Shown in pieces: positions 1-64,000 of a DNA stretch of 64,000 nt. A program made the position numbers and the translations under genes. Position 1 is the stretch's first letter. Every line of letters starts with the position of its first letter. Source of the DNA: Solibacillus sp. FSL R7-0682 (GTDB lineage Bacteria; Bacillota; Bacilli; Bacillales_A; Planococcaceae). Where the stretch lies: contig NZ_JBBOUI010000001.1 in the NCBI RefSeq assembly GCF_038005985.1, forward strand, positions 2,438,001 to 2,502,000, in the 5' to 3' direction. A model generated the notes under the pieces. The model had not been told where the DNA came from and made no database searches. It saw nothing but the letters and a program-made list of their open reading frames with translations.

Positions 1-1110
1 TATCTTTTTTAGTTGATATGTATGTTTTGTATCATCAACAGAAACAGGCTCATACGCAGCGTAGGCTTTAAAGTTTTCGCTAGTACGATTGTCGAGTTCA
101 CGTCTATCTACAAGGAAGATTACTTTATCAAAACCAGCTCTTGTGGATAAAAATAATGCGGTTTTGAAACTCGTAATCGTTTTACCCGAACCCGTAGTAT
201 GCCAAACATAACCACCATGCGGTAATTTCTCTTTATTATCCCAACCAAATGCAGCACCTTCTACCGCCTGTAAAGCGTGTACTTGATAAGGGCGCATTAA
301 CATATGTCGTCTATTTTCTTCATCACGAGCTTCATCAATTACTAAATAATCTCCAATCATCTGATGTGCCATCGGAATCATTAAGAATTGTCCGATCACT
401 TTTTCCCAATCATTGACGATATGATTTTCTTTATCGGACCAATGAAAAATAAAACTTTGATTAAAATCGTTAATAGTTTTAGGTGTCGCAAAATATCGAG
501 TAGCAATTTCAGATGTCATTACCATCATCTGTGAAAAAGCCATAAAGTTGTTACTGTATTCGCCATCACGATAATAACGCATGAATTGTCCGAACGCTTC
601 ATCTAGCGTTTTATCTGTGCGTTTTTGCTCGATGTTGATTAAAGGTAAACCATTAATCAACAGGACTATATCAAATCGGTTGTTATTCGGTGTTTGCACT
701 TCTCGTGCAATTCGATAACTAGAATCTCCACCTCGTACCGCAGCCTTTTTAAAAATCGTCAATGTGATTTGTTTTCTCGTAACATCTGGATGATCATCAC
801 GATAAATACCATCAATCTTTCCTGTGGATTCTTCGATAGCTAAAATCTTCGCAGCTTCATAGCTATTATTAATTTGATTAACTTTCGCCACGACTTGTTT
901 AAATTCGTTATCCGTCAATTCCACGCCTTCCAACATATCAGCATTTATACGGTTTAATTCACTTCGCCAGTGATTTATTAAATCATTAACAGTAATTTTT
1001 TGTTTATTACCGTCCAAAAAATCCGGTGCTTCCCATTTATACTTTTCTAATTCTTTTACAAATTTCTCTTGAAAAATTTTTTCTGAAGCGCTTTTCGGTG
1101 CATTGCTCAT
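1..1110 (-). CDS. hsdR: Type I restriction enzyme HsdR subunit, N-terminal 370 residues (cut by window edge)
   Basis: This is the ATP-dependent restriction and translocation subunit of a type I restriction-modification complex. The frame stays open to position 1, so only the N-terminal 370 residues are visible; the family usually has about 1,000. The visible part shows the PD-(D/E)xK nuclease core (D147 in NRFDIVLLING, then E161-Q-K163), the Q/DEAH helicase entry, and a Walker A box TTGSGKT at residues 305-311 followed by VDRRELD. The ATG at 1108-1110 follows a G-rich ribosome binding site at about 1115-1122, 15 bases after hsdS ends. It is the last gene of the hsdM-hsdS-hsdR operon. The family call is very secure; whether the rest of the gene is intact cannot be seen. 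Confidence 0.95.
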   Translation of the reverse strand, partial: MSNAPKSASEKIFQEKFVKELEKYKWEAPDFLDGNKQKITVNDLINHWRSELNRINADMLEGVELTDNEFKQVVAKVNQINNSYEAAKILAIEESTGKIDGIYRDDHPDVTRKQITLTIFKKAAVRGGDSSYRIAREVQTPNNNRFDIVLLINGLPLINIEQKRTDKTLDEAFGQFMRYYRDGEYSNNFMAFSQMMVMTSEIATRYFATPKTINDFNQSFIFHWSDKENHIVNDWEKVIGQFLMIPMAHQMIGDYLVIDEARDEENRRHMLMRPYQVHALQAVEGAAFGWDNKEKLPHGGYVWHTTGSGKTITSFKTALFLSTRAGFDKVIFLVDRRELDNRTSENFKAYAAYEPVSVDDTKHTYQLKKI

Positions 1111-1125
1111 GACATACCCCCCATT

Positions 1126-2349
1126 CTAAATAAACATTTCATTTAAATAAGCTTTTTTCAAATTTTGCAGTTTTTCTAACTTGCGTTGATGCAGAACAAT
1201 GAGATTACTTAAATTATCTAAGAAAGAAGCTATCTTATTCTGTTCTTCTATACTTGGATAGGAAACAGGAATATTTTCTAATTTTGTGTAATATAAATTT
1301 GATACATTCCCTCCCTCGACACGTTTTGCAAATTCATATTTGAAAAGGGCGTTGAACATGTATGCAGTAAATAATGGATTTTGTTGTGTGTTGTAAACTG
1401 AAATCATTTCGCCTATTGCAACTCCAGGTATGCTAAGCCAACTACAATTTGCGAAATCTAATGGATCTTCGCCTACACGGGGAACAAGAACTTCGTTTCC
1501 GGTACTAAATTTCAAATTTTCTCTTGGAATATTTGTAAAAGAATAAATTGTATCAATTTTTTCTTTGTGTTTCGTATAAAGTTCTCCATATCTTACACAT
1601 GGCGTTGTTGCATCCGATGTTACTGACCATTTTGGAGCGCTTTTTCCATAATAGAAATAGCCAAATTCCCCAATAGTACCTTGTTTCCATGCACCAGTAA
1701 ATCCTGCAAATCTCCTTTTTGGCTCAAGGTCACCCTCATTGGGAAATAGTTCAGACAGATAAGCAAATTTTAAAGCTTGAGCTTTTTCTAACTTACGCTT
1801 TTGAAAAATGATATTGTTCTCTAATTCTTCAAAAAATCTACCAATTTTATTCTGCTCATCATAATTCGGAACCTTGATTTGTAATCCTTTGACAATCGAG
1901 CCTGATAAGTTCCCTTGACCACCTTGGAGATATTTATCTAAAATTTTATGTTTTTGACTGCGTAGCAATTGCATAATAAATTTTGAATCATATCCTTCTA
2001 TTGGCTTAATTGCTAATATTGCTTGGTTAATTGCACCATTAATTTTTGATATTCCAGCTTCTCCACTAGTTGCACCATACATCGCATAAAGTATATCTCC
2101 AACTTCAACCATTTTTGCAGATGATGAATTAAGAGCTTTCTCAGATATAAAAAGTTCAGTACTATCGCTGTTAATCTCACCAGAACGAATGAATGGGATA
2201 TCACCATCGTAATATTCAGATCTACCTACTGATGGTGTACCACCCGAATAAGAATTGGTTATTTTACCCAACTCACACTGTTCCCAACTATTAGTGTTTT
2301 GAAACTCTTGAAATCGTCTTTTGGGTACTAAATTATTTGTTTTCGTCAT
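1126..2349 (-). CDS. hsdS: Type I restriction-modification specificity subunit HsdS
   Basis: HsdS sets the DNA target of both the methylase and the nuclease complex. The 407-residue protein has the usual two-fold build: two target-recognition domains, each opened by a PKRRF-x-x-F repeat (near residues 9 and 209), and each followed by a helical spacer rich in QKRKLEK or HQRKLEK-type sequence (near residues 180 and 385). Two different recognition domains predict a bipartite asymmetric target. The start ATG overlaps the hsdM stop as ATGA, so translation is probably coupled. hsdR begins 15 bases downstream. There is no second hsdS copy or inverted repeat in the window that would suggest phase-variable shuffling. 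Confidence 0.95.
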   Translation of the reverse strand: MTKTNNLVPKRRFQEFQNTNSWEQCELGKITNSYSGGTPSVGRSEYYDGDIPFIRSGEINSDSTELFISEKALNSSSAKMVEVGDILYAMYGATSGEAGISKINGAINQAILAIKPIEGYDSKFIMQLLRSQKHKILDKYLQGGQGNLSGSIVKGLQIKVPNYDEQNKIGRFFEELENNIIFQKRKLEKAQALKFAYLSELFPNEGDLEPKRRFAGFTGAWKQGTIGEFGYFYYGKSAPKWSVTSDATTPCVRYGELYTKHKEKIDTIYSFTNIPRENLKFSTGNEVLVPRVGEDPLDFANCSWLSIPGVAIGEMISVYNTQQNPLFTAYMFNALFKYEFAKRVEGGNVSNLYYTKLENIPVSYPSIEEQNKIASFLDNLSNLIVLHQRKLEKLQNLKKAYLNEMFI

Positions 2350-4910
2350 GATATCACCACCAGTTCTTTCAGCATTACTTCAAATGATGATTCCAAGTTT
2401 CGACTTTGCTCGTCAATCACCGATAAAGTATCTGCATAACGATCATGTAGCATTTTTAATGTGTTTAATTCTTTTTTAAGTGGCATTTCTACCAGATTAA
2501 CTATCATAGCTACTGTGTTACCAAACCATTTTTCATACATCAAGCAATCAATTTCTTCATCTGTTAGAATTAAAATCCGTTCTTGTACCGCTTCTTTAAG
2601 TGCTTTTTCCTCGATTTTAACAGCCTTATTAAGTGCTGATTTATTATCTATTAATTGACTGACTTTTTTTAATAGTTGATATTCTACTGTTTCTTTGCTT
2701 GCTGCTTTTAACTCTGCTTTTACAGCTTTACTCTCAAAGACCTCTCCCGCTTCATTCAACGTATCGCCTAAAGCATTGGCTTCATCACTATCTTCAATCT
2801 TTGCAGCATCTACCAATTCGGACAATTCTGTTTCGATTTTTTGAATTTGTGTTTTCTTTGATTCAATTTCTTCTACTTCTTGACTAAATAAATGTTTTTT
2901 AATCAACTCATTCGGTACAATACTTCCTACCCAACCGTCTTGTTCTTCACGTTTTTTATTTCCTGTTCCTTTTGTAACCATATTCGGCTCACGAGTACGT
3001 CCTACTGTATAGAAATCACTTAGTTTAATAAGTTCTGTATCATGCGTTAGTGATTTTTTCCAAATTTCAGCTACAATTTGATAGCCGTCATACACATCAA
3101 TATAATCAAATGTAGATAAAATTTCTTTAATTTCAATAAGCATTTTTTCCATCAAATGTGTCAAATTCGTTTGGTCATCCACGTTTCGTAAAGTATCCCA
3201 ATATTTATCGATATAAACATTCGCTTTATCTTCCACTTTTTTTGATAGTTCAATAATTCGTGCGTCGTTTAAGACATCGACTGTTATGTCATCCACTGAT
3301 TTTATCAGTCCAACATAGCCTTCACGAACTTGTTTCAAAGACTGTCCCAAAATATCAGACACCATAGATTGTAAAATTTTCAAATCAGCTATATTTTGTT
3401 GAGGAATACCTCCAAAAACATGGGCATCTACATCTTGTGGTATTTCTTCGTCAATCGACTCAATATAACGAGGGATGTTCAGATTGTATTGATTTTCAAG
3501 TATTTCTTTACGAGTAGCTAAATGGCTATAACCAGCTTCTTCTCTACGTTCCACATACGTATCCACGATTTTAGCAATATCTTTTTCCTGTAACACATTT
3601 TGCTTTCCTACTTTGATAAAGCCACGAGAAGCGTCAATAAGTAGCACCGAATCATTAATTTGACGATTTTTTTTCAAAACAAGGATAGCTACAGGAATGC
3701 TTGTATTCGTAAATAGGTTACTCGGTAAACCAATGATGGTATCAATGTAATTTTTCTCAAGTAAACGTTCACGAATTTCACCTTCCGCGCCCCCACGGAA
3801 TAACACACCATGAGGCAATACGATAGCCATCGTTCCATTTGTACCTAAGTGGAATAATCCATGTAAAAGGAAAGCGAAATCTCCTTTAGAATCGGGTGGT
3901 AATATGCCCGCTACTTCAAAACGAGGGTCACTTACTTTTAAATTCGATTTATTCCATTTTTTAGCAGAATAAGGAGGATTCATAACAACCGCATCAAATT
4001 GTACACCTTCGTTTGGACGGTCCGGATCTTCCGGCCAATCATGTGATAGTGTATCGCCATTTTTAATCGTCATTTTATCCGGACGTACACCATGAAGTAG
4101 CAAATTCATACGCGTTAAGTTATAAGTCGCTGTATTTTTTTCTTGACCATAGTAATTTAAGTTCGCTTGAGCATCTTCGCTTAAATGTTTCTTAACTGTT
4201 AGTAGCAACGAACCCGAACCAACAGTGGGGTCATAAATCGATGTAACCTTTGTTGTTTTTGCTACAATTTGTGCCATAACCTCACTAACTTGATGAGGTG
4301 TATAGAACTCACCCGCCTTTTTCCCCGATTCCATTGCAAACTGACCTATAAGGTATTCATAAGCATCACCAAGAATATCCCCTTTTTGTAATGCCACCAT
4401 GTTTAAATCTGAAAATAATAAAATAAGTGCTTTAATATTTTTACTACGTTCATTTAAGTTACTACCTAAAGCTGTATCTGTTAAATCCAACGTTGAACTT
4501 GAAAATAAGCCTTTAAAGTCATCTGCATCATTCGAAACGGCAATAGTACGCTCAAAATTATTCAAACTATCTGTTACTTTTTGAACTTCAAACTCACCCG
4601 AATCAATATCTCGTAACCACGTCTGATATAGATACGCAGGAGTTACATAGTAACCAAGTACGTCTTGAATCATTTTTTCTAATTCTTCTCCATACTCTTC
4701 TTGCGCTTTTTTATATTCATTAACCAATTCCGATTCCGATATTTGCCCTAAACCGCTGGCTGTTCTGAATGTTTCTAAAGTTTTATCACTAAGAAACTTA
4801 TAGAACATTAACCCAAGCATATAATCTTTATAACGGCTTGCATCCATTGAACCACGAAGTTCGTTGGCTCCATCCCATAATCTGCGTTTAATTTCTTCTG
4901 ATGTAATCAT
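2346..4910 (-). CDS. hsdM: Type I restriction-modification N6-adenine methylase HsdM
   Basis: HsdM transfers a methyl group from SAM to adenine N6 at the site chosen by HsdS. The N-terminal HsdM bundle (ASRYKDYMLGLMFYKFLSD) is followed by SAM motif I DPTVGSGS at about residues 227-234 and catalytic motif IV NPPY at 311-314. At 854 residues it is longer than the 500-550 of many HsdM proteins. The extra C-terminal part is charged, helical and coiled-coil-like (about 530-854). A frame exists four codons upstream, but the GGAGG at 4916-4920 lies five bases before the ATG at 4908-4910, so that start is chosen. It is the first gene of the hsdMSR operon. Confidence 0.95.
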   Translation of the reverse strand: MITSEEIKRRLWDGANELRGSMDASRYKDYMLGLMFYKFLSDKTLETFRTASGLGQISESELVNEYKKAQEEYGEELEKMIQDVLGYYVTPAYLYQTWLRDIDSGEFEVQKVTDSLNNFERTIAVSNDADDFKGLFSSSTLDLTDTALGSNLNERSKNIKALILLFSDLNMVALQKGDILGDAYEYLIGQFAMESGKKAGEFYTPHQVSEVMAQIVAKTTKVTSIYDPTVGSGSLLLTVKKHLSEDAQANLNYYGQEKNTATYNLTRMNLLLHGVRPDKMTIKNGDTLSHDWPEDPDRPNEGVQFDAVVMNPPYSAKKWNKSNLKVSDPRFEVAGILPPDSKGDFAFLLHGLFHLGTNGTMAIVLPHGVLFRGGAEGEIRERLLEKNYIDTIIGLPSNLFTNTSIPVAILVLKKNRQINDSVLLIDASRGFIKVGKQNVLQEKDIAKIVDTYVERREEAGYSHLATRKEILENQYNLNIPRYIESIDEEIPQDVDAHVFGGIPQQNIADLKILQSMVSDILGQSLKQVREGYVGLIKSVDDITVDVLNDARIIELSKKVEDKANVYIDKYWDTLRNVDDQTNLTHLMEKMLIEIKEILSTFDYIDVYDGYQIVAEIWKKSLTHDTELIKLSDFYTVGRTREPNMVTKGTGNKKREEQDGWVGSIVPNELIKKHLFSQEVEEIESKKTQIQKIETELSELVDAAKIEDSDEANALGDTLNEAGEVFESKAVKAELKAASKETVEYQLLKKVSQLIDNKSALNKAVKIEEKALKEAVQERILILTDEEIDCLMYEKWFGNTVAMIVNLVEMPLKKELNTLKMLHDRYADTLSVIDEQSRNLESSFEVMLKELVVIS

Positions 4911-5033
4911 ATAAACCTCCATTTAACTTCCTATATAAATTTAATATTTTAATGAAATAATTTATTTTTATAACATTATCTTAATGGTACTGAGTGCGAA
5001 ATATTTATTGATTTTTATATTTAAAGTTTCTTT

Positions 5034-5071
5034 AGAAATAAGAACCCATATTTTTTAGAGTTCTTATTTCT
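5034..5071 (-). terminator. Hairpin terminator after the methylase-specificity fusion gene
   Basis: A perfect 12-base inverted repeat (5034-5045 AGAAATAAGAAC with 5060-5071) sits just downstream of the minus-strand gene ending at 5084. The T-rich right arm TTCTTATTTCT on the minus strand serves as a weak U tract. It would separate that gene from the hsdMSR operon. Confidence 0.6.
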
Positions 5072-5083
5072 AATATTCAAAAC

Positions 5084-6952
5084 TTAAAAAGTCTTAAAAG
5101 CTTTAGTTAACCCTATTTTCTCATAAAGCTCATAATAATTGGAACTATATTTTTCCTTCGCCTGCTGAATCGCTCTTTCCAATTCCTTATCAACCTCTTC
5201 AAACGCTGCTCCTAATCTATTTTGCATTTCAGCATCTACTTTAGGAACAGGAATCGATTCAATGTCTTTAACACTTAATACTGCCACAACAGTACCTTTC
5301 TGCTTAGAGTTAATATAATACGTACCAATTGGGCTTTCTAAAAACGACTTAATAAAGTACGAATTCACGTTATTATTAGGACGAATAACGATAAAGTTAT
5401 GCGAAGCAATAAGCTTTTTATCTAATGCTGGCACGATGGCAATTTTAATTGCTGTGCCTCGGCTAGATAATAAAATATCTCCCTCTTTTACTTCATACCC
5501 ATTCGCCTTATCTCGCTCTAAATCGATTGTATTTAACTGCTGGAACTGAATTTTACCATCTTGTACATCAGCCAATTGTAGCAAGTGATACTCCCCTTCT
5601 TGCTGTTCTAAATCTTTTTTTGGTGGTGTATTCATTCCTCTAATGATAGTGGCCAATTCTTTCAATTCAGCCTTTGGAGTAGAATCATTTTCATACGTAT
5701 TTTTGTTTACTAAAACATTGCCAAAAATACTTTCTACATTATCCTCAGTAAAGTAATGTGCAATATTTAAGTTGGCATCTTCAATTTCTTCAACTGAAAC
5801 AAACATGCTGTATTGCTTCATTTCTTCAGCATTGTGATACGCACTAATGATTTTTTCTTGAACCTCTGCTCTTAAAACGTTTTGACCTCGTGTTTTTTCA
5901 ATATGGTCTTGTGCATTAATGAATTGAATTTTGCCTTTTCTTTCAACAGACTTCTTTTTATTTAAAATAAGAATCGCTACAGGGATGTTAGTAGTAAAGA
6001 ATAAGTTTTGAGGAAGGCCAATGATTGCTTCAATTAAATCTTCCTCTAAAAGAGCTTGTCGTATTTTTTTATCCGCACCACCTCTAAATAACGTACCATG
6101 TGTAACAATCAGCGCTGCTTTACCATCTTCCTTTAATGACGCGATAGCATGCTGTACAAATGCCATATCTGCATTAGAATTGCTCGGAATACCATATTTA
6201 TATCGATTGTATAAGTCGTACTCAGCTCTTTCACTTCCCCAATTCTTTAACGAAAATGGGAAATTCATCAAAACATAATCAAATTTCTTTAACTGACCTT
6301 CAACAAAAGCAGGTTCCGATAATGTATTTCCTAAAGCATATTGATGATCAACACCATGAATAATTGAATTCATTTTCCCTAATGCGTAAATTGACGGATT
6401 AATTTCTTGTCCGTATAAACAAACGTTTTGCCCGTGTTTCTGTGCGTATTTAGCTGCTTCTGTTAATAGCAGCGCTGCACCAGCTGTTCCATCATATACT
6501 TCTCCGCCTCTTATATTTAAAAGTGATGGTAATAATTCCGCCAACGATTTCGGCGTTAAAAACTCGCCGCCAGCTTTACCTTCTTGTGAGGCAAAGTGAT
6601 ATAACATCTCTTTAAAGGTTTCTGGTGTTACTGGAATTTGATTGATAACCGATATTAAATATTCAACTGTTTTTTCATCTAGCTTTGTTACATGTTCGAT
6701 TGCGAATACTTGCTGTAATCCAGGATTAGCTTTTTCAATTTCTATAAAAGCATTTATTAATACCGATTTTAAATCCTGTCTTTGAAAAACGATGTTACTC
6801 CATTTTGCTGCTTCACTAACTACAAATTTTTTTTCAATTTCAATTTGCTTCAGAGTCATTGCTGATCCTATAACATGTTTGTATTCTAAAACATCAATAT
6901 GACCCTTTAACACATTTGTAAGCTTTCCAAAAGCTATGTTTAAATCACCCAT
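5084..6952 (-). CDS. Orphan N6-adenine DNA methylase fused to a type I specificity (HsdS-like) domain
   Basis: The 622-residue protein joins an HsdM-type methylase (about 1-410) to a single HsdS-like target-recognition domain and terminal helix (about 430-622, including GDILLSSRGTA and the LERAIQQAKEKY-type helix). Known type I M proteins carry DPxxGSG and NPP(Y/F). Here motif I reads DGTAGAA at about residues 154-160, and motif IV reads NFPF at 230-233, so both depart from the consensus. It may be a solitary methylase with a half-site specificity, or an altered enzyme. No nuclease gene lies beside it except the separate hsd operon 3' of it. The ATG at 6950-6952 has GGGAGG just upstream and is preferred to an upstream TTG. 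Several operator-like repeats precede it. Confidence 0.85.
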   Translation of the reverse strand: MGDLNIAFGKLTNVLKGHIDVLEYKHVIGSAMTLKQIEIEKKFVVSEAAKWSNIVFQRQDLKSVLINAFIEIEKANPGLQQVFAIEHVTKLDEKTVEYLISVINQIPVTPETFKEMLYHFASQEGKAGGEFLTPKSLAELLPSLLNIRGGEVYDGTAGAALLLTEAAKYAQKHGQNVCLYGQEINPSIYALGKMNSIIHGVDHQYALGNTLSEPAFVEGQLKKFDYVLMNFPFSLKNWGSERAEYDLYNRYKYGIPSNSNADMAFVQHAIASLKEDGKAALIVTHGTLFRGGADKKIRQALLEEDLIEAIIGLPQNLFFTTNIPVAILILNKKKSVERKGKIQFINAQDHIEKTRGQNVLRAEVQEKIISAYHNAEEMKQYSMFVSVEEIEDANLNIAHYFTEDNVESIFGNVLVNKNTYENDSTPKAELKELATIIRGMNTPPKKDLEQQEGEYHLLQLADVQDGKIQFQQLNTIDLERDKANGYEVKEGDILLSSRGTAIKIAIVPALDKKLIASHNFIVIRPNNNVNSYFIKSFLESPIGTYYINSKQKGTVVAVLSVKDIESIPVPKVDAEMQNRLGAAFEEVDKELERAIQQAKEKYSSNYYELYEKIGLTKAFKTF

Positions 6953-6962
6953 AATTACCTCC

Positions 6963-7135
6963 CAATCCAATTACCCTAAAAAGTAATTGGATTAATTTAT
7001 TTTTATTGATAAAAAAAGAGAAGCTATATTAGCACCAACTTTTTTCTGCCTTGATAATAAGATAACAGACAATTTTATAAAAGTAAATACATTTTATAGA
7101 AAAAATAATAATTAATTTAAAAAGTAATCCAATTA
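6963..7135. promoter_or_regulatory. Three copies of a TAATCCAATTA-type site upstream of the methylase fusion gene
   Basis: CAATCCAATTA lies at 6963-6973, its reverse complement TAATTGGATTA at 6984-6994, and a further TAATCCAATTA at 7125-7135. The first two form a perfect 11-base inverted repeat with an 8-base loop, touching the ribosome binding site of the methylase gene. This placement fits an operator or a translational hairpin. The binding protein is unknown. The 280 bases between the gene and the helicase remnant hold no gene. Confidence 0.45.
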
Positions 7136-7235
7136 ACTTATATTTTGTGGGGTATTAAGCTACAAAGCTTCAATCGCTGTTGTACTTTCATATTAGTTTT
7201 ATATTTCAAGGTTCATATCCATATAATTATTTAGA

Positions 7236-7648
7236 TTAAACAATCGAAGGTTCTTTTATATACACTACTTTCCATCCCTTTTTCTCCAGCTCTTCTATAT
7301 CCAATTGGTTCACACCATCGCTAAGCATAATAGATGGGTAGGTCTACTCATTCCCACGTATGCAACTTTCAAAGCTTCCTGCGCGGTCTTTTGAGCAGCA
7401 ACTTTTTTTTCGTATGTTCCTTTTATGAACGGAATGATTTTTTCCAGATCACATATTTAATTAAAGTAAGTCTCTAAATATAATGTTGCTGTATGCGTTT
7501 CCCCTTTCCCCCCATGTACAGTATCTATTTCAACCTCAATATCTGAATAATTTGATGAAGGTACTTGGCACCTGGGCTTAAATCTAGTAACATGTAATTG
7601 TATATTTAACAAGATGAAATCTGGAATATCGTAGAAAGTCTTCGGCAT
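7236..7648 (-). pseudogene. C-terminal remnant of a UvrD/REP-type helicase, frameshifted twice
   Basis: Three pieces in different minus-strand frames join into one helicase C-terminus. The first (7457-7648) ends with TVHGGKGETHTATLYLET, a helicase motif V-type signature. The second carries KVAYVGMSRPTHLLCLA (motif VI-like). The third ends ELEKKGWKVVYIKEP and stops at 7236-7238. Frameshifts lie near 7457 and near 7330, and the N-terminal ATPase half is absent. Helicases of this GETHTATLYLET type are often met in defence islands next to OLD-family nucleases, but no such partner survives here. The family call rests on motif recognition by eye. Confidence 0.7.
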
Positions 7649-7686
7649 GAAGGTGGAATTGGACTGATATAATTTTACCCTTATAA

Positions 7687-7989
7687 TTACAATATATCTT
7701 CTAGTTTATTCTGTGATATGACTATTTTAATAGTCACTTCTTGTAATCCTAAATGTTCACTCAATTCAGGTATACTCATTTGTTTCTCATATAACTTCAT
7801 AATTTCTTGAGCAATTATTGCTTTTCTTTGCCTTCGTTCTATATTATTACGTTCTAAAATCCGATAAACCTCGGTTTTACTAATACCAAACTCCTTAGCA
7901 ATAGTCGGTGCGCCCAATTTTTCCATTATATACATTTGAATAACCTTTTTCTCTACTACTGCCCTTCCTAACTTCTGAATGCTATTCAT
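7687..7989 (-). CDS. Small double helix-turn-helix protein
   Basis: The 100-residue product has two consecutive helix-turn-helix-like segments: about 11-55 (GAPTIAKEFGISKTEVYRIL) and about 57-98 (SIPELSEHLGLQEVTIKIVI). Both resemble the two N-terminal HTH units of the endonuclease gene just upstream. The start codon overlaps the stop of that gene by 8 bases (ATGAATAG), so the two are very likely co-translated. It may be a DNA-binding partner or repressor of the endonuclease. No family name is certain. Confidence 0.65.
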   Translation of the reverse strand: MNSIQKLGRAVVEKKVIQMYIMEKLGAPTIAKEFGISKTEVYRILERNNIERRQRKAIIAQEIMKLYEKQMSIPELSEHLGLQEVTIKIVISQNKLEDIL

Positions 7990-8911
7990 CTATATCACCT
8001 TTTTTATATGCATTTGAAAGCCTACTCTTTTTATCTTCCCTATATAATGTACTTCCGTCACTATACAGGATATCATTTAGCATTTTGAGCTTATCTATCC
8101 CTCGAACATATACTCTAAATAACCATGTTTGATTAGGTTTCTCAAGATTTAATTTGGGTTCCAAACCATATTCTTGGAGAATATCATAAAATGCTAAAGC
8201 AAAAGATTCACTAGCAGTAACGAAACCAGCTTCTCTTTTTGAAAAATGTCCGTCCCCGTCAAAAAGCGCTCTTAACATAGAAGGGATTAAGACTTCAGGA
8301 ACTTTTGGCATCTCCAAAGTTTTAGATTTATTTGGATGTAACTTATAATTTTCCATTAATGAACGGACCATTTTTTTGCTTCTAACAATTAGGGAAGGAA
8401 CACCGTTACCATATTCATAAATAATATGTTCATCTGCACCCATTTCTACTGCAACCTTTTTAAGCAAATCATAATCTTTTTGTATGATGGAGAAACCTAG
8501 AAGATCTTTATGTATGGTTCCATCCGTTTGTATAAGTGCAACAATATACATGACGCTTGGATTTAATGAATCAAAATAAGCTTCATTTATTATATGCTTT
8601 CTAGGTTGCCTTCTTATCGAAACAAAATTCTCTCTTAGGATTTGCAACACCGAATCACCAGATATACCATACATCTTCCCTATTTTAACTGCAGATATTT
8701 TTGGAGAAGATTTATAAATAGATATAATCTCCTTAACTTCGACGCTTGAAAGTTCTATTTTGGGATTTCTGTTCGGATAAATACCATATTTACCCAATAT
8801 TCTGTATATGGTACTTCTAGCTTTGTAATGAGACTGTTTCACAATATCCTCCACTGACACTCCAGAATAATAAAGTAAAATAATTTCCTCTTTAGTAAGA
8901 ACCTTACTCAT
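7982..8911 (-). CDS. LAGLIDADG-type endonuclease with two N-terminal helix-turn-helix domains
   Basis: The 309-residue protein starts with two HTH-like units (about 7-45 and 54-95). The C-terminal half carries two degenerate LAGLIDADG helices: YIVALIQTDG at 122-131 (D130) and LRALFDGDG at 213-221 (D220). Two acidic motifs in one chain fit a monomeric homing endonuclease fold, which cleaves long DNA sites. No intron or intein surrounds it, so it is free-standing. It could act as a mobile-element nuclease or as a DNA-binding regulator that reuses the fold. A GGGAAGG site precedes the ATG. The following small HTH gene overlaps its end. Confidence 0.8.
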   Translation of the reverse strand: MSKVLTKEEIILLYYSGVSVEDIVKQSHYKARSTIYRILGKYGIYPNRNPKIELSSVEVKEIISIYKSSPKISAVKIGKMYGISGDSVLQILRENFVSIRRQPRKHIINEAYFDSLNPSVMYIVALIQTDGTIHKDLLGFSIIQKDYDLLKKVAVEMGADEHIIYEYGNGVPSLIVRSKKMVRSLMENYKLHPNKSKTLEMPKVPEVLIPSMLRALFDGDGHFSKREAGFVTASESFALAFYDILQEYGLEPKLNLEKPNQTWLFRVYVRGIDKLKMLNDILYSDGSTLYREDKKSRLSNAYKKGDIDE

Positions 8912-8998
8912 AAGCAGTACCTTCCCTAACTCGTATGATTTACTTTAAGTATGAGTAAAGGTTATATAATTTATTCAATCGTTTTAACCATTCACCTC

Positions 8999-9110
8999 AA
9001 TGATACACAATTCTATTTTGTATCATTCGTCAAATAGCCATGAACCTTGATATATCAAGCTTTCGAACACTTTATTAAAAATTTATATAATCCTGTATTC
9101 TAATGATACA
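8999..9110. repeat. Three copies of AATGATACA upstream of the broken recombinase gene
   Basis: AATGATACA occurs at 8999-9007 and 9102-9110, and its complement TGTATCATT at 9019-9027. The first pair forms a perfect hairpin with an 11-base loop. They lie in the 245-base gap between the divergent endonuclease gene and the recombinase pseudogene. They could be operators or recombinase arm sites. Confidence 0.35.
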
Positions 9111-9156
9111 TAACTATCGAATTTAATATAAAAAGAATCATTGGAGGTTGAATAGA

Positions 9157-9723
9157 GTGGAATTTGTAGAACCGATTCGTGATCGTAAAAAAATTAATGA
9201 TATGAAGAAATATTTACAAGGGAATAAGCGGGACTAATTATTTTTTGTACTTGGAATTAATTCTGCACTACGCGTTAGTGATTTGTTAAACTTAAAATTT
9301 GAAGATTTGATAAATGAAAAGCTCACACCACTCGAGCATATAAAATTGAAAGAAACAAAAACAGGAAAACATAATAAAATTGCGATTTCGAATGGTGTAA
9401 AAAAAGCAATCATCAGCTATGTCCAAGATTTTTATAAAGGAAATTTAGAGGACTATGTGTTTTATAGCCGAAAAGGTAAAAATAAGCCCCTTCAAAGAGC
9501 GATGGCATGGAAAATAATTAAAAGCACTGCTGATGCGGTTGGAGTAAAAGACATTGGCACTCACTCATTACGAAAAACCTGGGCGTATCAAAGCTTTAAA
9601 GCTGGAACTGATATTGTTATTATTCAAGATATGCTCAATCATAGTTCTGCTGCAATTACGCTTCGGTACATTGGTATTACACAAGACGAAAAGGATCGAG
9701 CTATACTCTCATTAGATTTATAA
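9157..9723 (+). pseudogene. Small tyrosine recombinase interrupted by one in-frame stop
   Basis: A GTG start at 9157 with GGAGG at 9143-9147 opens a frame of 189 codons that is complete except for TAA at 9235-9237 (codon 27), where relatives are expected to have an aromatic residue (KRDY-type). The rest keeps every catalytic element of the family: NSALRVSD (Arg), KETKTGKHNK (Lys), HSLRKTW (His and Arg), LNHSS (His) and LRYIGI (Tyr nucleophile). The domain is the catalytic half only, without a core-binding domain, as in the short recombinases found on many Bacillales chromosomes. A downstream restart at about 9283 would lose the first catalytic Arg, so function is doubtful. A sequencing error cannot be excluded. 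Confidence 0.8.
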
Positions 9724-9927
9724 ATTAATAAACCTTTTATGCTTTGTTCGTAATATCTGGAAACCGTTAATAGCATCTATGATAATTTTTTTAACAAATA
9801 TTTAGCTAGGTAGTTAAAATGATTGTTAACAGGCGTTAAAATATAGTTAGGTTCAATATTATACTTTTTGATTTAACTAATTGAATATCAATTGATAGAC
9901 CTTTTGGGTCATATACTTTGAAAAAAT

Positions 9928-9986
9928 CATCTACTATGATGCGTGGTTACGAATGAATCGTACTGTATCGTAGTAGATGTTTTTTT
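9928..9986 (+). terminator. Long hairpin with T run just before the next gene (terminator or attenuator)
   Basis: CATCTACTATGAT (9928-9940) pairs with ATCGTAGTAGATG (9967-9979) in a 13-base stem with one G-T pair, and seven Ts follow at 9980-9986. It lies only about 30 bases before the small gene at 10014-10262. It may simply end the upstream transcript or act as a leader attenuator. Confidence 0.6.
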
Positions 9987-10013
9987 ATATTTATCAATTT
10001 AAAGAGAGGATGA

Positions 10014-10262
10014 GTGCTAGAAATGAAAAAGTTTGAGGTTGTAAAGCGATTGGTTGAAAAGGATGTGCATGTGGCATCTATTAAGGCGAACTCATTAGAT
10101 GAAGCACAAATGATTTTTGACAAGTCTTATCGTAATGAGAAAGAATCGATGAAGCGCGGGGATGCCATGATTATTGCTGAGGTAGATGGTGATGTTGTAT
10201 TTGATAACAATCATCGACTAGTAGTTACAAGTGGCAATATGAATATGTTTTATAAGTTTTAA
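10014..10262 (+). CDS. Small hypothetical protein
   Basis: An 82-residue (GTG start at 10014) or 79-residue (ATG at 10023, MKKFEVVKRLV) soluble protein without signal peptide or membrane segment. It shows an alternating strand-helix pattern (VASIKANSLDEAQMIF, AMIIAEVDGDVVF) like small stand-alone alpha/beta domains. The AGAGAGGA box at 10003-10010 is short for GTG and long for ATG, so the start is uncertain. A terminator-like hairpin precedes it, and a bidirectional terminator separates it from the convergent gene at 10307. I do not recognise the family. Confidence 0.6.
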   Translation: MLEMKKFEVVKRLVEKDVHVASIKANSLDEAQMIFDKSYRNEKESMKRGDAMIIAEVDGDVVFDNNHRLVVTSGNMNMFYKF

Positions 10263-10265
10263 TTC

Positions 10266-10304
10266 AAAAAACGGCTCCTGCAATTAATGCAAGAGCTGTT
10301 TTTT
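10266..10304. terminator. Bidirectional terminator between convergent genes
   Basis: AAAAACGGCTC and TGCA pair with TGCA and GAGCTGTTTTTT around a 5-base loop, with an A run before and a T run after. It can end both the small plus-strand gene and the minus-strand replication-relaxation gene. Confidence 0.8.
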
Positions 10305-10306
10305 AT

Positions 10307-11548
10307 TTAGTAAATAAGTTCAACAAATTCAATGTTACTAGATAGTTGCTTTAACAAATCTTCAATTTCAGGATAATTCTCACTACCATGCAGACGCTGC
10401 AATAGTTGCGGTGGATCATCTTGATAAAATATGATTCGCTCAAGTCCCTGGAATTTTAGTTTTTGTACTTCATTTTTCTTTTTAATCCTCGCTTCATTTG
10501 TTAAAAATTGTTGAAAGTTTGTATAAGCTGAAGAATCAAATGTATTACTAATATTCGCATAGATGATCTTGTATGCATTATTGTTTATAGCAAGTGCAAA
10601 CAATAGCTGTTCGGATGATAATTTACTGTATCGTTGCATCTGTGGATAATCTTCTAGCTGCGCTTTTGTGCTTAAAAATTGCTTTGCTGTAACTTCAAGT
10701 TCCTTTCGCTGCATCTCAAAGCGCAATGTTTGCTCTAATTTGTTCAATGGTGTGAGTAAAAGTCGAACATCTACATCATTTGTATGCATTACTTTTAAAT
10801 ATGCAGATAAAAGGCTAGACCATCGTCGCTTTACGCCTCCATTGTGTTGCTTCGTATCTGTAACAAATAAAATTGCTTTCATCGGCAATGGTAACTTTTG
10901 TTGCTTTAAATAATCGAAGTAATGCTTATAGTTATTAAATTTATTTAAGAGCTTTGAATGGCTTTCTGTAGCTTTGTCAATTTCGATCCAATAAATGTCG
11001 CCATTTGGTAAAACAATTTCAGCGTCCGGCCGAATTTTTGTTTGTTTATTACCTACTGAATATTCAACGGAACAATACATCGAAAGACGATGCGTAATAT
11101 GCTCATCCTCAAAAAAGTTCCAACGTAAAATATTAAAGAAATCGATAAGTGATAAATGATGCTCAACTTGCATTTTCGGTGGTGCATAAATTTCATAGGG
11201 TAAGTCTGCTTGTGATTGCTGTTGATTGTCATCTGAAAAGATATAGCCAGTTCCGGCTGCTCCGATATCAATATTTAACAGATCTTTAGCTGTATCTAGC
11301 CCGAGTGTTGTTAACCAATATAACGAGCCAGGATGCAGTGGATCATTTACTTTCTTCGAAGCTACAAGACCTTGATTTTTCAATTTGCTTAAATAATTGT
11401 GAATGCTAGATTTCTGAGTATTCAGTGGTAGCTGTACTTCATAGTACATTTGCGTTAATTGCAACGCTGTCATCCCTCGATAATACATTAAAAATGCTAA
11501 AATCTTCATCGAGCAATGAGTTAGTCGATAGTCATGAATTATACTCAT
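10307..11548 (-). CDS. Replication-relaxation family protein (plasmid/integrative element)
   Basis: The 413-residue protein begins with a winged-helix domain (about 5-90, including IHNYLSKLKNQGLVASKK), followed by a domain with the acidic and lysine signature RPDAEIVL...YWIEIDKATES at about 170-195. This layout is that of replication-relaxation (Replic_Relax) proteins carried by plasmids, ICEs and phage satellites. Their exact activity is not well fixed; the RPD...EID pattern recalls a nuclease-like core. It is read divergently from the HTH/RHH gene at 11906, across a 357-base gap with strong hairpins. It probably belongs to the replication or copy control set of the element. Confidence 0.8.
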   Translation of the reverse strand: MSIIHDYRLTHCSMKILAFLMYYRGMTALQLTQMYYEVQLPLNTQKSSIHNYLSKLKNQGLVASKKVNDPLHPGSLYWLTTLGLDTAKDLLNIDIGAAGTGYIFSDDNQQQSQADLPYEIYAPPKMQVEHHLSLIDFFNILRWNFFEDEHITHRLSMYCSVEYSVGNKQTKIRPDAEIVLPNGDIYWIEIDKATESHSKLLNKFNNYKHYFDYLKQQKLPLPMKAILFVTDTKQHNGGVKRRWSSLLSAYLKVMHTNDVDVRLLLTPLNKLEQTLRFEMQRKELEVTAKQFLSTKAQLEDYPQMQRYSKLSSEQLLFALAINNNAYKIIYANISNTFDSSAYTNFQQFLTNEARIKKKNEVQKLKFQGLERIIFYQDDPPQLLQRLHGSENYPEIEDLLKQLSSNIEFVELIY

Positions 11549-11905
11549 GAGATGTCCTCCTTCAAATAAAAATATTTTAATTAAGTCAGGTTTGTTGCGA
11601 AGCGTTTAGAGCTAGATAAAAGATTGCGCGCTAATCTTGCTATCTAGCGATATTCACGAGCTAATTCACTTACATTTATTCAATGATTTTTTGAATGAAC
11701 GAATCACTAGTTGATTTGCTTAGTGACTAACACGGTGAATGTTGTAACGCTTTTTAATATTCTAATCTGTCCTGCTTAATATTCGAATAGATGATGAAAG
11801 AAAAATAAATTAATTTAGACTTAGAATATAGGTACATTGCGTGTATATTGATTTATGAAATCCTTCATCAAACTGATGCAGGATCTACAAAGGAGGATGA
11901 AGTAA
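11549..11905. promoter_or_regulatory. Divergent regulatory gap with hairpins and an operator palindrome
   Basis: This gap separates the divergent replication-relaxation and HTH/RHH genes. It holds a nested hairpin at 11611-11648 (GCTAGATA with TATCTAGC, plus inner AGATT with AATCT), a smaller ATTCAA/TTGAAT dyad near 11678-11696, and the palindrome TATGAAATCCTTCAT at 11854-11868. AAAGGAGG at about 11890-11897 serves the plus-strand gene. It probably holds both promoters. Confidence 0.5.
11854..11868. promoter_or_regulatory. Candidate operator, copy 1 of a 15-base palindrome
   Basis: TATGAAATCCTTCAT has ATGAA and TTCAT arms around ATCC. It lies about 37 bases before the start of the HTH/RHH gene. 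An identical copy lies at 13253-13267, near the iteron-like cluster. Confidence 0.5.
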
Positions 11906-12367
11906 ATGCGAACAGCCGGAGAAATTGTAATGCATTTAAATGAAACACGTTGCAATATTTATGAGTTGAGTGAGCGACTGGGATTAGGGAGAACAACATT
12001 GCGTGCAAGGCTGCTAAAGCTTGGATATGAAGAGCTTCAAGATGGTATTTGGGCGTATCAAGGTGATGATTTATTAGAATCCGCAGATGTAGACGTAGTA
12101 ACTAGCAAGCGTGTTGTTGTAGCTAAAGAAGTACCCCGCCCTGAAGTACCCAAGCCGAATTTAAGTATTCATGATGCTTTGATGGACCTTGATTTAACTG
12201 AAAATGAGAAGAGAACTACTATTTCTCTTCGAAGTCATCATCTTGAAATGATGAAGACATTAGCTGATAATACCCGTCTCCGATTAAATGATGTGTATTC
12301 ATTAGCAATTGCACAATTATTAGAACGTTATGCTATGTATTTAAATGCTGAAAAGGACAAGTCTTGA
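11906..12367 (+). CDS. HTH plus ribbon-helix-helix-like DNA-binding protein of the integrative element
   Basis: The 153-residue protein has an N-terminal HTH (about 8-45, CNIYELSERLGLGRTTLRAR), a proline-rich linker (about 78-92), and a C-terminal segment (about 107-147) starting TTISLRSHHLEMMKTLA, which matches the strand-helix-helix shape of ribbon-helix-helix proteins. Such proteins control plasmid replication, copy number or partition. A good AAAGGAGG precedes the ATG. Two identical palindromes, one in its own promoter and one at the iteron-like region, are natural targets for it. Its stop lies inside its terminator hairpin. Confidence 0.65.
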   Translation: MRTAGEIVMHLNETRCNIYELSERLGLGRTTLRARLLKLGYEELQDGIWAYQGDDLLESADVDVVTSKRVVVAKEVPRPEVPKPNLSIHDALMDLDLTENEKRTTISLRSHHLEMMKTLADNTRLRLNDVYSLAIAQLLERYAMYLNAEKDKS

Positions 12368-12382
12368 TGACTTGTCCTTTTT
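12351..12382 (+). terminator. Terminator overlapping the stop of the HTH/RHH gene
   Basis: AAAAGGACAAGTC (12351-12363) pairs with GACTTGTCCTTTT (12369-12381) around a 5-base loop that includes part of the TGA stop. The T run makes it a strong intrinsic terminator, possibly bidirectional. Confidence 0.85.
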
Positions 12383-12637
12383 ATTTGGTATTTGTATCCA
12401 TCTTAATACCATGCTTAAAATTGAACTTTTGACAAATTCTAATAGAAGTTCACTTGATTGATTTTCAACATTTTGCTGATTTAAATACTCCTTTTCTGAT
12501 TTTTAATATTTACTTTCCAAGTCAAAGTAATCTTAAAACTAATATTATAAACTTTATTTTTATTATTTCCGAATTAGCTATTAGAATACGATTCTTCTTA
12601 GTGTAGAATATTAAAAATTTTTAGGAGGAATATTACA

Positions 12638-13048
12638 ATGAATCATGATCAACTATTAATTGAGGCATTTTCTGCTGAAAAACTATTATTCGATACACTA
12701 TCTTTAAATCATCAATACCAGCATTTCTTCTATTTCAATGATGAAGGCGATTTGAAAACAACAAATGAGAAATGGCCTGAATTAAAGAAATTCGATAAAT
12801 CAGGTAAATTAGAAATTCTGGCTTATGATCTATTATTAAATTTAGTTAAGTTGGCGAAATTCAAACGAAAAATTCAACTCAAACGTGGTGAAGTCTATAC
12901 TAATTCACGCCTAATAACGAAATCATCTGCAAAAAATTTAAATACATTATTACAATATCTATATGATAAAAACTATGTGATTTTACAGAAAAATGCGCGA
13001 CAACGATACATTGTCGTTAATCCATTAGCTTGCAAGTTTTTTTCTTAA
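12638..13048 (+). CDS. Hypothetical protein of the element, possibly winged-helix
   Basis: The 136-residue basic protein follows a clear GGAGGAATATT ribosome binding site. The C-terminal half (about 88-134) contains an S/T-rich helix and a following strand pair (LLQYLYDKNYVILQKNARQRYIVV), which looks like a recognition helix and wing, so it may bind DNA. There is no signal peptide. It sits between the HTH/RHH gene and the iteron-like region and has its own terminator. I do not recognise a named family; a role in replication control is inferred only from its position. Confidence 0.6.
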   Translation: MNHDQLLIEAFSAEKLLFDTLSLNHQYQHFFYFNDEGDLKTTNEKWPELKKFDKSGKLEILAYDLLLNLVKLAKFKRKIQLKRGEVYTNSRLITKSSAKNLNTLLQYLYDKNYVILQKNARQRYIVVNPLACKFFS

Positions 13049-13063
13049 ATTAGGCTATTATTG

Positions 13064-13107
13064 AAGCTACAACGAGCTATTTAACTCCCCTCGTTGTAGC
13101 TTTTTTG
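13064..13107 (+). terminator. Intrinsic terminator
   Basis: AAGCTACAACGAG (13064-13076) pairs with CTCGTTGTAGCTT (13090-13102), followed by Ts. It closes the gene ending at 13048. Confidence 0.85.
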
Positions 13108-13252
13108 TATTTCAATAACGATTGGATTTGATAATATCTAAAAGTTTACATAATTAAAGTATTGAAGTAATAATTCAACCAACAAAACTACTAACCGACT
13201 CTAATTAAAACACCCATTAAACATGGTCTACATTGTTACTAAATGCATGCAA

Positions 13253-13267
13253 TATGAAATCCTTCAT
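13253..13267. promoter_or_regulatory. Candidate operator, copy 2 of the 15-base palindrome
   Basis: An exact copy of TATGAAATCCTTCAT found at 11854-11868. Here it lies upstream of the iteron-like cluster rather than before a gene. Confidence 0.45.
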
Positions 13268-13307
13268 TTAATATTCCTCTCTAAATTGGCAAACATACTA
13301 TTTGTTT

Positions 13308-13596
13308 CAAAGTATTCACCTAACCCTAAAACGCATGTTAGCACTTCCGTAATAGTCGTTTAAATGGCTACCTTTCAAAATCTAAGTACCTAAATCATAA
13401 AATTGTTACTTTGATATGCTACCTAAATAAACACTGATCAACAACATGTAATTATGTATTTTATTTAAAAAGTAACAAAGTAGCATTACAATTTGTTTAT
13501 TTAATAAAAAATAATTATCTTGTTCACTATTTCCAAACCTAATATTAAATCATTAAGGTACTTATTAAACTGTTACTTCACTACTTTGATACTTTG
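13308..13596. repeat. Iteron-like cluster of TACTTTG heptamers; candidate replication origin
   Basis: TACTTTG occurs five times in about 290 bases: minus strand at 13308-13314 and 13476-13482, plus strand at 13407-13413, 13582-13588 and 13590-13596. Related GTTACTT units lie among them, and a very AT-rich stretch lies at about 13440-13560. There is no gene. The cluster sits just beyond the end of the primase/helicase-like gene, as an element origin might. Confidence 0.4.
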
Positions 13597-13646
13597 TGAC
13601 ATATTTTATTGAAAATATGATTATTGCGGATGAAAAAAGACCATTA

Positions 13647-14022
13647 GTGCGTTACATTAAGCCATTCAATGCGAACAAATGAGCCACTTCGTGAGGGCAT
13701 AGAGCCAAAACTTAGATTCATTGGGAATAAAGAGATGAAGCTAACTCGAACGAATTCGCGCTTTATACCGAGAAACGGGCAAGGTAGCCTCGATTAGCAG
13801 AGCTTGCATATGTTCAGTTGGTTCTCTACTCTGGCGCAAGAATCATGCCCACCAAGGCTCGATGATAAGCCATTTGAGCTTACCGTAAGACCTAAAGAGA
13901 CCGGGAAATCCCCTGCTAAATATGAGGATGGTATAGTACTCCGCAACAGGTGGCTCAAATATTCGTATCGGTATCTTAAAGTTCCCCACTGCTGGCTCAA
14001 ATACACCGCAGTACTCAAATTA
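13647..14022 (+). ncRNA. Candidate structured RNA, possibly a truncated group II intron 5' part
   Basis: This 376-base stretch is clearly richer in G and C than its surroundings and lacks a convincing gene, although both strands happen to be open for about 80 codons. It begins with GTGCG, the group II intron 5' consensus (GUGYG). It holds many local stems, for example CCACTTCGTGAGG, CCGAGAAACGG, ATCATGCC paired with GGCTCGATGAT (13842-13865), and CTTACCGTAAG. I see no domain V hairpin and no intron-encoded protein, so if it is an intron only the 5' part remains. An unrelated element RNA is the alternative. Confidence 0.4.
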
Positions 14023-14023
14023 A

Positions 14024-14047
14024 AAAAGCAGCTCATTCGCTGCTTTT
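14024..14047 (-). terminator. Terminator of the primase/helicase-like gene
   Basis: On the minus strand AAAAGCAGC pairs with GCTGCTTTT around a 6-base loop, and six Ts follow. It overlaps the stop of the gene ending at 14046. Confidence 0.8.
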
Positions 14048-16043
14048 AAAGATGTTCGTTATCAATATGTGACGGTTTATTCATTGTAAAGTGTTGGAAG
14101 AATTCCGGGATATCTTGGTGCTGCAAATCGAAGTTCCAAACTCGTAAATTTTTGTTTCCAATTTTCTTTTGAGCGCTAAAATTCGGCAAGAAATAGGTCA
14201 ATGTCTTAACATCATTTGAAACCTGATTTTTTGATGTATATATAGTATTGAGTCTTGAATCCTGTAGTGCCGACCAAGCATCCCCAAATGCCAAACTTAA
14301 AATTTTTGGATTCTTATAAATATCGTATTCAACTTTATAATGAACACCTTCAAGTAATACACCTTTGCTTGATAAATAAGCAATGTTTGCTAAATAATTT
14401 GTCACGTTTTTATTTTCATCTGCAACTAGATAAGCATTAATCATTTCTTTAGTAGCGAAAGTGAATAACTCTTGTAAAAATTGATCTAAGGTTAAATCGA
14501 TATCAAAATAAACTTCTATCTTTTCTAGAAACACCTTTATTCCAGCTAATAGAATAGCATAGTTCGTTTTTACTCGTGATTGTACCTTTTCATTTAGAAA
14601 TTGATCAATTAAAACTTCGTAGCTTTTAAACTCATTTTTAAAAGTACTACACCAATTTTCAGAGTCCTTCATCATTACTTGTCCAAGATATAAAATTAAA
14701 TCCTTGTTTCGTTTAACATGATTAAAAGCTTCTTTATCATGAACGAAGCTTGCCGAGTCTACTAAAATCGACCTTGTATATAGCGCACTATTACTTGTGC
14801 TTATTTCTCCAGATAATAATAGTCCACATCTGATAGGAAACTTATGCACTTTAAAAATATCCTTATCTCCACGGTGCTGGCTTTTCCGATTGAAATAGGC
14901 CTTCAATGGAGCTTCATGTTTTTTATAAAAGCTTGTACTTCCATCATCCTGTGCCTCATCATATCCGAAAATTAAATGTGAGTAATACGAAACCTCTTTA
15001 CGTAAAACATCGATTTTTTCAGGTGGAGATACAAAATTCACTTCAACTCCTGCAAATTTAGAAAGAATACTTAAATATTCCGTTTTTCCTGAGTGAGTAA
15101 TACCTGAAGGACTGTAAAAAGGAAATTGATTGGTTAATTTTTCAACTAAATTTACTTGCATCGTAGCAATTGTGAAGCCGATTCCAAGAAAAATATTATA
15201 GCTATACATTTTAAATAATTTGTTCAAAATTAACTTCACTTGTTCTCCATCAAACTCTTTATCAATATACTTAGCATTTAGATATAAATTATCCAACAGT
15301 TGTTTATTTAACATAAAACTTTTTTTTGGAGTAAAGAAAATTCCATCCACATCTGGAAAGATGACATTCCCTTCATAAAATGCAAATGTCGGAAACACCC
15401 ATAGCCCATTAGATTTTTCAGAATCCTCGAACTCATGATATCCAACAAAATTAAGTTCGATTACCTCGTTACATTCAAAAGCTTCAATTAAATACTCATT
15501 CAAATAATCGAGTTTGTATTGATTGCCCAGCCAAGCAAAATCACCTTTACTTCTAACAAATTGACGAAAAAGCCTATTACTAGTTAATATTGTTGCGTTC
15601 ATTAATACATTAATACTTTCTTTTTTATTTTTTAATTGCATACGATAATATATTTCATTATCATTCTGCCGGATCTTATAAAGTGGTTTTAAAATAAAAT
15701 TACTAATTTTAACCGGGCTGTATTTTTCCGGATCTTTATATGTCATGTAGTCTTTTTCATATGCAATTGGGCTATAAAATCCTTTTTCTTCTGCTTTTTT
15801 ATCATCGATGTTACTATTGCCCTCAGTATCTTCATCTGATAGTTTAGACTTTAATTCCTCAAAAAAAGCTAACGCCTCAGGTCCAACTTCTGCCACTTTA
15901 GTTGGATTAACTTCTACATCACTTAATTTGTTTTCCCCAACGTTATTTAAACTTTCTAAATGAGTCGTAGTAGCTTTACTTTCTATTAAGTCATTTTCAA
16001 TTACATCCACTTCCGTTGTTTGAATTTCATTAGATTTTCCCAT
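14046..16043 (-). CDS. Replicative primase/helicase-type ATPase of an integrative element (DUF927-like)
   Basis: The 665-residue protein has an acidic, low-complexity N-terminal tail (about 1-90). It then has a large domain ending in an ATPase core with Walker A GITHSGKT at 314-321 and Walker B LIFGYDEAQ at 357-365 (D362, E363). A lone ATPase of this build, following a DUF927-like region, is typical of the primase C-terminal or helicase protein of phage satellites and integrative elements. I see no clear catalytic primase motif, so helicase or initiator is the safer role. It is read divergently from excisionase and integrase and faces the iteron-like cluster. Confidence 0.7.
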   Translation of the reverse strand: MGKSNEIQTTEVDVIENDLIESKATTTHLESLNNVGENKLSDVEVNPTKVAEVGPEALAFFEELKSKLSDEDTEGNSNIDDKKAEEKGFYSPIAYEKDYMTYKDPEKYSPVKISNFILKPLYKIRQNDNEIYYRMQLKNKKESINVLMNATILTSNRLFRQFVRSKGDFAWLGNQYKLDYLNEYLIEAFECNEVIELNFVGYHEFEDSEKSNGLWVFPTFAFYEGNVIFPDVDGIFFTPKKSFMLNKQLLDNLYLNAKYIDKEFDGEQVKLILNKLFKMYSYNIFLGIGFTIATMQVNLVEKLTNQFPFYSPSGITHSGKTEYLSILSKFAGVEVNFVSPPEKIDVLRKEVSYYSHLIFGYDEAQDDGSTSFYKKHEAPLKAYFNRKSQHRGDKDIFKVHKFPIRCGLLLSGEISTSNSALYTRSILVDSASFVHDKEAFNHVKRNKDLILYLGQVMMKDSENWCSTFKNEFKSYEVLIDQFLNEKVQSRVKTNYAILLAGIKVFLEKIEVYFDIDLTLDQFLQELFTFATKEMINAYLVADENKNVTNYLANIAYLSSKGVLLEGVHYKVEYDIYKNPKILSLAFGDAWSALQDSRLNTIYTSKNQVSNDVKTLTYFLPNFSAQKKIGNKNLRVWNFDLQHQDIPEFFQHFTMNKPSHIDNEHL

Positions 16044-16233
16044 CTGATATTACCTCATTCCAAAATTATTTGAAACACTATAACAGATGATTTCAATCGT
16101 TTTAACTTCCATTTTATTTTTTTCTTAATTTATTTTAATTCCAAAAAAAAGTTGTTTCTATTTTTGTTTGCTACTTAAAATATTCCGATTCAGTGAGTAA
16201 TATATTTCAAATTGATTGGAAGGAGTAACACAA
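16044..16233. promoter_or_regulatory. Divergent promoter region of replication gene and excisionase-integrase pair
   Basis: A very AT-rich 190-base gap between the minus-strand ATPase gene and the plus-strand excisionase gene. AAGGAG at 16220-16225 serves the excisionase. I see no clear operator palindrome. Confidence 0.4.
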
Positions 16234-16482
16234 ATGAATGAACAAGACTTAAATGCATACCTTGAAAATTTCAAAAAGGAGTTAATCGAGGTTATTGAAC
16301 AACAGCTAAACAAACCAGAAAAACAGTTATTAACATTTCGAGAAGCTGCCGAATACGTTGGTGTTTCCTATAATACGTTCCAAAAATTCCGCTATAATGG
16401 ACTGAAATTTTTCGAGGTAGATGGAATTAAACGTATTTACAAAAAGGAATTAGATGAATTCATCAAAAATAATAGCCTATAA
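16234..16482 (+). CDS. Excisionase-like helix-turn-helix protein
   Basis: The 82-residue protein has a helical N-terminus followed by a MerR/excisionase-type HTH (about 35-78): LLTFREAAEYVGVSYNTFQKF, then a wing with GIKRIYKKELDEFI. Such proteins bend DNA at the attachment site and switch the integrase to excision. The ATG at 16234 has GGAAGGAG upstream and is preferred to a TTG inside that ribosome binding site. The integrase starts 18 bases downstream, so the pair is one operon. Confidence 0.85.
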   Translation: MNEQDLNAYLENFKKELIEVIEQQLNKPEKQLLTFREAAEYVGVSYNTFQKFRYNGLKFFEVDGIKRIYKKELDEFIKNNSL

Positions 16483-16500
16483 TACTAAGGAGGACTCATA

Positions 16501-17631
16501 ATGGCACGTACTAAAAATAAAGCAATTAAAAAATATAAGCTTAAAAACGGAGAACTTCGGTATATGTTTAAAGTCTACCAAGGCATGGATTCAAAGACAG
16601 GAAAACGTCGGGAAACAACACGTCGCGGATTCCTAACTTATCGTGAAGCAGAAATCGAATATGAAAAATTAAAAGCAAATGGTCGCAAAAATATTTTCGT
16701 GAACAACCTCACATATCAAGACATTTATGAGGATTGGTTAAAGATTTATAAAAAAGGCAATCTTCGACCCACTACCGTACAAAAAACTGAACAATATTTT
16801 AAAAACCATATTTTACCTCAATTTGGTCATTTAAAAATCACTAAAATTGATTATTATATTTGCTTAGAAGCTGCTTACGTCTGGTATGAAAAGTTAAAAT
16901 ATAATAAAAAAATTGAACATTATGCTAACAAAGTTTTCGTTCACGCTCTTAATGCACGATTCATAGATTATAATCCCTTGCTACCCGTTGAAACACCTAT
17001 TAAAAAACTTAAAACTAACACGATTGATTATTATACTCGACAAGAACTTATAGATTTTTTAGAATCCGCTAAAAACGAGTCATTAAAGAAATATGCGTAT
17101 TTACGAACTATTAGCTATTTAGGACTTCGTCGAGCTGAAGGATTTGCCTTAATATGGTCTGATGTTGACTTCGATAAAAAAATGATTTCAATTAATAAAG
17201 CTGTGACTAGAGATTCTGAAGGTAAGCTAATTTTAGGACCAACCAAAACTGGCGAAGAACGTATATTACACGTAGATGATAAAACACTAGAAATTTTAAA
17301 GGAATGGCGCACCTTACAGACCGATGTCCTTGGAACACTTGATACCGAGCAACTTATTTTCCCTAATAAATTTAACGAAATCGCCTATCCATCAAAAGCA
17401 TATGATTGGTGTTCACAAATCGTAGAAAAATATAAACTAAAATACATCAATCCCCATGGACTCCGCCGTACTCATGCAACTCTATATCGGGTAAGTGGTG
17501 CTGATTACTATGACACTAAGAGACGTTTAGGGCATTCTTTTAATGATGTGACTTCTAAGTCCTATATCATGGAAGCTGAGGAACTAAAATATGAGGCATT
17601 TATGAAGTTTGTTATGTATATGAATTACTGA
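16501..17631 (+). CDS. Tyrosine integrase of the replicating element
   Basis: The 376-residue integrase has an N-terminal AP2-like arm-binding domain (about 10-65, GELRYMFKVYQGMDSKTGKR), a core-binding domain (about 70-165), and the catalytic domain. The catalytic residues are visible: Arg in LGLRRAEG, Lys in GPTKTGEERIL, His-Arg in HGLRRTHAT, His in LGHSFNDV and Tyr in SKSYIMEA. It follows the excisionase with an AAGGAGG-type site. It is clearly related to the second integrase at 19355, but the sequences differ throughout. A strong terminator follows. Confidence 0.95.
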   Translation: MARTKNKAIKKYKLKNGELRYMFKVYQGMDSKTGKRRETTRRGFLTYREAEIEYEKLKANGRKNIFVNNLTYQDIYEDWLKIYKKGNLRPTTVQKTEQYFKNHILPQFGHLKITKIDYYICLEAAYVWYEKLKYNKKIEHYANKVFVHALNARFIDYNPLLPVETPIKKLKTNTIDYYTRQELIDFLESAKNESLKKYAYLRTISYLGLRRAEGFALIWSDVDFDKKMISINKAVTRDSEGKLILGPTKTGEERILHVDDKTLEILKEWRTLQTDVLGTLDTEQLIFPNKFNEIAYPSKAYDWCSQIVEKYKLKYINPHGLRRTHATLYRVSGADYYDTKRRLGHSFNDVTSKSYIMEAEELKYEAFMKFVMYMNY

Positions 17632-17651
17632 TACTTGTAATTCATATACTC

Positions 17652-17697
17652 AAACGAACTATATTGGAGAATTAACCACCTCGAATATAGTTCGTTT
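17652..17697 (+). terminator. Terminator after the first integrase
   Basis: AAACGAACTATATT (17652-17665) pairs with AATATAGTTCGTTT (17684-17697) in a 14-base perfect stem. It ends the excisionase-integrase transcript. Confidence 0.75.
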
Positions 17698-17782
17698 CTG
17701 AATTTACAATATCAATCTAAACAAACGGTGGGTACTTTCCTTCTATATATTATAAAATTCAAATACCGTATATTTGTATTCT

Positions 17783-18310
17783 TTAGTTTTTGCTTATAGA
17801 TTTTAAATAATCGTACATTTCATCTATTAATTCTTCTAAAAGATCCTTACTACGCTTTTTAATTCCTAAAATTTCTTTACTTTTTTTCAAAGAGTACTTT
17901 TTGTGAACTACTTTATTTCGCACCTTTAATATTTCTGAACCATCTAATGTCTTACCAAATTCAAATTTGTCATTTAAAGCTTCTTCCAGCTCAATAACTT
18001 TATTTAACTTTTTTTCATTATCTTTGACTTTACTTTTAAATGATTTCTTATACGTTTTTTCGTATAGTTCCTCTAAAGCTTGTTCAACAATAGCATATAC
18101 TTCTACTACAAACGAGGCATATTTTCTATCTTTACGCTTTTTATCAATTTCTTCTCTTTCTAACTCATTTAATGTTTTTAAGAACTCAATATCAATAAGA
18201 TGTGATTGATTCTTTTTTGGCTTTTTCTTGCGTCGAGTACTTTTTACTAAGCTCCCGAAATCTTCCTCTAAATAAGCTAAATCGTTTAATGCAATTTTTA
18301 AAATTTTCAT
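17783..18310 (-). CDS. HEPN-like small protein (candidate RNase toxin)
   Basis: The 175-residue, strongly basic and helical protein carries KVRNKVVHKK, in which R131 and H136 give the Rx4H motif of HEPN RNases, in a helix near the C-terminus as in that superfamily. A lysine-rich stretch (about 25-35) may bind nucleic acid. HEPN proteins act as toxins, CRISPR effectors and abortive infection nucleases. The ATG at 18310 with GGAAGG about 10 bases upstream is preferred to a GTG that overlaps that box. The gene starts 19 bases after the partner gene at 18330-19139, in one operon. Fold assignment rests on one motif plus helicity. Confidence 0.6.
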   Translation of the reverse strand: MKILKIALNDLAYLEEDFGSLVKSTRRKKKPKKNQSHLIDIEFLKTLNELEREEIDKKRKDRKYASFVVEVYAIVEQALEELYEKTYKKSFKSKVKDNEKKLNKVIELEEALNDKFEFGKTLDGSEILKVRNKVVHKKYSLKKSKEILGIKKRSKDLLEELIDEMYDYLKSISKN

Positions 18311-18329
18311 AAATACCCGCACCTTCCTA

Positions 18330-19139
18330 TTAGTTTTGTTGACGAATTTCCTCTATAACTTCATCAGCTATATCGCAAATCTGACTTAACAGATCTTGAT
18401 ATTCCGATTTTTTTTCATGAATAAAATCTTTAAATTTTGCAATAGGGAAAAATTTTTCTTCTAAACGCTCATCATATACAGACATGAAATAGTTTTTTTC
18501 ACTGTCGAATGCATTTACTATCAATGTTATAAATTGAAACCACAATTGCTCATGCTCATTTACTTTTATTTCAAGTAGTTTCTTCAGATCCTCGTCAAAT
18601 GAAATTTCAAATCTAAAATACTTATTAGGTAGCATCTCCCAAAGTGTCGCTAATACAAATCGCCACTCAATAGGTTCTATTTCTATAGGTATATCCCTCA
18701 AAAGAGGTTGAATTGTTTCATTATAATGAACACTAAATTTCTGTGGGAACATATAAATAATACTTTTAGCATTCCAAACATCATCTAATTTTAATTCAGT
18801 TAATATACTGTCTAATAGTTCAAGATATTGTTTGGTAAAGTCTTGCTGAAAAAAATATTTATCATCAAAATCATTTAAAAATTCACTACCTTTCACCGCT
18901 GATTTAAAATGCTCAAATAGTTGCGAAAATTCCTCTGTTGTTTCAAATTTCACACGTTCTTCGAAATAGAAATCATTTTTCTGAGCCATCAACAATAGGT
19001 CATGTATTATTGAAGCTTTTGATTTATCTTTAATTTTGGATAAAGTACTAATAACTTCATTATCCGATGCCCAAACCTTATAGCTTTTCGTTTCAGCAGA
19101 CTCATCAACAAATAAAAATAAATTACTCAAGTATTTCAT
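18330..19139 (-). CDS. Hypothetical protein, partner of the HEPN-like gene
   Basis: The 269-residue acidic protein has no signal peptide or membrane segment and looks largely helical (for example FTKQYLELLDSILTELKLDD). It does not match a family I recognise. GGAGGGG lies a few bases before the ATG at 19137-19139, which rules out an upstream frame extension. It is first in a two-gene minus-strand operon with the HEPN-like gene. Set between two integrase genes with no other cargo, the pair looks like a toxin-antidote or abortive infection cassette in which this larger acidic protein may sense or neutralise. That role is inferred. Confidence 0.6.
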   Translation of the reverse strand: MKYLSNLFLFVDESAETKSYKVWASDNEVISTLSKIKDKSKASIIHDLLLMAQKNDFYFEERVKFETTEEFSQLFEHFKSAVKGSEFLNDFDDKYFFQQDFTKQYLELLDSILTELKLDDVWNAKSIIYMFPQKFSVHYNETIQPLLRDIPIEIEPIEWRFVLATLWEMLPNKYFRFEISFDEDLKKLLEIKVNEHEQLWFQFITLIVNAFDSEKNYFMSVYDERLEEKFFPIAKFKDFIHEKKSEYQDLLSQICDIADEVIEEIRQQN

Positions 19140-19221
19140 TTTACCCCTCCAGTACTCTTTCCACAAAAATACCACTAAGAGAAAATAATATCAACATTTT
19201 TCTACAAACTATACACTAAAA

Positions 19222-19343
19222 GTAGAAATTTATTTCTACCTCGAATACAGAAACAACATTTAACATTTGTCATAGGCAAAAAAAAATATTAAAATAAGCT
19301 TGTAGGAAATATTCCTACACTCCTGTCTCCGTAAGCCTACAGG
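19222..19343. repeat. Three inverted repeats in the promoter of the second integrase
   Basis: GTAGAAAT/ATTTCTAC at 19222-19239, TGTAGGAA/TTCCTACA at 19301-19319, and CCTGT/ACAGG at 19322-19343. The first two share a GTAG(A/G)AA core. They lie between the divergent partner gene of the cassette and the integrase start, so they may be operators or integrase arm sites. Confidence 0.45.
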
Positions 19344-19354
19344 AGGAATAACTA

Positions 19355-20509
19355 ATGAGCAAAAAAAATCCTATCCAGGAGTATACCTACAAAGATGGTA
19401 GCAAACGCTTTATGTTTAAATTTTATTTAGGTACGGACCCATTGACTGGTAAACCATTAAGCACTACTCGTCGCGGTTTTAAGTCTCGTAAAGAGGCCCA
19501 AGATGCTTTTAAGCAGCTTCAATTCGAAGTGAATACAAACTCGTATAAAAAACGTCAAGCAGAAACTTATCGCGACATTTATGACATCTGGGTTGAGCAT
19601 TACGAAAATACTGTTGAAGAAAGTACGTATGTAAAAACGATGAGTATTTTTAAAAATCATATCTTACCTAAAATGGGCGATTATAAAATAGATAAAATCG
19701 ACATCGCTACATGTCAAAAGCATGTAAATGAATGGTCAAAGAAATTAGTTCATTTTCGTAAAGTAAAGGCTTATGCTGCAAAGGTATTAAACTATGCTAT
19801 TAAAAATGGTTACATTGATAAAAATCCTTTTGACTTAGTTGAAATGCCGAAACCTAAAAAGCATATTTCGTTAGAGGATGATGATGAATTTACTAACTTT
19901 TATGAGCGCGGGCAGTTGCTTCAATTACTTGATGCTTTCAAGCAAACTAGTTCTCTAATGATCTATACACTCTTTCACCTTCTTGCATTTTCAGGTATGC
20001 GGAAGGGTGAAGCATTAGCTTTAACATGGAATGACATTAATTTCGAGGAAAATGAAATTCGAATTAATAAAGCAATTTCCCGTGGTCGAGATAGTCAGCT
20101 CTATTTAAAAACCACTAAAAATGGGGTTATTCGTACGATTAGCATGGATCAACAATCAATGAACTTACTTGCTGCATGGAAAGAGGAACAGGCTCAAAAG
20201 TTTAAGACGAAATCAGCAAATAAACAACTTGTTTTTACTAATCGAAATAACGAATTCATTCAGCCGGTCCAAACGCAAAAGTGGCTTCACCAGATTTTTC
20301 AAAAGTTTGCTCTTCCTAAAATTACAACACATGGTTTACGCCATACACATTGCTCTCTTTTATTTGAGGCTGGGGCAAGTATTAAGGAAGTTCAAGAACG
20401 TTTAGGTCATACTGATGTGAAAACGACTATGGACATTTATACACACGTTACGAAGAAAACTAAGGCTAGCACTGTTGATAAATTCGAGGCATATTTAAAA
20501 AACGACTAA
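19355..20509 (+). CDS. Second tyrosine integrase, next to the ssrA attachment site
   Basis: The 384-residue integrase has an AP2-like arm-binding domain (about 8-60), a core-binding domain (about 70-175), and a full catalytic set: Arg in SGMRKGEAL, Lys in TTKNGVIRTI, His-Arg in HGLRHTHCS, His in LGHTDVKTT and Tyr in DIYTHV. It resembles phage and Tn916-type integrases of Firmicutes. Its 3' end is 150 bases from an ssrA 3' fragment, with four phased direct repeats in between. ssrA is therefore its likely target. AGGAGGAATA precedes the ATG. Confidence 0.95.
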   Translation: MSKKNPIQEYTYKDGSKRFMFKFYLGTDPLTGKPLSTTRRGFKSRKEAQDAFKQLQFEVNTNSYKKRQAETYRDIYDIWVEHYENTVEESTYVKTMSIFKNHILPKMGDYKIDKIDIATCQKHVNEWSKKLVHFRKVKAYAAKVLNYAIKNGYIDKNPFDLVEMPKPKKHISLEDDDEFTNFYERGQLLQLLDAFKQTSSLMIYTLFHLLAFSGMRKGEALALTWNDINFEENEIRINKAISRGRDSQLYLKTTKNGVIRTISMDQQSMNLLAAWKEEQAQKFKTKSANKQLVFTNRNNEFIQPVQTQKWLHQIFQKFALPKITTHGLRHTHCSLLFEAGASIKEVQERLGHTDVKTTMDIYTHVTKKTKASTVDKFEAYLKND

Positions 20510-20513
20510 ATGC

Positions 20514-20552
20514 TGACCTAAAAATGACCTAGTTTGACCCAAAAATGACCCA
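20514..20552 (+). repeat. Four phased TGACCYA direct repeats (candidate integrase arm sites)
   Basis: TGACCTA at 20514 and 20525, then TGACCCA at 20535 and 20546: four copies spaced 11, 10 and 11 bases, one DNA turn each. They begin right after the integrase stop and lie about 105 bases from the ssrA fragment. This fits arm-type binding sites for the integrase N-terminal domain. Confidence 0.6.
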
Positions 20553-20590
20553 AAATAAGTTGAAACTCTATGAAACATTTTGAAAATCAA

Positions 20591-20630
20591 AAAGTGCCAA
20601 AACCCTTATATATCAAGGATTTTGACACTT
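20591..20630 (+). terminator. Hairpin after the second integrase
   Basis: AAGTGCCAAAACCCTT pairs with AAGGATTTTGACACTT with two mismatches around ATATATC. It lies between the phased repeats and the ssrA fragment and probably ends integrase transcription. There is no long T run. Confidence 0.5.
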
Positions 20631-20656
20631 CGTGAAATCATATGATGATTGTTTTA

Positions 20657-20715
20657 TGAAGACGGCGGGAGTCGAACCCGCGTTCAAAGACTTCCATACA
20701 TAAGCTTCTACGTAA
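20657..20715 (-). other. ssrA: 3'-terminal fragment of ssrA (tmRNA), attachment-site remnant
   Basis: On the minus strand the segment reads CGTAGAAGCTTATG, a short linker, then GAACGCGGGTTCGACTCCCG and CCGTCTTCA. This is the 3' end of tmRNA: the T-arm with GGTTCGACTCC loop and the acceptor strand, close to CGTCTCCA of Bacillus ssrA. The sequence right of 20715 does not continue into tmRNA, and the rest of the gene (mRNA-like part, 5' acceptor) is absent. Integrases of genomic islands use this end of ssrA as target, so this is an attachment core. The functional ssrA must lie elsewhere. Confidence 0.75.
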
Positions 20716-20766
20716 GAAAATTCAAATAATCTTCCAAAATAAGAACTGACTTTCATTATTTGACGC

Positions 20767-22635
20767 CTATTGTTCTTCTCTTTCTCGTATCAACTCTTCC
20801 AACCGCTCAATCTCAGCTAAAAGCTCATTTATTTCACTTTCTAACATTCCCATCGTCTCAAAATTTTCCGCTTCCTCGCTTTGCAATTGCGCTAAAAGCG
20901 CTTCATTTTCACTCACGGAATTGTATAGCGCTTCCAATTCGGCAGCATTTTTCTCGATTTGCTCATTCGCCAAATTGTATTCAGAAAGTAGCTTTTCAAA
21001 GGATTGAACTTCTATAAGGAGTCGGCTCTTTTCTCCTTTTAAACTATTGACCTCCAACTGTAGCTGATTGCGCTCTTGCGCTGGTGTTAATGTCATTGCA
21101 TATAGCCCTGGTACAATGGAAGCTAGTCGATATTGATTTATTCTAATCGCTCGATCCAGTGAACCAACAGGCTGATTTACATCACTTCCATTTAATTGCG
21201 CTAGTAATTCTTCAATTCTCTTTTCATATGTGTCAATATCCTGTTGTAATTGTTTAATTGCATCGAATTGCTCACGAATTGTATTTCTTAGATTTATTAG
21301 CTGTTCATTATAATTCGTATTTTTTTCCTCTGCTTCGGCTTTTACCAAAGCTAATTGTTCCTTAGATTCAGTCAATTGAATTTTCACTTCCGCTAGCATG
21401 GACTTAAGATTTTCAACACTTTCAAATTGTGAGAAGAAGTCGGTCTTGCGCTTTGTTAGTTGCGCAATTTCTTGACTCAAGCTCGCCTTTTCTGTTTTCA
21501 AGCGCTCGATTTCAAGGGCGAGCAGTCTTTCTGCTTCTAATTGTTCGTTAAATGAATCTTGAGGTAGTTGGTTTACTGCCTCTTGCTTCTTTTGCTCTTG
21601 TAGCTTTGCTAACAGCTCTTGCTGCTTTTTCTTTTGATTTTCCTGCTCTTGTAGAATGCGATTATTTTCTATTTCTAGCTTTCGTTGTTGTTGTAATGCA
21701 GCCAATCTAGCCGCTTCCTGCTTTTGACGAAGGGCTTCTAAGTTATTTGGATTATTAAGTTGATTATTTCCTAATAAATTTGTTATAGGATTCAGCTGAG
21801 TATTAAGCGGATTTGAACTCAAATTCGCATTGATCAACGATTCAATAAGTTTATTCATATTGTTCATAAGCTGGTCACTATTCACATTAGGCGTTTCATT
21901 TCCATTGTTTAAAAGGTTGTTCAAAAATAATTCATTTTCTTTTCTTATTTTTTCAAAATTATTAAGTATGCCTTGTAATACTTGTGGACTTGTATTAGAC
22001 AACATCGATTCTAAATCTACATTTCCTGGATTCGCATTTAGTATTTCTCCAGCGTTAATAGTTATAGGTTGTGCAGGGTAAATAAGGCCAGATCCATTTG
22101 ATGAAGAACCTGTTCCAGACAATGCTGATGCAACTACCCCTGAAAATACGCCTAAAATAGATTTTCCCGTCACCGGATCAACTGTAACAAAAAATTGAGT
22201 TCCTTTAACTTGGTAAGGTAAATTATTGACGGTTATATAAAAATAATCCCCGGTTTCATTGATTGGCGTAACATACGTTTGTACATTTCCTGAAACGACA
22301 TGGACATCTGTGTAGTGTTTTTCGTCCTTATATAATTGATTAAAAAATAGCATCGAATGATCGAGCACTATTAGTTGATCATTCGTATCTGGGGCAATTA
22401 ATGTAACCGATGAATAGGCATTTGTGATGACACGGTCGCCTTGTTCTATTTTCATTCCTTCTGTTAGAATGATGCGCTTCGGACTATTCGCTTTTTGAAT
22501 AAATACTTCTCCTTGTGGCACAAGCGCAATATAATGGCGTTGTTCTTTTGCGAATCCTTTATCTACTGGTAAAAATAAAAGCAGGAGTAAAAAGCTACTT
22601 GCTATGATCAATCGCTTCGTGAATGTTTGCCTCAT
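20767..22635 (-). CDS. Secreted FecR-domain protein with long C-terminal coiled coil
   Basis: The 622-residue protein has a signal peptide (about 1-29, RLIIASSFLLLLLFLPVDKGFA). A FecR-like domain follows (about 45-190, with GMKIEQGDRVITNAYSSVTLI and VKGTQFFVTVDPVTGKSILGVFSG). Then come an N/L-rich linker (190-290) and a Q/E-rich coiled coil to the end (290-622). FecR domains outside TonB systems often sit on cell-surface proteins. It starts on the base after the stop of the SLH-NHL gene, with AAAGGAGC inside that gene, so the two are co-translated surface components. Its stop is only about 50 bases from the ssrA fragment. Confidence 0.8.
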   Translation of the reverse strand: MRQTFTKRLIIASSFLLLLLFLPVDKGFAKEQRHYIALVPQGEVFIQKANSPKRIILTEGMKIEQGDRVITNAYSSVTLIAPDTNDQLIVLDHSMLFFNQLYKDEKHYTDVHVVSGNVQTYVTPINETGDYFYITVNNLPYQVKGTQFFVTVDPVTGKSILGVFSGVVASALSGTGSSSNGSGLIYPAQPITINAGEILNANPGNVDLESMLSNTSPQVLQGILNNFEKIRKENELFLNNLLNNGNETPNVNSDQLMNNMNKLIESLINANLSSNPLNTQLNPITNLLGNNQLNNPNNLEALRQKQEAARLAALQQQRKLEIENNRILQEQENQKKKQQELLAKLQEQKKQEAVNQLPQDSFNEQLEAERLLALEIERLKTEKASLSQEIAQLTKRKTDFFSQFESVENLKSMLAEVKIQLTESKEQLALVKAEAEEKNTNYNEQLINLRNTIREQFDAIKQLQQDIDTYEKRIEELLAQLNGSDVNQPVGSLDRAIRINQYRLASIVPGLYAMTLTPAQERNQLQLEVNSLKGEKSRLLIEVQSFEKLLSEYNLANEQIEKNAAELEALYNSVSENEALLAQLQSEEAENFETMGMLESEINELLAEIERLEELIREREEQ

Positions 22636-24252
22636 TTATTTTGCTCCTTTCATGAGTGTGTATTGGCCGATTTGGCTCGTTCCACTTTGAACAACCATTA
22701 ATTTATCCCCATCAATGAGTAATGCTGTTGGTTGATGTTCTGCTACAGAAATGGTTGATACTACTTCATTCGAAATAAGACGAATCGCATTATTTGCACG
22801 GTCTGCAACAAGTAATTCACCCGTTTGTACTAACGCTAGCCCGCTCGGATAATTAAATGTGGATGCAGGTGCTCGCCCGTCTTGCATACCCGGTTTCCCA
22901 TACATGCCATTGTCCATAAATTTCCCCGCGAACGTCGATACTTCGTTTGTTGAAAAATTAACATAACGGATGACATGGTTTCCGCTATCACTTACATATA
23001 AATTCCCTGCTGGATCTAATACTATTGAAGTTGGTTCATTAAACTGCGCTTTGCTAATTGCACCATCTCGGTAGCTACCCGCAATTTCCGAATAATTTTC
23101 AGCAATGTCAACAACACGTAAATCACTATTCGTTAATGTTGTCACTTGGCCGTCTTTAATTTTTCGAATGACATGATTCAACGTATCGGCCACATAAAGC
23201 GTCCCATCATCTGCTAACGCAAGACCTTGTGGCATGTAGAAGGCTACTTCATTTACTTTCCCGTCTACTAGCCCGGCCGCGCCCGTTCCTGCATACGTTG
23301 TCACTTCACCTGCTGGCGTAATTTTTCGAATGACGTGATTTTCACTATCCGCAACGAAAAGCGTACGGTCCTTTGCTACGACAATGTTTGTTGGGTTTTG
23401 GAAAAGCGCTTCATTTAATGCCCCATCTTTTAAATAACTTGCCGGACGTTGGGTCGCATCAAAGAAAAATCCATTTCCAGCATAGGTTGTCACTGTATTC
23501 CCTTGTAAAGCTCGAATCATATTATTTTCTGAATCGGCAACCAAATACGTATGATCCACTTTCACAATGCCTTGAGGGAAACGGAAAAGTGCTTGTGTCG
23601 ATTCGCCATTTTTAAATCCATACCCATTCCCTGCAAGCACTTTGTAATTTGCTAAAGAAATTGTTGGTTTCTCACTGTGTGTTAACCCCTCACTATTTTT
23701 GATACGGTATATAAATAAGGCAATTTGCTCTTTTGTTACTGTCGCATGTGGCGAAAACATTGCCGTAGACGTACCGTTCGTTATCCGTAATGCAGTTAGC
23801 TTTTCAACATCGTCGTAAAACCAAGCATTTGGCGGAACATCCTTAAATGTAGGTGTTTTTAGTTCTGCATTTAGATGAAAAAACTGTACAATCACTTTGG
23901 CCATTTCTGCACGCGATAAATGCCCATCTGGACGAAATGTTTGATCGCCATAGCCAGTAAAAATACCGAGATTTGATAATTGAATAATCTCATTGTAGTA
24001 AGGATGCGCATGATCAACATCCATATAGTTAATCGTAGATTGTGGTGCCTCCTCTGCTAATTGCGCTAAAATATACGCAACTTCCGCACGGCTAATAGGC
24101 TCACTCTTCTCCCACACTTCACTATTTTCTAGTAAGCCGCGCAATTCATTCATATAAAGCCATGCACGTTCATTTTCTTCATTTGCTTGTACGTTTACTG
24201 CTGTAAACACAAATACGAATACTGTCAAAATAAGCGAGATTGTTTTCTTCAT
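22636..24252 (-). CDS. S-layer-homology protein with NHL-repeat beta-propeller
   Basis: The 538-residue protein has a signal peptide (1-23, ending VNVQA) and three SLH domains (about 40-200: EPISRAEVAYILAQL, YGDQTFRPDGHLSRAEMAKVI, TSTAMFSPHATVTKEQIALFI). At least five NHL-type repeats follow (about 210-530), each with a DGTLYVADTLNHVIRKI-like core. SLH domains hold proteins to the pyruvylated wall polymer. The propeller likely binds a protein or sugar ligand. It is cotranscribed with the FecR protein. The repeat GxxYVADSxNHxIR is very regular, so the propeller call is firm; the ligand is unknown. Confidence 0.92.
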   Translation of the reverse strand: MKKTISLILTVFVFVFTAVNVQANEENERAWLYMNELRGLLENSEVWEKSEPISRAEVAYILAQLAEEAPQSTINYMDVDHAHPYYNEIIQLSNLGIFTGYGDQTFRPDGHLSRAEMAKVIVQFFHLNAELKTPTFKDVPPNAWFYDDVEKLTALRITNGTSTAMFSPHATVTKEQIALFIYRIKNSEGLTHSEKPTISLANYKVLAGNGYGFKNGESTQALFRFPQGIVKVDHTYLVADSENNMIRALQGNTVTTYAGNGFFFDATQRPASYLKDGALNEALFQNPTNIVVAKDRTLFVADSENHVIRKITPAGEVTTYAGTGAAGLVDGKVNEVAFYMPQGLALADDGTLYVADTLNHVIRKIKDGQVTTLTNSDLRVVDIAENYSEIAGSYRDGAISKAQFNEPTSIVLDPAGNLYVSDSGNHVIRYVNFSTNEVSTFAGKFMDNGMYGKPGMQDGRAPASTFNYPSGLALVQTGELLVADRANNAIRLISNEVVSTISVAEHQPTALLIDGDKLMVVQSGTSQIGQYTLMKGAK

Positions 24253-24588
24253 TTATACATGCCTCCTCAAAATTATGTAAAATTCCACAAAATTTTTGGA
24301 CGCGTTCCCCTTAAACAAAGGGCGTCACGTAACACTTTGTGGCAGTGTTTGTTGATGATGTGAAAAAATGATAAGTATGTTTTTTTACTTCGTCTATGTG
24401 ACTTAATGAAGCTTATCCGTTTTGACCACATCATTTTGTAAGCACTCAACTTTACAATAAACGATAAATTATATATGCAATACTGAGGAATGTTAATATT
24501 CGCTATAATTCATCATGAAAATCTATGCAAAAATAAAAAGGACTATCGCCTAGCATTCAGGCGTTTGGGCTAGTCCCTCTAATCTTTA
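24253..24588. other. Intergenic gap with surface-operon promoter and a terminator
   Basis: 336 bases without a gene. The left part must hold the promoter of the SLH operon; an AAAGGGCGTCACGTAACACTTTG stretch near 24318-24341 has no clear dyad. The right end holds the terminator of the DUF2785 gene. Confidence 0.4.
24534..24580 (-). terminator. Terminator of the DUF2785 gene
   Basis: On the minus strand GGACTA pairs with TAGTCC, with an inner CGCC/GGCG stem, and TTTTTATTTTT follows. It lies just beyond the gene end at 24589. Confidence 0.8.
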
Positions 24589-25434
24589 TTAACTGATAGA
24601 AAACCTGTTCAATTTTGATTCCGTACGAAGCAAGATTGTATTAAGCTCATTCTCTCGGCTCTCATGTCCCCTTCTAAAATAGAGACTGCGTAAAAAATTC
24701 TTGCTATTCACACGGGCAATCACCTGACTACGACTTTTTGGCAAATTGCAGCATTCCGCTAAGTCACTAATCCAATTCGCGATTTCCTGCTGTGGGAGTA
24801 ACTCTTTGTCAATCATTATGTCCACGATGTTTACCATTCGCTCATCATCTTCATCGCTAAAAATGTGTTTACCATTATGGAGCATGCCTGAGATAGCGCC
24901 AAGAACCTGACGCAGCATTTGGAGACTGCACTCCTTGCACTGCACCAGCTCAACAAAAACATCCGCACCGTGAGACGCACTGTGAGCCCAGCCTCCTTCT
25001 GAAATGTACCCCCGCAAATCCTTCTCCTCTTTATAATAACGTAGCATTGCATGCATTAATTGCTCAAAATCCACTTGATTGAAGAATGGATTTTGTCTGT
25101 GACGTTGCACAATTAAAGCGATAGGCAATGCAGAAAACGTCCTTGTAAAAACGGACGGGTCATCCTCGCTGCCAATTTTATAGAACAAATGGCCCTCATT
25201 AGTGAGTACAGTTACAAGTCTGCGCAACTCCTCTTCACTAAACCTTTTCTCTTCCTTAATCCACATATAAAACATCGGGTAAATTAGGTTATCCCGTAAT
25301 TCTGCTTCAGGATCGCCAATATATTGAAGTAACAAAGGTAAAAAATCTTGATGCTTTTCACCTTCGCGTAACTGATACGCATCCTTCTCAATTCTTTGCA
25401 AATCCAACATCAATTTAGTTCTTGTATCGCTCAT
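24589..25434 (-). CDS. DUF2785 domain-containing protein
   Basis: The 281-residue cytoplasmic helical protein carries the DUF2785 hallmark GGWAHSASHGADVFVELVQ at about 145-163, with preceding FTRTFSALPIALIVQRHR. The family has HEAT-like helices and no established function. It stands alone between a terminator and a short gap before the methyltransferase gene. The length is normal for the family. Confidence 0.85.
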   Translation of the reverse strand: MSDTRTKLMLDLQRIEKDAYQLREGEKHQDFLPLLLQYIGDPEAELRDNLIYPMFYMWIKEEKRFSEEELRRLVTVLTNEGHLFYKIGSEDDPSVFTRTFSALPIALIVQRHRQNPFFNQVDFEQLMHAMLRYYKEEKDLRGYISEGGWAHSASHGADVFVELVQCKECSLQMLRQVLGAISGMLHNGKHIFSDEDDERMVNIVDIMIDKELLPQQEIANWISDLAECCNLPKSRSQVIARVNSKNFLRSLYFRRGHESRENELNTILLRTESKLNRFSIS

Positions 25435-25538
25435 TTCCCCATCCCTCTACTCATTCTTTCGTTTCAGTCGATTGTTATTTCTTTTCATTTGGAATAAATG
25501 TTGATCATTGCACAATCGCACATTTTAACCGTTACTTA

Positions 25539-26156
25539 CTATATTTTTTTCAAAACTATTTTTCTGTACATGCCATTAAACATCACTGGTTTGTCTTCTT
25601 TTACAATTAATGTTTGAGTATTTTTTTTATATAATTCTTCAAAGTTCAATCCAATGTCGGTTCCTAGCACTTTAATCAGCGGTCTCATAAGTTTTTTTAA
25701 AAGCGGTAACTTATTCTCTTTTGATGTGAACTTGTCAAATAAAATGATTTCCCCATCTTGTTTTAGTACCCTTTCCATTTCCTGAAAACATTGATCCGCG
25801 TTAGGTACTACCGATAAGATTAAACTGCCTATAACGAAGTCAAACTCATTATTTTCAAAACTCATATTTTGAGCATCCATTTCTAAAAACTTCATAGTTG
25901 AATTTTTGAATTTTGCTTTTGCATTCTTAAGCATATCGGGTGAAAAGTCGATGGCTGTAATATTTAATTCAGTGTGATTAATTAATTCTAAATCAGCTCC
26001 TGTTCCTACGCCGACGAATAGTATTTTTTGCTTGCTATTAAAATGCGTTTCTTGAAATATTTGTGTACGGGCATTAAGAAAAGCACCTGAATTGAAAAAT
26101 TTATCGTAAACTGGTGACCAAATTTTATAGATTACTTTATTCCATGCATTATTCAA
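25539..26156 (-). CDS. Class I SAM-dependent methyltransferase
   Basis: The 205-residue enzyme shows SAM motif I ILFVGVGTGADLELI (about 44-58), the acidic ribose-binding ITAIDFSPDML (70-80), EMDAQNMSFENNEFDFVIG (about 93-111), and the post-motif RVLKQDGEIILFDKF. The order fits UbiE/phospholipid-type methyltransferases. The weak similarity to phosphatidylethanolamine N-methyltransferases in the YKIWSPVYDKFF start suggests a small or lipid substrate. The substrate is not fixed by sequence. It has no close operon partner. Confidence 0.85.
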   Translation of the reverse strand: MNNAWNKVIYKIWSPVYDKFFNSGAFLNARTQIFQETHFNSKQKILFVGVGTGADLELINHTELNITAIDFSPDMLKNAKAKFKNSTMKFLEMDAQNMSFENNEFDFVIGSLILSVVPNADQCFQEMERVLKQDGEIILFDKFTSKENKLPLLKKLMRPLIKVLGTDIGLNFEELYKKNTQTLIVKEDKPVMFNGMYRKIVLKKI

Positions 26157-26366
26157 TTTTACTTTTCTCTCCTCAAATGATTTAAATATGTAAGTATTAT
26201 TAAATAACTTTTCAACTTAATTCCAATTATTTCAAATCCGTGTGATTTGAGCAACCATTTAATTTATTATATTGATTCGTTTGTTGAACAGAGAAAATCG
26301 TGAAACAACCCGGATTTTTAGTCAAACTTGTTTTAGTTCAAAATGAGATTACCGAAAAAAATAAAA

Positions 26367-26400
26367 AAGCCGTATTCCAAATTACGAAATACAGCTTCTA
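26367..26400 (-). terminator. Terminator of the M48 protease gene
   Basis: On the minus strand AAGCTGTATT pairs with AATACGGCTT (one G-T pair), followed by a run of Ts. It lies 26 bases past the protease stop. Confidence 0.8.
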
Positions 26401-26425
26401 TTAAAACGATGATTTATTATGCTAG

Positions 26426-27694
26426 TTACTGCTCTTCCCCTTGCATTTCTTCCGCTACATGATTGATCCTTTCTAGCATTGGCGGATGGGTATAGCGGAA
26501 CCATTTTACAAGAGTAGATGGGTTGACTTCGCTAAGTCCTGACTTTGTCAGCTGTTGAAATGATGAGACGGCTGCTTCTGGATCTTCTACTAATGCCATC
26601 GCATATTCATCGGCTCTTACTTCCTGATAACGGGAAACCGCATTCGATAAAGGGCTTGAGAAGAATAATAAAATAGATGAAATGAATAAAAACAATGGCA
26701 ACGAGTGAATATTGCTCATTTCTTTAATGTTCAAAACTTTTCCATAACGACGAATCATCCACGGCATAATTTTTGCGATGAACCATAGGCCAATTAGCGT
26801 CATAAACAAATAGCCTGCGATGCCTATATATATATCCTTCATCACATAATGGCCCATCTCATGCGCCATAATGAAGAGGATTTCATCATCTGATAGTCGA
26901 TTTAATGTCGTATCCCACAGTACAATTCTTGAATTGCTCCCAATTCCCGTCACGTAAGCGTTTAATGCATTTGTCTTCTCCGCCATATTCACTTCATACA
27001 CGTGCTCGGACGGGATATCTGCTTGTGCTGCTAGTGAAAGAATTTTCGTCTCTAGCTCTTTATCTTGAAGTGGATAAAAATCATTGTAAATCGGTGCGAT
27101 TACGACGGGTTGGATGAACATTAGGAAAATCGTAAACGGCACTGTTAACGACCAAGCATACAACCACCAGCGTTTCACACTTTTTTTCATGAGCCAGTAA
27201 ACAACCGTTATTGTAATAACCGACATACCAAAATCCATCCAAAATGAAATGACATTCTCCCGCATCCAAGAGCAGAAAAGTTGCGTACTAATGCCATAGC
27301 TCTTGCTCAAAGTATACCGGTAATAAGCTAATGGGAATTGCACGACAAATAGTAAAAGTGAAAGGAAAAATAAATACACCGCATTTCTCCAAATGGCCCA
27401 TTTTTGTTCCGTTGGGCTCCAGCGTTCAAACATTCGTGAAATACCCGTTATTAAAATGATAAAGTAAATCAACCATTCAAACGGCGTTGAAACAAAAAAC
27501 AGGAAGTTCCTTAATTCCGAAAGCTCCTTACTTAACATTAATTCCTGCGTTGTCATGAAAGTAGTTGGATCTGCGACTGTGCCTTTCAGCGATGTCGGTA
27601 TTCCGCTATTCTGACCATGGAAAAAATAAAAATACATCGCCACTACATATACTCCAAAGGCTAAAACAGCTATTAAGCCTACTTTTTTCGCCAT
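26426..27694 (-). CDS. M48-family membrane metalloprotease (Ste24/CAAX protease 1-like)
   Basis: The 422-residue integral membrane zinc protease has the HEMGH motif at 278-282 and the third ligand in EVRADEYAM at about 360-368. About seven hydrophobic spans surround them. NALNAYVTGIGSNSRIVLWDT upstream of the zinc site matches the CAAX prenyl protease 1 (Ste24) group rather than HtpX. In bacteria these act in membrane protein turnover and stress. It is a single gene with its own terminator. Its natural substrate is unknown because bacteria lack prenylated CAAX proteins. Confidence 0.92.
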   Translation of the reverse strand: MAKKVGLIAVLAFGVYVVAMYFYFFHGQNSGIPTSLKGTVADPTTFMTTQELMLSKELSELRNFLFFVSTPFEWLIYFIILITGISRMFERWSPTEQKWAIWRNAVYLFFLSLLLFVVQFPLAYYRYTLSKSYGISTQLFCSWMRENVISFWMDFGMSVITITVVYWLMKKSVKRWWLYAWSLTVPFTIFLMFIQPVVIAPIYNDFYPLQDKELETKILSLAAQADIPSEHVYEVNMAEKTNALNAYVTGIGSNSRIVLWDTTLNRLSDDEILFIMAHEMGHYVMKDIYIGIAGYLFMTLIGLWFIAKIMPWMIRRYGKVLNIKEMSNIHSLPLFLFISSILLFFSSPLSNAVSRYQEVRADEYAMALVEDPEAAVSSFQQLTKSGLSEVNPSTLVKWFRYTHPPMLERINHVAEEMQGEEQ

Positions 27695-27866
27695 TTCCTT
27701 TCCACCTCAATTCATTCGATTACCTTATCCTATTATTGAAATCCCGAAACCATTTCTCTTTAGTTTTTTTCTTCTCTATTTTTCAAGTTATAAATATGTG
27801 AGACACATCATAAATTGAAAAAAATTCACTCAATAATCTATTTGAGTTTACAAGGAGACTATAAAA

Positions 27867-28082
27867 ATGTACGCTATTCATTATTTTGAAAATAACACAC
27901 CTGCATTAAGTCAATGCTTAAGACGTATCCCGGAAATCGAAGAAGCGGTCAGTTTAAAAGGCCGTAAAGGAAAGGTAGTAAATGTCGTGCAAATTGCCGA
28001 AGACAAATACCATGTTCATATCGAATTAGAAAAAATCGTAAAAAAGGAACCATTGCTAAAGGATAATAAGAAGAAACGCTAA
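27867..28082 (+). CDS. Small conserved-looking basic protein of unknown function
   Basis: The 71-residue protein follows a clear AAGGAG box. Sequence RGKVVNVVQIAEDKYHVHIELEKI gives a two-strand core, and the tail is lysine-rich (KEPLLKDNKKKR). There is no signal peptide or membrane span. It is monocistronic with a bidirectional terminator behind it. I do not recognise the family; the good ribosome binding site and codon use support a real gene. Confidence 0.65.
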   Translation: MYAIHYFENNTPALSQCLRRIPEIEEAVSLKGRKGKVVNVVQIAEDKYHVHIELEKIVKKEPLLKDNKKKR

Positions 28083-28098
28083 TTAGTGAATGGAAACA

Positions 28099-28138
28099 AA
28101 AACAGCCGTTACGCTCATTTTCCGCGTACGGCTGTTTG
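28099..28138. terminator. Bidirectional terminator
   Basis: AAACAGCCGTTACGC pairs with GCGTACGGCTGTTT around TCATTTTCC, A-rich before and T-rich after. It serves the small plus gene and the convergent MFS gene. Confidence 0.8.
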
Positions 28139-28202
28139 TAGGTTAACTAAAAATGACACAATCCCTTTTTCAAAAGGGGATTATTTAAGTGCATCGTCTA
28201 GA

Positions 28203-29390
28203 CTATTCAAATCGCTTTTGTATTAAGCTAAAATAAACGGCGGACACTAGTAATAGTAACCCTGCACCTATAAAAAGCCAGTGGACAGACATCATATTAG
28301 CAAAAGCTCCCGCCATTAATGTAGCTAAACCAAACATTAATGACGTGATTACACCTTGTGCACTATAAACCTTTGGAAGCTCTTGATCGGATGCTTTTAC
28401 TTGTAACCAAGTACCGAGGACAATCCCTTTAACTTGGTCGAACACCCCATACAATAAACTTAAAAGTAGCGCCATCATAGCAATTTGATTTAGTCCAAAT
28501 ACTAACATGACAAGTGCGACTGCAAATGCTGTAAACAGGACAATCACTTTAATGTGTTGGATAAAAATATGCTCAAATTTCGTACAAACAAAGCCCCCGA
28601 TCACCAATCCTATAAAAAAGACAGTGTTTATATATCCCCACCAAACTTCAGATACATGTAAAACATTTGCAACAAAAATATACATAATGGCTGCGACCCA
28701 AACAACATTGGCAATCGATTCAGCAACGAGCATGAAATGAATGGAACGAAATGAACGATTATCCCAAATTAGTCTAAATCCTTCACTTAGTTCTTGTTTT
28801 TTCGTGACGGTAATTTTTCTTTCAAATGGTGTGCGATCAATAATGAATGCCATACATAATGTAGAAATGATATAAAACACCAATGTTAGCCAAATGATAA
28901 AGTTCCCATTCGTAACTGCAACGAGTATCCCACCAAGCGCCCATCCCGCAAGCTGTGTAGTTTCATTTACTATAGATAAAATACTATTAGCCCGTAAAAG
29001 CTTTGACTTTTCTACGATACGAGGAATTAGTGCTGTACCAGCAGGTTGTGCTAAACCATCTAGTAATGCGACAAAAAAAACTAGGATAAAAACAAAAATA
29101 AAGGAATCCGTATAAATTAACCCTACGACTAAAATTAACAATAAAATGGTTTTTATCCCTTGTGAAATTACAAGTAATTGCTTTAAACGGTAACGGTTAA
29201 ACATAAGCGGTGCAAAACTACTACTTATCATGCGGCCTACCATATTTAGAAATGGTAATAGTGCCATTAACAACGCAGATTCACTCGAATGATATATAAT
29301 CGAAATTAAGCCAACAATATAAAATACATCACCTAGATTTGCAAACAACTGACTAATCCATAAATATTGAAAAGATTTTCTCATCTTCAC
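28203..29390 (-). CDS. MFS exporter (MFS_3-like)
   Basis: The 395-residue protein has about 12 membrane spans. The first begins FQYLWISQLFANLGDVFYIVGL, matching the F-x-x-L-W-x-x-x-x-x-S-x-x-G-D start of the MFS_3 group (siderophore and macrolide efflux-like). LDGLAQPAGTALIPRIV in the loop after span 4 is also typical of that group. The export substrate cannot be told from sequence. It stands alone; a palindromic Fur box is not evident upstream. Confidence 0.85.
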   Translation of the reverse strand: MKMRKSFQYLWISQLFANLGDVFYIVGLISIIYHSSESALLMALLPFLNMVGRMISSSFAPLMFNRYRLKQLLVISQGIKTILLLILVVGLIYTDSFIFVFILVFFVALLDGLAQPAGTALIPRIVEKSKLLRANSILSIVNETTQLAGWALGGILVAVTNGNFIIWLTLVFYIISTLCMAFIIDRTPFERKITVTKKQELSEGFRLIWDNRSFRSIHFMLVAESIANVVWVAAIMYIFVANVLHVSEVWWGYINTVFFIGLVIGGFVCTKFEHIFIQHIKVIVLFTAFAVALVMLVFGLNQIAMMALLLSLLYGVFDQVKGIVLGTWLQVKASDQELPKVYSAQGVITSLMFGLATLMAGAFANMMSVHWLFIGAGLLLLVSAVYFSLIQKRFE

Positions 29391-29644
29391 TACCCTTTCT
29401 TTTTTAACGCTTTAAAAAGGTAGCTAAAATTACACTCGTATCTCCTCCACTCCAACTCATTTTTCACAGATTGACGTCTTTAATATTCATAATTTTATTT
29501 TTTAAACATTTTTGGTAGGAAGATGAAAATCGTAAGTTAATCTTATCATTGTGCATTCACTAATCGTCAAGCTAAAAATCAATTTCATACAGATACATCA
29601 ATTAAAAAATAGAAGCATTGAAAAAAACTCTTTCCTCTAAAATC

Positions 29645-29682
29645 AAAAAAAGCACTAGAGACTACACTCCAGTGCTTAACAT
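29645..29682 (-). terminator. Terminator of the small gene at 29689
   Basis: On the minus strand AAGCACTGGAG pairs with CTCTAGTGCTT around TGTAGT, followed by seven Ts. Confidence 0.85.
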
Positions 29683-29688
29683 AAACTG

Positions 29689-29988
29689 TTATCCAAATAA
29701 TCTTTCCTTCGCCATGGAAATCGCGCGTTTACTTACTTCTAAACGGTCACCGTCTGCATTAAGTTTTACGACACCGTTTTCTTCATCAAAGATAGATTTT
29801 AGCTGGGCCTTCGCCTTTACCCCAACCATCATTTGTGGACGACCACCTTCTACACCTTGAAGCTGTTCCTTTTCTAAAGAAACCCCGCTTTGATCGATTT
29901 TTGGAAATGGTATAGTTTGCTCAGGCTGTGTTTTGCGACGAGTTTGATTACTTAACCCAGTATTGCCTGCTCCAACGGAACGAATCAT
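29689..29988 (-). CDS. Small hypothetical soluble protein
   Basis: The 99-residue protein starts MIRSVGAGNTGLSNQTRRK at an ATG with AGAGGGG eight bases upstream, which is preferred to a TTG two codons earlier. The N-terminal half is polar and disordered-looking. The C-terminal half (about 60-99) is helical with KLNADGDRLEVSKRAISMA. This composition recalls small anti-sigma (FlgM-like) proteins, but no flagellar genes are near, so this is only a resemblance. It has its own terminator. Confidence 0.6.
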   Translation of the reverse strand: MIRSVGAGNTGLSNQTRRKTQPEQTIPFPKIDQSGVSLEKEQLQGVEGGRPQMMVGVKAKAQLKSIFDEENGVVKLNADGDRLEVSKRAISMAKERLFG

Positions 29989-30151
29989 TGTCAATACCCC
30001 TCTACTTTTTAGATACTCTCATTTTTTTCATATATTCCCTTTTAACTATACGTATTTTCTTCTCTCAAACAAGATGAAAAAGGGCTATTTTCGTGAAAAT
30101 TAATATTGTAAATCGTATTGTAGAAGGGCTTATTTTATCAATTGGCTCTGC

Positions 30152-31147
30152 TTAGCTTTGTAACAACGCCTGTTTTGCACCAACTTCAATCTCAAATCCT
30201 AAATCTCGAAGCATGGCATAATCCGCATTTTCCTCTTGACCAGCTGTTGTTAAATAGTCTCCAACAAAGATACTATTTGCCGCATATAATCCGAGTGGTT
30301 GTAGTGACCCTAAGTTTATTTCGCGTCCTCCCGCAATTCGGATTTCCTTCGACGGGTTAATATAGCGGAATAATGCGAGCACCTTTAAGCAATACCGTGG
30401 ATTTAGTTCTTTTGTGCCTTCAAGCTTCGTCCCATCAATGGCATTTAAAAAGTTAACAGGTATCGAATCGGCGTCAAGCGTATGTAATGCATACGCAATA
30501 TCCACAACATCCTGCTTTGTCTCACGCATCCCAATAATGGCTCCTGAACAAGGAGACATACCATGTTTTTTGGCAATTTCAACTGTATTCACACGATCCT
30601 GATAGGTGTGAGAAGTTGTAATATAATCGTGATGCTTTTCGGATGTATTTAAATTGTGGTTGTAGCGATCCACGCCAGCATCCTTTAATTTTTCTGCTTG
30701 CTCATCCTTTAATAAGCCTAAACAAGCGCATACTTTTAAGCCATATTTTTCTTTAATTTCTTGTACGGCTTCTGTTACAACATTTACATCTTTACGCGTT
30801 GGACCACGCCCACTGGCAACAATACAAAATGTACCGATTTGATTTTCAAACGCTTGCTTTGCACCCGCTAAAATTTCCTCTTTCGTGATGAAAGGATATT
30901 TTTCGATCGGTGCCGTTGATATAGATGATTGAGAGCAATAGCCGCAATTTTCAGGGCAATAGCCACTTTTCGCATTCATAATCATATTCAACTTCACTTT
31001 TTTTCCGTAGTAATGTTTTCGAATTGTAAATGCGCCTTGCATGAGTGACAATAATTCATCATCTGATGACTGTAAAATGGCAAGTGCTTCATCATTCGTT
31101 AATAATTTCCCTGCAATCACTTCTTCGGCTAATTGAATCCAGTTCAT
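30152..31147 (-). CDS. bioB: Biotin synthase
   Basis: BioB is a radical SAM enzyme that inserts sulfur into dethiobiotin, the last step of biotin synthesis. The 331-residue protein has the cluster motif CPENCGYC with C64, C68 and C71, and the family signatures ASGRGPTRKD, YNHNLNTSEKHH and PVNFLNAIDGTKLEGT. It follows bioY by 14 bases in one operon. No other biotin synthesis gene (bioA, bioD, bioF) is in the window, so the cell may take up precursor through BioY or carry those genes elsewhere. Confidence 0.97.
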   Translation of the reverse strand: MNWIQLAEEVIAGKLLTNDEALAILQSSDDELLSLMQGAFTIRKHYYGKKVKLNMIMNAKSGYCPENCGYCSQSSISTAPIEKYPFITKEEILAGAKQAFENQIGTFCIVASGRGPTRKDVNVVTEAVQEIKEKYGLKVCACLGLLKDEQAEKLKDAGVDRYNHNLNTSEKHHDYITTSHTYQDRVNTVEIAKKHGMSPCSGAIIGMRETKQDVVDIAYALHTLDADSIPVNFLNAIDGTKLEGTKELNPRYCLKVLALFRYINPSKEIRIAGGREINLGSLQPLGLYAANSIFVGDYLTTAGQEENADYAMLRDLGFEIEVGAKQALLQS

Positions 31148-31161
31148 CGTATTCGTTCCCC

Positions 31162-31755
31162 CTACTTAATCGGTAAGATTTTCAATGTTTTTTGAAGACG
31201 GTATGCAAATACGCCTGCAAAAATAGCTAAAACAAAATCCTTAGGCATTGGTGGAATCATCCATAGCCATGCCATGCTGTAAGTAAATCCGTCTGGCGCT
31301 CCAGCCCATAGTTGATATGCTGCATACATCCAGTTTGTACCTAAAATATAGTTTAAAATCGTTGCTATTAATGCGGCTGCTATATAAGCAACACGTGTTT
31401 GATATTTTTCAACGATAACTCCAGCAATATAGGCAATTAAAATAAATGTCACGATAAAGCCAAACGTAGGTGCAACAATCATAGAGAATCCCCCGTTAAA
31501 CTTTGCAAAAACGGGTGCCCCTGCTAGTCCGATAAGCATATAGACTGCACAAGCTAATGCCCCTCTTTTTTTACCTAGAACTAAGCCTGCAAGTACCGCA
31601 AAAAATGTTTGTAATGTAATGGGTACACCACCAACTGTTAAAAATGGTGCGAACGATGTAATATTTGCTCCAATCATCATCAGTGTTGCAAATAATCCAC
31701 AGTAAACTAAATCAATTGTTTTTAATGCACTGTTTGATTGTGTGATAGATTGCAT
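31162..31755 (-). CDS. bioY: Biotin transporter BioY
   Basis: BioY is the substrate-binding membrane component (S component) for biotin or dethiobiotin uptake, working alone or with an ECF energy module. The 197-residue protein has about six spans and the signatures GGVPITLQTFFAVLAGLVLG and YMLIGLAGAPVFAKFNGGFS. It heads the bioY-bioB operon under a BirA operator at 31770-31796. No ECF ATPase genes are in the window, so it would share the general EcfAT module. Confidence 0.96.
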   Translation of the reverse strand: MQSITQSNSALKTIDLVYCGLFATLMMIGANITSFAPFLTVGGVPITLQTFFAVLAGLVLGKKRGALACAVYMLIGLAGAPVFAKFNGGFSMIVAPTFGFIVTFILIAYIAGVIVEKYQTRVAYIAAALIATILNYILGTNWMYAAYQLWAGAPDGFTYSMAWLWMIPPMPKDFVLAIFAGVFAYRLQKTLKILPIK

Positions 31756-31769
31756 ATTATTCTCCTTTT

Positions 31770-31796
31770 GTTAACCTAGTTTTTTATAAGGTTAAC
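31770..31796. promoter_or_regulatory. BirA operator of the bioY-bioB operon
   Basis: The arms GTTAACC and GGTTAAC are separated by 13 bases, the Bacillus BirA box layout. It overlaps the transcription start zone, just downstream of the -10 box. A second, degenerate arm pair lies at about 31825-31851. Biotin-bound BirA would block transcription when biotin is plentiful. Confidence 0.85.
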
Positions 31797-31799
31797 GTA

Positions 31800-31828
31800 A
31801 ATATATAAAATCAAATACTTTACGTCAA
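31800..31828 (-). promoter_or_regulatory. Promoter of bioY-bioB
   Basis: Minus-strand TTGACG (31823-31828) and TATATT (31800-31805) with a 17-base spacer form a near-consensus SigA promoter. The BirA box lies directly downstream. Confidence 0.75.
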
Positions 31829-31867
31829 CTATTTTTTGAAAATAGGTTAACTAAAACCTTTACACGA

Positions 31868-31902
31868 AAAAAACACCGAGAGTTGGGTTCTCGGTGTTTT
31901 CA
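31868..31902 (-). terminator. Terminator of the RNase H-like gene
   Basis: On the minus strand ACACCGAGA pairs with TCTCGGTGT around a short loop, followed by a long T run. Confidence 0.85.
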
Positions 31903-31935
31903 TAACATTTTTTATGTATGTGAGGCATTCTTTTC

Positions 31936-32607
31936 TCACATTTTTTTATTTTTATCTAATGCATTTTTTGCATGGATCGCCTTCCCCTGTAACGCTTGAC
32001 TTGCCAACTGATCCGCTTCGGCATTTTTATTTCGTTCTATATGCGTATAATGAGGCTTTAAATGTAGCTGCTGTAATTTTTGATCAATTTTATCAGCCCA
32101 TTTTGTTAAAACACCGTCGCTAACACCCCATTCACCATTTAATTCATTAATTACTACTTGCGAATCCCCTAGTATTTCGATTTCTTGGTGATGAACGCCT
32201 AATTCTTCTAACTGTTCTAATGCCATATACAACGCTGCATATTCTGCTTCATTATTAGACAATAAAAAGTCAGCTTCTTTATTGACACGAAGACGATAAT
32301 CCTGATTATTTTGCTTGAAATAGATGACTGCCCCAAGACCAGCAAAACGCTCTTCTCGATTGAAGTTGCCATCAAAATAAAGGGTTACATCATGAGGCTC
32401 AGTTTCAAGAGACTCTAGGTATTTTTTTAATTCTTTTAACGTCCATGTACTGTCATATTCATCTAGTAAAATTACGTTTTTTATCCGTCCGGTTTTTTTC
32501 ATATCTTCAAGTAATGTATACACATGGGCTGCAGGTAAAAAATCACTTTTAAAGGTTACTTGCTGCTTTTTTTGTGTCTCATAGTGCCACTCAATCATTA
32601 ATTTCAT
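31936..32607 (-). CDS. RNase H-like (reverse transcriptase-like, RVT_3) protein
   Basis: The 223-residue protein has a unique N-terminal part (about 1-85) and an RNase HI fold at the C-terminus: YFDGNFNREERFAGLGAVI (first Asp), LLSNNEAEYAALYMAL (Glu), ILGDSQVVINELNG (Asp) and HIERNKNAEADQLASQAL (last Asp). All four acidic active-site residues are present, so nuclease activity on RNA-DNA hybrids is likely. The ATG at 32607 follows GGGAGTGG and is preferred to an upstream start 48 bases earlier. It stands next to cstR, but a gap suggests separate transcripts. Confidence 0.85.
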   Translation of the reverse strand: MKLMIEWHYETQKKQQVTFKSDFLPAAHVYTLLEDMKKTGRIKNVILLDEYDSTWTLKELKKYLESLETEPHDVTLYFDGNFNREERFAGLGAVIYFKQNNQDYRLRVNKEADFLLSNNEAEYAALYMALEQLEELGVHHQEIEILGDSQVVINELNGEWGVSDGVLTKWADKIDQKLQQLHLKPHYTHIERNKNAEADQLASQALQGKAIHAKNALDKNKKM

Positions 32608-32677
32608 ATGATCCACTCCCAAATTTGAATAGTAGTAGTATACCCTTTTTACCAAATATAAAAGCCGCTAATTTGGA

Positions 32678-32938
32678 TTAACGGCTTTTCACTAATAAAT
32701 TCACTGCTTGTTGAATTGAGTCATTCATTTTTTCTTCATCGCCTTCTGCTTCACGTACACAGCTCACTAAGTTCTCACTTACGATCACGCCAATTGTGCG
32801 ATCAACACCAGAGCGAACGGCTGAAAGTTGTGTAATAACATCCTTACAATCTTGGCCTTCTTCCATCATACGAAGAATGCCGCGCATCTGACCTTCAATG
32901 CGTTTCAAGCGACTTTTTGTTTTTGCATCATATTGCAT
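32678..32938 (-). CDS. cstR: Persulfide-sensing repressor CstR
   Basis: The 86-residue protein belongs to the CsoR/FrmR all-helical repressors. C31 (DCKDVITQLSA) and C60 (SENLVSCV) are kept, but the copper-ligand His is replaced by Asn (N56). This is the CstR pattern, in which the two Cys form a polysulfide bridge and free the promoter. The match to the S. aureus CstR pattern (EEGKDCKDVITQ, ISENLIECV, AVNLLVKSK) is close. The ATG at 32936-32938 has AAGGAG eight bases upstream. An ATACC-N6-GGTAG site covers its promoter, and a perfect copy controls the CoA-disulfide reductase gene at 48.8 kb. Confidence 0.85.
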   Translation of the reverse strand: MQYDAKTKSRLKRIEGQMRGILRMMEEGQDCKDVITQLSAVRSGVDRTIGVIVSENLVSCVREAEGDEEKMNDSIQQAVNLLVKSR

Positions 32939-32966
32939 ATGTTTCACTCCTTAACTATATTTCATT

Positions 32967-32982
32967 ATACCCTACGCGGTAG
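32967..32982. promoter_or_regulatory. CstR-type operator at the cstR promoter
   Basis: ATACC-CTACGC-GGTAG, a near-perfect dyad, overlaps the minus-strand -10 box TATAAT (32964-32969). This fits autoregulation of cstR. Confidence 0.65.
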
Positions 32983-33002
32983 TTTCTATATAGTAATTTA
33001 AA

Positions 33003-33404
33003 CTAATTCAACGAAATTTTTTCTCCTTTTTCACGATAAAAAAGAGCAATACAAATCATTGAAATGACAATCCCTAAAGCCAACAAAGGCAAAATCGGAT
33101 ATAAAAATTCCTCACTTCCAATTCGAACCTTTAAAAATATTGATATAATAATTGGTTGTACAATTGAAAATAAAAGTCCCATTTTTAAAAAAGCTCTTAC
33201 ATGATAATGGCTTCGGATGATATACAGAACAATATACCATGGCACGAGTAAAATGACATACGAAACAAAGACAAAAATGAGTCCTCCATAAAACATACGA
33301 TCACGGACATTCACATCTTCCAGACTCCCCTGCGCCAAAAGGCCAACGAGAAGCATCACTACAAATGGCATAATAATTGTGATGACCATTTGCCAAAGCT
33401 TCAT
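33003..33404 (-). CDS. Small integral membrane protein
   Basis: The 133-residue protein has four hydrophobic spans (about 5-25, 38-62, 74-93, 103-123) with short polar loops and a charged C-terminal tail. It lacks known enzyme motifs. It may share the divergent promoter region with pgeF, which starts 93 bases away on the other strand. I cannot assign a family. Confidence 0.65.
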   Translation of the reverse strand: MKLWQMVITIIMPFVVMLLVGLLAQGSLEDVNVRDRMFYGGLIFVFVSYVILLVPWYIVLYIIRSHYHVRAFLKMGLLFSIVQPIIISIFLKVRIGSEEFLYPILPLLALGIVISMICIALFYREKGEKISLN

Positions 33405-33496
33405 CCTATCACTCCCTCTATTTCCATCATTATACCAAATTGAGTTTTATCCTACAAAATCGTACAATAATTATAACAACTACAGGTGGTGGCATA

Positions 33497-34255
33497 ATGA
33501 ACATTAAATTTTATGAAAACAACGAGCATCGAATTGCGGGGGTCACGTTAAAAGATGCCAATCATTTTGAAGAAAATAATATGGCGCTTCACGTCTGTCA
33601 AAACAAAGCAAATATAATTGAAAATCGTGAACAGCTTGCACAATTGTTAAACACTGATATCGAGCAATTTGTTTGTGCCAATCAAACACATAGTGCTAAT
33701 TTTTTTCAAGTGGAGAAGCAACATATTGGCTTAGGTGGCACAACCTCTGAATCGGCCATTTCAGATACCGATGCACTATACACATATGAACGAAATGTAT
33801 GCATTACGAGCTTTACAGCCGATTGTGTCCCTGTATTGTTTTATAACGAAAAAACAAATTTAATCGGTGCCATTCATTCTGGCTGGCAAGGGACAATTAA
33901 AGAAATTACATTAAAGTTATTTGAACAGCTGAAAAATGAAGAAAAATGTCACATGAATGATTTAAAGGTCATTATTGGACCCGCGATTAGTCAGGAAAAA
34001 TTTGAAGTGGATGCAGATGTATACGATCGTTTTGTTGCCTTAGGCTATGCTGATGAATTTATGTATTGGAATGCGGACACAAACAAGTACCATATCGATA
34101 ATCAACAAACCGTGAAAAAGCAATGTGAACTAGCAGGTGTACCAAGTGGAAATATCGTCATTGATCCAATGTGTACGTTTAAAAGTGAGCATGGATTCTC
34201 TTACCGTGAAGATAGAGGAACAGGTAGACATTTAAGCTTTATAATGAGGAAATAG
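33497..34255 (+). CDS. pgeF: Polyphenol oxidase family / purine nucleoside phosphorylase-type protein (YlmD-like)
   Basis: The 252-residue protein has the family's metal site: ANQTHSANF, FTADCVPVLF (Cys) and AIHSGWQGTIKEI (His), followed by GPAISQEKFEV. These proteins were first called laccase-like. Later work links them to peptidoglycan amino acid quality (PgeF) and to purine nucleoside phosphorolysis. The ATG at 33497 follows AGGTGG and is preferred over an upstream frame extension of 19 codons. It is a single gene here, not beside the division cluster as in B. subtilis ylmD. Confidence 0.85.
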   Translation: MNIKFYENNEHRIAGVTLKDANHFEENNMALHVCQNKANIIENREQLAQLLNTDIEQFVCANQTHSANFFQVEKQHIGLGGTTSESAISDTDALYTYERNVCITSFTADCVPVLFYNEKTNLIGAIHSGWQGTIKEITLKLFEQLKNEEKCHMNDLKVIIGPAISQEKFEVDADVYDRFVALGYADEFMYWNADTNKYHIDNQQTVKKQCELAGVPSGNIVIDPMCTFKSEHGFSYREDRGTGRHLSFIMRK

Positions 34256-34257
34256 TG

Positions 34258-34295
34258 TAAAGGGGCTTCCAGTTATGGAAGTTCCTTTTTTGTAT
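34258..34295 (+). terminator. Terminator after pgeF
   Basis: GGGGCTTCCA pairs imperfectly with TGGAAGTTCC around GTTA, followed by six Ts. Confidence 0.65.
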
Positions 34296-34430
34296 AAGCC
34301 AATACTCCTAAAGAAAAACATAAAATTCCGAGGCTAAAAAGTTCGAAAATTTCAAATTAAACAACTTTTTGTTATGTATTTACTAATTTACAAAAATTAG
34401 TATAATAACCAATGAAAAGGAGGATTTATT

Positions 34431-35039
34431 ATGAAACGAATTATTACTTTACTTACAATGTTCATGCTATGTTTTTCACCCGCACTTATCGCTGATGCAC
34501 ATTCTGGTAGAACAGACAGTAATGGCGGACACAATTGCTCGGATAAATCGATTGCTAAAGGATTATGTACTGGCTATCATTATCACAATGGAGGTAGCGC
34601 AACAAAATCAACTACAACAAAATCAAGTAGTACTAAAAATATTACTCCCGTTAAGAAAATTGTACCTAAACCCGCGCTAACTACAGTCAATGTTTACATT
34701 GACGATGTTTTACAAAATTATAACCCTAAAGCCTATTTGAAAAATGGGACAACTTTAGTACCGATGAAAAATATTTTCGAATCATTAGGTGCAACTGTTA
34801 CTTATGATGCGGCAACAAAAAAGGTAACAGCCTATAAAAACAAGACAACGATTATTATTACAATCGGCAATAAAAAGGCTTATATTCAGTCAAATGGTAC
34901 TACATCTGCTATTGACTTAAACCATGCTGCAGAAGTGTATGAAGGGACAACAATGGTTCCATTACGTTTTATCGGCCAAGCTTTAGGCGCTGGCATTACA
35001 TTTGATGAACCCGCATTAAAAGTCTTCATTCATTCGTAA
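34431..35039 (+). CDS. Secreted YHYH-domain protein with copper amine oxidase-type stalk domain
   Basis: The 202-residue protein has a signal peptide (1-23, ending LIADA) and a short YHYH domain (about 24-55, HSGRTDSNGGHNC and CTGYHYHNGG). A Thr/Ser/Lys linker follows, then a stalk domain pair (about 85-200) with NGTTLVPMKNIFESLGATVTY and YEGTTMVPLRFIGQALGAGIT. Stalk domains are common on Firmicutes surface proteins and appear to mediate binding. The gene is single and has a bidirectional terminator shared with copA. Confidence 0.88.
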   Translation: MKRIITLLTMFMLCFSPALIADAHSGRTDSNGGHNCSDKSIAKGLCTGYHYHNGGSATKSTTTKSSSTKNITPVKKIVPKPALTTVNVYIDDVLQNYNPKAYLKNGTTLVPMKNIFESLGATVTYDAATKKVTAYKNKTTIIITIGNKKAYIQSNGTTSAIDLNHAAEVYEGTTMVPLRFIGQALGAGITFDEPALKVFIHS

Positions 35040-35072
35040 TCGTCTTTTGTAAATGATAAATTTCAAATGCAA

Positions 35073-35117
35073 AAAAATGACCCCCCTGCCTTCTACTGCC
35101 AGAGGGATCATTTTATT
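35073..35117. terminator. Bidirectional terminator between the YHYH gene and copA
   Basis: AAAATGACCCCCCTGCC pairs with GCCAGAGGGATCATTTT around a short loop, with a T run to the right and an A run to the left. It serves both convergent genes. Confidence 0.8.
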
Positions 35118-35128
35118 TTTCATAAAAT

Positions 35129-37534
35129 TTACAGCTTCACACGCTGTAATCGTAGTGCATTTAGTACAACTGAAACTGAACTAAAGGCCATTGCCGCGCC
35201 TGCTAGCCATGGCGCTAAAAAGCCTAATGCCGCAATAGGAATACCAATTGTGTTATAGGCAAATGCCCAAAATAGGTTTTGCTTAATATTCTTCATCGTT
35301 TTGCGACTCATTAAAATGGCGTCTGCAATACTATTTAAATCCCCACGAATAAGTGTAATATCTGCTGCTTCCATTGCGACATCCGTTCCTGTACCAATCG
35401 CCATCCCGATATCAGCTACCGCTAAAGCAGGTGCGTCATTAATTCCGTCACCAACCATAGCAACCTTATTTCCGGCTTGTTGAAGCTTCTCGATTTCCTG
35501 AGCTTTTTGCTCTGGTAGTACCTCGGCAATGACATCATCGATACCAACTTCTGCAGCAATTGCCTGAGCTGTACGGGCATTATCCCCAGTCAACATAATG
35601 ACCTTTAACCCTAAATCATGTAAACGTTGAACTGCAGCTTTAGATGTTTCCTTCACTGTATCTGCCACTGCAACAAGCGCTGAAAGCTTTCCATCAATTG
35701 CAATCAGCATTGCCGTCTTCCCCTGCTCCTCAAGGCTGACAAGCTGTTGCTCAACTTTAGGCGCTACTGCAATATTCCGCTCGCCCATTAATTTTCGTGT
35801 ACCAACTGCAACATGCGTTCCTGAGACCGTTGCTTCGATCCCGTAACCTGGAATGGCATTGAAATCCGTTGCAGTAGGAATATCAATTTGTCGATCAACT
35901 ACCCCATTCACAATTGCTTGTGCTAATGGATGCTCCGACATTTTTTCAGCCGCAGCTACTTTTGCTAAAACATCCTTTTCTGCTAGTTCTTCACTATATA
36001 TGATGACATCCGTTAACACTGGTTCTCCGTTTGTTACGGTGCCTGTTTTATCTACGACAACCGTTTGAATAAAGCCTGTTTGCTCAAGATGCTCGCCACC
36101 TTTAAACAAAATCCCAAACTGAGCAGCTCTACCTGAACCCGCCATTATTGAAGTTGGCGTTGCAAGACCCAATGCACAAGGACAGGCAATAACAAGTACC
36201 GCAATCGTCGCCTCAAATGCTGGGGTAAATTCCCCACCAATGGCCCACCATAAAATAAAGGTTAAGGCAGCAATGCCTACAACAATTGGTACAAAAATGC
36301 TCGATATTTTATCGGCTAAACGTTGAATTGGCGCCTTAGAGCCTTGAGCCGATTCAACAATTTGTATAATTTGAGCTAACGCTGTTTCATGACCAACCTT
36401 CAATGCTTTCATTTCTAGTGCACCGTTTTTATTAATTGTTGAGCCATATAACACATCGCCAACCGTTTTATCTACAGGAATACTTTCACCTGTTAACATA
36501 GATTCATCAACTGCGGACATACCGGATAATACTTCCCCATCGACCGGAATTTTTTCACCTGGCTTCACGCGAAGAATATCTCCAATTCGAACATCTTCTA
36601 ATGGAACCGTTTGCTCCACACCATCTCGCACAACAAGCGCATTTTTCGCTTGCATGCCCATTAATTGCTTAATGGCTTGTGACGATTTCCCCTTTGCACG
36701 GGCTTCAAATAATTTCCCTAATAAAATTAGCGTAATTAACACTGCGCTCGTTTCAAAATACAGATGCGGCATATGATGACCGGAATGCGTCAACATTTGA
36801 TAAATACTATAGAAGTAAGCTGCACTTGTACCCATAACGACAAGTACATCCATATTTGCTGCCCCATTTTTTAAGGACTTATACGCACCTACATAAAACT
36901 GCCAGCCAATAATAAACTGAACCGGCGTTGCTAATATTAGCTGTACCCACGGGTTCATTAGAAAATCGGGTACGTATAAAAAGCTTGTAAAAGAAAAGTG
37001 TCCAACCATCGTCCATAGTAATGGTAAGGATAGAATAGCCGATACAATAAATTTGCGCGTCTGTTTTTTAATCGCTACTTCACGATGATCAACAGGCGTA
37101 TCTTGTTTTACAGGTTCCGCACCAAAGCCAATTTTATCAATACGTGCAATAATTTCAGATATCGAAACTTGCGACGGATTAAATTCAACCGTTGCCTTCT
37201 CTAATGCTAAATTGACATTGGCTGTTGAAATACCGTCCAGCTTTCCGAGAACTTTTTCTATTCTTGCAGAACAAGCAGCACAGGTCATGCCAGTAATATT
37301 CAGCTCCACTTTTTCTTTTACAACATCGTAGCCGAGCGCCTGTATTTTTTGCTCAATTTCTTTTGGCTTAACTGTGCCATCTTCATATTGAATTGTTGCC
37401 TTTTCTAATGCCAAATTGACCGTTGCTTTTTCTACACCATCCATACGATTTAGCCCTTTTTCAATACGGGTCGCGCAGGCCGCACAAGTCATACCTGTCA
37501 CTTGGACGGTCGTTTCTTTTGTATTCACGTTCAA
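35129..37534 (-). CDS. copA: Copper-exporting P1B-type ATPase
   Basis: CopA pumps Cu(I) out of the cytoplasm using ATP. The 801-residue protein has two N-terminal metal-binding domains, each with GMTCAAC (first at residues 14-20), and the transport motif [11 protein letters not shown] near residue 450. It also has the phosphorylation site [11 protein letters not shown] and [10 protein letters not shown] at the hinge. Eight membrane spans are expected. It follows copZ, but with a CsoR-type operator of its own 12 bases before the start, so it can be transcribed separately. All key residues are intact. Confidence 0.97.
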
Positions 37535-37545
37535 TCACCTCTCCT

Positions 37546-37562
37546 ATACCTATAAGGGGTAT
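37546..37562. promoter_or_regulatory. CsoR-type operator before copA
   Basis: ATACC-TATAAGG-GGTAT, a perfect 5-base-arm dyad with a 7-base spacer, lies between copZ and copA and next to the copA ribosome binding site. Confidence 0.7.
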
Positions 37563-37613
37563 ATATTTTTGAAAAAGATAGGCTCTCTATTCGTATAGAG
37601 AACCCAAACATCA

Positions 37614-37820
37614 TTACACAACGTCGTAGCCTTGCTCATCAATTGTTTCTTTAATTTTTTCAACTGTAACCGCTGATTCATCATAAGCAACCGTTACCTT
37701 CGCCTCTGCTAAATCCACGTTTACTTGTTCTACACCTGCTAATGCACCAACACTCGTTTCTACTGCTTTCACACAGTGACCACATGACATACCTTGAACA
37801 TTTAATGTTACATTTTCCAT
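37614..37820 (-). CDS. copZ: Copper chaperone CopZ
   Basis: The 68-residue ferredoxin-like HMA protein has the Cu(I)-binding motif GMSCGHCVKAVE at about 10-21 and hands copper to CopA. It follows csoR by 19 bases, so csoR-copZ are cotranscribed from the promoter at 38.2 kb. The length and both cysteines are normal. Confidence 0.96.
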   Translation of the reverse strand: MENVTLNVQGMSCGHCVKAVETSVGALAGVEQVNVDLAEAKVTVAYDESAVTVEKIKETIDEQGYDVV

Positions 37821-37839
37821 CTTATAATCGCTCCTTTAG

Positions 37840-38163
37840 CTATTTTTTCATTAATTTTTGAATCGTTACAACTAGTTCATCGAGCACTTCCACATCGCCG
37901 TCATTTAAACGATCGACGACACAGCCCTTCAGATGCCCTTCTAGCAATATTTTTGCCACACTATTTAAAGCAGATTGAGTCGCTGATAATTGGGTGATAA
38001 TATCATCACAATATACATCTTTTTCAATCATGCCTTTAATGCCGCGAATCTGACCTTCTACCCGATTAAGCCTTGTTGTTAAGTCTTTTTTAATATGCTC
38101 AGGATGATGACTTTTTCGACAGCTTACTTCATGATTTTCTACTTGCTCATCATTACTCACCAT
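37840..38163 (-). CDS. csoR: Copper-sensing repressor CsoR
   Basis: The 107-residue repressor keeps the full copper triad: C52 (VYCDDIITQ), H77 and C81 (EGHLKGC). Cu(I) binding releases it from DNA. The N-terminus has a short His/Cys-rich tail (SCRKSHHPEH), seen in some CsoR proteins. GGAGG precedes the ATG. A CATACC/GGTATG operator at 38197-38215 covers its promoter. It differs from the CstR at 32.7 kb in having the His ligand, so the two sensors should respond to different signals. Confidence 0.93.
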   Translation of the reverse strand: MVSNDEQVENHEVSCRKSHHPEHIKKDLTTRLNRVEGQIRGIKGMIEKDVYCDDIITQLSATQSALNSVAKILLEGHLKGCVVDRLNDGDVEVLDELVVTIQKLMKK

Positions 38164-38196
38164 AAGATCAATCCTCCTAACGTATTTCTACATTAA

Positions 38197-38215
38197 CATA
38201 CCACATAGGGGTATG
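38197..38215. promoter_or_regulatory. CsoR operator at the csoR-copZ promoter
   Basis: CATACC-ACATAGG-GGTATG, six-base arms with a 7-base spacer, the same layout as the site before copA. Confidence 0.75.
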
Positions 38216-38274
38216 TAAAGCAGATTGTTTTCTGAAAAATAAATATACTAAAGAAATTTTAGAAGGACTTTTTT

Positions 38275-38313
38275 TGACAATGATCGTATATTTTTTGACT
38301 AATATCATTGTCA
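38275..38313. promoter_or_regulatory. Promoter with large dyad before the XRE gene
   Basis: TGACAATGAT (38275-38284) and ATCATTGTCA (38304-38313) form a perfect 10-base inverted repeat, 19 bases apart. Between and beyond them lie TTGACT and TGTAAT with a 16-base spacer, a likely promoter. The dyad is a good candidate for XRE autoregulation. Confidence 0.6.
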
Positions 38314-38353
38314 TTTTGTAATTAATCGTTTACAATTTGAATGAGGTGAGAAC

Positions 38354-38560
38354 ATGAAAAACCGCTTAAAGGAGTTGCGTGCAAGAGATGGACTGAATCA
38401 AACGGAGCTGGCCAAGAAAGCAAAAATCTCCCGTCAAACGATTAGTTTGATCGAGAGAAACGAGTATATGCCATCTTTATTAATCGCAACGAAAATTGCC
38501 CATGTATTTAACGAACCAATAGAACAAATTTTTATGTTCGAGAAGGAGGAATTGGAATGA
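38354..38560 (+). CDS. XRE-family small transcriptional regulator
   Basis: The 68-residue protein is a single Cro/C1-type HTH (about 4-58; LNQTELAKKAKISRQTISLIERNEYMPS). It resembles the short YgzD/YozG-type regulators that are paired with a membrane protein gene. Its stop overlaps the start of the next gene (ATGA), so the two are translationally coupled. GGTGAG precedes the ATG. It probably controls its own operon through the dyad at 38275-38313. Confidence 0.88.
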   Translation: MKNRLKELRARDGLNQTELAKKAKISRQTISLIERNEYMPSLLIATKIAHVFNEPIEQIFMFEKEELE

Positions 38561-39261
38561 TTTTGTTTATAATTTCAGCACTCATTACTTTTTATAGCGC
38601 GCAGCTTCTTTGGCATTCATACACGCTCGCTTCAATTGAGGAAATTTTACTACTTGTTTGCAACATAATATGTGGTCTTTTCTTAATGATCGCCGCTCGC
38701 TATAAACGAACGATTGAACGTTCCTTATCAAATGCAGCTACAAACATCGATGAAGATCTCTATTACAATACGCTTGAAAGAAAAACGTATCATGCATCCT
38801 ATTATGTACAATCAGCCGTTGTGCTTTCATTCTTAGGTTTTACAACCGGCTTTATTTTTTTTAGAGATTCAAATCCTAAGCTTGTATTAATTGCATTTGT
38901 TCTTTGTTTTTTGGCACTCTTTTTCTTTCTGCCAAACCCTAAAATGATGACACTAACTTACCCACATTATAAAATACCAGATCCAAAATCAAAGGATCCA
39001 GTAGCTGATACACTTGCCTATTACGACGACGGGCAAAAGTATCTATTGTTGAAGTCCTTATATCGATTGTACTTTTTCATCCTTTTCGCATTTGTCTTAC
39101 TAATTTTAGGTCTCATGTATTATTCGATCTTCTCAGGTAATAATCAAACCGTTAGCATCCTTGGGATCGGCGTTATTTTATTAATCATGATGAATGCCTT
39201 ATCTAGAAGTTTAAAGCCAGCAAAAATTACAAAAGAATCTTTGACAAAACACGTGAACTAA
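38557..39261 (+). CDS. Integral membrane protein coupled to the XRE regulator
   Basis: The 234-residue protein has about six hydrophobic spans (for example 2-17, 27-46, 90-106, 112-126, 172-190, 197-214) and a cytoplasmic-looking loop around 127-165. It overlaps the XRE gene by four bases. Pairs of small XRE regulator and multispan protein are common in Firmicutes. The function of this one is unknown; no transporter or enzyme motif is visible. Confidence 0.75.
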   Translation: MILFIISALITFYSAQLLWHSYTLASIEEILLLVCNIICGLFLMIAARYKRTIERSLSNAATNIDEDLYYNTLERKTYHASYYVQSAVVLSFLGFTTGFIFFRDSNPKLVLIAFVLCFLALFFFLPNPKMMTLTYPHYKIPDPKSKDPVADTLAYYDDGQKYLLLKSLYRLYFFILFAFVLLILGLMYYSIFSGNNQTVSILGIGVILLIMMNALSRSLKPAKITKESLTKHVN

Positions 39262-39301
39262 AAAGTAAATAATCGGAAAATAGTTGACGTAATAGCTGAA
39301 A

Positions 39302-39341
39302 CAAAGCATGCCCCTCCATACAAATGGGTCATGCTTTTTAG
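39302..39341. terminator. Bidirectional terminator
   Basis: AAAGCATGCCCC pairs with GGGTCATGCTTTTT around a short loop. It ends the XRE operon and possibly the convergent acetyltransferase gene. Confidence 0.75.
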
Positions 39342-39390
39342 TTCCGATTTTATAATATAGTATAGAGCGAAAAATTCGGTCCACCCAAAC

Positions 39391-40236
39391 TTATTGTACT
39401 TGTGTACTTAAATGTTCATGAATAAGTTTCCACTCATTATGCTCTACGACAAATACATTCGTAGCTCGTCCACTTCCTTGAACAAATTGTCCTTGATGAT
39501 ACCCTTCATAATGATACGTATATGTACAGGTAGCTGATGTTTCATGAATAAACAACCATTCTACATTGGAAATGCTATATACTTCTTGTTCAATTAGCTT
39601 CCATGCACGCTCAAAATAAGCTTGAATATCAACCATGCTTTTACATGATTGATCACTAAAGATATATGCTGCCTTTTCATGTAATAGCTTTTGTACTTGT
39701 TGAAATTGATGGGTATTTGTTGCATCAATATAAGCCTTCAATGCTTGTTTAACATCTCCAACGGTATCAGATGTATTTAACGAATAACTCATCACAATTA
39801 ATTCGCCCTTAGTCCCTTGGCGACGTTCCCCATGATCGATAAATCCGCATTTTTTATACAGCTCTTGTGCAGCTACATTTTTAACATTCACTGCGAGCAC
39901 AATTTCATCAACCTGCGGAAAATTCTTTTTCACAAATGCCGGTAACAATTTAAGCGCCTGTTTGGCATAGCCCTTTCCTTGTTTACGAAAATCGGTCGAA
40001 AACGCACGGACTAAAATAGCATTCTGGTTGTCTGAATAGGGTTCGACCCCTTCCTCCTTATGTAAATCAAAATACGTTACTAAATTACCATCCACAATTC
40101 CTAAAATAGGCGTTCGACTAGCGCTTACTAATTCTAGACATTGCTGTGGATGCCCAGTAAATTGAAGCTGACTCTCAACTAATTGATATTCATCAATTAA
40201 ATTTCGATACGATTCTTTGAATACAACTAATTCCAC
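39391..40236 (-). CDS. GNAT acetyltransferase fused to a SnoaL/NTF2-like domain
   Basis: The 281-residue protein has an N-terminal GNAT domain (about 1-152): acetyl-CoA-binding RKQGKGYAKQALKLLP and a C-terminal NVAAQELYKKCGFIDHGERR. A SnoaL-like domain follows (about 158-281; VKQALKAYIDATNTHQFQQV, WLFIHETSATCTYTYHYEG, VFVVEHNEWKLIHEHLS). Each half is normal in length; the join is clean and in one frame. A small-molecule substrate is likely, since NTF2-like folds make hydrophobic pockets, but it cannot be named. It stands alone. Confidence 0.85.
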   Translation of the reverse strand: MELVVFKESYRNLIDEYQLVESQLQFTGHPQQCLELVSASRTPILGIVDGNLVTYFDLHKEEGVEPYSDNQNAILVRAFSTDFRKQGKGYAKQALKLLPAFVKKNFPQVDEIVLAVNVKNVAAQELYKKCGFIDHGERRQGTKGELIVMSYSLNTSDTVGDVKQALKAYIDATNTHQFQQVQKLLHEKAAYIFSDQSCKSMVDIQAYFERAWKLIEQEVYSISNVEWLFIHETSATCTYTYHYEGYHQGQFVQGSGRATNVFVVEHNEWKLIHEHLSTQVQ

Positions 40237-40740
40237 TCATACCCCTCCAAAAGAACATTTGTTCCTATTATAACGTTATCTATTGAATTTTCAAACTATT
40301 AAATATTTTAAAATCGTATTCAAAAATATTTTATATCCCAAAATTATACATATTTAAATATAAAAATTATTAAATACAATTAAATACATATTAGTTAAAA
40401 ATAATAATAAATGTACAAATAATTAAATATTACATAAAAAATGCTTATAGACAGCCAAAACGTTATTGTACCGTTGAAATTAGTGAGGAAGAAGAGAAAT
40501 TATTAGAATGGGTGTGTTGATACATGATTTTTGAAGTAATCTATGAAAAAGCCAAGGAACGTTATTTTTACAGCGTTTCTTGGCTTTAAGTGTATTCACA
40601 AAATTAGAATTGAGAACGTTATTTTGTATGTACGAATATAGCTATCTAATTCTTTACTGTTTCGTTCATAGAAATCAAAAAAATCATTCAATTGATTATC
40701 CTGTAAATGATAATATGAAGCATAAGAAAATTACCAAAGC
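40237..40740. other. AT-rich gap with a peptide remnant and a hairpin
   Basis: 504 bases without a credible gene. 40300-40440 is extremely AT-rich. 40446-40520 reads in frame YRQPKRYCTVEISEEEEKLL with a stop soon after and no start, so it is probably a scrap of a lost gene. A hairpin at 40550-40588 (AAGCCAAGGAACG with GCGTTTCTTGGCTT) closely resembles the hairpin at 42176-42212. Confidence 0.45.
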
Positions 40741-41781
40741 TCATTTCATTTTTATGCTGTAGTACCGCATTGCCTTCGGAACACCTTCCATGTCAAAAAT
40801 GCCATCGACGATTAATCTTCTGACGCGGTATTCTATAAATTGGTCGCCAATGTATTGATTAAGATGACCTAGTACTTCTCCAATTATTCTAGCTGTTTTT
40901 ATAAAATCATTATGTTTTTTCTTCTGATGAGACTTTTCAACTGTATTGATAATGAATCCATCAAAGAAAGTTTCAGGTACACTCATTATTTTACTACTTT
41001 CCCAGATTCGTAAAACTTCTTTATTCTCACATAGTTGCTCCCATTGTTGTTCAAATGCTTTACGTTCTGTTTGAGTTAATGCATGACCATTTTTCTCGTG
41101 TTCATATATTTTTTTTAATTGTTCGGATGAGAGTTCGCCCATATTTAATGGCATAAAATCAATGTCGATTCTATTAAAATGGCTTTTATTTGCTTCATTT
41201 GTATTAATGATAAAGATGTTGTTTATTTTCCCTTTTAGTAAATACAGAACAAATCTTAAACCTGTTTGTTCATGTGCATTTTCTCCGGCCCAAATAATAA
41301 TCGGATGGTAACTTGGGATCTGTTCAATATCTAATAGAGTCCGATTAAAGCGCTCTTCATAATTGAAAAGCACCTCATCATCTATGTTTAAATGTGTTCT
41401 TAACCATTCATAGCGTTTATTAATACCTTGTGAGTCATGTAAATTCCAAATCGAACCTATTGAAAACAAATCGGAAAAGGTAATAATCTTATCATGTTGA
41501 TTTAATCCTAACTTATTTAAAGCGATTTTTAAGCTACCAGCCGGTGAATCGCCAAATACAATATGAGTAGTATGAAATTGGGTGTGCTCTTCGACACTAG
41601 CTTGATTTTTTTTATACTTCAACAGGTCGTTATATGTTTTTTTTATATCTAAAAAGAATTGCTGCTCTGAATAGCCCTTTCTTTCTTCAACCACTTGCAT
41701 ACGTAAAAAGACTTGAAGTAATAATGATTTCAATTCTTTTTCTTCCAATTGATTAATCGTACCTTTCATATCATCAAACAA
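40741..41781 (-). CDS. DUF1835 domain-containing protein
   Basis: The 346-residue soluble protein starts with a helical segment. It then has the DUF1835 signature THIVFGDSPAGSLKIALNKL (about 71-90), followed by IITFSDLFSIG, and a C-terminal region of the DUF3658 type with GMPKAMRYYSIKMK-like end. The fold resembles nucleotide-binding Rossmann proteins, but no activity is established. Length and order fit the family. It precedes (in minus-strand sense follows) a small membrane protein with a gap of about 100 bases. Confidence 0.8.
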   Translation of the reverse strand: MFDDMKGTINQLEEKELKSLLLQVFLRMQVVEERKGYSEQQFFLDIKKTYNDLLKYKKNQASVEEHTQFHTTHIVFGDSPAGSLKIALNKLGLNQHDKIITFSDLFSIGSIWNLHDSQGINKRYEWLRTHLNIDDEVLFNYEERFNRTLLDIEQIPSYHPIIIWAGENAHEQTGLRFVLYLLKGKINNIFIINTNEANKSHFNRIDIDFMPLNMGELSSEQLKKIYEHEKNGHALTQTERKAFEQQWEQLCENKEVLRIWESSKIMSVPETFFDGFIINTVEKSHQKKKHNDFIKTARIIGEVLGHLNQYIGDQFIEYRVRRLIVDGIFDMEGVPKAMRYYSIKMK

Positions 41782-41883
41782 TTGAATCTCTCCCTTTAGA
41801 TTTTTTTACTAGTAACATTAATAGAACTAACTATTTTGTTGAAGTGAGCGCCTTTAAACCCTCTTTTAGAAAAATTTTATAAA

Positions 41884-42078
41884 TTAAACGCCATCTAAAA
41901 CAGTCAGAAGAGCCATTGTTATACAGGAGATCATTATCGTAAATGCTCCAGTCATAAAATAGACATTTAACCTGAAATCTATCTCTTTACGGGATTTATC
42001 AATTATAAGTGCTAAGTTTAAACAAAATATAATCGCTAATACTGGTGTTCCATATACTGCCATAAAAATGAAAAACAT
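41884..42078 (-). CDS. Small two-span membrane protein
   Basis: The 64-residue protein has two hydrophobic spans (about 1-22 and 38-58). The ATG at 42076-42078 has GGGAGGTGG six bases upstream, which supports the short form over a 30-codon extension. It ends about 100 bases before the DUF1835 gene and may share its transcript. I do not recognise the family. Confidence 0.55.
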   Translation of the reverse strand: MFFIFMAVYGTPVLAIIFCLNLALIIDKSRKEIDFRLNVYFMTGAFTIMISCITMALLTVLDGV

Positions 42079-42543
42079 CTCTACCACCTCCCAAACGTTA
42101 TAAAGTATTTTACAATTGAAAAACGTAACAATTAGCGAAGAAAATATAACAATAAAATTGAAAAACACTAAAATTCAAGAACGCTATGAAAACAGCGTTT
42201 CTTGGTTTTTTCTTAAATTATATCAATTTGCGGTATCAATAAGCCAAACTTTCCTTATAGAATCTTCAATAGCCGATTCTCCCTATTAAAGCTCTCAGAT
42301 GATAGATCAATAACTTTTCTCTTAATCTCACTTCGTAAAAAAGTAGTATACAGGACAATGGAAAATTATTGTTACTATAGAAATGTGTCTAATAAAGTCG
42401 AAATTTGCAAAATATCGGAATATATTTTCTTATCTAAAATCCTTTGAATCAAATCTTATTATCTGTTTTTACTTGAACTTATTCAAAATTATAAATTTTA
42501 GTGGTAGTTTTATGTTGAAATACAAATTGAAAGGAGAAGTATA
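42079..42543. other. Intergenic gap before the M23 peptidase gene
   Basis: 465 bases. It holds a hairpin with T run at 42176-42212 (CAAGAACGCT with AGCGTTTCTTGGTTTTTT), which is nearly the same as that at 40550-40588. Further right is AT-rich DNA without a gene. AAAGGAGA at 42532-42539 serves the M23 gene. Confidence 0.4.
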
Positions 42544-43458
42544 ATGTCGAAAAAACTAGGTAGAATAATTGTTAGTTTTGTAGTGTTGTATTCAATTTTC
42601 ATTTTAGGACAAGTAAATAATGTAGCTGCTGCTCAGGTGTTTATTAAACCTGCAAATGGTACATACACAAGCCCTTATGGTATGAGAGATGGTGTAATGC
42701 ATTATGGTATTGATATTGCAGCATCTGGATCAAGTGTGGCTGTTAACGCTTCTGCAACGGGAGTAATTAGTAAAGTAGCTGATGGTTGTTCAAATAATGG
42801 CTATAGGGGAAATACATGTAATGGTGGATATGGAAATTATATAATCGTTCGACATAGTATTGCAGGACAAACTTATAATACATTGTATGCCCATTTAAAA
42901 TCTATTAATGTTAATGTAGGTCAATCAGTAAGTCAGGGTACTCAAATTGGAGTTATGGGGAATAGCGGCGATTCATCAGCTCAACATTTACATTTCGAAA
43001 TATATGAGCGAGACCGTACTGCTCAATCTCAAGCTGTCGATCCAATGCCTTATTTAAATGGTACGAAACCAACAATTTCTTACCACACTTATGATGGAAC
43101 GTGGGCTACAATCACAATTACAAGTACAGCCAATGTATTCCAATATGTAGGATATGGTATTATTGATCAACTACCAGCTGGTGGAAAGTACAAAGTATAT
43201 GGTCAAAGAGAATATTCAGCGGATGGAGTTCTTTTCTATAATGTAGGTAGTGGTTACGTACATCATGCTTATGGCACTATTGCAAATCACCATGCTACTG
43301 TTTCGTCAACAATAAGTACGTATAATGCGCCAAATGGATCATTTAATCGTTCATTGGCACCTGGAACTTATAAAGTACACGCTGCGAAAGATGGTTGGTA
43401 TAACTTGGGTACAGATACTTGGGTGAATGCTAATCAAGTTTTAGTAACAAAAAATTAA
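42544..43458 (+). CDS. Secreted M23 (LytM-type) peptidase with C-terminal SH3-like repeats
   Basis: The 304-residue protein has a signal peptide (about 1-30, ending NVAAAQ). The M23 domain (about 35-175) keeps the zinc ligands: HYGIDIAASG (His and Asp) and QHLHFEIYE (HxH), plus NTLYAHLKS. A Cys pair (CSNNGYRGNTC) may form a disulfide in the active-site loop. The C-terminal part (about 180-304) looks like two SH3-like wall-binding units (WATITITSTANVF, KVHAAKDGWYNLGTDTWVNA). It would cut peptidoglycan cross-bridges. It is a single gene with terminator. Confidence 0.92.
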   Translation: MSKKLGRIIVSFVVLYSIFILGQVNNVAAAQVFIKPANGTYTSPYGMRDGVMHYGIDIAASGSSVAVNASATGVISKVADGCSNNGYRGNTCNGGYGNYIIVRHSIAGQTYNTLYAHLKSINVNVGQSVSQGTQIGVMGNSGDSSAQHLHFEIYERDRTAQSQAVDPMPYLNGTKPTISYHTYDGTWATITITSTANVFQYVGYGIIDQLPAGGKYKVYGQREYSADGVLFYNVGSGYVHHAYGTIANHHATVSSTISTYNAPNGSFNRSLAPGTYKVHAAKDGWYNLGTDTWVNANQVLVTKN

Positions 43459-43483
43459 AAGGATTGCCAAATCTATACTATTA

Positions 43484-43527
43484 AGGCTGTAAATAAACTT
43501 AAAAGTTTGTCTACAGTCTTTTTATGT
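43484..43527 (+). terminator. Terminator of the M23 gene
   Basis: GGCTGTAAATAAACTT pairs with AAGTTTGTCTACAGTC with two mismatches, followed by five Ts. Confidence 0.75.
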
Positions 43528-43659
43528 TAATTCATTACACAGATTTAAGAACGTTGAGTGGAGAAAATGAAATAAAAAATAGGTGAAAAGTATTTTCTTG
43601 TGATAAAAAATCGCTCTAATGCCATATTAAGAAGGAATCGATTTGAAAGGAGAATTCCG

Positions 43660-43836
43660 ATGGGTAGAGACGATAGCTCAAGTAAAGGAACCAATAAAGG
43701 CTCATTACCACAAACACCAAAAAACCAAAAAATCGCTCCTAACAAGGCGAGAGAAGAAATAGCGAGTGAAATCGATGAGCTCCATCAGCTCGTTGAAAAA
43801 TCAAAAAGGAATCGAGCAAAAGATTTGGAGTTGTAA
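43660..43836 (+). CDS. Small charged protein, possibly spore-related
   Basis: The 58-residue protein starts MGRDDSSSKGTNKGSLPQTP at an ATG with AAAGGAGA close upstream, preferred to an earlier start. It is hydrophilic, with a C-terminal helix rich in E, K and R (ASEIDELHQLVEKSKRNRAK). The composition resembles small acid-soluble or other small spore proteins of Bacillales, but no diagnostic motif is visible. A strong hairpin follows at 43906. Confidence 0.55.
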   Translation: MGRDDSSSKGTNKGSLPQTPKNQKIAPNKAREEIASEIDELHQLVEKSKRNRAKDLEL

Positions 43837-44243
43837 TAATATTACAACATCCTCGTTATATTTCATTTTGCTTGACGTTTCTTCATTTATAGCGAAATAG
43901 GAAATAACCTTGATAATTCATTTATCAAGGTTATTTTGTGTTAAAGGTGCTTAGTCATTTTGTTGATTTTTTTATATAACTTGTTAGATTAAATTGAATT
44001 GAAATAGATTAGGGTCAAAGTTATTCTTTTTTATAATGTCTGTTGCAACTTGTTTCTCTTCGTTTTTGCTCTTTCTATTATAGAAACAACAAACGTCATG
44101 ATATGCAATATCCCCATAGGTTATTTATTCTATTAAACAAGTGATCTTAAATAGGTATATTCTATTGTTTTCACAACAAATATAGCTAAATAATATTATT
44201 ACTGTACAATAACTAATGAATATTTGATATGGGGGAAAAACTT
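43837..44243. other. Intergenic gap with terminator
   Basis: 407 bases. The terminator at 43906-43940 lies at its left end. The rest (AT-rich, no clear operator) must hold the promoter of the SLH protein gene. I see nothing else. Confidence 0.4.
43906..43940 (+). terminator. Intrinsic terminator
   Basis: AATAACCTTGATAA pairs with TTATCAAGGTTATT around TTCAT, followed by Ts. Confidence 0.8.
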
Positions 44244-45920
44244 TTGAAAAAATGGTTATTACTATGTGGGTTTGTAGGGTTATTGTTGTCGCCCCAATAT
44301 AAAGTGGAGGCAGTATCGGGATCCTATTTTGATACTTTTATGAAAGATGCACCGTTTTGGCCAGCGAATACACGAATCGAAAAAGTACCAGATTATTCTA
44401 ATGATTATTACCAGTTGCAATTAGCGGAAGATTCACTTGTGACGTTTACCTTTGATGATCCAAAACAAGGTTCGATTTTAGTTGCGTTATTACAAAATGA
44501 TGGCTCTCAAGACCCACCAAGCTTTGCGTTTATTCGAACGACGAAAGATGACGGTGATGACAAAAAAACAGTTCAGCAAATACAACTACGCGCTGGGATG
44601 TATTATGTAAGAATAGATGGACCAGATGGGCAACCATACAATGGCGTATATACAGTTGCACCTACTCAATCGTCTATTGATGTAGAACCGAACAATACAG
44701 CAAAGACTGCCAATCCAATCCCACTTAACACACCTATTAAAAGTGTAGGAACTGTAGCTGCCTTGGCAGATTATTATACATTTTCATTAGATAAAACAAG
44801 TAAAGTTACGTTGCACACAGAGAAATATATGCCACATTTATCAGATGGTGCTTCACAATTATTGTATGTAGATGTGGACGACGACAAAGGTCATCGTTAT
44901 TTAGCAACATTAACAAATCATGCTTTTTCCAAATCGGACGTGGAAGTATTATTACCTGGAACATATACGGTAAAAGTAAGTGCTAGTGATACGGGTTATA
45001 GGTCCGATTATCAATTTATTTTAAAAACAGAAGCAATTAATCAGCCAGAAACATTTAAAAATAGTATTTTTGGTACAACTCTATTACCAGAAAAAGAAAT
45101 TCGAGGCTTTTTAAGTCTTAACGATGAATATTCTTTTACGTTAGATCATGAACAAAAGGTGCATTTTACTATTAAGACCGATTCATCCGAGTTAATGTCT
45201 GCCATCCTAACTAAAGAGGATGAGGAAGGTGATTATCGACAAATTTTCGATTATCAATATGAACAAAAAAAAGGCCTCTTTACAATGACAGCGGTGTTAA
45301 AGCCAGGGAAATATATAATTGAACCGAGTACGAAATGGCAACAAGTTTACGAAGTAAATTATACGATTAAATATGAAGAAGTGTTGTATATTGACGTTCC
45401 ACTAAATTATCGATATGCGAATGAAATTTTGGCACTTTCATCAATGGGGATTATTCAAGGACATGAAGATGGTCGGTTTAAACCAAAAAATCCTATAACA
45501 CGCCGACAAGTGTTTACGATGTTATCGCGTTATGATGATTTAAATTTACTGCCATTACGTGAAATGATTCAATTCAAAGATTTGATGAGGTATAGTACGG
45601 ATTATCAGCTAATTTCTCCGTTTTATCAGGCTGGAATTGTTGATGGATCGACAAATAGAATGATGGATTTAAGTAGTAACTTAACGCGGGCACAGCTTGC
45701 AAAAATTTTAGTAAATACATTTGACTTAAACATGCAAGACACTTCAACTACGTTTAATGATGTTTCGCAAAAACATTATGCTTATGAATATATTCAAATT
45801 TTAGCTTCGAATGGAATTACGCAAGGAAGTTACGGTAATTTCATGCCAAACGAGCCAGTAAGCCGTGAACATTTTTCTGTATTTTTATATCGTTTATTTG
45901 AACAGTTGAAAAAATCGTAA
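44244..45920 (+). CDS. Secreted protein with pre-peptidase-type domains and C-terminal S-layer-homology domains
   Basis: The 558-residue surface protein has a signal peptide (about 1-23, KKWLLLCGFVGLLLSPQYKVEA) and three pre-peptidase C-terminal (PPC) type beta-domains (about 25-140, 145-265, 275-385; EPNNTAKTANPI and ADYYTFSLDKTSKVTL are typical). At least two SLH domains follow (about 390-558; ILALSSMGIIQGHEDGRFKPKNPITRRQ, NEPVSREHFSVFLYRLF). SLH anchors it to the wall. No protease domain is present, so PPC parts are used for adhesion. TTG at 44244 has GGGGGA upstream; an ATG five codons earlier has no ribosome binding site. Confidence 0.88.
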   Translation: MKKWLLLCGFVGLLLSPQYKVEAVSGSYFDTFMKDAPFWPANTRIEKVPDYSNDYYQLQLAEDSLVTFTFDDPKQGSILVALLQNDGSQDPPSFAFIRTTKDDGDDKKTVQQIQLRAGMYYVRIDGPDGQPYNGVYTVAPTQSSIDVEPNNTAKTANPIPLNTPIKSVGTVAALADYYTFSLDKTSKVTLHTEKYMPHLSDGASQLLYVDVDDDKGHRYLATLTNHAFSKSDVEVLLPGTYTVKVSASDTGYRSDYQFILKTEAINQPETFKNSIFGTTLLPEKEIRGFLSLNDEYSFTLDHEQKVHFTIKTDSSELMSAILTKEDEEGDYRQIFDYQYEQKKGLFTMTAVLKPGKYIIEPSTKWQQVYEVNYTIKYEEVLYIDVPLNYRYANEILALSSMGIIQGHEDGRFKPKNPITRRQVFTMLSRYDDLNLLPLREMIQFKDLMRYSTDYQLISPFYQAGIVDGSTNRMMDLSSNLTRAQLAKILVNTFDLNMQDTSTTFNDVSQKHYAYEYIQILASNGITQGSYGNFMPNEPVSREHFSVFLYRLFEQLKKS

Positions 45921-45938
45921 AGTAAAACTCCTTGAAAA

Positions 45939-45978
45939 GAAAAATGCCTCGATGTATACGTCATCGAGGCATTTTTAT
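45939..45978. terminator. Bidirectional terminator
   Basis: AAAAATGCCTCGATG pairs with CATCGAGGCATTTTT around TATACGT. It serves the SLH gene and the convergent TlpA-like gene. Confidence 0.85.
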
Positions 45979-46019
45979 ATTTAGTAGACTCAACTTTACA
46001 TGTAAAAGTAAAATCCCTA

Positions 46020-47054
46020 TCATTCCGCGTATTTCTTAACAAGATTTTGGAGCTTTTCTTCACTTAATGGCCCAACTATACGGGTTAATTCCTCCCCTTC
46101 TTCATTTAAAAGCACCGTTGTCGGGATAGAAAGAATACGATATGCTTTACCGGCCAAATCGTTTTCATCAATTAAAATGGGATAGCTCACTTCATATTGT
46201 TGTAAAAATCCATTCAAAGCGGTTTCTCCGTGATCACGGGAAGCTAAGTTAACACCAACTAACTCCACATTATCCGGGAGCTTTTGTGAAAAGCTTTGTA
46301 AGTGAGGCATCTCTGCTTTACATGGACCACACCATGTAGCAAAAAAATTAACAATTGTCAGTGACTTCTCGGGATTGTGTAGCGTTCGCTTTTCATCATC
46401 AACGGATTGCAACATAATCGTTGTATGCCCTTCCGTAGTTTTCATTTCCTTTAGCGATGAATCCCACATCATACCGATTAATAGTGAAACGAATACAAGT
46501 CCGATTAATTGCTTTGATTCTTGATTTCGTTTCATGAATGTAAACAGTACAAATAGAAATACAAAGCTCCATAAATATGGACTTGTCCAATCATACTGGG
46601 AGAAAATAATGACACCTACTAGCGCTGTTGCCCATGATATTTTTTTAAAAAGTACAATGCTTGCTAGCAGCGACAAAATGATTAAAACAATATTCACATT
46701 TAGTAATGCAATGACAATGTGATAGCTTGCTAAAAATAGTATAAACCCTTTCCATAAGTCTTCAAATTGAATCTGTTGTCGCTTCATAATAAGCGTGATC
46801 ATTACTATACAGAGTGCAAGTAAATGTCCTTTCCAACCCCCATCAAAGTACAAAATGGATAGTGGTGCTTGAATAAATGCCTTCAAGTAAAACAGCACAT
46901 AACTAAGCTTCCAAATTAGTATATATTGAAAAAGAAAAGAATCAATTTGCCATGTCGCCCTCTTTTTCGTTACGATTTCTAGGACAAAAATGGCAGCTAA
47001 AAATGCGACCCATGTATAGGGAATATGGATGGAACCAATTGTTAAAGTATCCAT
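46020..47054 (-). CDS. Membrane protein with C-terminal TlpA/thioredoxin-like domain
   Basis: The 344-residue protein has about seven membrane spans in the N-terminal half (about 10-195), then an extracytoplasmic thioredoxin fold (about 210-344). Its active site is WCGPC at 241-245, and the cis-proline loop is RILSIPTTVLL. TlpA/ResA-type domains reduce disulfides outside the membrane; the spans may bring in electrons or simply anchor it. AAAGGAGG precedes the ATG at 47054. It lies 61 bases after the CoA-disulfide reductase gene on the same strand and is probably in its CstR-controlled operon. Confidence 0.85.
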   Translation of the reverse strand: MDTLTIGSIHIPYTWVAFLAAIFVLEIVTKKRATWQIDSFLFQYILIWKLSYVLFYLKAFIQAPLSILYFDGGWKGHLLALCIVMITLIMKRQQIQFEDLWKGFILFLASYHIVIALLNVNIVLIILSLLASIVLFKKISWATALVGVIIFSQYDWTSPYLWSFVFLFVLFTFMKRNQESKQLIGLVFVSLLIGMMWDSSLKEMKTTEGHTTIMLQSVDDEKRTLHNPEKSLTIVNFFATWCGPCKAEMPHLQSFSQKLPDNVELVGVNLASRDHGETALNGFLQQYEVSYPILIDENDLAGKAYRILSIPTTVLLNEEGEELTRIVGPLSEEKLQNLVKKYAE

Positions 47055-47115
47055 TTTACCTCCTTTAAAAAAGGACAAGCCATCATCGCCTGCCCTTCTA
47101 TTGTCATTCAGTTAT

Positions 47116-48807
47116 TTATTTAAAATTATAAGTTGTCACGATTGGCTCACGGTTTTTCGTAATATCTTGGTAATACTCATACAAGGAAATACCTAAAAAT
47201 GAGCCTGAAATATTATACACATTGTCATAACCACTATTTTCTAATGCCATCACCGCATTGTAGCTGCGCTGTGCTGATCGGCAATGAATATAAACAGGAA
47301 CATCCTTTGGTATTTCATGCATACGCTCACGGAATTGACTTAATGGAATGTTCTTCGCATTTTTTAAATGCCCGTTCGCAAATTCATTTTCTTCACGAAC
47401 ATCAATTATGACTGCATCACTTTCTACTAATTGTCGCACTTCACTAACTCGAATTTGTTTAAAGCGACCGCTCATAATATTTGTTGCTACTAATGCCGCC
47501 ATATTTACGACATCTTTTGCTGTACTAAACATCGGTGAATACGATAATTCAAGCTCTTTTAAGTCTTCAATTGTCCCATTCATCGTAATTAATGTAGCGA
47601 TGACATCAATACGTTTGTCTGCATTCCCTTTCCCAATTGCCTGTGCCCCTAAAATACGGCCCGTTGGCACCTCATAAATTAACTTGAAATGCAATGGATT
47701 ACTTGAAGGCATTAAGCCTACTTTGTCTGGTGCAATAACATATACCGCTTCAACAGAAAAGCCAGCTTGTTTTGCAATTCGCTCTGTTAAGCCCGTTGCT
47801 GCCGCATTGTAGTCAAAAACCTGTATGCTCGATGAGCCAATAACCCCTTTATTTATGACCATTCTCCCATAAATATGATCTGCGACTGCACGCGCTTGAC
47901 GTTGCGCAGGGCCCGCTAATGCTAGTCTTGTCGGCTTATTTAATAGTCGATGATATACTTCGATCGCATCTCCTACTGCATAAATATGACGGTCATTTGT
48001 TTGATAATTTTGGTTTACCTTGATTGCGCCGGTTTCCCCAATATCTAAGCCCGCTTCTTTTGCTAACGCCGTTTCAGGACGTACACCAATGGCTAATACC
48101 ACGATGTCTGCATGAATTTCCTTACCCGAGTTTAATGTTACGACCGTTTCTGAAATTTTTGCTAAGCCATCATTTACAATAAGCTCAACGCCTTGATCCA
48201 CCATTTCCTTATGCAAAATTTGCACCATATCCTCATCAAATGGCGTTAAAATTTGAGGTGCAAATTCCACTAATGACACCCCACGGCCTGCTAAGCGCAA
48301 GTTTTCTGCCACTTCAACACCGATAAAGCCACCACCGATTACCGCAATATTTTTTGCATCCTTTTCAACAATGGCCTTTTGTAAACGTTCGATATCCACT
48401 ACATTTCGGACAGTAAATACATGTGGCAAATTAACCCCTTCTAAATTTGGAACGATCGGGCTCGCCCCTGGTGATAAAATAAGTGTATCGTATTCTTCAT
48501 TGTATTTCTCACCAGTGACAACATTTTGCACCGTTACCGTTTTTTCAGCACGATTAATCGATACAACCTCGCTGTTTACGCGTGCATCGATATGATATTT
48601 TGACTCAAAGGAATCCGGATTCATTAATAATAAACGCTGACTATCCGCTACAATTCCACTTAAATGATATGGTAATGAACAGTTTGAAAATGACACATGT
48701 GGACCTTTTTCAAACATAACAATTTGAGCTTGCTCATCTAATCGACGAATTCGAGCTGCAGCCGTTGCACCACCAGCTACGCCACCAACAATAACTACCT
48801 TCTTCAT
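47116..48807 (-). CDS. cdr: CoA-disulfide reductase fused to rhodanese (CoADR-RHD)
   Basis: The 563-residue flavoprotein reduces CoA disulfide or CoA persulfide with NAD(P)H. FAD-binding GGVAGGATAAARIRR lies at 8-22, and the redox Cys is C43 in FSNCSLPYHL, as in S. aureus CoADR. NAD-binding IAVIGGGFIGVEVAE follows. The C-terminal rhodanese domain (about 455-555) has active site CRSAQR (YIHCRSAQRSYNAV). Fusion proteins of this type act on persulfides. ATG at 48807 has GGGAG upstream. A perfect CstR-type dyad lies inside its promoter. Confidence 0.93.
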   Translation of the reverse strand: MKKVVIVGGVAGGATAAARIRRLDEQAQIVMFEKGPHVSFSNCSLPYHLSGIVADSQRLLLMNPDSFESKYHIDARVNSEVVSINRAEKTVTVQNVVTGEKYNEEYDTLILSPGASPIVPNLEGVNLPHVFTVRNVVDIERLQKAIVEKDAKNIAVIGGGFIGVEVAENLRLAGRGVSLVEFAPQILTPFDEDMVQILHKEMVDQGVELIVNDGLAKISETVVTLNSGKEIHADIVVLAIGVRPETALAKEAGLDIGETGAIKVNQNYQTNDRHIYAVGDAIEVYHRLLNKPTRLALAGPAQRQARAVADHIYGRMVINKGVIGSSSIQVFDYNAAATGLTERIAKQAGFSVEAVYVIAPDKVGLMPSSNPLHFKLIYEVPTGRILGAQAIGKGNADKRIDVIATLITMNGTIEDLKELELSYSPMFSTAKDVVNMAALVATNIMSGRFKQIRVSEVRQLVESDAVIIDVREENEFANGHLKNAKNIPLSQFRERMHEIPKDVPVYIHCRSAQRSYNAVMALENSGYDNVYNISGSFLGISLYEYYQDITKNREPIVTTYNFK

Positions 48808-48840
48808 ATGTAAAACTCCCATCTATTGTTTATTAACCTC

Positions 48841-48870
48841 AATATATACCCCACTAGGTATAATTGTCAA
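48841..48870 (-). promoter_or_regulatory. Promoter of the CoADR-rhodanese operon with CstR-type operator
   Basis: Minus-strand TTGACA (48865-48870) and TATATT (48841-48846) are 18 bases apart. The perfect dyad ATACC-CCACTA-GGTAT (48846-48861) sits in the spacer. A bound repressor would block RNA polymerase directly. Confidence 0.8.
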
Positions 48871-48887
48871 TGAAATAAACGAATAAA

Positions 48888-48925
48888 AAATGGTTTCAGA
48901 ATTTGATCTGAAACCATTTTGCCAT
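48888..48925 (-). terminator. Terminator of the methyltransferase gene
   Basis: AAAATGGTTTCAGA pairs with TCTGAAACCATTTT around ATTTGA; Ts follow on the minus strand. It ends the bacilliredoxin-methyltransferase transcript. Confidence 0.8.
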
Positions 48926-48976
48926 AATTATTATTTAAGTTACCAATTATATTAAACTAGTCACCATTTATACAAT

Positions 48977-49762
48977 CTATTTTTTTATGAACCCATAATG
49001 AAATTTAGAAGTTAAGCGAATCGTACGCTCAAAACCGTACTGGTCAAACCAATTGGATTTATAATGCGCCTTTAGCACAACGCGCTTTTTAGCAACGCGG
49101 TATGCTTCATTCACCCATTCGTCTGACAAAGAAATATGACTCCCAGCATGACGCAGGGCTTCAAAGTTTGTCGACTCTTCAATCGTTTCTTCAAACATCG
49201 GATCCATGTAAACAACATCAAAGCTTTCATTTGGCTGCTTTTTTAAATATTCGATTGCATTCGCATGAACTACTTCAATATTTCGCATACATTCAGTCAA
49301 TGGTAGCTCAGACGTATCATATACTTGCATGCCGTTTTCCACAATAAATGCGACGTTTTTATCCGCTTCTAGCCCCATTACTTTTCCTTCATCACCTACT
49401 GCAAATGCTGCAACTAAGCTATCCGAACCCATGCCAAGTGTACAGTCTAAAAAGGTATCGCCTTTATGTAAATTGCACGCAAGTAGAAGTGGTTCTTCCT
49501 CTCCACGAGCAACACGCTTTAGGCGAAATGCAGCAGAATTTGGATGAAAAAAGAACGGTGATTGTGCACCGTATGTGTAATATTCATAACGATTTTTGCC
49601 AGCAACAATTACATTCGCATCATATTGTTCCATCATTTTATTGACTGAACGTTTTTTTCGTGGAACAATTTCTGCCTGTAGCGCATTGCTTGCTCTTTGG
49701 GCAAACCTTAATGATTCCTTATCAGGTCGGCCAGCTGTAGTAACAATTGTTACTCGGCACAT
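48977..49762 (-). CDS. RsmJ-like SAM-dependent methyltransferase
   Basis: The 261-residue protein belongs to the methyltransferase family that includes 16S rRNA G1516 methylase RsmJ. SAM motif I LDCTLGMGSDSLVAAFAVG lies at about 103-121, and motif IV MDPMF at about 184-188. The N-terminal part (about 1-80) has IVPRKKRSVNKMMEQY and may bind RNA. It overlaps brxB by 13 bases, so the two are cotranscribed. The rRNA target is inferred from the family. Confidence 0.8.
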   Translation of the reverse strand: MCRVTIVTTAGRPDKESLRFAQRASNALQAEIVPRKKRSVNKMMEQYDANVIVAGKNRYEYYTYGAQSPFFFHPNSAAFRLKRVARGEEEPLLLACNLHKGDTFLDCTLGMGSDSLVAAFAVGDEGKVMGLEADKNVAFIVENGMQVYDTSELPLTECMRNIEVVHANAIEYLKKQPNESFDVVYMDPMFEETIEESTNFEALRHAGSHISLSDEWVNEAYRVAKKRVVLKAHYKSNWFDQYGFERTIRLTSKFHYGFIKK

Positions 49763-50184
49763 ACTTGCTTTAGTACATCAGCTAAGTGGTCACGAATTTG
49801 CTCCATTGGGAAACCTTCGATTTGCTCACGAGGGATAAAGTACGCTAATTGGCCGTCCTTTAAAATCGCCATTGATGGTGAGCTTGGTGGTACTTCATCA
49901 AAATACCCGCGCATTGCAGCAGTTGCCTCTGGATCTTGCCCAGCAAAAACGGTTACTAAGTTATCCGGCTTTACTTCTGCCACTGCTTCACGGGCAGCAG
50001 GACGTGCTAAACCAGCCGCACAACCACAAACCGAGTTGATCACAACTAAAGAAGTCCCTTTTGTTTCCGCCATAAATTCATGCACATTATCCGCCGTCGT
50101 TAATTGAGTAAATCCTGCATTTTCAAGCTCCGCACGCATCGGTTGTGTAACTTGTCTCATATATTCATCATAAGCATTTGTCAT
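49750..50184 (-). CDS. brxB: Bacilliredoxin BrxB/BrxA-family
   Basis: The 144-residue protein carries the CGC motif SVCGCAAGLARPAA (about residues 52-65), which removes bacillithiol from oxidised proteins. The other family signatures QDPEATAAMRGYFDEVPPSSPSMAI and FIPREQIEGF are present. The length is typical. It is first in an overlapping pair with the methyltransferase. Together with fosB at 56.4 kb, this shows that the host makes bacillithiol. Confidence 0.9.
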   Translation of the reverse strand: MTNAYDEYMRQVTQPMRAELENAGFTQLTTADNVHEFMAETKGTSLVVINSVCGCAAGLARPAAREAVAEVKPDNLVTVFAGQDPEATAAMRGYFDEVPPSSPSMAILKDGQLAYFIPREQIEGFPMEQIRDHLADVLKQVCAE

Positions 50185-50328
50185 TTAAAAAACCTCGTTT
50201 CATTTTATATATATTCACAACGCCCATTATAGCAATGTTTTTTAGCCTTGTATAATGTTTGAACTTCATTAAAATTCATATTAATCCGGAATTTTGGTTG
50301 TTTTTATGTTGCTTTAGTTGCTTTTTCA

Positions 50329-50697
50329 TTACTTCCTATCACCTGGTGTTTGATAACTCATATTTAATAATCGTTTCAGTTCTTCTCTTACCCATTTCCG
50401 TAAAGCAATATTAGAATACGTTCTCTTGTCGGTTTTCCCTCTAATAACTATCATATATTCAGTAAACACGCCATCATTATTTACTTTTTCAATCTTGCAT
50501 CCAGCTTTATTTAATTTGCTTTTTACATTTTTAAATTCCTCAAAGGTTTCATTGTTTTTCAGTGTGTACCATTCAGTAAATACATCACCCATCTTCAAAA
50601 CATTCAAATACTGTTGATCGCGCTCTAACGTTTTCAATAATACTTCGAGAATGATGAATCGATGAATATCGTTACTTAATTCCATAAGTGCATTCAT
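50329..50697 (-). CDS. Hypothetical protein in a LexA-controlled pair
   Basis: The 122-residue soluble protein has predicted helices around two strands (AGCKIEKVNNDGVFTEYMIVIRGKTDKRTY) and no signal peptide. It starts just after the stop of the WYL-like gene, so both form one transcript driven by two LexA boxes. I do not recognise its family; it does not show Y-polymerase motifs. A role in the DNA damage response is inferred from regulation only. Confidence 0.65.
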   Translation of the reverse strand: MNALMELSNDIHRFIILEVLLKTLERDQQYLNVLKMGDVFTEWYTLKNNETFEEFKNVKSKLNKAGCKIEKVNNDGVFTEYMIVIRGKTDKRTYSNIALRKWVREELKRLLNMSYQTPGDRK

Positions 50698-50698
50698 A

Positions 50699-50920
50699 TT
50701 AAATCACCACTCGCTCTCTGTGGATAACAGGAGTAATCGCTAATATGTTATCGATTTTAAATTCACGTTTGGCATGGCGAACAAAGCAATAAGCTTGCAA
50801 GGTATTTCCAGCGATCGCTATAATTTTAATGCGACGTTTAGTAATTGACCTATCTTTCGCCACATAGATTATATCCACTAATTGATTGCGCTGCATCGCT
50901 CGCATTAATTGTTCTTTCAT
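50699..50920 (-). CDS. Small WYL-like/YolD-type protein under LexA control
   Basis: The 73-residue protein is a single small beta-barrel-like domain: VDIIYVAKDRSITKRRIKIIAIAGNTLQAYCFVRHAKREFKIDNILA. This strand order and the RxFKIDNI end fit WYL ligand-binding domains, here without an HTH. In Bacillales such stand-alone domains often sit in SOS operons beside YolD or a Y-family polymerase. GAAAGGG precedes the ATG at 50920. Two perfect LexA boxes lie upstream. Confidence 0.7.
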   Translation of the reverse strand: MKEQLMRAMQRNQLVDIIYVAKDRSITKRRIKIIAIAGNTLQAYCFVRHAKREFKIDNILAITPVIHRERVVI

Positions 50921-50947
50921 AATAATTAACCCTTTCAATACAAACAG

Positions 50948-50989
50948 GAACGTTTGTTCTCATTTTTAATCATTATAGAACAATTGTTC
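50948..50989. promoter_or_regulatory. Two LexA (SOS) boxes and promoter of the WYL-like pair
   Basis: GAACGTTTGTTC (50948-50959) and GAACAATTGTTC (50978-50989) both match the Bacillus LexA consensus GAAC-N4-GTTC. They are 30 bases apart and flank a minus-strand -10 box TATAAT (50972-50977). This gives tight SOS control. Confidence 0.85.
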
Positions 50990-51042
50990 TTATTTTAAAA
51001 CATAAAAAATTTAATTAAATTGGTAAATTAATGAATAAAGGT

Positions 51043-51083
51043 AAAAAAGCCTACTCCCGTTATTTGGGTAATGGGCTTCGTTT
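51043..51083 (-). terminator. Probable terminator of the small membrane gene at 51177
   Basis: On the minus strand an imperfect stem (AAGCCCATTACCC with GGGAGTAGGCTT) is followed by six Ts. Confidence 0.55.
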
Positions 51084-51176
51084 TATACAAAATTAAATAT
51101 AAATCTAATATGAGAATGTACCACAGCAACGATTTAAATAGAGAAAAGCTGAAAACAAGTAGACATTTTAAACATT

Positions 51177-51443
51177 TTAACTCAATGAAATATCCCCAAT
51201 AACAGTACCTATCCATATTCCTAATAGAATAGTAAACGAAAATAAACCCAGTCCCATACCTTCCCAGCCACCAACTGCAATTATGCTAAAAATAATTACT
51301 CCAATACAAATTAGACTTAATACAGTAGCAAAGGAAAATAAAGATTTTCTTGAAACTTTACGGGACGTAATAAACATCCCAATTGCAAAAATAATTCCAC
51401 TAAGCAATATAGGCGTCCATCCCTCTAACATCAAAGCATCCAT
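51177..51443 (-). CDS. Small three-span membrane protein (YesK-like)
   Basis: The 88-residue protein has three hydrophobic spans (about 10-27, 35-58, 64-84) with an RKVSRK loop between the first two. The layout resembles the small YesK-type membrane proteins, but this is weak. It is monocistronic. A G-rich ribosome binding site GGGGG precedes the ATG. No function can be given. Confidence 0.6.
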   Translation of the reverse strand: MDALMLEGWTPILLSGIIFAIGMFITSRKVSRKSLFSFATVLSLICIGVIIFSIIAVGGWEGMGLGLFSFTILLGIWIGTVIGDISLS

Positions 51444-51640
51444 TTAATTACCCCCTGTTGTGTTTTTCTGCAAACTTGCCCGATTATTGAACACAATTAA
51501 ACTATACTATTCAACTAAACTGCCCCGTTAGTTAAAGTATTACTACATAAAAATAGATTTTATATCTCCTTTTTCAGTTTCTGCACTGCCCTTTTTTCAG
51601 AAACACGTCCGTTTGTTAATTAACAAGTACTACAGAATTT

Positions 51641-51982
51641 TTACGAAACAAATACTGCCATTATGTATTTTTGAGCAATTAAAAATATTGCCCAACCGAC
51701 TATTCCTAATGAAATCGCTAGCGCTAAATGAACAGATTGCTTCAATGTGAAATAAATCACAAACAGCATAAACATCGTGGCTGGAAATCCTGCAAGAACA
51801 CCGAGTGTAAATTTGTTGATATTTTGAGTAGACTCTCCCTGAACCGTCAACCAAATAATACTTAATATACTAACTAACGGTAAGGCAGCAATAATACCTC
51901 CATATACAGGGAATCTTCTTGCTACTTCCGTAACGATACCAATAATGGCTGCCGAACTTATAATTTTTATTAGCAAATACAT
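51641..51982 (-). CDS. DUF3147 family membrane protein
   Basis: The 113-residue protein has four hydrophobic spans and the signature FPVYGGIIAALPLVSILSIIWL (near residues 24-45). This is typical of DUF3147 small membrane proteins. The start shares a base with the stop of the MarR-type gene, so both are coupled. It may be the regulated effector of that repressor, perhaps an exporter-like component, but this is not shown. Confidence 0.75.
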   Translation of the reverse strand: MYLLIKIISSAAIIGIVTEVARRFPVYGGIIAALPLVSILSIIWLTVQGESTQNINKFTLGVLAGFPATMFMLFVIYFTLKQSVHLALAISLGIVGWAIFLIAQKYIMAVFVS

Positions 51983-52380
51983 TATTTTGATACCTCACTT
52001 AAAAGCCGAAATGCTTCAACTATTTTCTTTCTTTCATTTGTCGATAATTTGCTAAGTGCAACTTGGAGCTTATTTTCATCTAATTCTGTATTCTTCCTTA
52101 ATATTACTGAACCTAGGTCTGTTAAATATAAATACACTTTACGTTGATCTTCATCTGATCTCTCTTTATACAACCATCCGTTACTCACTAATTTTTTCAC
52201 ATGTTCCGATGCTGTATTGTGTGAAATTGATAATTGCTCAGCAATGTCACGAATTACGACATATTGCTGTTTTTGAACCATTTGTAAGATTCGGACACTT
52301 TGATGTGAAATTACTTCTTCTTGTGTAGGATGTAAATTAAAATAAATGTCAGTAAAGTATTGATTAATTTCTTGTATCAC
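51982..52380 (-). CDS. MarR-family transcriptional regulator
   Basis: The 132-residue winged-helix repressor has the recognition helix region IRDIAEQLSISHNTASEHVKKL and the wing WLYKERSDEDQRKVYLYLTDLG. GTG at 52378-52380 is preferred because GAGG lies 10 bases upstream; a GTG three codons earlier overlaps that box. It is followed directly by the DUF3147 gene. A perfect 10-base dyad at 52415-52439 lies in its promoter and is the likely autoregulatory operator. Confidence 0.88.
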   Translation of the reverse strand: MIQEINQYFTDIYFNLHPTQEEVISHQSVRILQMVQKQQYVVIRDIAEQLSISHNTASEHVKKLVSNGWLYKERSDEDQRKVYLYLTDLGSVILRKNTELDENKLQVALSKLSTNERKKIVEAFRLLSEVSK

Positions 52381-52414
52381 TATAAGCACACCTCATTTTA
52401 CATCGTTTAAACCG

Positions 52415-52439
52415 ATTATATCGTAATTAACGATATAAT
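52415..52439. promoter_or_regulatory. Operator dyad before the MarR gene
   Basis: ATTATATCGT (52415-52424) and ACGATATAAT (52430-52439) form a perfect 10-base inverted repeat with a 5-base spacer, typical of MarR-family dimers. Confidence 0.75.
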
Positions 52440-52688
52440 ATCAACGGAAATAATATAACTTGTATAAGCGTTTCTGAGATTTTATTACATACAAGAAAAG
52501 CTCCCGATTGTTGTAATAAGGGATGGCTCCATGCAATATACAACGTTAAGCACTAAACATTTACCAAAAACGATTTTGGAAACAGGATTGGATTATAATT
52601 GCAGCTACCAAATGACATGTTTAGAGATTTTTTATTTTATCTCTAACCCCCTTTTTAAATCGTAAAAAAGAATAAAGGAGAGGCAAAA

Positions 52689-52846
52689 TGAAAATACAAT
52701 CCTTATAGCCATTTTCGGTAATGTTACGATTTTATGCCTGGCATTGCTCTGCATTTACAAAGTATTCTTCGCACCTCGTATCGGCTCTATCGGTAAAGGA
52801 GAGTATCACTGGATACATATGTTATTTTTACATCGAGTATTTTAAG
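52689..52846 (+). pseudogene. Possible small membrane-protein gene with early frameshift
   Basis: AAAGGAG and ATG at 52689 open MKIQSL and stop at once. From 52700 the next frame reads ILIAIFGNVTILCLALLCIY, a clear hydrophobic span, and stays open to TAA at 52844-52846. One base change would join start and span. It may equally be non-coding. Confidence 0.3.
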
Positions 52847-53152
52847 AAGAATTTGCTTCAGCTCATTTGGCATTACAATTTACTTAAAAAGCAGACAGAA
52901 TGGTAACTTAGAGCAAATAAATGACGAAAGAAATTGATAAGTCACTGGAAAATTTCTCGCTTTAAAAATGGGGATGTATGGGTTATGTTTTTACCTGATA
53001 CAAGTTGATTTAACGGCGTTTGTCGTTTTTTTTGTATAGAAATAAGGCTCTGATATGCTGTGAGAAATTATTTTAAAGAGGTCTGTTTGTTCCACTTGTT
53101 CTAAATGACTGTAACGTATAAATAGAAATTTTTTTTACTAATAAAGCAGTAT

Positions 53153-53185
53153 AAAAAAAGCACCACTTAATGGTGCTTTTTTTAT
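53153..53185. terminator. Bidirectional terminator
   Basis: AAAAAAAGCACCA pairs with TGGTGCTTTTTTT around CTTAA. Confidence 0.85.
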
Positions 53186-53230
53186 TTGAGAGAACGTCCC
53201 ATAATATATTAACTGTCTATAGGTACTATT

Positions 53231-53572
53231 TTATAGAGGATTACTATACATTGTGCCTGTAAATGTAGCTACATATTTACCTTTTACAGCTTTATGAGAG
53301 ACATATTTTAATGAACCTCTCATCATTCCAAAGGTCTCATGATAATATTCATAATAAAACACATCAGGAATGTTTGAAGCAGTAGAATATTCGTGTGTGA
53401 TTGTTTGTGTATGAGTATAAACCCACATTGGGGATATTTCAGAATATTCTGTCAAAAGTGCCGATTCTTCTGTCACTGGTACTTCAGAAGCACTTGCGAA
53501 TGCTGGGGATAGTGCAAAAATAAAAGCAGCAGCACATAACGATAGTAAACCTTTGTTTAACAAACTTTTCAT
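53231..53572 (-). CDS. Small secreted protein, paralogue of the next
   Basis: The 113-residue protein has a signal peptide (about 1-28, cut near ASASE) and a mature part of about 85 residues rich in Tyr, Ser and Thr, without Cys. The core HEYSTASNIPDVFYYEYYH...GSLKYV...ATFTGT matches the neighbouring gene at 53596. It follows that gene on the same strand by 23 bases. I do not recognise the family; a secreted peptide, such as a surface or antagonistic factor, is possible. Confidence 0.7.
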   Translation of the reverse strand: MKSLLNKGLLSLCAAAFIFALSPAFASASEVPVTEESALLTEYSEISPMWVYTHTQTITHEYSTASNIPDVFYYEYYHETFGMMRGSLKYVSHKAVKGKYVATFTGTMYSNPL

Positions 53573-53595
53573 ATGACAAGCCCTCCTCTTAACTC

Positions 53596-53964
53596 TTAGT
53601 AATTAATTTTACCTGTGAAAGTTGCTCTCCAAGTATATTGAAGCTTTTCAATCTCTCCAGTTCTCTTTAGTGTTCCACTATACCATTTACCATCAATATA
53701 CTCTTCGTAATATATTGATTCTGGGACTGCTGAAGCAGTAGCATATTCTTTTTTTACAGTTTTATCTTTTGCAGTCCAAGGCCATCCGAAAGTAGTAGCC
53801 TCACCATCTTTTTCGTAAAGGTTACCAGACATATCACCAATTTGTTCGCCTTTACTTTCATTTACATCAACTTGAATATTTGTTGCTTGTGATTGTGTTG
53901 TAACTAAACCAAACGAAATCACAAATACAATAGCTGACACAAAATAAAATAATTTTTTGCTCAT
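53596..53964 (-). CDS. Small secreted protein, first of a paralogous pair
   Basis: The 122-residue protein has a signal peptide (about 1-28, ending SQA) and an acidic then aromatic mature part. EYATASAVPESIYYEEYID...GTLKR...ATFTGKI is shared with the downstream gene, so the two arose by duplication. No cysteines are present in the mature part. AGGAGG precedes the ATG. The function is unknown. The two genes form an operon ending in the terminator at 53153. Confidence 0.7.
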   Translation of the reverse strand: MSKKLFYFVSAIVFVISFGLVTTQSQATNIQVDVNESKGEQIGDMSGNLYEKDGEATTFGWPWTAKDKTVKKEYATASAVPESIYYEEYIDGKWYSGTLKRTGEIEKLQYTWRATFTGKINY

Positions 53965-54956
53965 TTTTATCCTCCTTACAAATCCGATTTTTTTTGAGTA
54001 TCATATAGAACTCATTTCCATTATATACCATATTTCTATCGACTGTCGCTTTTATTCATATATGCATAGGGATCTTGTACTCTCTAGGATTCATAGATAA
54101 ATTTCATTTGAAATTCCTTCTGATTTTAGGCAGTGGATTGATATTTCTAGGTATGATAGTACGTCCTAATATAAAATAATTTTGAGTTTAGCAATCAAAA
54201 TAACGCCCCCAAATCAAAGTTTGGACACGTACTAAAAAGCCACGAATGCTGTTAAATCAGTAATTAATGATTTTTTATGTGGCACAATATCTATGAAGTA
54301 TTTATACAAATGGATTAAAGAGTTGATGTAGCGCTGTTTGGGCTTGCTAGGTTTGTTCTTCACTTTGTATAAAGTTCTGTATATTTATTCCCGCAAAAAT
54401 CAGGATCTTTCTGAGAATATTTCATAAAAAGTTAAAGCTCGCTGTTTTCTGAAATGCGAGCACGGTTGCGCTGAAGTTGTAAATGTACTCGACAACTTAT
54501 CACAACCGGAACGAACTGAAGTTATTTCATCGCCATTCTTACCTAAAGCTACAGATAAGTGCTTATAATCTTATGCATTCTAAAAAAGTAACAAATATTA
54601 ACATTTGTCAGTATATATTACCTTATCGAGCCTTTAAAATAGTTTCTGTAAGGGTATCTCCAAGACACTTTTACTCGTTCTGATTTTAAAAAACAGAAAA
54701 AATCTCCAGGGAGATTATGATGAAAAAGGTTCAATCACAAAGAGGATAATTTATTAATCCACTGCCTGCAAAAGAAATCCCATCCTAATTAAACTTCGAA
54801 CAAAAGCACAATACCTCAAAAAATCTGTCTTGGTCCTCAACCTTAGACAGATTTCCTTTTACTTTTTCATAATTGAAGGTTCACTACTCCTTGATTCCCA
54901 TCTTTACTCTGTGAGATATTTCCAACTTTAAAATACCGCAACCCATCTTTTAGTTT
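53965..54956. other. Decayed 1 kb stretch without intact genes
   Basis: 54028-54178 reads in one frame as the hydrophobic tail of a membrane protein (FLLILGSGLIFLGMIVRPN then stop) with no start, so it looks like a remnant. Near 54201-54230, GCCCCCAAATCAAAG with TTGGACAC is like the end of an IS3-family element, but no transposase is next to it. The minus strand holds a 43-codon frame at 54241-54372 without support. A hairpin at 54820-54862 ends the stretch. Confidence 0.4.
54820..54862. terminator. Hairpin terminator
   Basis: AAATCTGTCT pairs with AGACAGATTT, followed by CCTTTT on the plus strand and by a T run on the minus strand. It could end the HEPN-like gene on the minus strand. Confidence 0.6.
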
Positions 54957-55415
54957 TTAGTAATTTAATTTATGCTGTTGTGTTAAACAGTTATGTAGTG
55001 CTGCAATTGTTACAACGGCAATAATTTCGGCGTTTGATTTAATGTCTTCTTTGTCTTGAAATGATAACCCACTTTTTAGCATATCAAAATCATAATTCAT
55101 CTTATCTAAATCAACATCAATATTATGAGCATAAATATTTCGCCATGAATTCAGTAAAAATAAATTATTATACAGCTCTTCCTCAATCCAGCCCATGTTA
55201 TAAACAAAAAATATTTGTGTTACGAAATTTGCTTTTTTTAATGGATAATAGTTACCGTTCTTCCACTCCGACACTTTTTCGCTTCTTTTTGCTTTTACTT
55301 CAACTAGTTTATTTATGGCTTTTTCACAATATAAATGGATGACGATTAGCTTTGAAATTGGGTCCTCGATCCCCATAAATTTTTCTAAAAACTTTTCCCC
55401 TGTATTTTCTGTCAT
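54957..55415 (-). CDS. HEPN/DUF4145-like protein
   Basis: The 152-residue helical protein has SWRNIYAHNID with R92 and H97, the Rx4H motif of HEPN folds. It also has the preceding helix LYCEKAINKLVEV, which is usual for DUF4145-like and HEPN proteins. It is unlike the HEPN-type gene at 17783 in the rest of its sequence. No antitoxin-like neighbour is present. It may be an RNase-type defence protein or an enzymatically inactive HEPN. Confidence 0.6.
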   Translation of the reverse strand: MTENTGEKFLEKFMGIEDPISKLIVIHLYCEKAINKLVEVKAKRSEKVSEWKNGNYYPLKKANFVTQIFFVYNMGWIEEELYNNLFLLNSWRNIYAHNIDVDLDKMNYDFDMLKSGLSFQDKEDIKSNAEIIAVVTIAALHNCLTQQHKLNY

Positions 55416-55543
55416 TTAACCCCTCACATCCAATCATAAAAGATAATATGAACATTCCATTATAGCTATGGTAAGTCGTGATGCTTAGCCCTTTTCTAGT
55501 ATGGGCTTATTCGCCCCACCGCATACGTGTTTTCCCGAAACAT

Positions 55544-55574
55544 AAAAGCCTGACGGCGTGCGTCAGGCTTTTTG
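55544..55574 (-). terminator. Terminator of the stalk-Excalibur gene
   Basis: AAAAGCCTGACG pairs with CGTCAGGCTTTTT around a 5-base loop, just beyond the gene end at 55597. Usable in both directions. Confidence 0.85.
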
Positions 55575-55596
55575 TACATATTAATTATTTAATTAA

Positions 55597-56214
55597 TTAA
55601 CTTTGTTCACATGCCCAGCCGTCATTATCTCGATCATGTTTTGATTCATAAGCAGGATGACTTTTTTGAACACCGTTTGGATAGACTTTACGCATTTCCG
55701 TACAGTTTTTGAACACTGTAGCTGCACCAGGTTTTACATATGTCCCTGAATTTACATCACCTGTTACCGTTCCTGATGAACCATTCGTTGTAATTTTGAT
55801 TGTTTTTGATGCTTGTATCCATTCCACTTTCGCACCTAATGACTCCCCAATGAAACGTAGAGGAACTAATGTGCTTCCATTCACTACTTGAGCAGGCACT
55901 GAAATCGTTACATTTTTATTATTTACTTTCGTTGTTGTCGAACCAATTTTTAACCAAATTTTCGTACTGCCTTTTGTTGCATCAATTGTTTTAGTCGATT
56001 GATTCCATGTCACATTCGCTCCTAATGCCTCAAAAATCCCACGTAAAGGCACTAATGTTGCACCATTTTTGATCATTGCTTTGTTGCTGTATGACTGTTT
56101 TGTACCATTTACGTAAATTGTAATATTAGTCGCTGCATCTACATTATTCGTTTTTGCAAATGACATTACTGATACAAATAACATCATTGATACTATTAAT
56201 TTTAAGTATTTCAT
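55597..56214 (-). CDS. Secreted stalk-domain protein with Excalibur calcium-binding domain
   Basis: The 205-residue protein has a signal peptide (about 1-28, ending NVDAA) and a copper amine oxidase-type stalk pair (about 30-150): NGATLVPLRGIFEALGANVTW and NGSTLVPLRFIGESLGAKVEW. A linker and an Excalibur domain follow (about 168-205; FKNCTEMRKVYPNGV...HDRDNDGWACE). Excalibur has the DxDxDGxxCE calcium loop and two Cys for a disulfide. It is a wall or secreted protein. The stalk resembles that of the YHYH protein at 34431. Confidence 0.92.
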   Translation of the reverse strand: MKYLKLIVSMMLFVSVMSFAKTNNVDAATNITIYVNGTKQSYSNKAMIKNGATLVPLRGIFEALGANVTWNQSTKTIDATKGSTKIWLKIGSTTTKVNNKNVTISVPAQVVNGSTLVPLRFIGESLGAKVEWIQASKTIKITTNGSSGTVTGDVNSGTYVKPGAATVFKNCTEMRKVYPNGVQKSHPAYESKHDRDNDGWACEQS

Positions 56215-56351
56215 ATTTCTCTCCTATTAAATCTATTTAACAATTTATTATGTAACTATTTTTAAATTACATCAATGATAAAATAATGGAAAAGGCCTCT
56301 CCCTCTATATGCTGTGAAAGGCAAAAAAGAAATTCAATGGAGGAAATTATT

Positions 56352-56774
56352 TTGAATATTAAAGGAATTAATCATTTTTTATTTTCAGTTTCGAATTTAG
56401 AAAACGCGATTGAATTTTATCAAAATGTATTTGACGCGACATTGCTTGTGAAAGGTAAAACAACGGCTTATTTTGATTTAAACGGGATTTGGCTTGCTCT
56501 AAATGAAGAAAAAGATATTCCACGCAATGAAATTTCACAATCGTATACACACATTGCCTTTTCCATTGATGATTGTGATTTTGAAACGATTTATACTAAA
56601 TTAGTAAGCTTAAATATCAACATTCTTTCAGGACGTACTAGAGATATAAAAGATAAACAATCAATCTATTTCACCGACCTCGATGGACATAAATTTGAAT
56701 TTCATACAGGCACCCTACAAGACCGAATCAAATATTACAAAGAAGAAAAAACACATATGGAATTTTATGAATAA
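56352..56774 (+). CDS. fosB: Metallothiol transferase FosB (fosfomycin resistance)
   Basis: FosB opens the fosfomycin epoxide by adding bacillithiol. The 140-residue VOC-fold protein is close to known FosB throughout: [50 protein letters not shown] and [15 protein letters not shown]. The metal ligands are H7, H66 and the Glu in FEFHTG. The TTG at 56352 lies 8 bases after GGAGGA and gives the normal length. A longer in-frame form from 56286 has no supporting site. It stands alone. Confidence 0.93.
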
Positions 56775-56919
56775 AAACCTACTCTACACATTTATATTGT
56801 TATCATGTCTCATTATACCTAGTAGAATACTACCTTTTTTCAAATATCAATAAACTAATAAAAGGAATCTCCTAATATTAATAGAATAATAAATTACACT
56901 AAATATTAGGAGGTTTTAT

Positions 56920-57729
56920 ATGAAAAGATTACAGTCTATCGTTGCTTCCCTGTCACTTGCCATCCCGCTACTAGGAGCAGGACATAGCTTTACAGATTTA
57001 CATGATGCTCATGATCATTCGCACGCAATCTCTGCTAATTCAGCACCCGTTGTTCACTCACTTCCAATCGCACCTGAATACCAGCCAGATAAAGAATTCA
57101 CCAACATTGAATCTACTACTCAAGTAACCGTCTTAAATGAATTAGGAAAAACCGTTGATACACTTACGACGTACCAAAACATCGCTGATGCACAAAATAG
57201 TGCATTGGCAGCAAACCGTATCGTAACGGTACTAGCCGTAGCCGATGAGGAATATAGAAGTGCCTATTCTGATTGGCAAACTCGTATACAAACAATCGTT
57301 GAACAATCCGATGATGCATTCATCCGAGACCAAGGAATCGATTTCCAAGTAAAAGCAGTAGGGAGCTGGAGTTCACAAGGAGCGAATAGTTCACAAATTT
57401 TAGCAGATTTGAGTCGAGATTGGAGTGGCAGAAACTATGATTTCGTCGTTGGATTTACTCGAGACGCAAACTTTGAAGCTGGTGGTATTGCCTACGTTTA
57501 TTCTTCAGATCCTGTAGGTAGTGCATTTAGTGTCAATTTAGACCAAGGTATGACAAATACTGCAAAAGCAGCTCAGCATGAATTCTCGCACAACTATGGC
57601 TTAGGTCATGACAACCAGGGAAGTGGCATCCGCTGCGTCATGAACTATGATTTTGCATACACTGTGGATTATTGGCATGCATCACATAGCAGTCAAATCC
57701 AACAAAACAAATCTTGGTATGGAAATTAG
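56920..57729 (+). CDS. Secreted metzincin-type zinc metalloprotease
   Basis: The 269-residue protein has a signal peptide (about 1-21, ending LGAG) and a His-rich N-terminal region (HDAHDHSHA). A likely propeptide follows. The catalytic domain has HEFSHNYGLGH at 220-230 (HExxHxxGxxH) and the Met-turn C-V-M241. This is the metzincin clan. The domain is too short for an ADAM-type protease and lacks a clear family match, so subfamily is open. GGAGG precedes the ATG. Confidence 0.85.
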   Translation: MKRLQSIVASLSLAIPLLGAGHSFTDLHDAHDHSHAISANSAPVVHSLPIAPEYQPDKEFTNIESTTQVTVLNELGKTVDTLTTYQNIADAQNSALAANRIVTVLAVADEEYRSAYSDWQTRIQTIVEQSDDAFIRDQGIDFQVKAVGSWSSQGANSSQILADLSRDWSGRNYDFVVGFTRDANFEAGGIAYVYSSDPVGSAFSVNLDQGMTNTAKAAQHEFSHNYGLGHDNQGSGIRCVMNYDFAYTVDYWHASHSSQIQQNKSWYGN

Positions 57730-57792
57730 ACTTTTGAAAAGCTAACAAGCTATTAATCATATTCTTAAAAATTCAATAGTCCCCTTAAATAT

Positions 57793-57827
57793 AAAACCAC
57801 TTCATCAATTTGAAGTGGTCTTTTTTC
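57793..57827. terminator. Bidirectional terminator
   Basis: AAAACCACTTCA pairs with TGAAGTGGTCTTTT around TCAATT. It serves the protease gene and the convergent ABC permease gene. Confidence 0.85.
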
Positions 57828-57844
57828 CGTTCATCGCTGTTATT

Positions 57845-59056
57845 CTATCGAATTAGCTTAAACCGTTTATTATATGTCATGAGTAGCATGATTAATAGCA
57901 TAACAAACACGCTAGCAAGCAATAATTGTAGCCCTAAACTAAAATCCAATTGCTTACTCGTATAATAAAAATTCCGTTGTTTGGAAGCAATTTGTCCAAC
58001 CTGAATATACGAGGTAGGAAAATTATGGATATCCCAAAAGTAACCGACACCCCGACTGAAATAAAAATTTTCACCAAAAATAAGAAATACACCCGCAACA
58101 AAATTAATCATTTCTTGACGGAATAGAATACTTAATAACAACACGACATTTATAATAACCATAAACCATGCAAATAAAAGCGTGAAAGATTGACCTAAAA
58201 ACTTTCCTAATGTCATCATTTCAAATTTACCGTCTTTACGCCACTCTAAGTGATAAGCATACACCGGTGAAGGTAAATTAAAATTTCCAAAGCCTGACTG
58301 CAGGCCGATTATAATGAAGCCAACTAAAAGTGGCATAAATAATACGATGCAACCAATTAGTGCAACAAACATTTTTACAAGCAGCTTTTTCCAATCACTA
58401 ATCGGATAGCCTTTTACAATTGAGGGATGTCGTCGATCTTTTGAAATGATATCGATTGATAAAAGCAATGCACATATTATTAAAACAATAGGTAACGGTC
58501 CTTTTAATAAGCGTTCCAATGTTTGGAGGGCCGTTCGTTGCTCAAATAGTTCCAACGATAATTCATAGTCTGCTTTTGCATATGCATCATAACGCACTGC
58601 TTGTTCTAAATAGGCATAAAACGCATCCTCTTCAGCATAACGATTATTATTAACAAAATAGCCTGGATTGTATGATATAGATTCATTTTTATATGTAAAC
58701 GCATTTGTGTAATAGTACCAATCCCTTGTTAAATCTGCATATTTCCTCAAATCCCCTTCCTCTAATGCAGTTAAACGCTCTTTCTCTATTGGATTGATAA
58801 AGCTATAGATTTCTATTGCATAATAAACCGATGCATGTGTACCTTGCATATCTTTTCCTATTAAACTATCCATAAATTCTTGACGTGTTAAATAGCGCGC
58901 TTCGATTTCATCGGAATCTACCTTTTCTATCGGATCATAGGCTGGCACTATTTTAAACACGTAAAAAATAGTAGCAATTGTGAGTAATAAATAGATGGCA
59001 ATATTTTTCTTATTCATAAAGAATTGCTTCAGTTCAAATTTAAAAAAGCTCCACAT
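57845..59056 (-). CDS. ABC-2 type transporter permease
   Basis: The 403-residue membrane protein has one span near the N-terminus (about 19-38), a long extracytoplasmic loop (about 40-190), and five spans toward the C-terminus (about 192-212, 230-252, 295-318, 325-340, 375-392). This is the usual ABC-2 exporter permease layout. MWSFFKFELKQFFMNKKN is the typical amphipathic start. No ATPase gene is next to it, so it either uses a partner encoded elsewhere or is part of a lost operon. The substrate is unknown. Confidence 0.8.
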   Translation of the reverse strand: MWSFFKFELKQFFMNKKNIAIYLLLTIATIFYVFKIVPAYDPIEKVDSDEIEARYLTRQEFMDSLIGKDMQGTHASVYYAIEIYSFINPIEKERLTALEEGDLRKYADLTRDWYYYTNAFTYKNESISYNPGYFVNNNRYAEEDAFYAYLEQAVRYDAYAKADYELSLELFEQRTALQTLERLLKGPLPIVLIICALLLSIDIISKDRRHPSIVKGYPISDWKKLLVKMFVALIGCIVLFMPLLVGFIIIGLQSGFGNFNLPSPVYAYHLEWRKDGKFEMMTLGKFLGQSFTLLFAWFMVIINVVLLLSILFRQEMINFVAGVFLIFGENFYFSRGVGYFWDIHNFPTSYIQVGQIASKQRNFYYTSKQLDFSLGLQLLLASVFVMLLIMLLMTYNKRFKLIR

Positions 59057-59369
59057 GTGCTCCCCTCCTCTTTGTTGTAAACTTTGTTCTTATTATCTAT
59101 TCTATTAGATTAAACTAATAACTCTATTTTTTCAATATTTTTACAATTAATAGAACAGTGATGCTTATTAAATTACTCTCTTCTTGAAAGATTTGAACTT
59201 TTTTTCAATTAAACACTGTTTTGAAGGAACTATCGTAAAGAAAATAATTTTGAAGAATGAGACTTATGATAAACTCTTAAAGTATGAATTTTCTAAATCA
59301 AACAAAAAACTACAATTATACGGTAAAAGAATTTCTTTTCAGGAAATTCAATACAAAGGAGATGTTCTT

Positions 59370-59936
59370 TTGAATTTTGCAAAGGAAAAATTTCAATTTA
59401 TTTCAGAAACAGATCGATTAGTGATTAGACCATTAAACAATAGTGATTATGAAAATTGGTTATTGGCATTTGAAAATCGTTATCCTTCTCAAAACAGACA
59501 TGATATTGGGAAAATCGATATGAGTGAATGTACTCGGGAGTGGTTTTATAATTTGGTTGAAAAACATCAATCGTTAGCACTAACAGATACTGCTTACATA
59601 TTTAGTGTATTTAGAAAGGAAGATGGCGCCCAAATAGGTATGATTGATTTTTCTACCTTAGCAAGAGAGGATTTTCAATGGGGAAGGCTAGGATATACCC
59701 TCCATAATCAGTATTGGAACAATGGATATGGAAGAGAAGCTGTAAAGGAAGCACTTGAAATGGCATGCAAACAGTTAAAATTCCATCGTATCGAAGCCCA
59801 TATTAACCTTGATAATCCATCATCTGTTAAATTAGCTGAAAGTGTAGGTATGGAATTTGAATGTATAAGAAAAGGTTTTATCTATGAAAACGAAGCGTGG
59901 ACCGATCATTTAATTTATGTGAAATGTTCAAACTAA
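59370..59936 (+). CDS. GNAT-family acetyltransferase (RimJ/RimL-like)
   Basis: The 188-residue enzyme has ISETDRLVIRPLNNSDYENWL at the start and YTLHNQYWNNGYGREAVKEALEMA (acetyl-CoA loop). IEAHINLDNPSSVKLAESVGMEFE follows, the RimJ/RimL pattern of small N-acetyltransferases. TTG at 59370 has AAAGGAG eight bases upstream. The frame is open 62 codons further upstream to an ATG at 59184, and that part looks somewhat protein-like (KKIILKNETYDKLLKYEFSK), so a longer form is possible. Substrate unknown. Confidence 0.8.
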   Translation: MNFAKEKFQFISETDRLVIRPLNNSDYENWLLAFENRYPSQNRHDIGKIDMSECTREWFYNLVEKHQSLALTDTAYIFSVFRKEDGAQIGMIDFSTLAREDFQWGRLGYTLHNQYWNNGYGREAVKEALEMACKQLKFHRIEAHINLDNPSSVKLAESVGMEFECIRKGFIYENEAWTDHLIYVKCSN

Positions 59937-59956
59937 TTATGCCTTTTATAAAAGAA

Positions 59957-59986
59957 CTGTTGGCAAATCAAAAACTTTGCCAACAG
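59957..59986 (-). terminator. Terminator between convergent genes
   Basis: CTGTTGGCAAA pairs with TTTGCCAACAG; on the minus strand TTCTTTT follows. It ends the small gene at 60013. Confidence 0.65.
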
Positions 59987-60012
59987 CCTCTTAATGTGAC
60001 TATCTCCATTAC

Positions 60013-60180
60013 TTATTTCTTTTTAGGTTTTTCATTTTGCTGCAGTTTCGCCTGTTGCGAATTTTTCTTTTGTTCTTCTGTAAGATCATTATCCTCCCTT
60101 AGATCCAAATCATCCGGTCCAAGTTCTACACCAAATTCTTCTTTTTTTATTTGTGAATTTTTTTGATTTTCTTTTGCCAA
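60013..60180 (-). CDS. Small highly hydrophilic protein
   Basis: The 55-residue protein is rich in K, E, Q, N and D with no hydrophobic core (KKEEFGVELGPDDLDLREDND). TTG at 60178-60180 follows GGAGGTGG directly upstream, a strong signal; the ATG inside that box is not suitable. The composition is like small acid-soluble spore proteins or other spore-related proteins of Bacillales, but no family signature is certain. Confidence 0.6.
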   Translation of the reverse strand: MAKENQKNSQIKKEEFGVELGPDDLDLREDNDLTEEQKKNSQQAKLQQNEKPKKK

Positions 60181-60315
60181 TTTACCCACCTCCATTTAAT
60201 AAATTTTCCTTTTTGAAGCGTTTTATACTTATTGCATTTTAATGTTTATTTTCAAAGGGAAAATTTTCTTTATAGCGAATACATTTATGAAAAATACTTT
60301 TGGGAGGTTAAGGCT

Positions 60316-60723
60316 ATGGTGAATCCATTTATCTCACATATCGCGACGATTGAAATTCCTGTACGCAATATTGAAAAATCTGTTGACTGGTATCAAACAA
60401 TTTTAGGCGTAAAAGTTTTATTTACAGATGATCGTACTGCTATGCTCCGGTTTGAGTCGAAACACTTACCTACAATTTACTTAGTGCAAACGTATGATAA
60501 TGCGAGCTTATCGTTTCAAAATACAAACAATGAAATTACACATACGATCATTGATTTTTACACGCCTTCTTTAATTGAATTCTACAACTGGTTAAATGAG
60601 CAAAATGTTGAGACTGGTTCATTAAATATAGATACAAACCATGGCTTTGGTGGATTTAGCTTTAAAGATCTAAACGGAAATTTACTAAGTGCAACAAATA
60701 TTCTAGATGAATACGAATTATAA
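60316..60723 (+). CDS. VOC-superfamily (glyoxalase-like) protein
   Basis: The 135-residue protein has the VOC core twice: HIATIEIPVRNIEKSVDWYQTILGVKVLF and the second half ITHTIIDFYTPSLIEFYNWL...FGGFSFKDLNGNLL. A His and a Glu or Asp are in place as possible metal ligands. GGGAGGTT lies eight bases before the ATG at 60316, so the longer upstream frame is rejected. Substrate unknown; it is not FosB-like beyond the fold. Confidence 0.8.
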   Translation: MVNPFISHIATIEIPVRNIEKSVDWYQTILGVKVLFTDDRTAMLRFESKHLPTIYLVQTYDNASLSFQNTNNEITHTIIDFYTPSLIEFYNWLNEQNVETGSLNIDTNHGFGGFSFKDLNGNLLSATNILDEYEL

Positions 60724-60842
60724 TTTTTCTGAATCACCAGGAGGACAACATGAAAAGCTGATTGTTTTGTATGGTTTTAAGTGCTATTTCCATCCCACAC
60801 TCCTCATCCCCTTCCTCAATCATACAATCCCCTCAAAACCAC

Positions 60843-60880
60843 AAAAAAAACGAGACGCCAATTTCTCAACGTCTCGTCTT
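60843..60880 (-). terminator. Terminator of the metNIQ operon
   Basis: On the minus strand ACGAGACG pairs with CGTCTCGT, followed by eight Ts, just past metQ. Confidence 0.85.
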
Positions 60881-60910
60881 TCAAATCAAAACAGCAGCCC
60901 ACCTTATCCA

Positions 60911-61729
60911 TTAAAATGCTGGGATTGCTGTCTCATCATAATTTTCTTCTAAGAATTTACGTACTGCATCACTTGTCATCACTTCTGCAAGCTTTTGAAT
61001 TGCTTCATCATCTTGATTGTCCTCACGTGCAACAAGCGTAATTGCGAAATTATTGTCGATTCCTTCTGTTAGTAACGCGTCACTTTTTGGTGTTAGGCCA
61101 AGTGGTGCAGCGTAAGCTGGTGTCATCACAACAGCGTCAGCATCATCATACATACGTGCAAGCATTAATAAATCAACCTCTTTAAATTGCAGGTTTTTTG
61201 GATTTTCTGCTACGTCCGCTAATGTATAGTACACATCTGATTTTTCCTTCAACGTAATTACACCGTGCTGCGCTAGTAATGATAATGAACGATCGACATT
61301 TGAAATATCATTTGCGATGGCCACTGTTGCCCCGTTTGGTAGAGCGTCGATTGAATCAAAGTTTTTTGCATACACACCGTAGTTTGCAAAGTAGATCGCT
61401 TGAATTGGTACTAAATTGGCGTCATTATTACGATTAAATTCCTCCATATATGGTACGTGTTGGAAGAAGTTAGCATCTACCTCTTTCGCAGCAAGGGCAC
61501 TATTCGGCTGTACATTATCGCTTAGTACAACCACCTCTAAATCAATCCCCTGTTCTGCTAATTGAGGCTCCACTAAATCTAAAATTTCGGTCATTGGTGG
61601 GATTAATGAAGCTACCTTTAATGTAACTGCTTCTTCACTTTCTTGTTTTTTCTCTACTGTCTCTTCTTGTTGTCCACAAGCTGCTAATGTGAAAGCAGCA
61701 AATAAAGTTAACATCCATTTTTTTTTCAT
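60911..61729 (-). CDS. metQ: Methionine-binding lipoprotein MetQ (NlpA family)
   Basis: MetQ captures methionine outside the membrane for MetNI. The 272-residue protein has a lipobox LAAC with Cys18. The family landmarks are VASLIPPMTEIL, VDANFFQHVPYMEEFNRNN, GVYAKNFDSIDALPNGATVAIANDISNVDRSL and YAAPLGLTPKSDALLTEG. It follows metI by 10 bases and is the last gene of the metN-metI-metQ operon. Substrate specificity within the family (D- or L-Met, or related) is not settled by sequence. Confidence 0.93.
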   Translation of the reverse strand: MKKKWMLTLFAAFTLAACGQQEETVEKKQESEEAVTLKVASLIPPMTEILDLVEPQLAEQGIDLEVVVLSDNVQPNSALAAKEVDANFFQHVPYMEEFNRNNDANLVPIQAIYFANYGVYAKNFDSIDALPNGATVAIANDISNVDRSLSLLAQHGVITLKEKSDVYYTLADVAENPKNLQFKEVDLLMLARMYDDADAVVMTPAYAAPLGLTPKSDALLTEGIDNNFAITLVAREDNQDDEAIQKLAEVMTSDAVRKFLEENYDETAIPAF

Positions 61730-61739
61730 GTTGCTTCTC

Positions 61740-62405
61740 CTATCTTTTGTCCAACCATCCCGCTACTGCTGTTCCAAACATTTGAATGAGCTGTACGAAT
61801 ATGATCATAATGAAAATCATGTAAAGCATTAAATCTGTTTTAAATTGCTGATAGCCGTAACGAATCGCAAAATCCCCGATACCGCCACCTCCAACGACAC
61901 CCATAATCGTAGAGTACGATATAAAGCTAACAATGGAAGTCGTTAATGCAAGGACAAGCCCCGAACGAGCCTCTACGAACAGGAAACTAAAAATGACCCG
62001 TTTGACAGATGCCCCCATTGAGATTGCCGCTTCAATTACACCTTTTGGGACATCGAGTAATGATTGTTCTACAAGACGTGCATAATGGGCAATGGCAATA
62101 ATGGACAATGGCACTGTGGCAGCAACTGTGCCTATCGCAGTTCCAATAACTAACCGAGTGAATGGAATTAAAAATACAACTAATAATAAAAACGGAAAAG
62201 AACGAATTACATTCACAACGAGACTGAGCACATGATATACGAATCGATTTTCAAGCAACTTCCCTTTGCCACAAAGATACAAAAATGTTCCTATGGGCAA
62301 GCCCACGAAAATCGCTGCAACAATTGAGATACCAACCATAAAAAATGTTTCGCCAATTGCTCCCCAAATTTCGGCCTCATATTGCACTAATACTTCAGGC
62401 ATCAT
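61740..62405 (-). CDS. metI: Methionine ABC transporter permease MetI
   Basis: The 221-residue permease has about five spans and the ABC permease loop EAAISMGASVKRVIFSFLFVEARSGL (about 130-155), plus the MetI-type GVVGGGGIGDFAIRYGYQ. It overlaps the metN stop by 11 bases and leads into metQ. It forms the membrane channel of the MetNIQ importer. Confidence 0.95.
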   Translation of the reverse strand: MMPEVLVQYEAEIWGAIGETFFMVGISIVAAIFVGLPIGTFLYLCGKGKLLENRFVYHVLSLVVNVIRSFPFLLLVVFLIPFTRLVIGTAIGTVAATVPLSIIAIAHYARLVEQSLLDVPKGVIEAAISMGASVKRVIFSFLFVEARSGLVLALTTSIVSFISYSTIMGVVGGGGIGDFAIRYGYQQFKTDLMLYMIFIMIIFVQLIQMFGTAVAGWLDKR

Positions 62406-63141
62406 GATCGCCTCCCTTCACAAGCTGATCTACAAAGCTTTGTGGATGCGGCTCTTTCATTTGAATGCCTGTCCGTTCAAGTTCGAGCGTTTCATAAACT
62501 TGTCCCCTATCCAATACGGTTGCCCGGTGACAAATACTTTTAATAACGCCAAGCTCATGGCTTACAAGAACAATCGTAACCCCTAACGTTTCATTTATTT
62601 TTTGTAACACCTGTAAGATCTCAGCTGTCGTATTCGTATCCAATGCAGAAGTCGGCTCATCGCAGAGTAATACAGCTGGTTCATTGGCAAGTGCCCGCGC
62701 AATAGCTACCCGTTGCTTTTGTCCCCCACTTAATTGGGCGGGATATTGCTGGGCTAAATGATCAAGCCCGACAAACTGTAGGCACTCCATTACACGAGCA
62801 TGACGCGCTTTTTTCGGATGGTCCGCTAACACTAATGCAATTTCCACATTGGCATAAACAGTTTTATTTGAAACGAGATGAAAATGCTGAAAAATTATTC
62901 CGATTGATTTTCTTGCCTCACGTAATTGCTTCCCTTTAAAACTAGTTAGTTGTTGGCCATTAACAAAAACTTTCCCTTGATCAGGAACTTCCAGTAAATT
63001 GATTAAGCGAAGTAACGTAGATTTCCCCGCTCCACTCGTACCGATTAACCCGTGAACCTCTCCCTTTTCAATTTGTAACGTCACGTCTCTTATTGCCTCA
63101 AAAGACCCAAAACGTTTAGAGATGCGCTGTAATTGAATCAC
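62395..63141 (-). CDS. metN: Methionine ABC transporter ATPase MetN
   Basis: The 248-residue ATPase has Walker A GTSGAGKSTLL, the signature LSGGQKQRVAIARALA, Walker B VLLCDEPTSALD and the H-loop LVSHE. Its C-terminal regulatory ACT-like domain is shortened or absent: MetN often has about 340 residues, so methionine trans-inhibition is probably missing. GTG at 63141 has GGAAGGG about 9 bases upstream. It overlaps metI, giving coupled translation. No S-box or T-box is recognisable upstream. Confidence 0.93.
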   Translation of the reverse strand: MIQLQRISKRFGSFEAIRDVTLQIEKGEVHGLIGTSGAGKSTLLRLINLLEVPDQGKVFVNGQQLTSFKGKQLREARKSIGIIFQHFHLVSNKTVYANVEIALVLADHPKKARHARVMECLQFVGLDHLAQQYPAQLSGGQKQRVAIARALANEPAVLLCDEPTSALDTNTTAEILQVLQKINETLGVTIVLVSHELGVIKSICHRATVLDRGQVYETLELERTGIQMKEPHPQSFVDQLVKGGDHDA

Positions 63142-63284
63142 TTTAAAACACCCTTCCATGCATAACGACTCTTATTATAGTAGAAGAGGTTTCAACTGTC
63201 ACCATTGAAAGTGTGCTTTCCACTAATGAATTTAAGTTCACTATATAAATGAATTGGTGTTACTAAAAATTTGTATAATAAGAG

Positions 63285-63797
63285 TTAATTCGTATAAAGA
63301 GATTTTAATAAATAGTTACCATGTTCGGACTTACCTTCAACAAAAATAAATTCGTAAGAAATGTTATAAATACCCAAAATAATAATGACTTCATTTTTTT
63401 CGGGAATGAAAGCTCTAAATTCAAAATGTTTATAATCAAAATCATCCATTATTGGGTGTTCATTGGCAGCATCACCATATGTAATGGAATTATTCTCTTT
63501 ATTGATGCTAACTGAAGGGGCAATAACCTTCTCTAAATAGTCATAGTCTTTATTTAACATGGCTTCAATCACTCTCAATGACAAGTTTAACGTTTCTCGA
63601 AGTCGATCATGATCTATTGCTTCCAAATTCGTATTACTAAATTCACTAGTACTTGTTTCTACATCTAACAAGGATTCTTCGTTAGATGATGAGGTAATTA
63701 CTTTTTTATCAGTAGTATTTGACATAAATAACGAAACAGTAACAATTACACTTATTACGAAAAGTAAAATTATAATTGATATGAACTTTCTTAACAT
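63285..63797 (-). CDS. Hypothetical exported or membrane-anchored protein
   Basis: The 170-residue protein has a single hydrophobic N-terminal segment (about 6-28), a Ser/Thr/Glu-rich linker (about 30-65), and a small folded part (about 70-170). The latter resembles an NTF2-like or SnoaL-type fold: NLSLRVIEAMLNKDYDYLEKV, ITYGDAANEHPIMDDFDYKH, EVIIILGIYNISYEFIFVEGK. GGGAGAG precedes the ATG at 63797. It is divergent from the ECF sigma gene, 95 bases away, and may be in its regulon. The family is uncertain. Confidence 0.65.
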   Translation of the reverse strand: MLRKFISIIILLFVISVIVTVSLFMSNTTDKKVITSSSNEESLLDVETSTSEFSNTNLEAIDHDRLRETLNLSLRVIEAMLNKDYDYLEKVIAPSVSINKENNSITYGDAANEHPIMDDFDYKHFEFRAFIPEKNEVIIILGIYNISYEFIFVEGKSEHGNYLLKSLYTN

Positions 63798-63892
63798 ATT
63801 TTTCACTCTCCCAACTTTTTACCTTATTTTACAAATTATTCGTCACATTTCATATTATTCAATTGTCTTACTTTTTGAAAGGAGGGAATGGC

Positions 63893-64000
63893 ATGTACCA
63901 AAAAACAAGTGCAATAAATTTTATAAAAGAAGAAAATAAAGAAATCGAATTGTTTGTACAAGTACATTACGACAGGATTTACAAATACTGCTTTCGTATT
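63893..64000 (+). CDS. ECF RNA polymerase sigma factor, N-terminal end (cut by window edge)
   Basis: Only the first 36 codons are visible. IELFVQVHYDRIYKYCFRI is the start of sigma region 2 in ECF sigma factors (sigma-70 region 2.1). GGAGGG at 63881-63886 lies before the ATG at 63893; another ATG five bases earlier is in a different frame and stops soon. The gene runs off the right end. Confidence 0.8.
   Translation, partial: MYQKTSAINFIKEENKEIELFVQVHYDRIYKYCFRI

Follow-up and report, generated by a model that had tools for sequence, protein, structure and literature searches.

Gene content of the locus

The window analysed here is a stretch of 64,000 nucleotides from Solibacillus sp. FSL R7-0682 (contig NZ_JBBOUI010000001.1, positions 2,438,001 to 2,502,000). 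On its minus strand lies a gene that joins an HsdM-like methylase domain and one HsdS-like half-specificity domain in a single chain (the M and S parts of the fusion), and hsdM, hsdS and hsdR follow downstream, all on the same strand. The genes and domains are:

1..1110, minus strand, hsdR, truncated at the window edge, 1027 aa in the genome (position and match to annotated type I R subunits)
1126..2349, minus strand, hsdS with two Methylase_S stretches (Pfam)
2346..4922, minus strand, ordinary hsdM with DPTVGSG and NPPY (Pfam, motifs)
5084..6952, minus strand, M*-S fusion gene, HsdM-like domain plus one HsdS-like half-specificity domain, 622 aa from ATG
5162..5668, minus strand, single Methylase_S (TRD) domain of the fusion, residues 429-597 (Pfam PF01420)
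5741..6610, minus strand, N6_Mtase domain of the fusion, residues 115-404 (Pfam PF02384)
6254..6265, minus strand, motif IV variant NFPF, residues 230-233 (translation)
6473..6493, minus strand, motif I variant DGTAGAA, residues 154-160 (translation)

ORF reading revealed an intact frame in a single ORF, the longest version of which (5084-6970) opens with a TTG at 6970 that adds 6 codons. The start is likely the ATG at 6952, because GGGAGG sits before it. An earlier note on this DNA had described a one-frame fusion of an HsdM-like and one HsdS-like domain at 5084-6952, with DGTAGAA as motif I and NFPF as motif IV; ORF reading and Pfam confirmed the bounds and the architecture, and both motif variants were present in the gene. 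The N6_Mtase match was strong (270 bits against a cut-off of 20.4, E 3.6e-80). Methylase_S gave one stretch only (50 bits), where an HsdS would have two TRDs per chain. The fusion stayed under the TIGR00497 hsdM equivalog cut-off (169.2 vs 242.75 bits), and HsdM_N stayed under its Pfam cut-off (22.7 vs 24.5 bits). N6_Mtase, Methylase_S, Eco57I and sub-threshold HsdM_N and ASCH made up all the Pfam matches; the scan detected no fused nuclease domain of the kind that marks type IIB/IIG enzymes, and no HTH, RptR-type fold or other classical regulator domain. The AlphaFold model, built from 4 sequences, was weak (pLDDT 62.6, pTM 0.51) and was therefore applied solely to fold-level matching; this low-confidence model shows a long C-terminal helix on the S part.

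The fusion and hsdM are separated by a 161-bp gap holding an inverted repeat, so the R-M genes of the window could have a promoter of their own. This long AT-rich repeat, which falls between the end of the fusion frame and hsdM (4923-5083), may act as a terminator or processing site. Upstream of the fusion, at 7687-8911, lies a pair of genes, one for a small HTH-like and one for a LAGLIDADG-type protein, that may constitute a homing element; the corresponding upstream genes in the relative L015 differ in length.

Distribution of the fusion family

Genome samples and plasmid records yielded 35 fusion loci, the window included. Three near-duplicates among them (L026, L077 and L085) were left out of the counts of 32, and a fusion on a Lactobacillus amylovorus plasmid (L099) was added later, giving 33 loci, or 36 with the duplicates. 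Counting the window's own genome each time, fusions were found in 2 of 16 genomes of its genus, 10 of 261 of its family, 16 of 398 of the class sample (full-length rows) and 7 of 398 of the phylum sample. The named hosts were Bacillota, and the relatives in the genome samples belonged to the window's phylum. Judged from this sampling, the fusion is a widespread family and not a lone oddity; the idea that the window gene is a lone degenerate copy was rejected, since the 35 loci share its motif drift.

A search for related loci with the fusion protein of the window alone found none. The alignment-based search of genome contigs gave four loci, of which L028, L029 and L031 are apparently the same as L083, L016 and L096, already reached via genomes, while L030 matches the M part only. 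Viral contigs, searched with the alignment and with the L025 protein, contained no fusion, and no match in phage records spanned 80% of the fusion. A Mesorhizobium plasmid locus (L027) was excluded from every count, its S and M genes being separate.

Genes behind the fusions

In 25 of the 35 loci and, with L099, in 26 of 36 (L026, L077, L085 and the L077 fragment counted), the fusion was followed by a type I hsdM of the same orientation; these 26 fusions thus stand where an R-M autoregulator is expected, at the head of an R-M operon. Most fusions were first in the defence operon, sometimes after a small accessory gene, and in some loci DUF2325 or another small gene stood before the fusion or between it and hsdM. 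The neighbouring HsdMs were widely divergent and covered many type I subtypes, indicating that the fusion is not tied to one subtype. Other fusions precede an MmeI-like type IIG enzyme (L020), MzaA/DrmA/DrmB-like, that is DISARM-like, genes (L086), or a PLD-helicase with a IIG-like methylase (L080). In L017 and L077 the type I operon behind is in fragments while the fusion and its paired dyads are intact. Six loci (L019, L021, L024, L083, L087 and L095) had no recognised R-M genes behind the fusion in the stretch examined.

The S half of the fusion does not appear to track the specificity of the R-M system. In five loci whose HsdMs were 67-93% identical, the HsdS proteins were just 29-38% identical, and the M and S halves of the fusion diverged together (92% and 89% identity, respectively, between L022 and L078).

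Accessory genes were seen next to the fusion in L016, L018, L023, L088, L089, L094, L096 and L098. Those of L016, L023 and L096 encode DUF2325 proteins; the others apparently form two uncharacterised families of about 157-171 and 215-265 aa, and none of the four non-DUF2325 proteins scanned was above any Pfam cut-off. In Lactococcus cremoris plasmid pJM2A (L025, 13504-22977), the type I operon behind the fusion comes with a recombinase and short, oppositely oriented hsdS genes, which suggests an invertible specificity cassette.

Palindromic sites upstream of the fusions

The region before the window fusion contains the following features:

6964..6993, no strand, inverted repeat AATCCAATTAC-N8-GTAATTGGATT, overlapping the proximal operator, just before the ribosome-binding site
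6982..6996, minus strand, proximal putative operator ATTAATCCAATTACT (upstream dyad reading)
7054..7081, minus strand, promoter-like hexamers TTTATA-N16-TATTAT between the two putative operators, a weak consensus match
7123..7137, minus strand, distal putative operator GTTAATTGGATTACT (upstream dyad reading)

The two window sites are 141 bp apart, the same spacing as in Lactococcus L025. This region holds 12 such promoter-like hexamer pairs, where chance alone predicts 10.6. The transcript before the fusion (6962-6995) forms a predicted RNA hairpin of -15 kcal/mol (z -4.1) that ends beside the ribosome-binding site and may add translational control in the window. In L015, a shorter inverted repeat was seen by eye at the corresponding position.

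Bipartite dyads before the gene or operon included three site classes: AGTA-N6/7-TACT, GGAAT-N5-ATACC and GTTAA-N5-TTACT. The window and L015 carry the last variant; one window copy reads ATTAA, and the proximal site falls outside the class rules, which demand GTTAA. A first strict site pattern had missed the window, L015 and the GGAAT class. Under four DNA-only rules, 20 of the 33 non-redundant loci had sites, 13 had at least two, and 13 had none; no locus mixed classes. As these rules were written after the sites had been seen, they describe and do not predict; the dyad counts and the held-out shuffle test below are independent of them. Repeated palindromic putative sites before the own gene or operon, as expected of R-M autoregulators, are thus present in the family. 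In L016 and L096 the two sites are one before each of two genes. The sites typically lie near -130 to -190 and near -30 to -50, and TTGACA/TATAAT-like hexamers occupy the space between them, so that the two copies often flank a promoter-like pair.

A generic per-locus test for paired dyads was weak (9 of 35 loci at p<0.05; the window itself p 0.87). Such a score is too blunt for AT-rich DNA, and an unbiased dyad count followed by a held-out shuffle test was used instead. With dinucleotide shuffles as the reference, GTAT-N5-ATAC occurred in 8 of 32 upstream regions (0.20 expected) and AGTA-N7-TACT in 7 of 32 (0.24 expected; none of 200 shuffles gave more than 2). AGTA-N7-TACT and AGTA-N6-TACT were each present in at least two copies in 3 regions, which occurred in none of the 200 shuffles. 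By raw count, dyads of T and A only were equally frequent (TTTT-N2-AAAA in 9 regions, 3.9 expected), and the largest count of any dyad in the shuffles averaged 7.4; the case therefore rests on observed against expected numbers. The best dyad against its own expectation was GTAT-N5-ATAC (p 1.9e-11), and none of 200 held-out shuffles was as extreme (smallest 4.7e-6).

AGTA-N6/7-TACT was concentrated before the fusions, where 11 of 32 upstream regions contained 17 sites in all (1.61 per kb; shuffled regions, mean 0.57 and at most 3 of 32). Before operon-first accessory genes, regions unused in the dyad count that had supplied the pattern, there were 7 sites in 5 of 10. The other ORFs of the same loci gave 4 sites in 4 of 271 (0.045 per kb), and the pattern was absent upstream of all 17 ordinary hsdM genes. 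Fisher tests gave p 3e-9 for fusions, 2e-6 for accessory genes and 0.009 against hsdM; AT content was 0.68 in the fusion and 0.71 in the accessory regions, versus 0.63 (other ORFs) and 0.62 (hsdM) in the controls. In the window's own genome (4.06 Mb), the site pattern matched the two promoter sites only, which is weak support because those same sites had supplied the pattern and the reversed control also matched once. Within the window, 5 matches with at most one mismatch were found, a number equalled or exceeded in 18 of 100 shuffles and so not above chance. Both sites are present even in L021 and L095, whose fusions are followed by no recognised R-M genes, indicating that the sites belong to the fusion gene.

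Site class tracked the S domain better than the M domain. In 20 loci, S-domain identity was 38.8% within and 33.9% between site classes (p 0.0015). The M domain showed no such association (p 0.28), and that of the N-terminal region was weak if any (p 0.08). When close relatives were removed, the S-domain association weakened (p 0.006, 0.014 and 0.031), while the M domain never fell below 0.33. Nearest neighbours agreed in site class in 16 of 20 loci by S and in 14 of 20 by M. An earlier test with hand-assigned classes gave the same picture as this rule-based one.

Drift of the catalytic motifs

The earlier note had proposed to look for the two motif variants in homologues, where NFPF indeed recurred. 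Motif I lacked the proline at position 2 in all 35 fusions. This is not diagnostic alone, since three ordinary neighbour HsdMs with NPPY/F also lack it (DGACGTG, DGAIGTG and DQACGTG). Motif IV was NFPF in 6 of the 35, DAPF, DPPF and SPPF in 3 each, and VPPF, HPPL and NPPF in 2 each; the remaining fourteen forms were singletons, among them EPPF, TPPA and TPRF. The catalytic pattern (N/D/S)PP(F/Y/W), which the NFPF of the window does not fit, was found in just 8 of 35 (NPPF 2, DPPF 3, SPPF 3). A sequencing error hiding NPPF was rejected, because NFPF recurs in 6 of the 35 fusions, including a 73%-identical relative in the window's genus.

The first residue of motif IV was N, D, S, H, V, E or T across the fusions, and N, D or S in 26 of 33. 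Ordinary adenine methylases use N, D or S at this position. NFPF itself resembles N-[LI]-P-[YF], the form found in KsgA, Erm and other active RNA adenine methylases. The intact ordinary HsdMs behind fusions kept NPPF/Y in 25 of 25 cases (near-duplicates L026 and L085 counted; a 26th, in L077, is a fragment and stands outside this count). Most SAM-site residues were kept in the 33 fusions: the D of motif I in 31, the E/D of motif II in 32 and the D/N of motif III in 32. Since the catalytic residue of some relatives is V, H, E or T, the family as a whole probably does not need methylation, and the fusion may have lost catalysis.

Possible function of the fusion

From the above, the fusion probably serves as a dedicated transcription regulator, assembled from parts of a type I methyltransferase, that controls its own gene and the defence genes downstream. 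Two copies would pair via their half-S domains and recognise a bipartite palindrome in the manner of a type I methyltransferase, one TRD per chain implying a homodimer for such a site. The homodimer would bind the two putative sites flanking its own promoter and thereby limit its own expression and that of the R-M, DISARM-like or type IIG genes behind, activation being possible as well. As most SAM-site residues are kept, the catalytically drifted HsdM-like part may serve dimerisation and SAM sensing instead of methylation. Autoregulation together with co-control of the genes behind is the economical reading of a family that combines drifted motifs, a place before diverse defence operons, paired dyads and co-variation of the sites with the S domain. 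Of the options given in the earlier note, a DNA-binding protein that no longer methylates is thus the favoured one, with a regulatory role and a presumed loss of catalysis.

An alternative that we consider unlikely is that the fusion, as an orphan adenine methyltransferase whose catalytic loop is altered, is active and methylates the bipartite palindrome, including the sites in its own promoter, and so forms an epigenetic autoregulatory loop. The N, D or S of most fusions, the kept SAM-site residues and the precedent of KsgA and Erm are consistent with it, and the sites, which have adenines in each half, resemble type I targets. However, in relatives with VPPF, HPPL, EPPF, TPPA or TPRF the catalytic residue is V, H, E or T, and the sites persist in several of these (two in the VPPF Lactococcus L025, two in the EPPF L016), while the intact HsdMs next door have all kept NPPF/Y.

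It is quite improbable that the fusion joins the neighbouring type I enzyme as an additional subunit, its half-S and pseudo-M pairing with the real HsdM to change specificity or borrow HsdR. PacII does use both an M1 and an M2, these are the nearest solved M domains, and a type I hsdM lies behind the fusion in 26 of 36 loci. However, the neighbouring HsdMs differ widely, and the promoter dyads would be left unexplained. The borrowing of HsdR in particular, which the earlier note had suggested, is unlikely because some fusions have no recognised R-M genes or stand beside type IIG or DISARM-like genes, and because the S half ignores the specificity changes of HsdS.

The comparisons at sequence level indicate that both halves of the fusion are under purifying selection. 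Between the window fusion and L015, dN/dS was 0.15 (M part) and 0.13 (S part), and five pairs of usable divergence that keep the R-M operon gave 0.11-0.20 for both halves. L017/L077, with decayed R-M genes, gave 0.06-0.25 (the M/S border is approximate), and the values of 0.31-1.10 for the very close pairs L084/L085 and L025/L026 are noisy. None of the listed fusion matches had internal stops, though loci were then collected as open frames, a procedure biased towards intact genes. That the gene is the decaying remnant of a former type I system, which the drifted motifs and the fragmented type I genes behind L017 and L077 might suggest, is therefore highly improbable given the low dN/dS in both halves (in L017/L077 despite the decayed R-M genes), the lack of internal stops with this bias and the maintained paired dyads.

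Returning to the regulator, a wider reading can be put forward more tentatively: across Bacillota, a type I methyltransferase may have become a transcription factor family in which the half-S domain reads type-I-like bipartite operators and a pseudo-methylase, perhaps SAM-sensing, gates R-M, type IIG and DISARM-like operons. If this is true, the own recognition part of a restriction enzyme has been reused as a transcription factor. The family offers a specific putative regulator ahead of many restriction operons, and the annotation of fusions as 'N-6 DNA methylase' may mislead methylome studies.

Relation to known systems

The fusion shares the M fold and a TRD with HsdM/HsdS of EcoR124I and EcoKI. 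Unlike in these enzymes, M and half-S are in one chain, motifs I and IV have drifted, the gene is an extra one beside a complete hsdM-hsdS-hsdR set, and dyads lie in its own promoter. The proposed arrangement resembles the engineered EcoR124INT, a half-S dimer that reads a bipartite palindrome, as far as the accessible description of that protein goes. In both structure and sequence, the M part was closest to PacII M1M2S (PDB 7vru, 7vs4), in which M1, M2 and S are, in the accessible account, separate chains of a DNA-bound enzyme, unlike the fusion.

Autogenous control has been described for other R-M systems. The nearest concept is RptR, the first gene of type I operons, which represses its own promoter at repeated palindromes; it is a 9-kDa alpha-helical dimer on TAGCTA from Gammaproteobacteria, and the accessible part of the paper makes no mention of methylase or TRD parts for this unrelated protein (PMC12255303). 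According to the accessible text of an R-M review, a C protein that precedes the type I hsd operon of Mycoplasma gallisepticum appears to repress the whole operon, C proteins bind via HTH motifs, and methylase-repressor fusions are described for type II R-M, with little known for type I (PMC12707154). These C proteins and methylase-repressor fusions share with the fusion the autogenous control of R-M genes proposed here, whereas its DNA reader would be a specificity-subunit domain, no HTH having been found in it. A variant type I system of Staphylococcus xylosus needs two specificity units and, from the part of the report at hand, is a different thing (PMC10030836). Among the matches listed in the open-licence literature, there was no HsdM-HsdS fusion acting as a regulator. 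We infer that the fusions constitute a new variant, at the level of a family, of the R-M autoregulators; it is assembled from parts of type I enzymes and has a predicted regulatory function.

The closest solved relative of the S part was Esub1 (PDB 8vsq, 8vsr; E 7.7e-21, target TM-score 0.86), which, unlike the fusion, is a stand-alone domain of about 200 residues and was co-crystallised with Prx. We take the Prx of 8vsq/8vsr to be the streptococcal phage protein paratox. No paper on Esub1 was found in the open-licence literature, and the Prx paper found there says nothing on restriction. Given this co-crystal, phage proteins might target half-S domains like Esub1.
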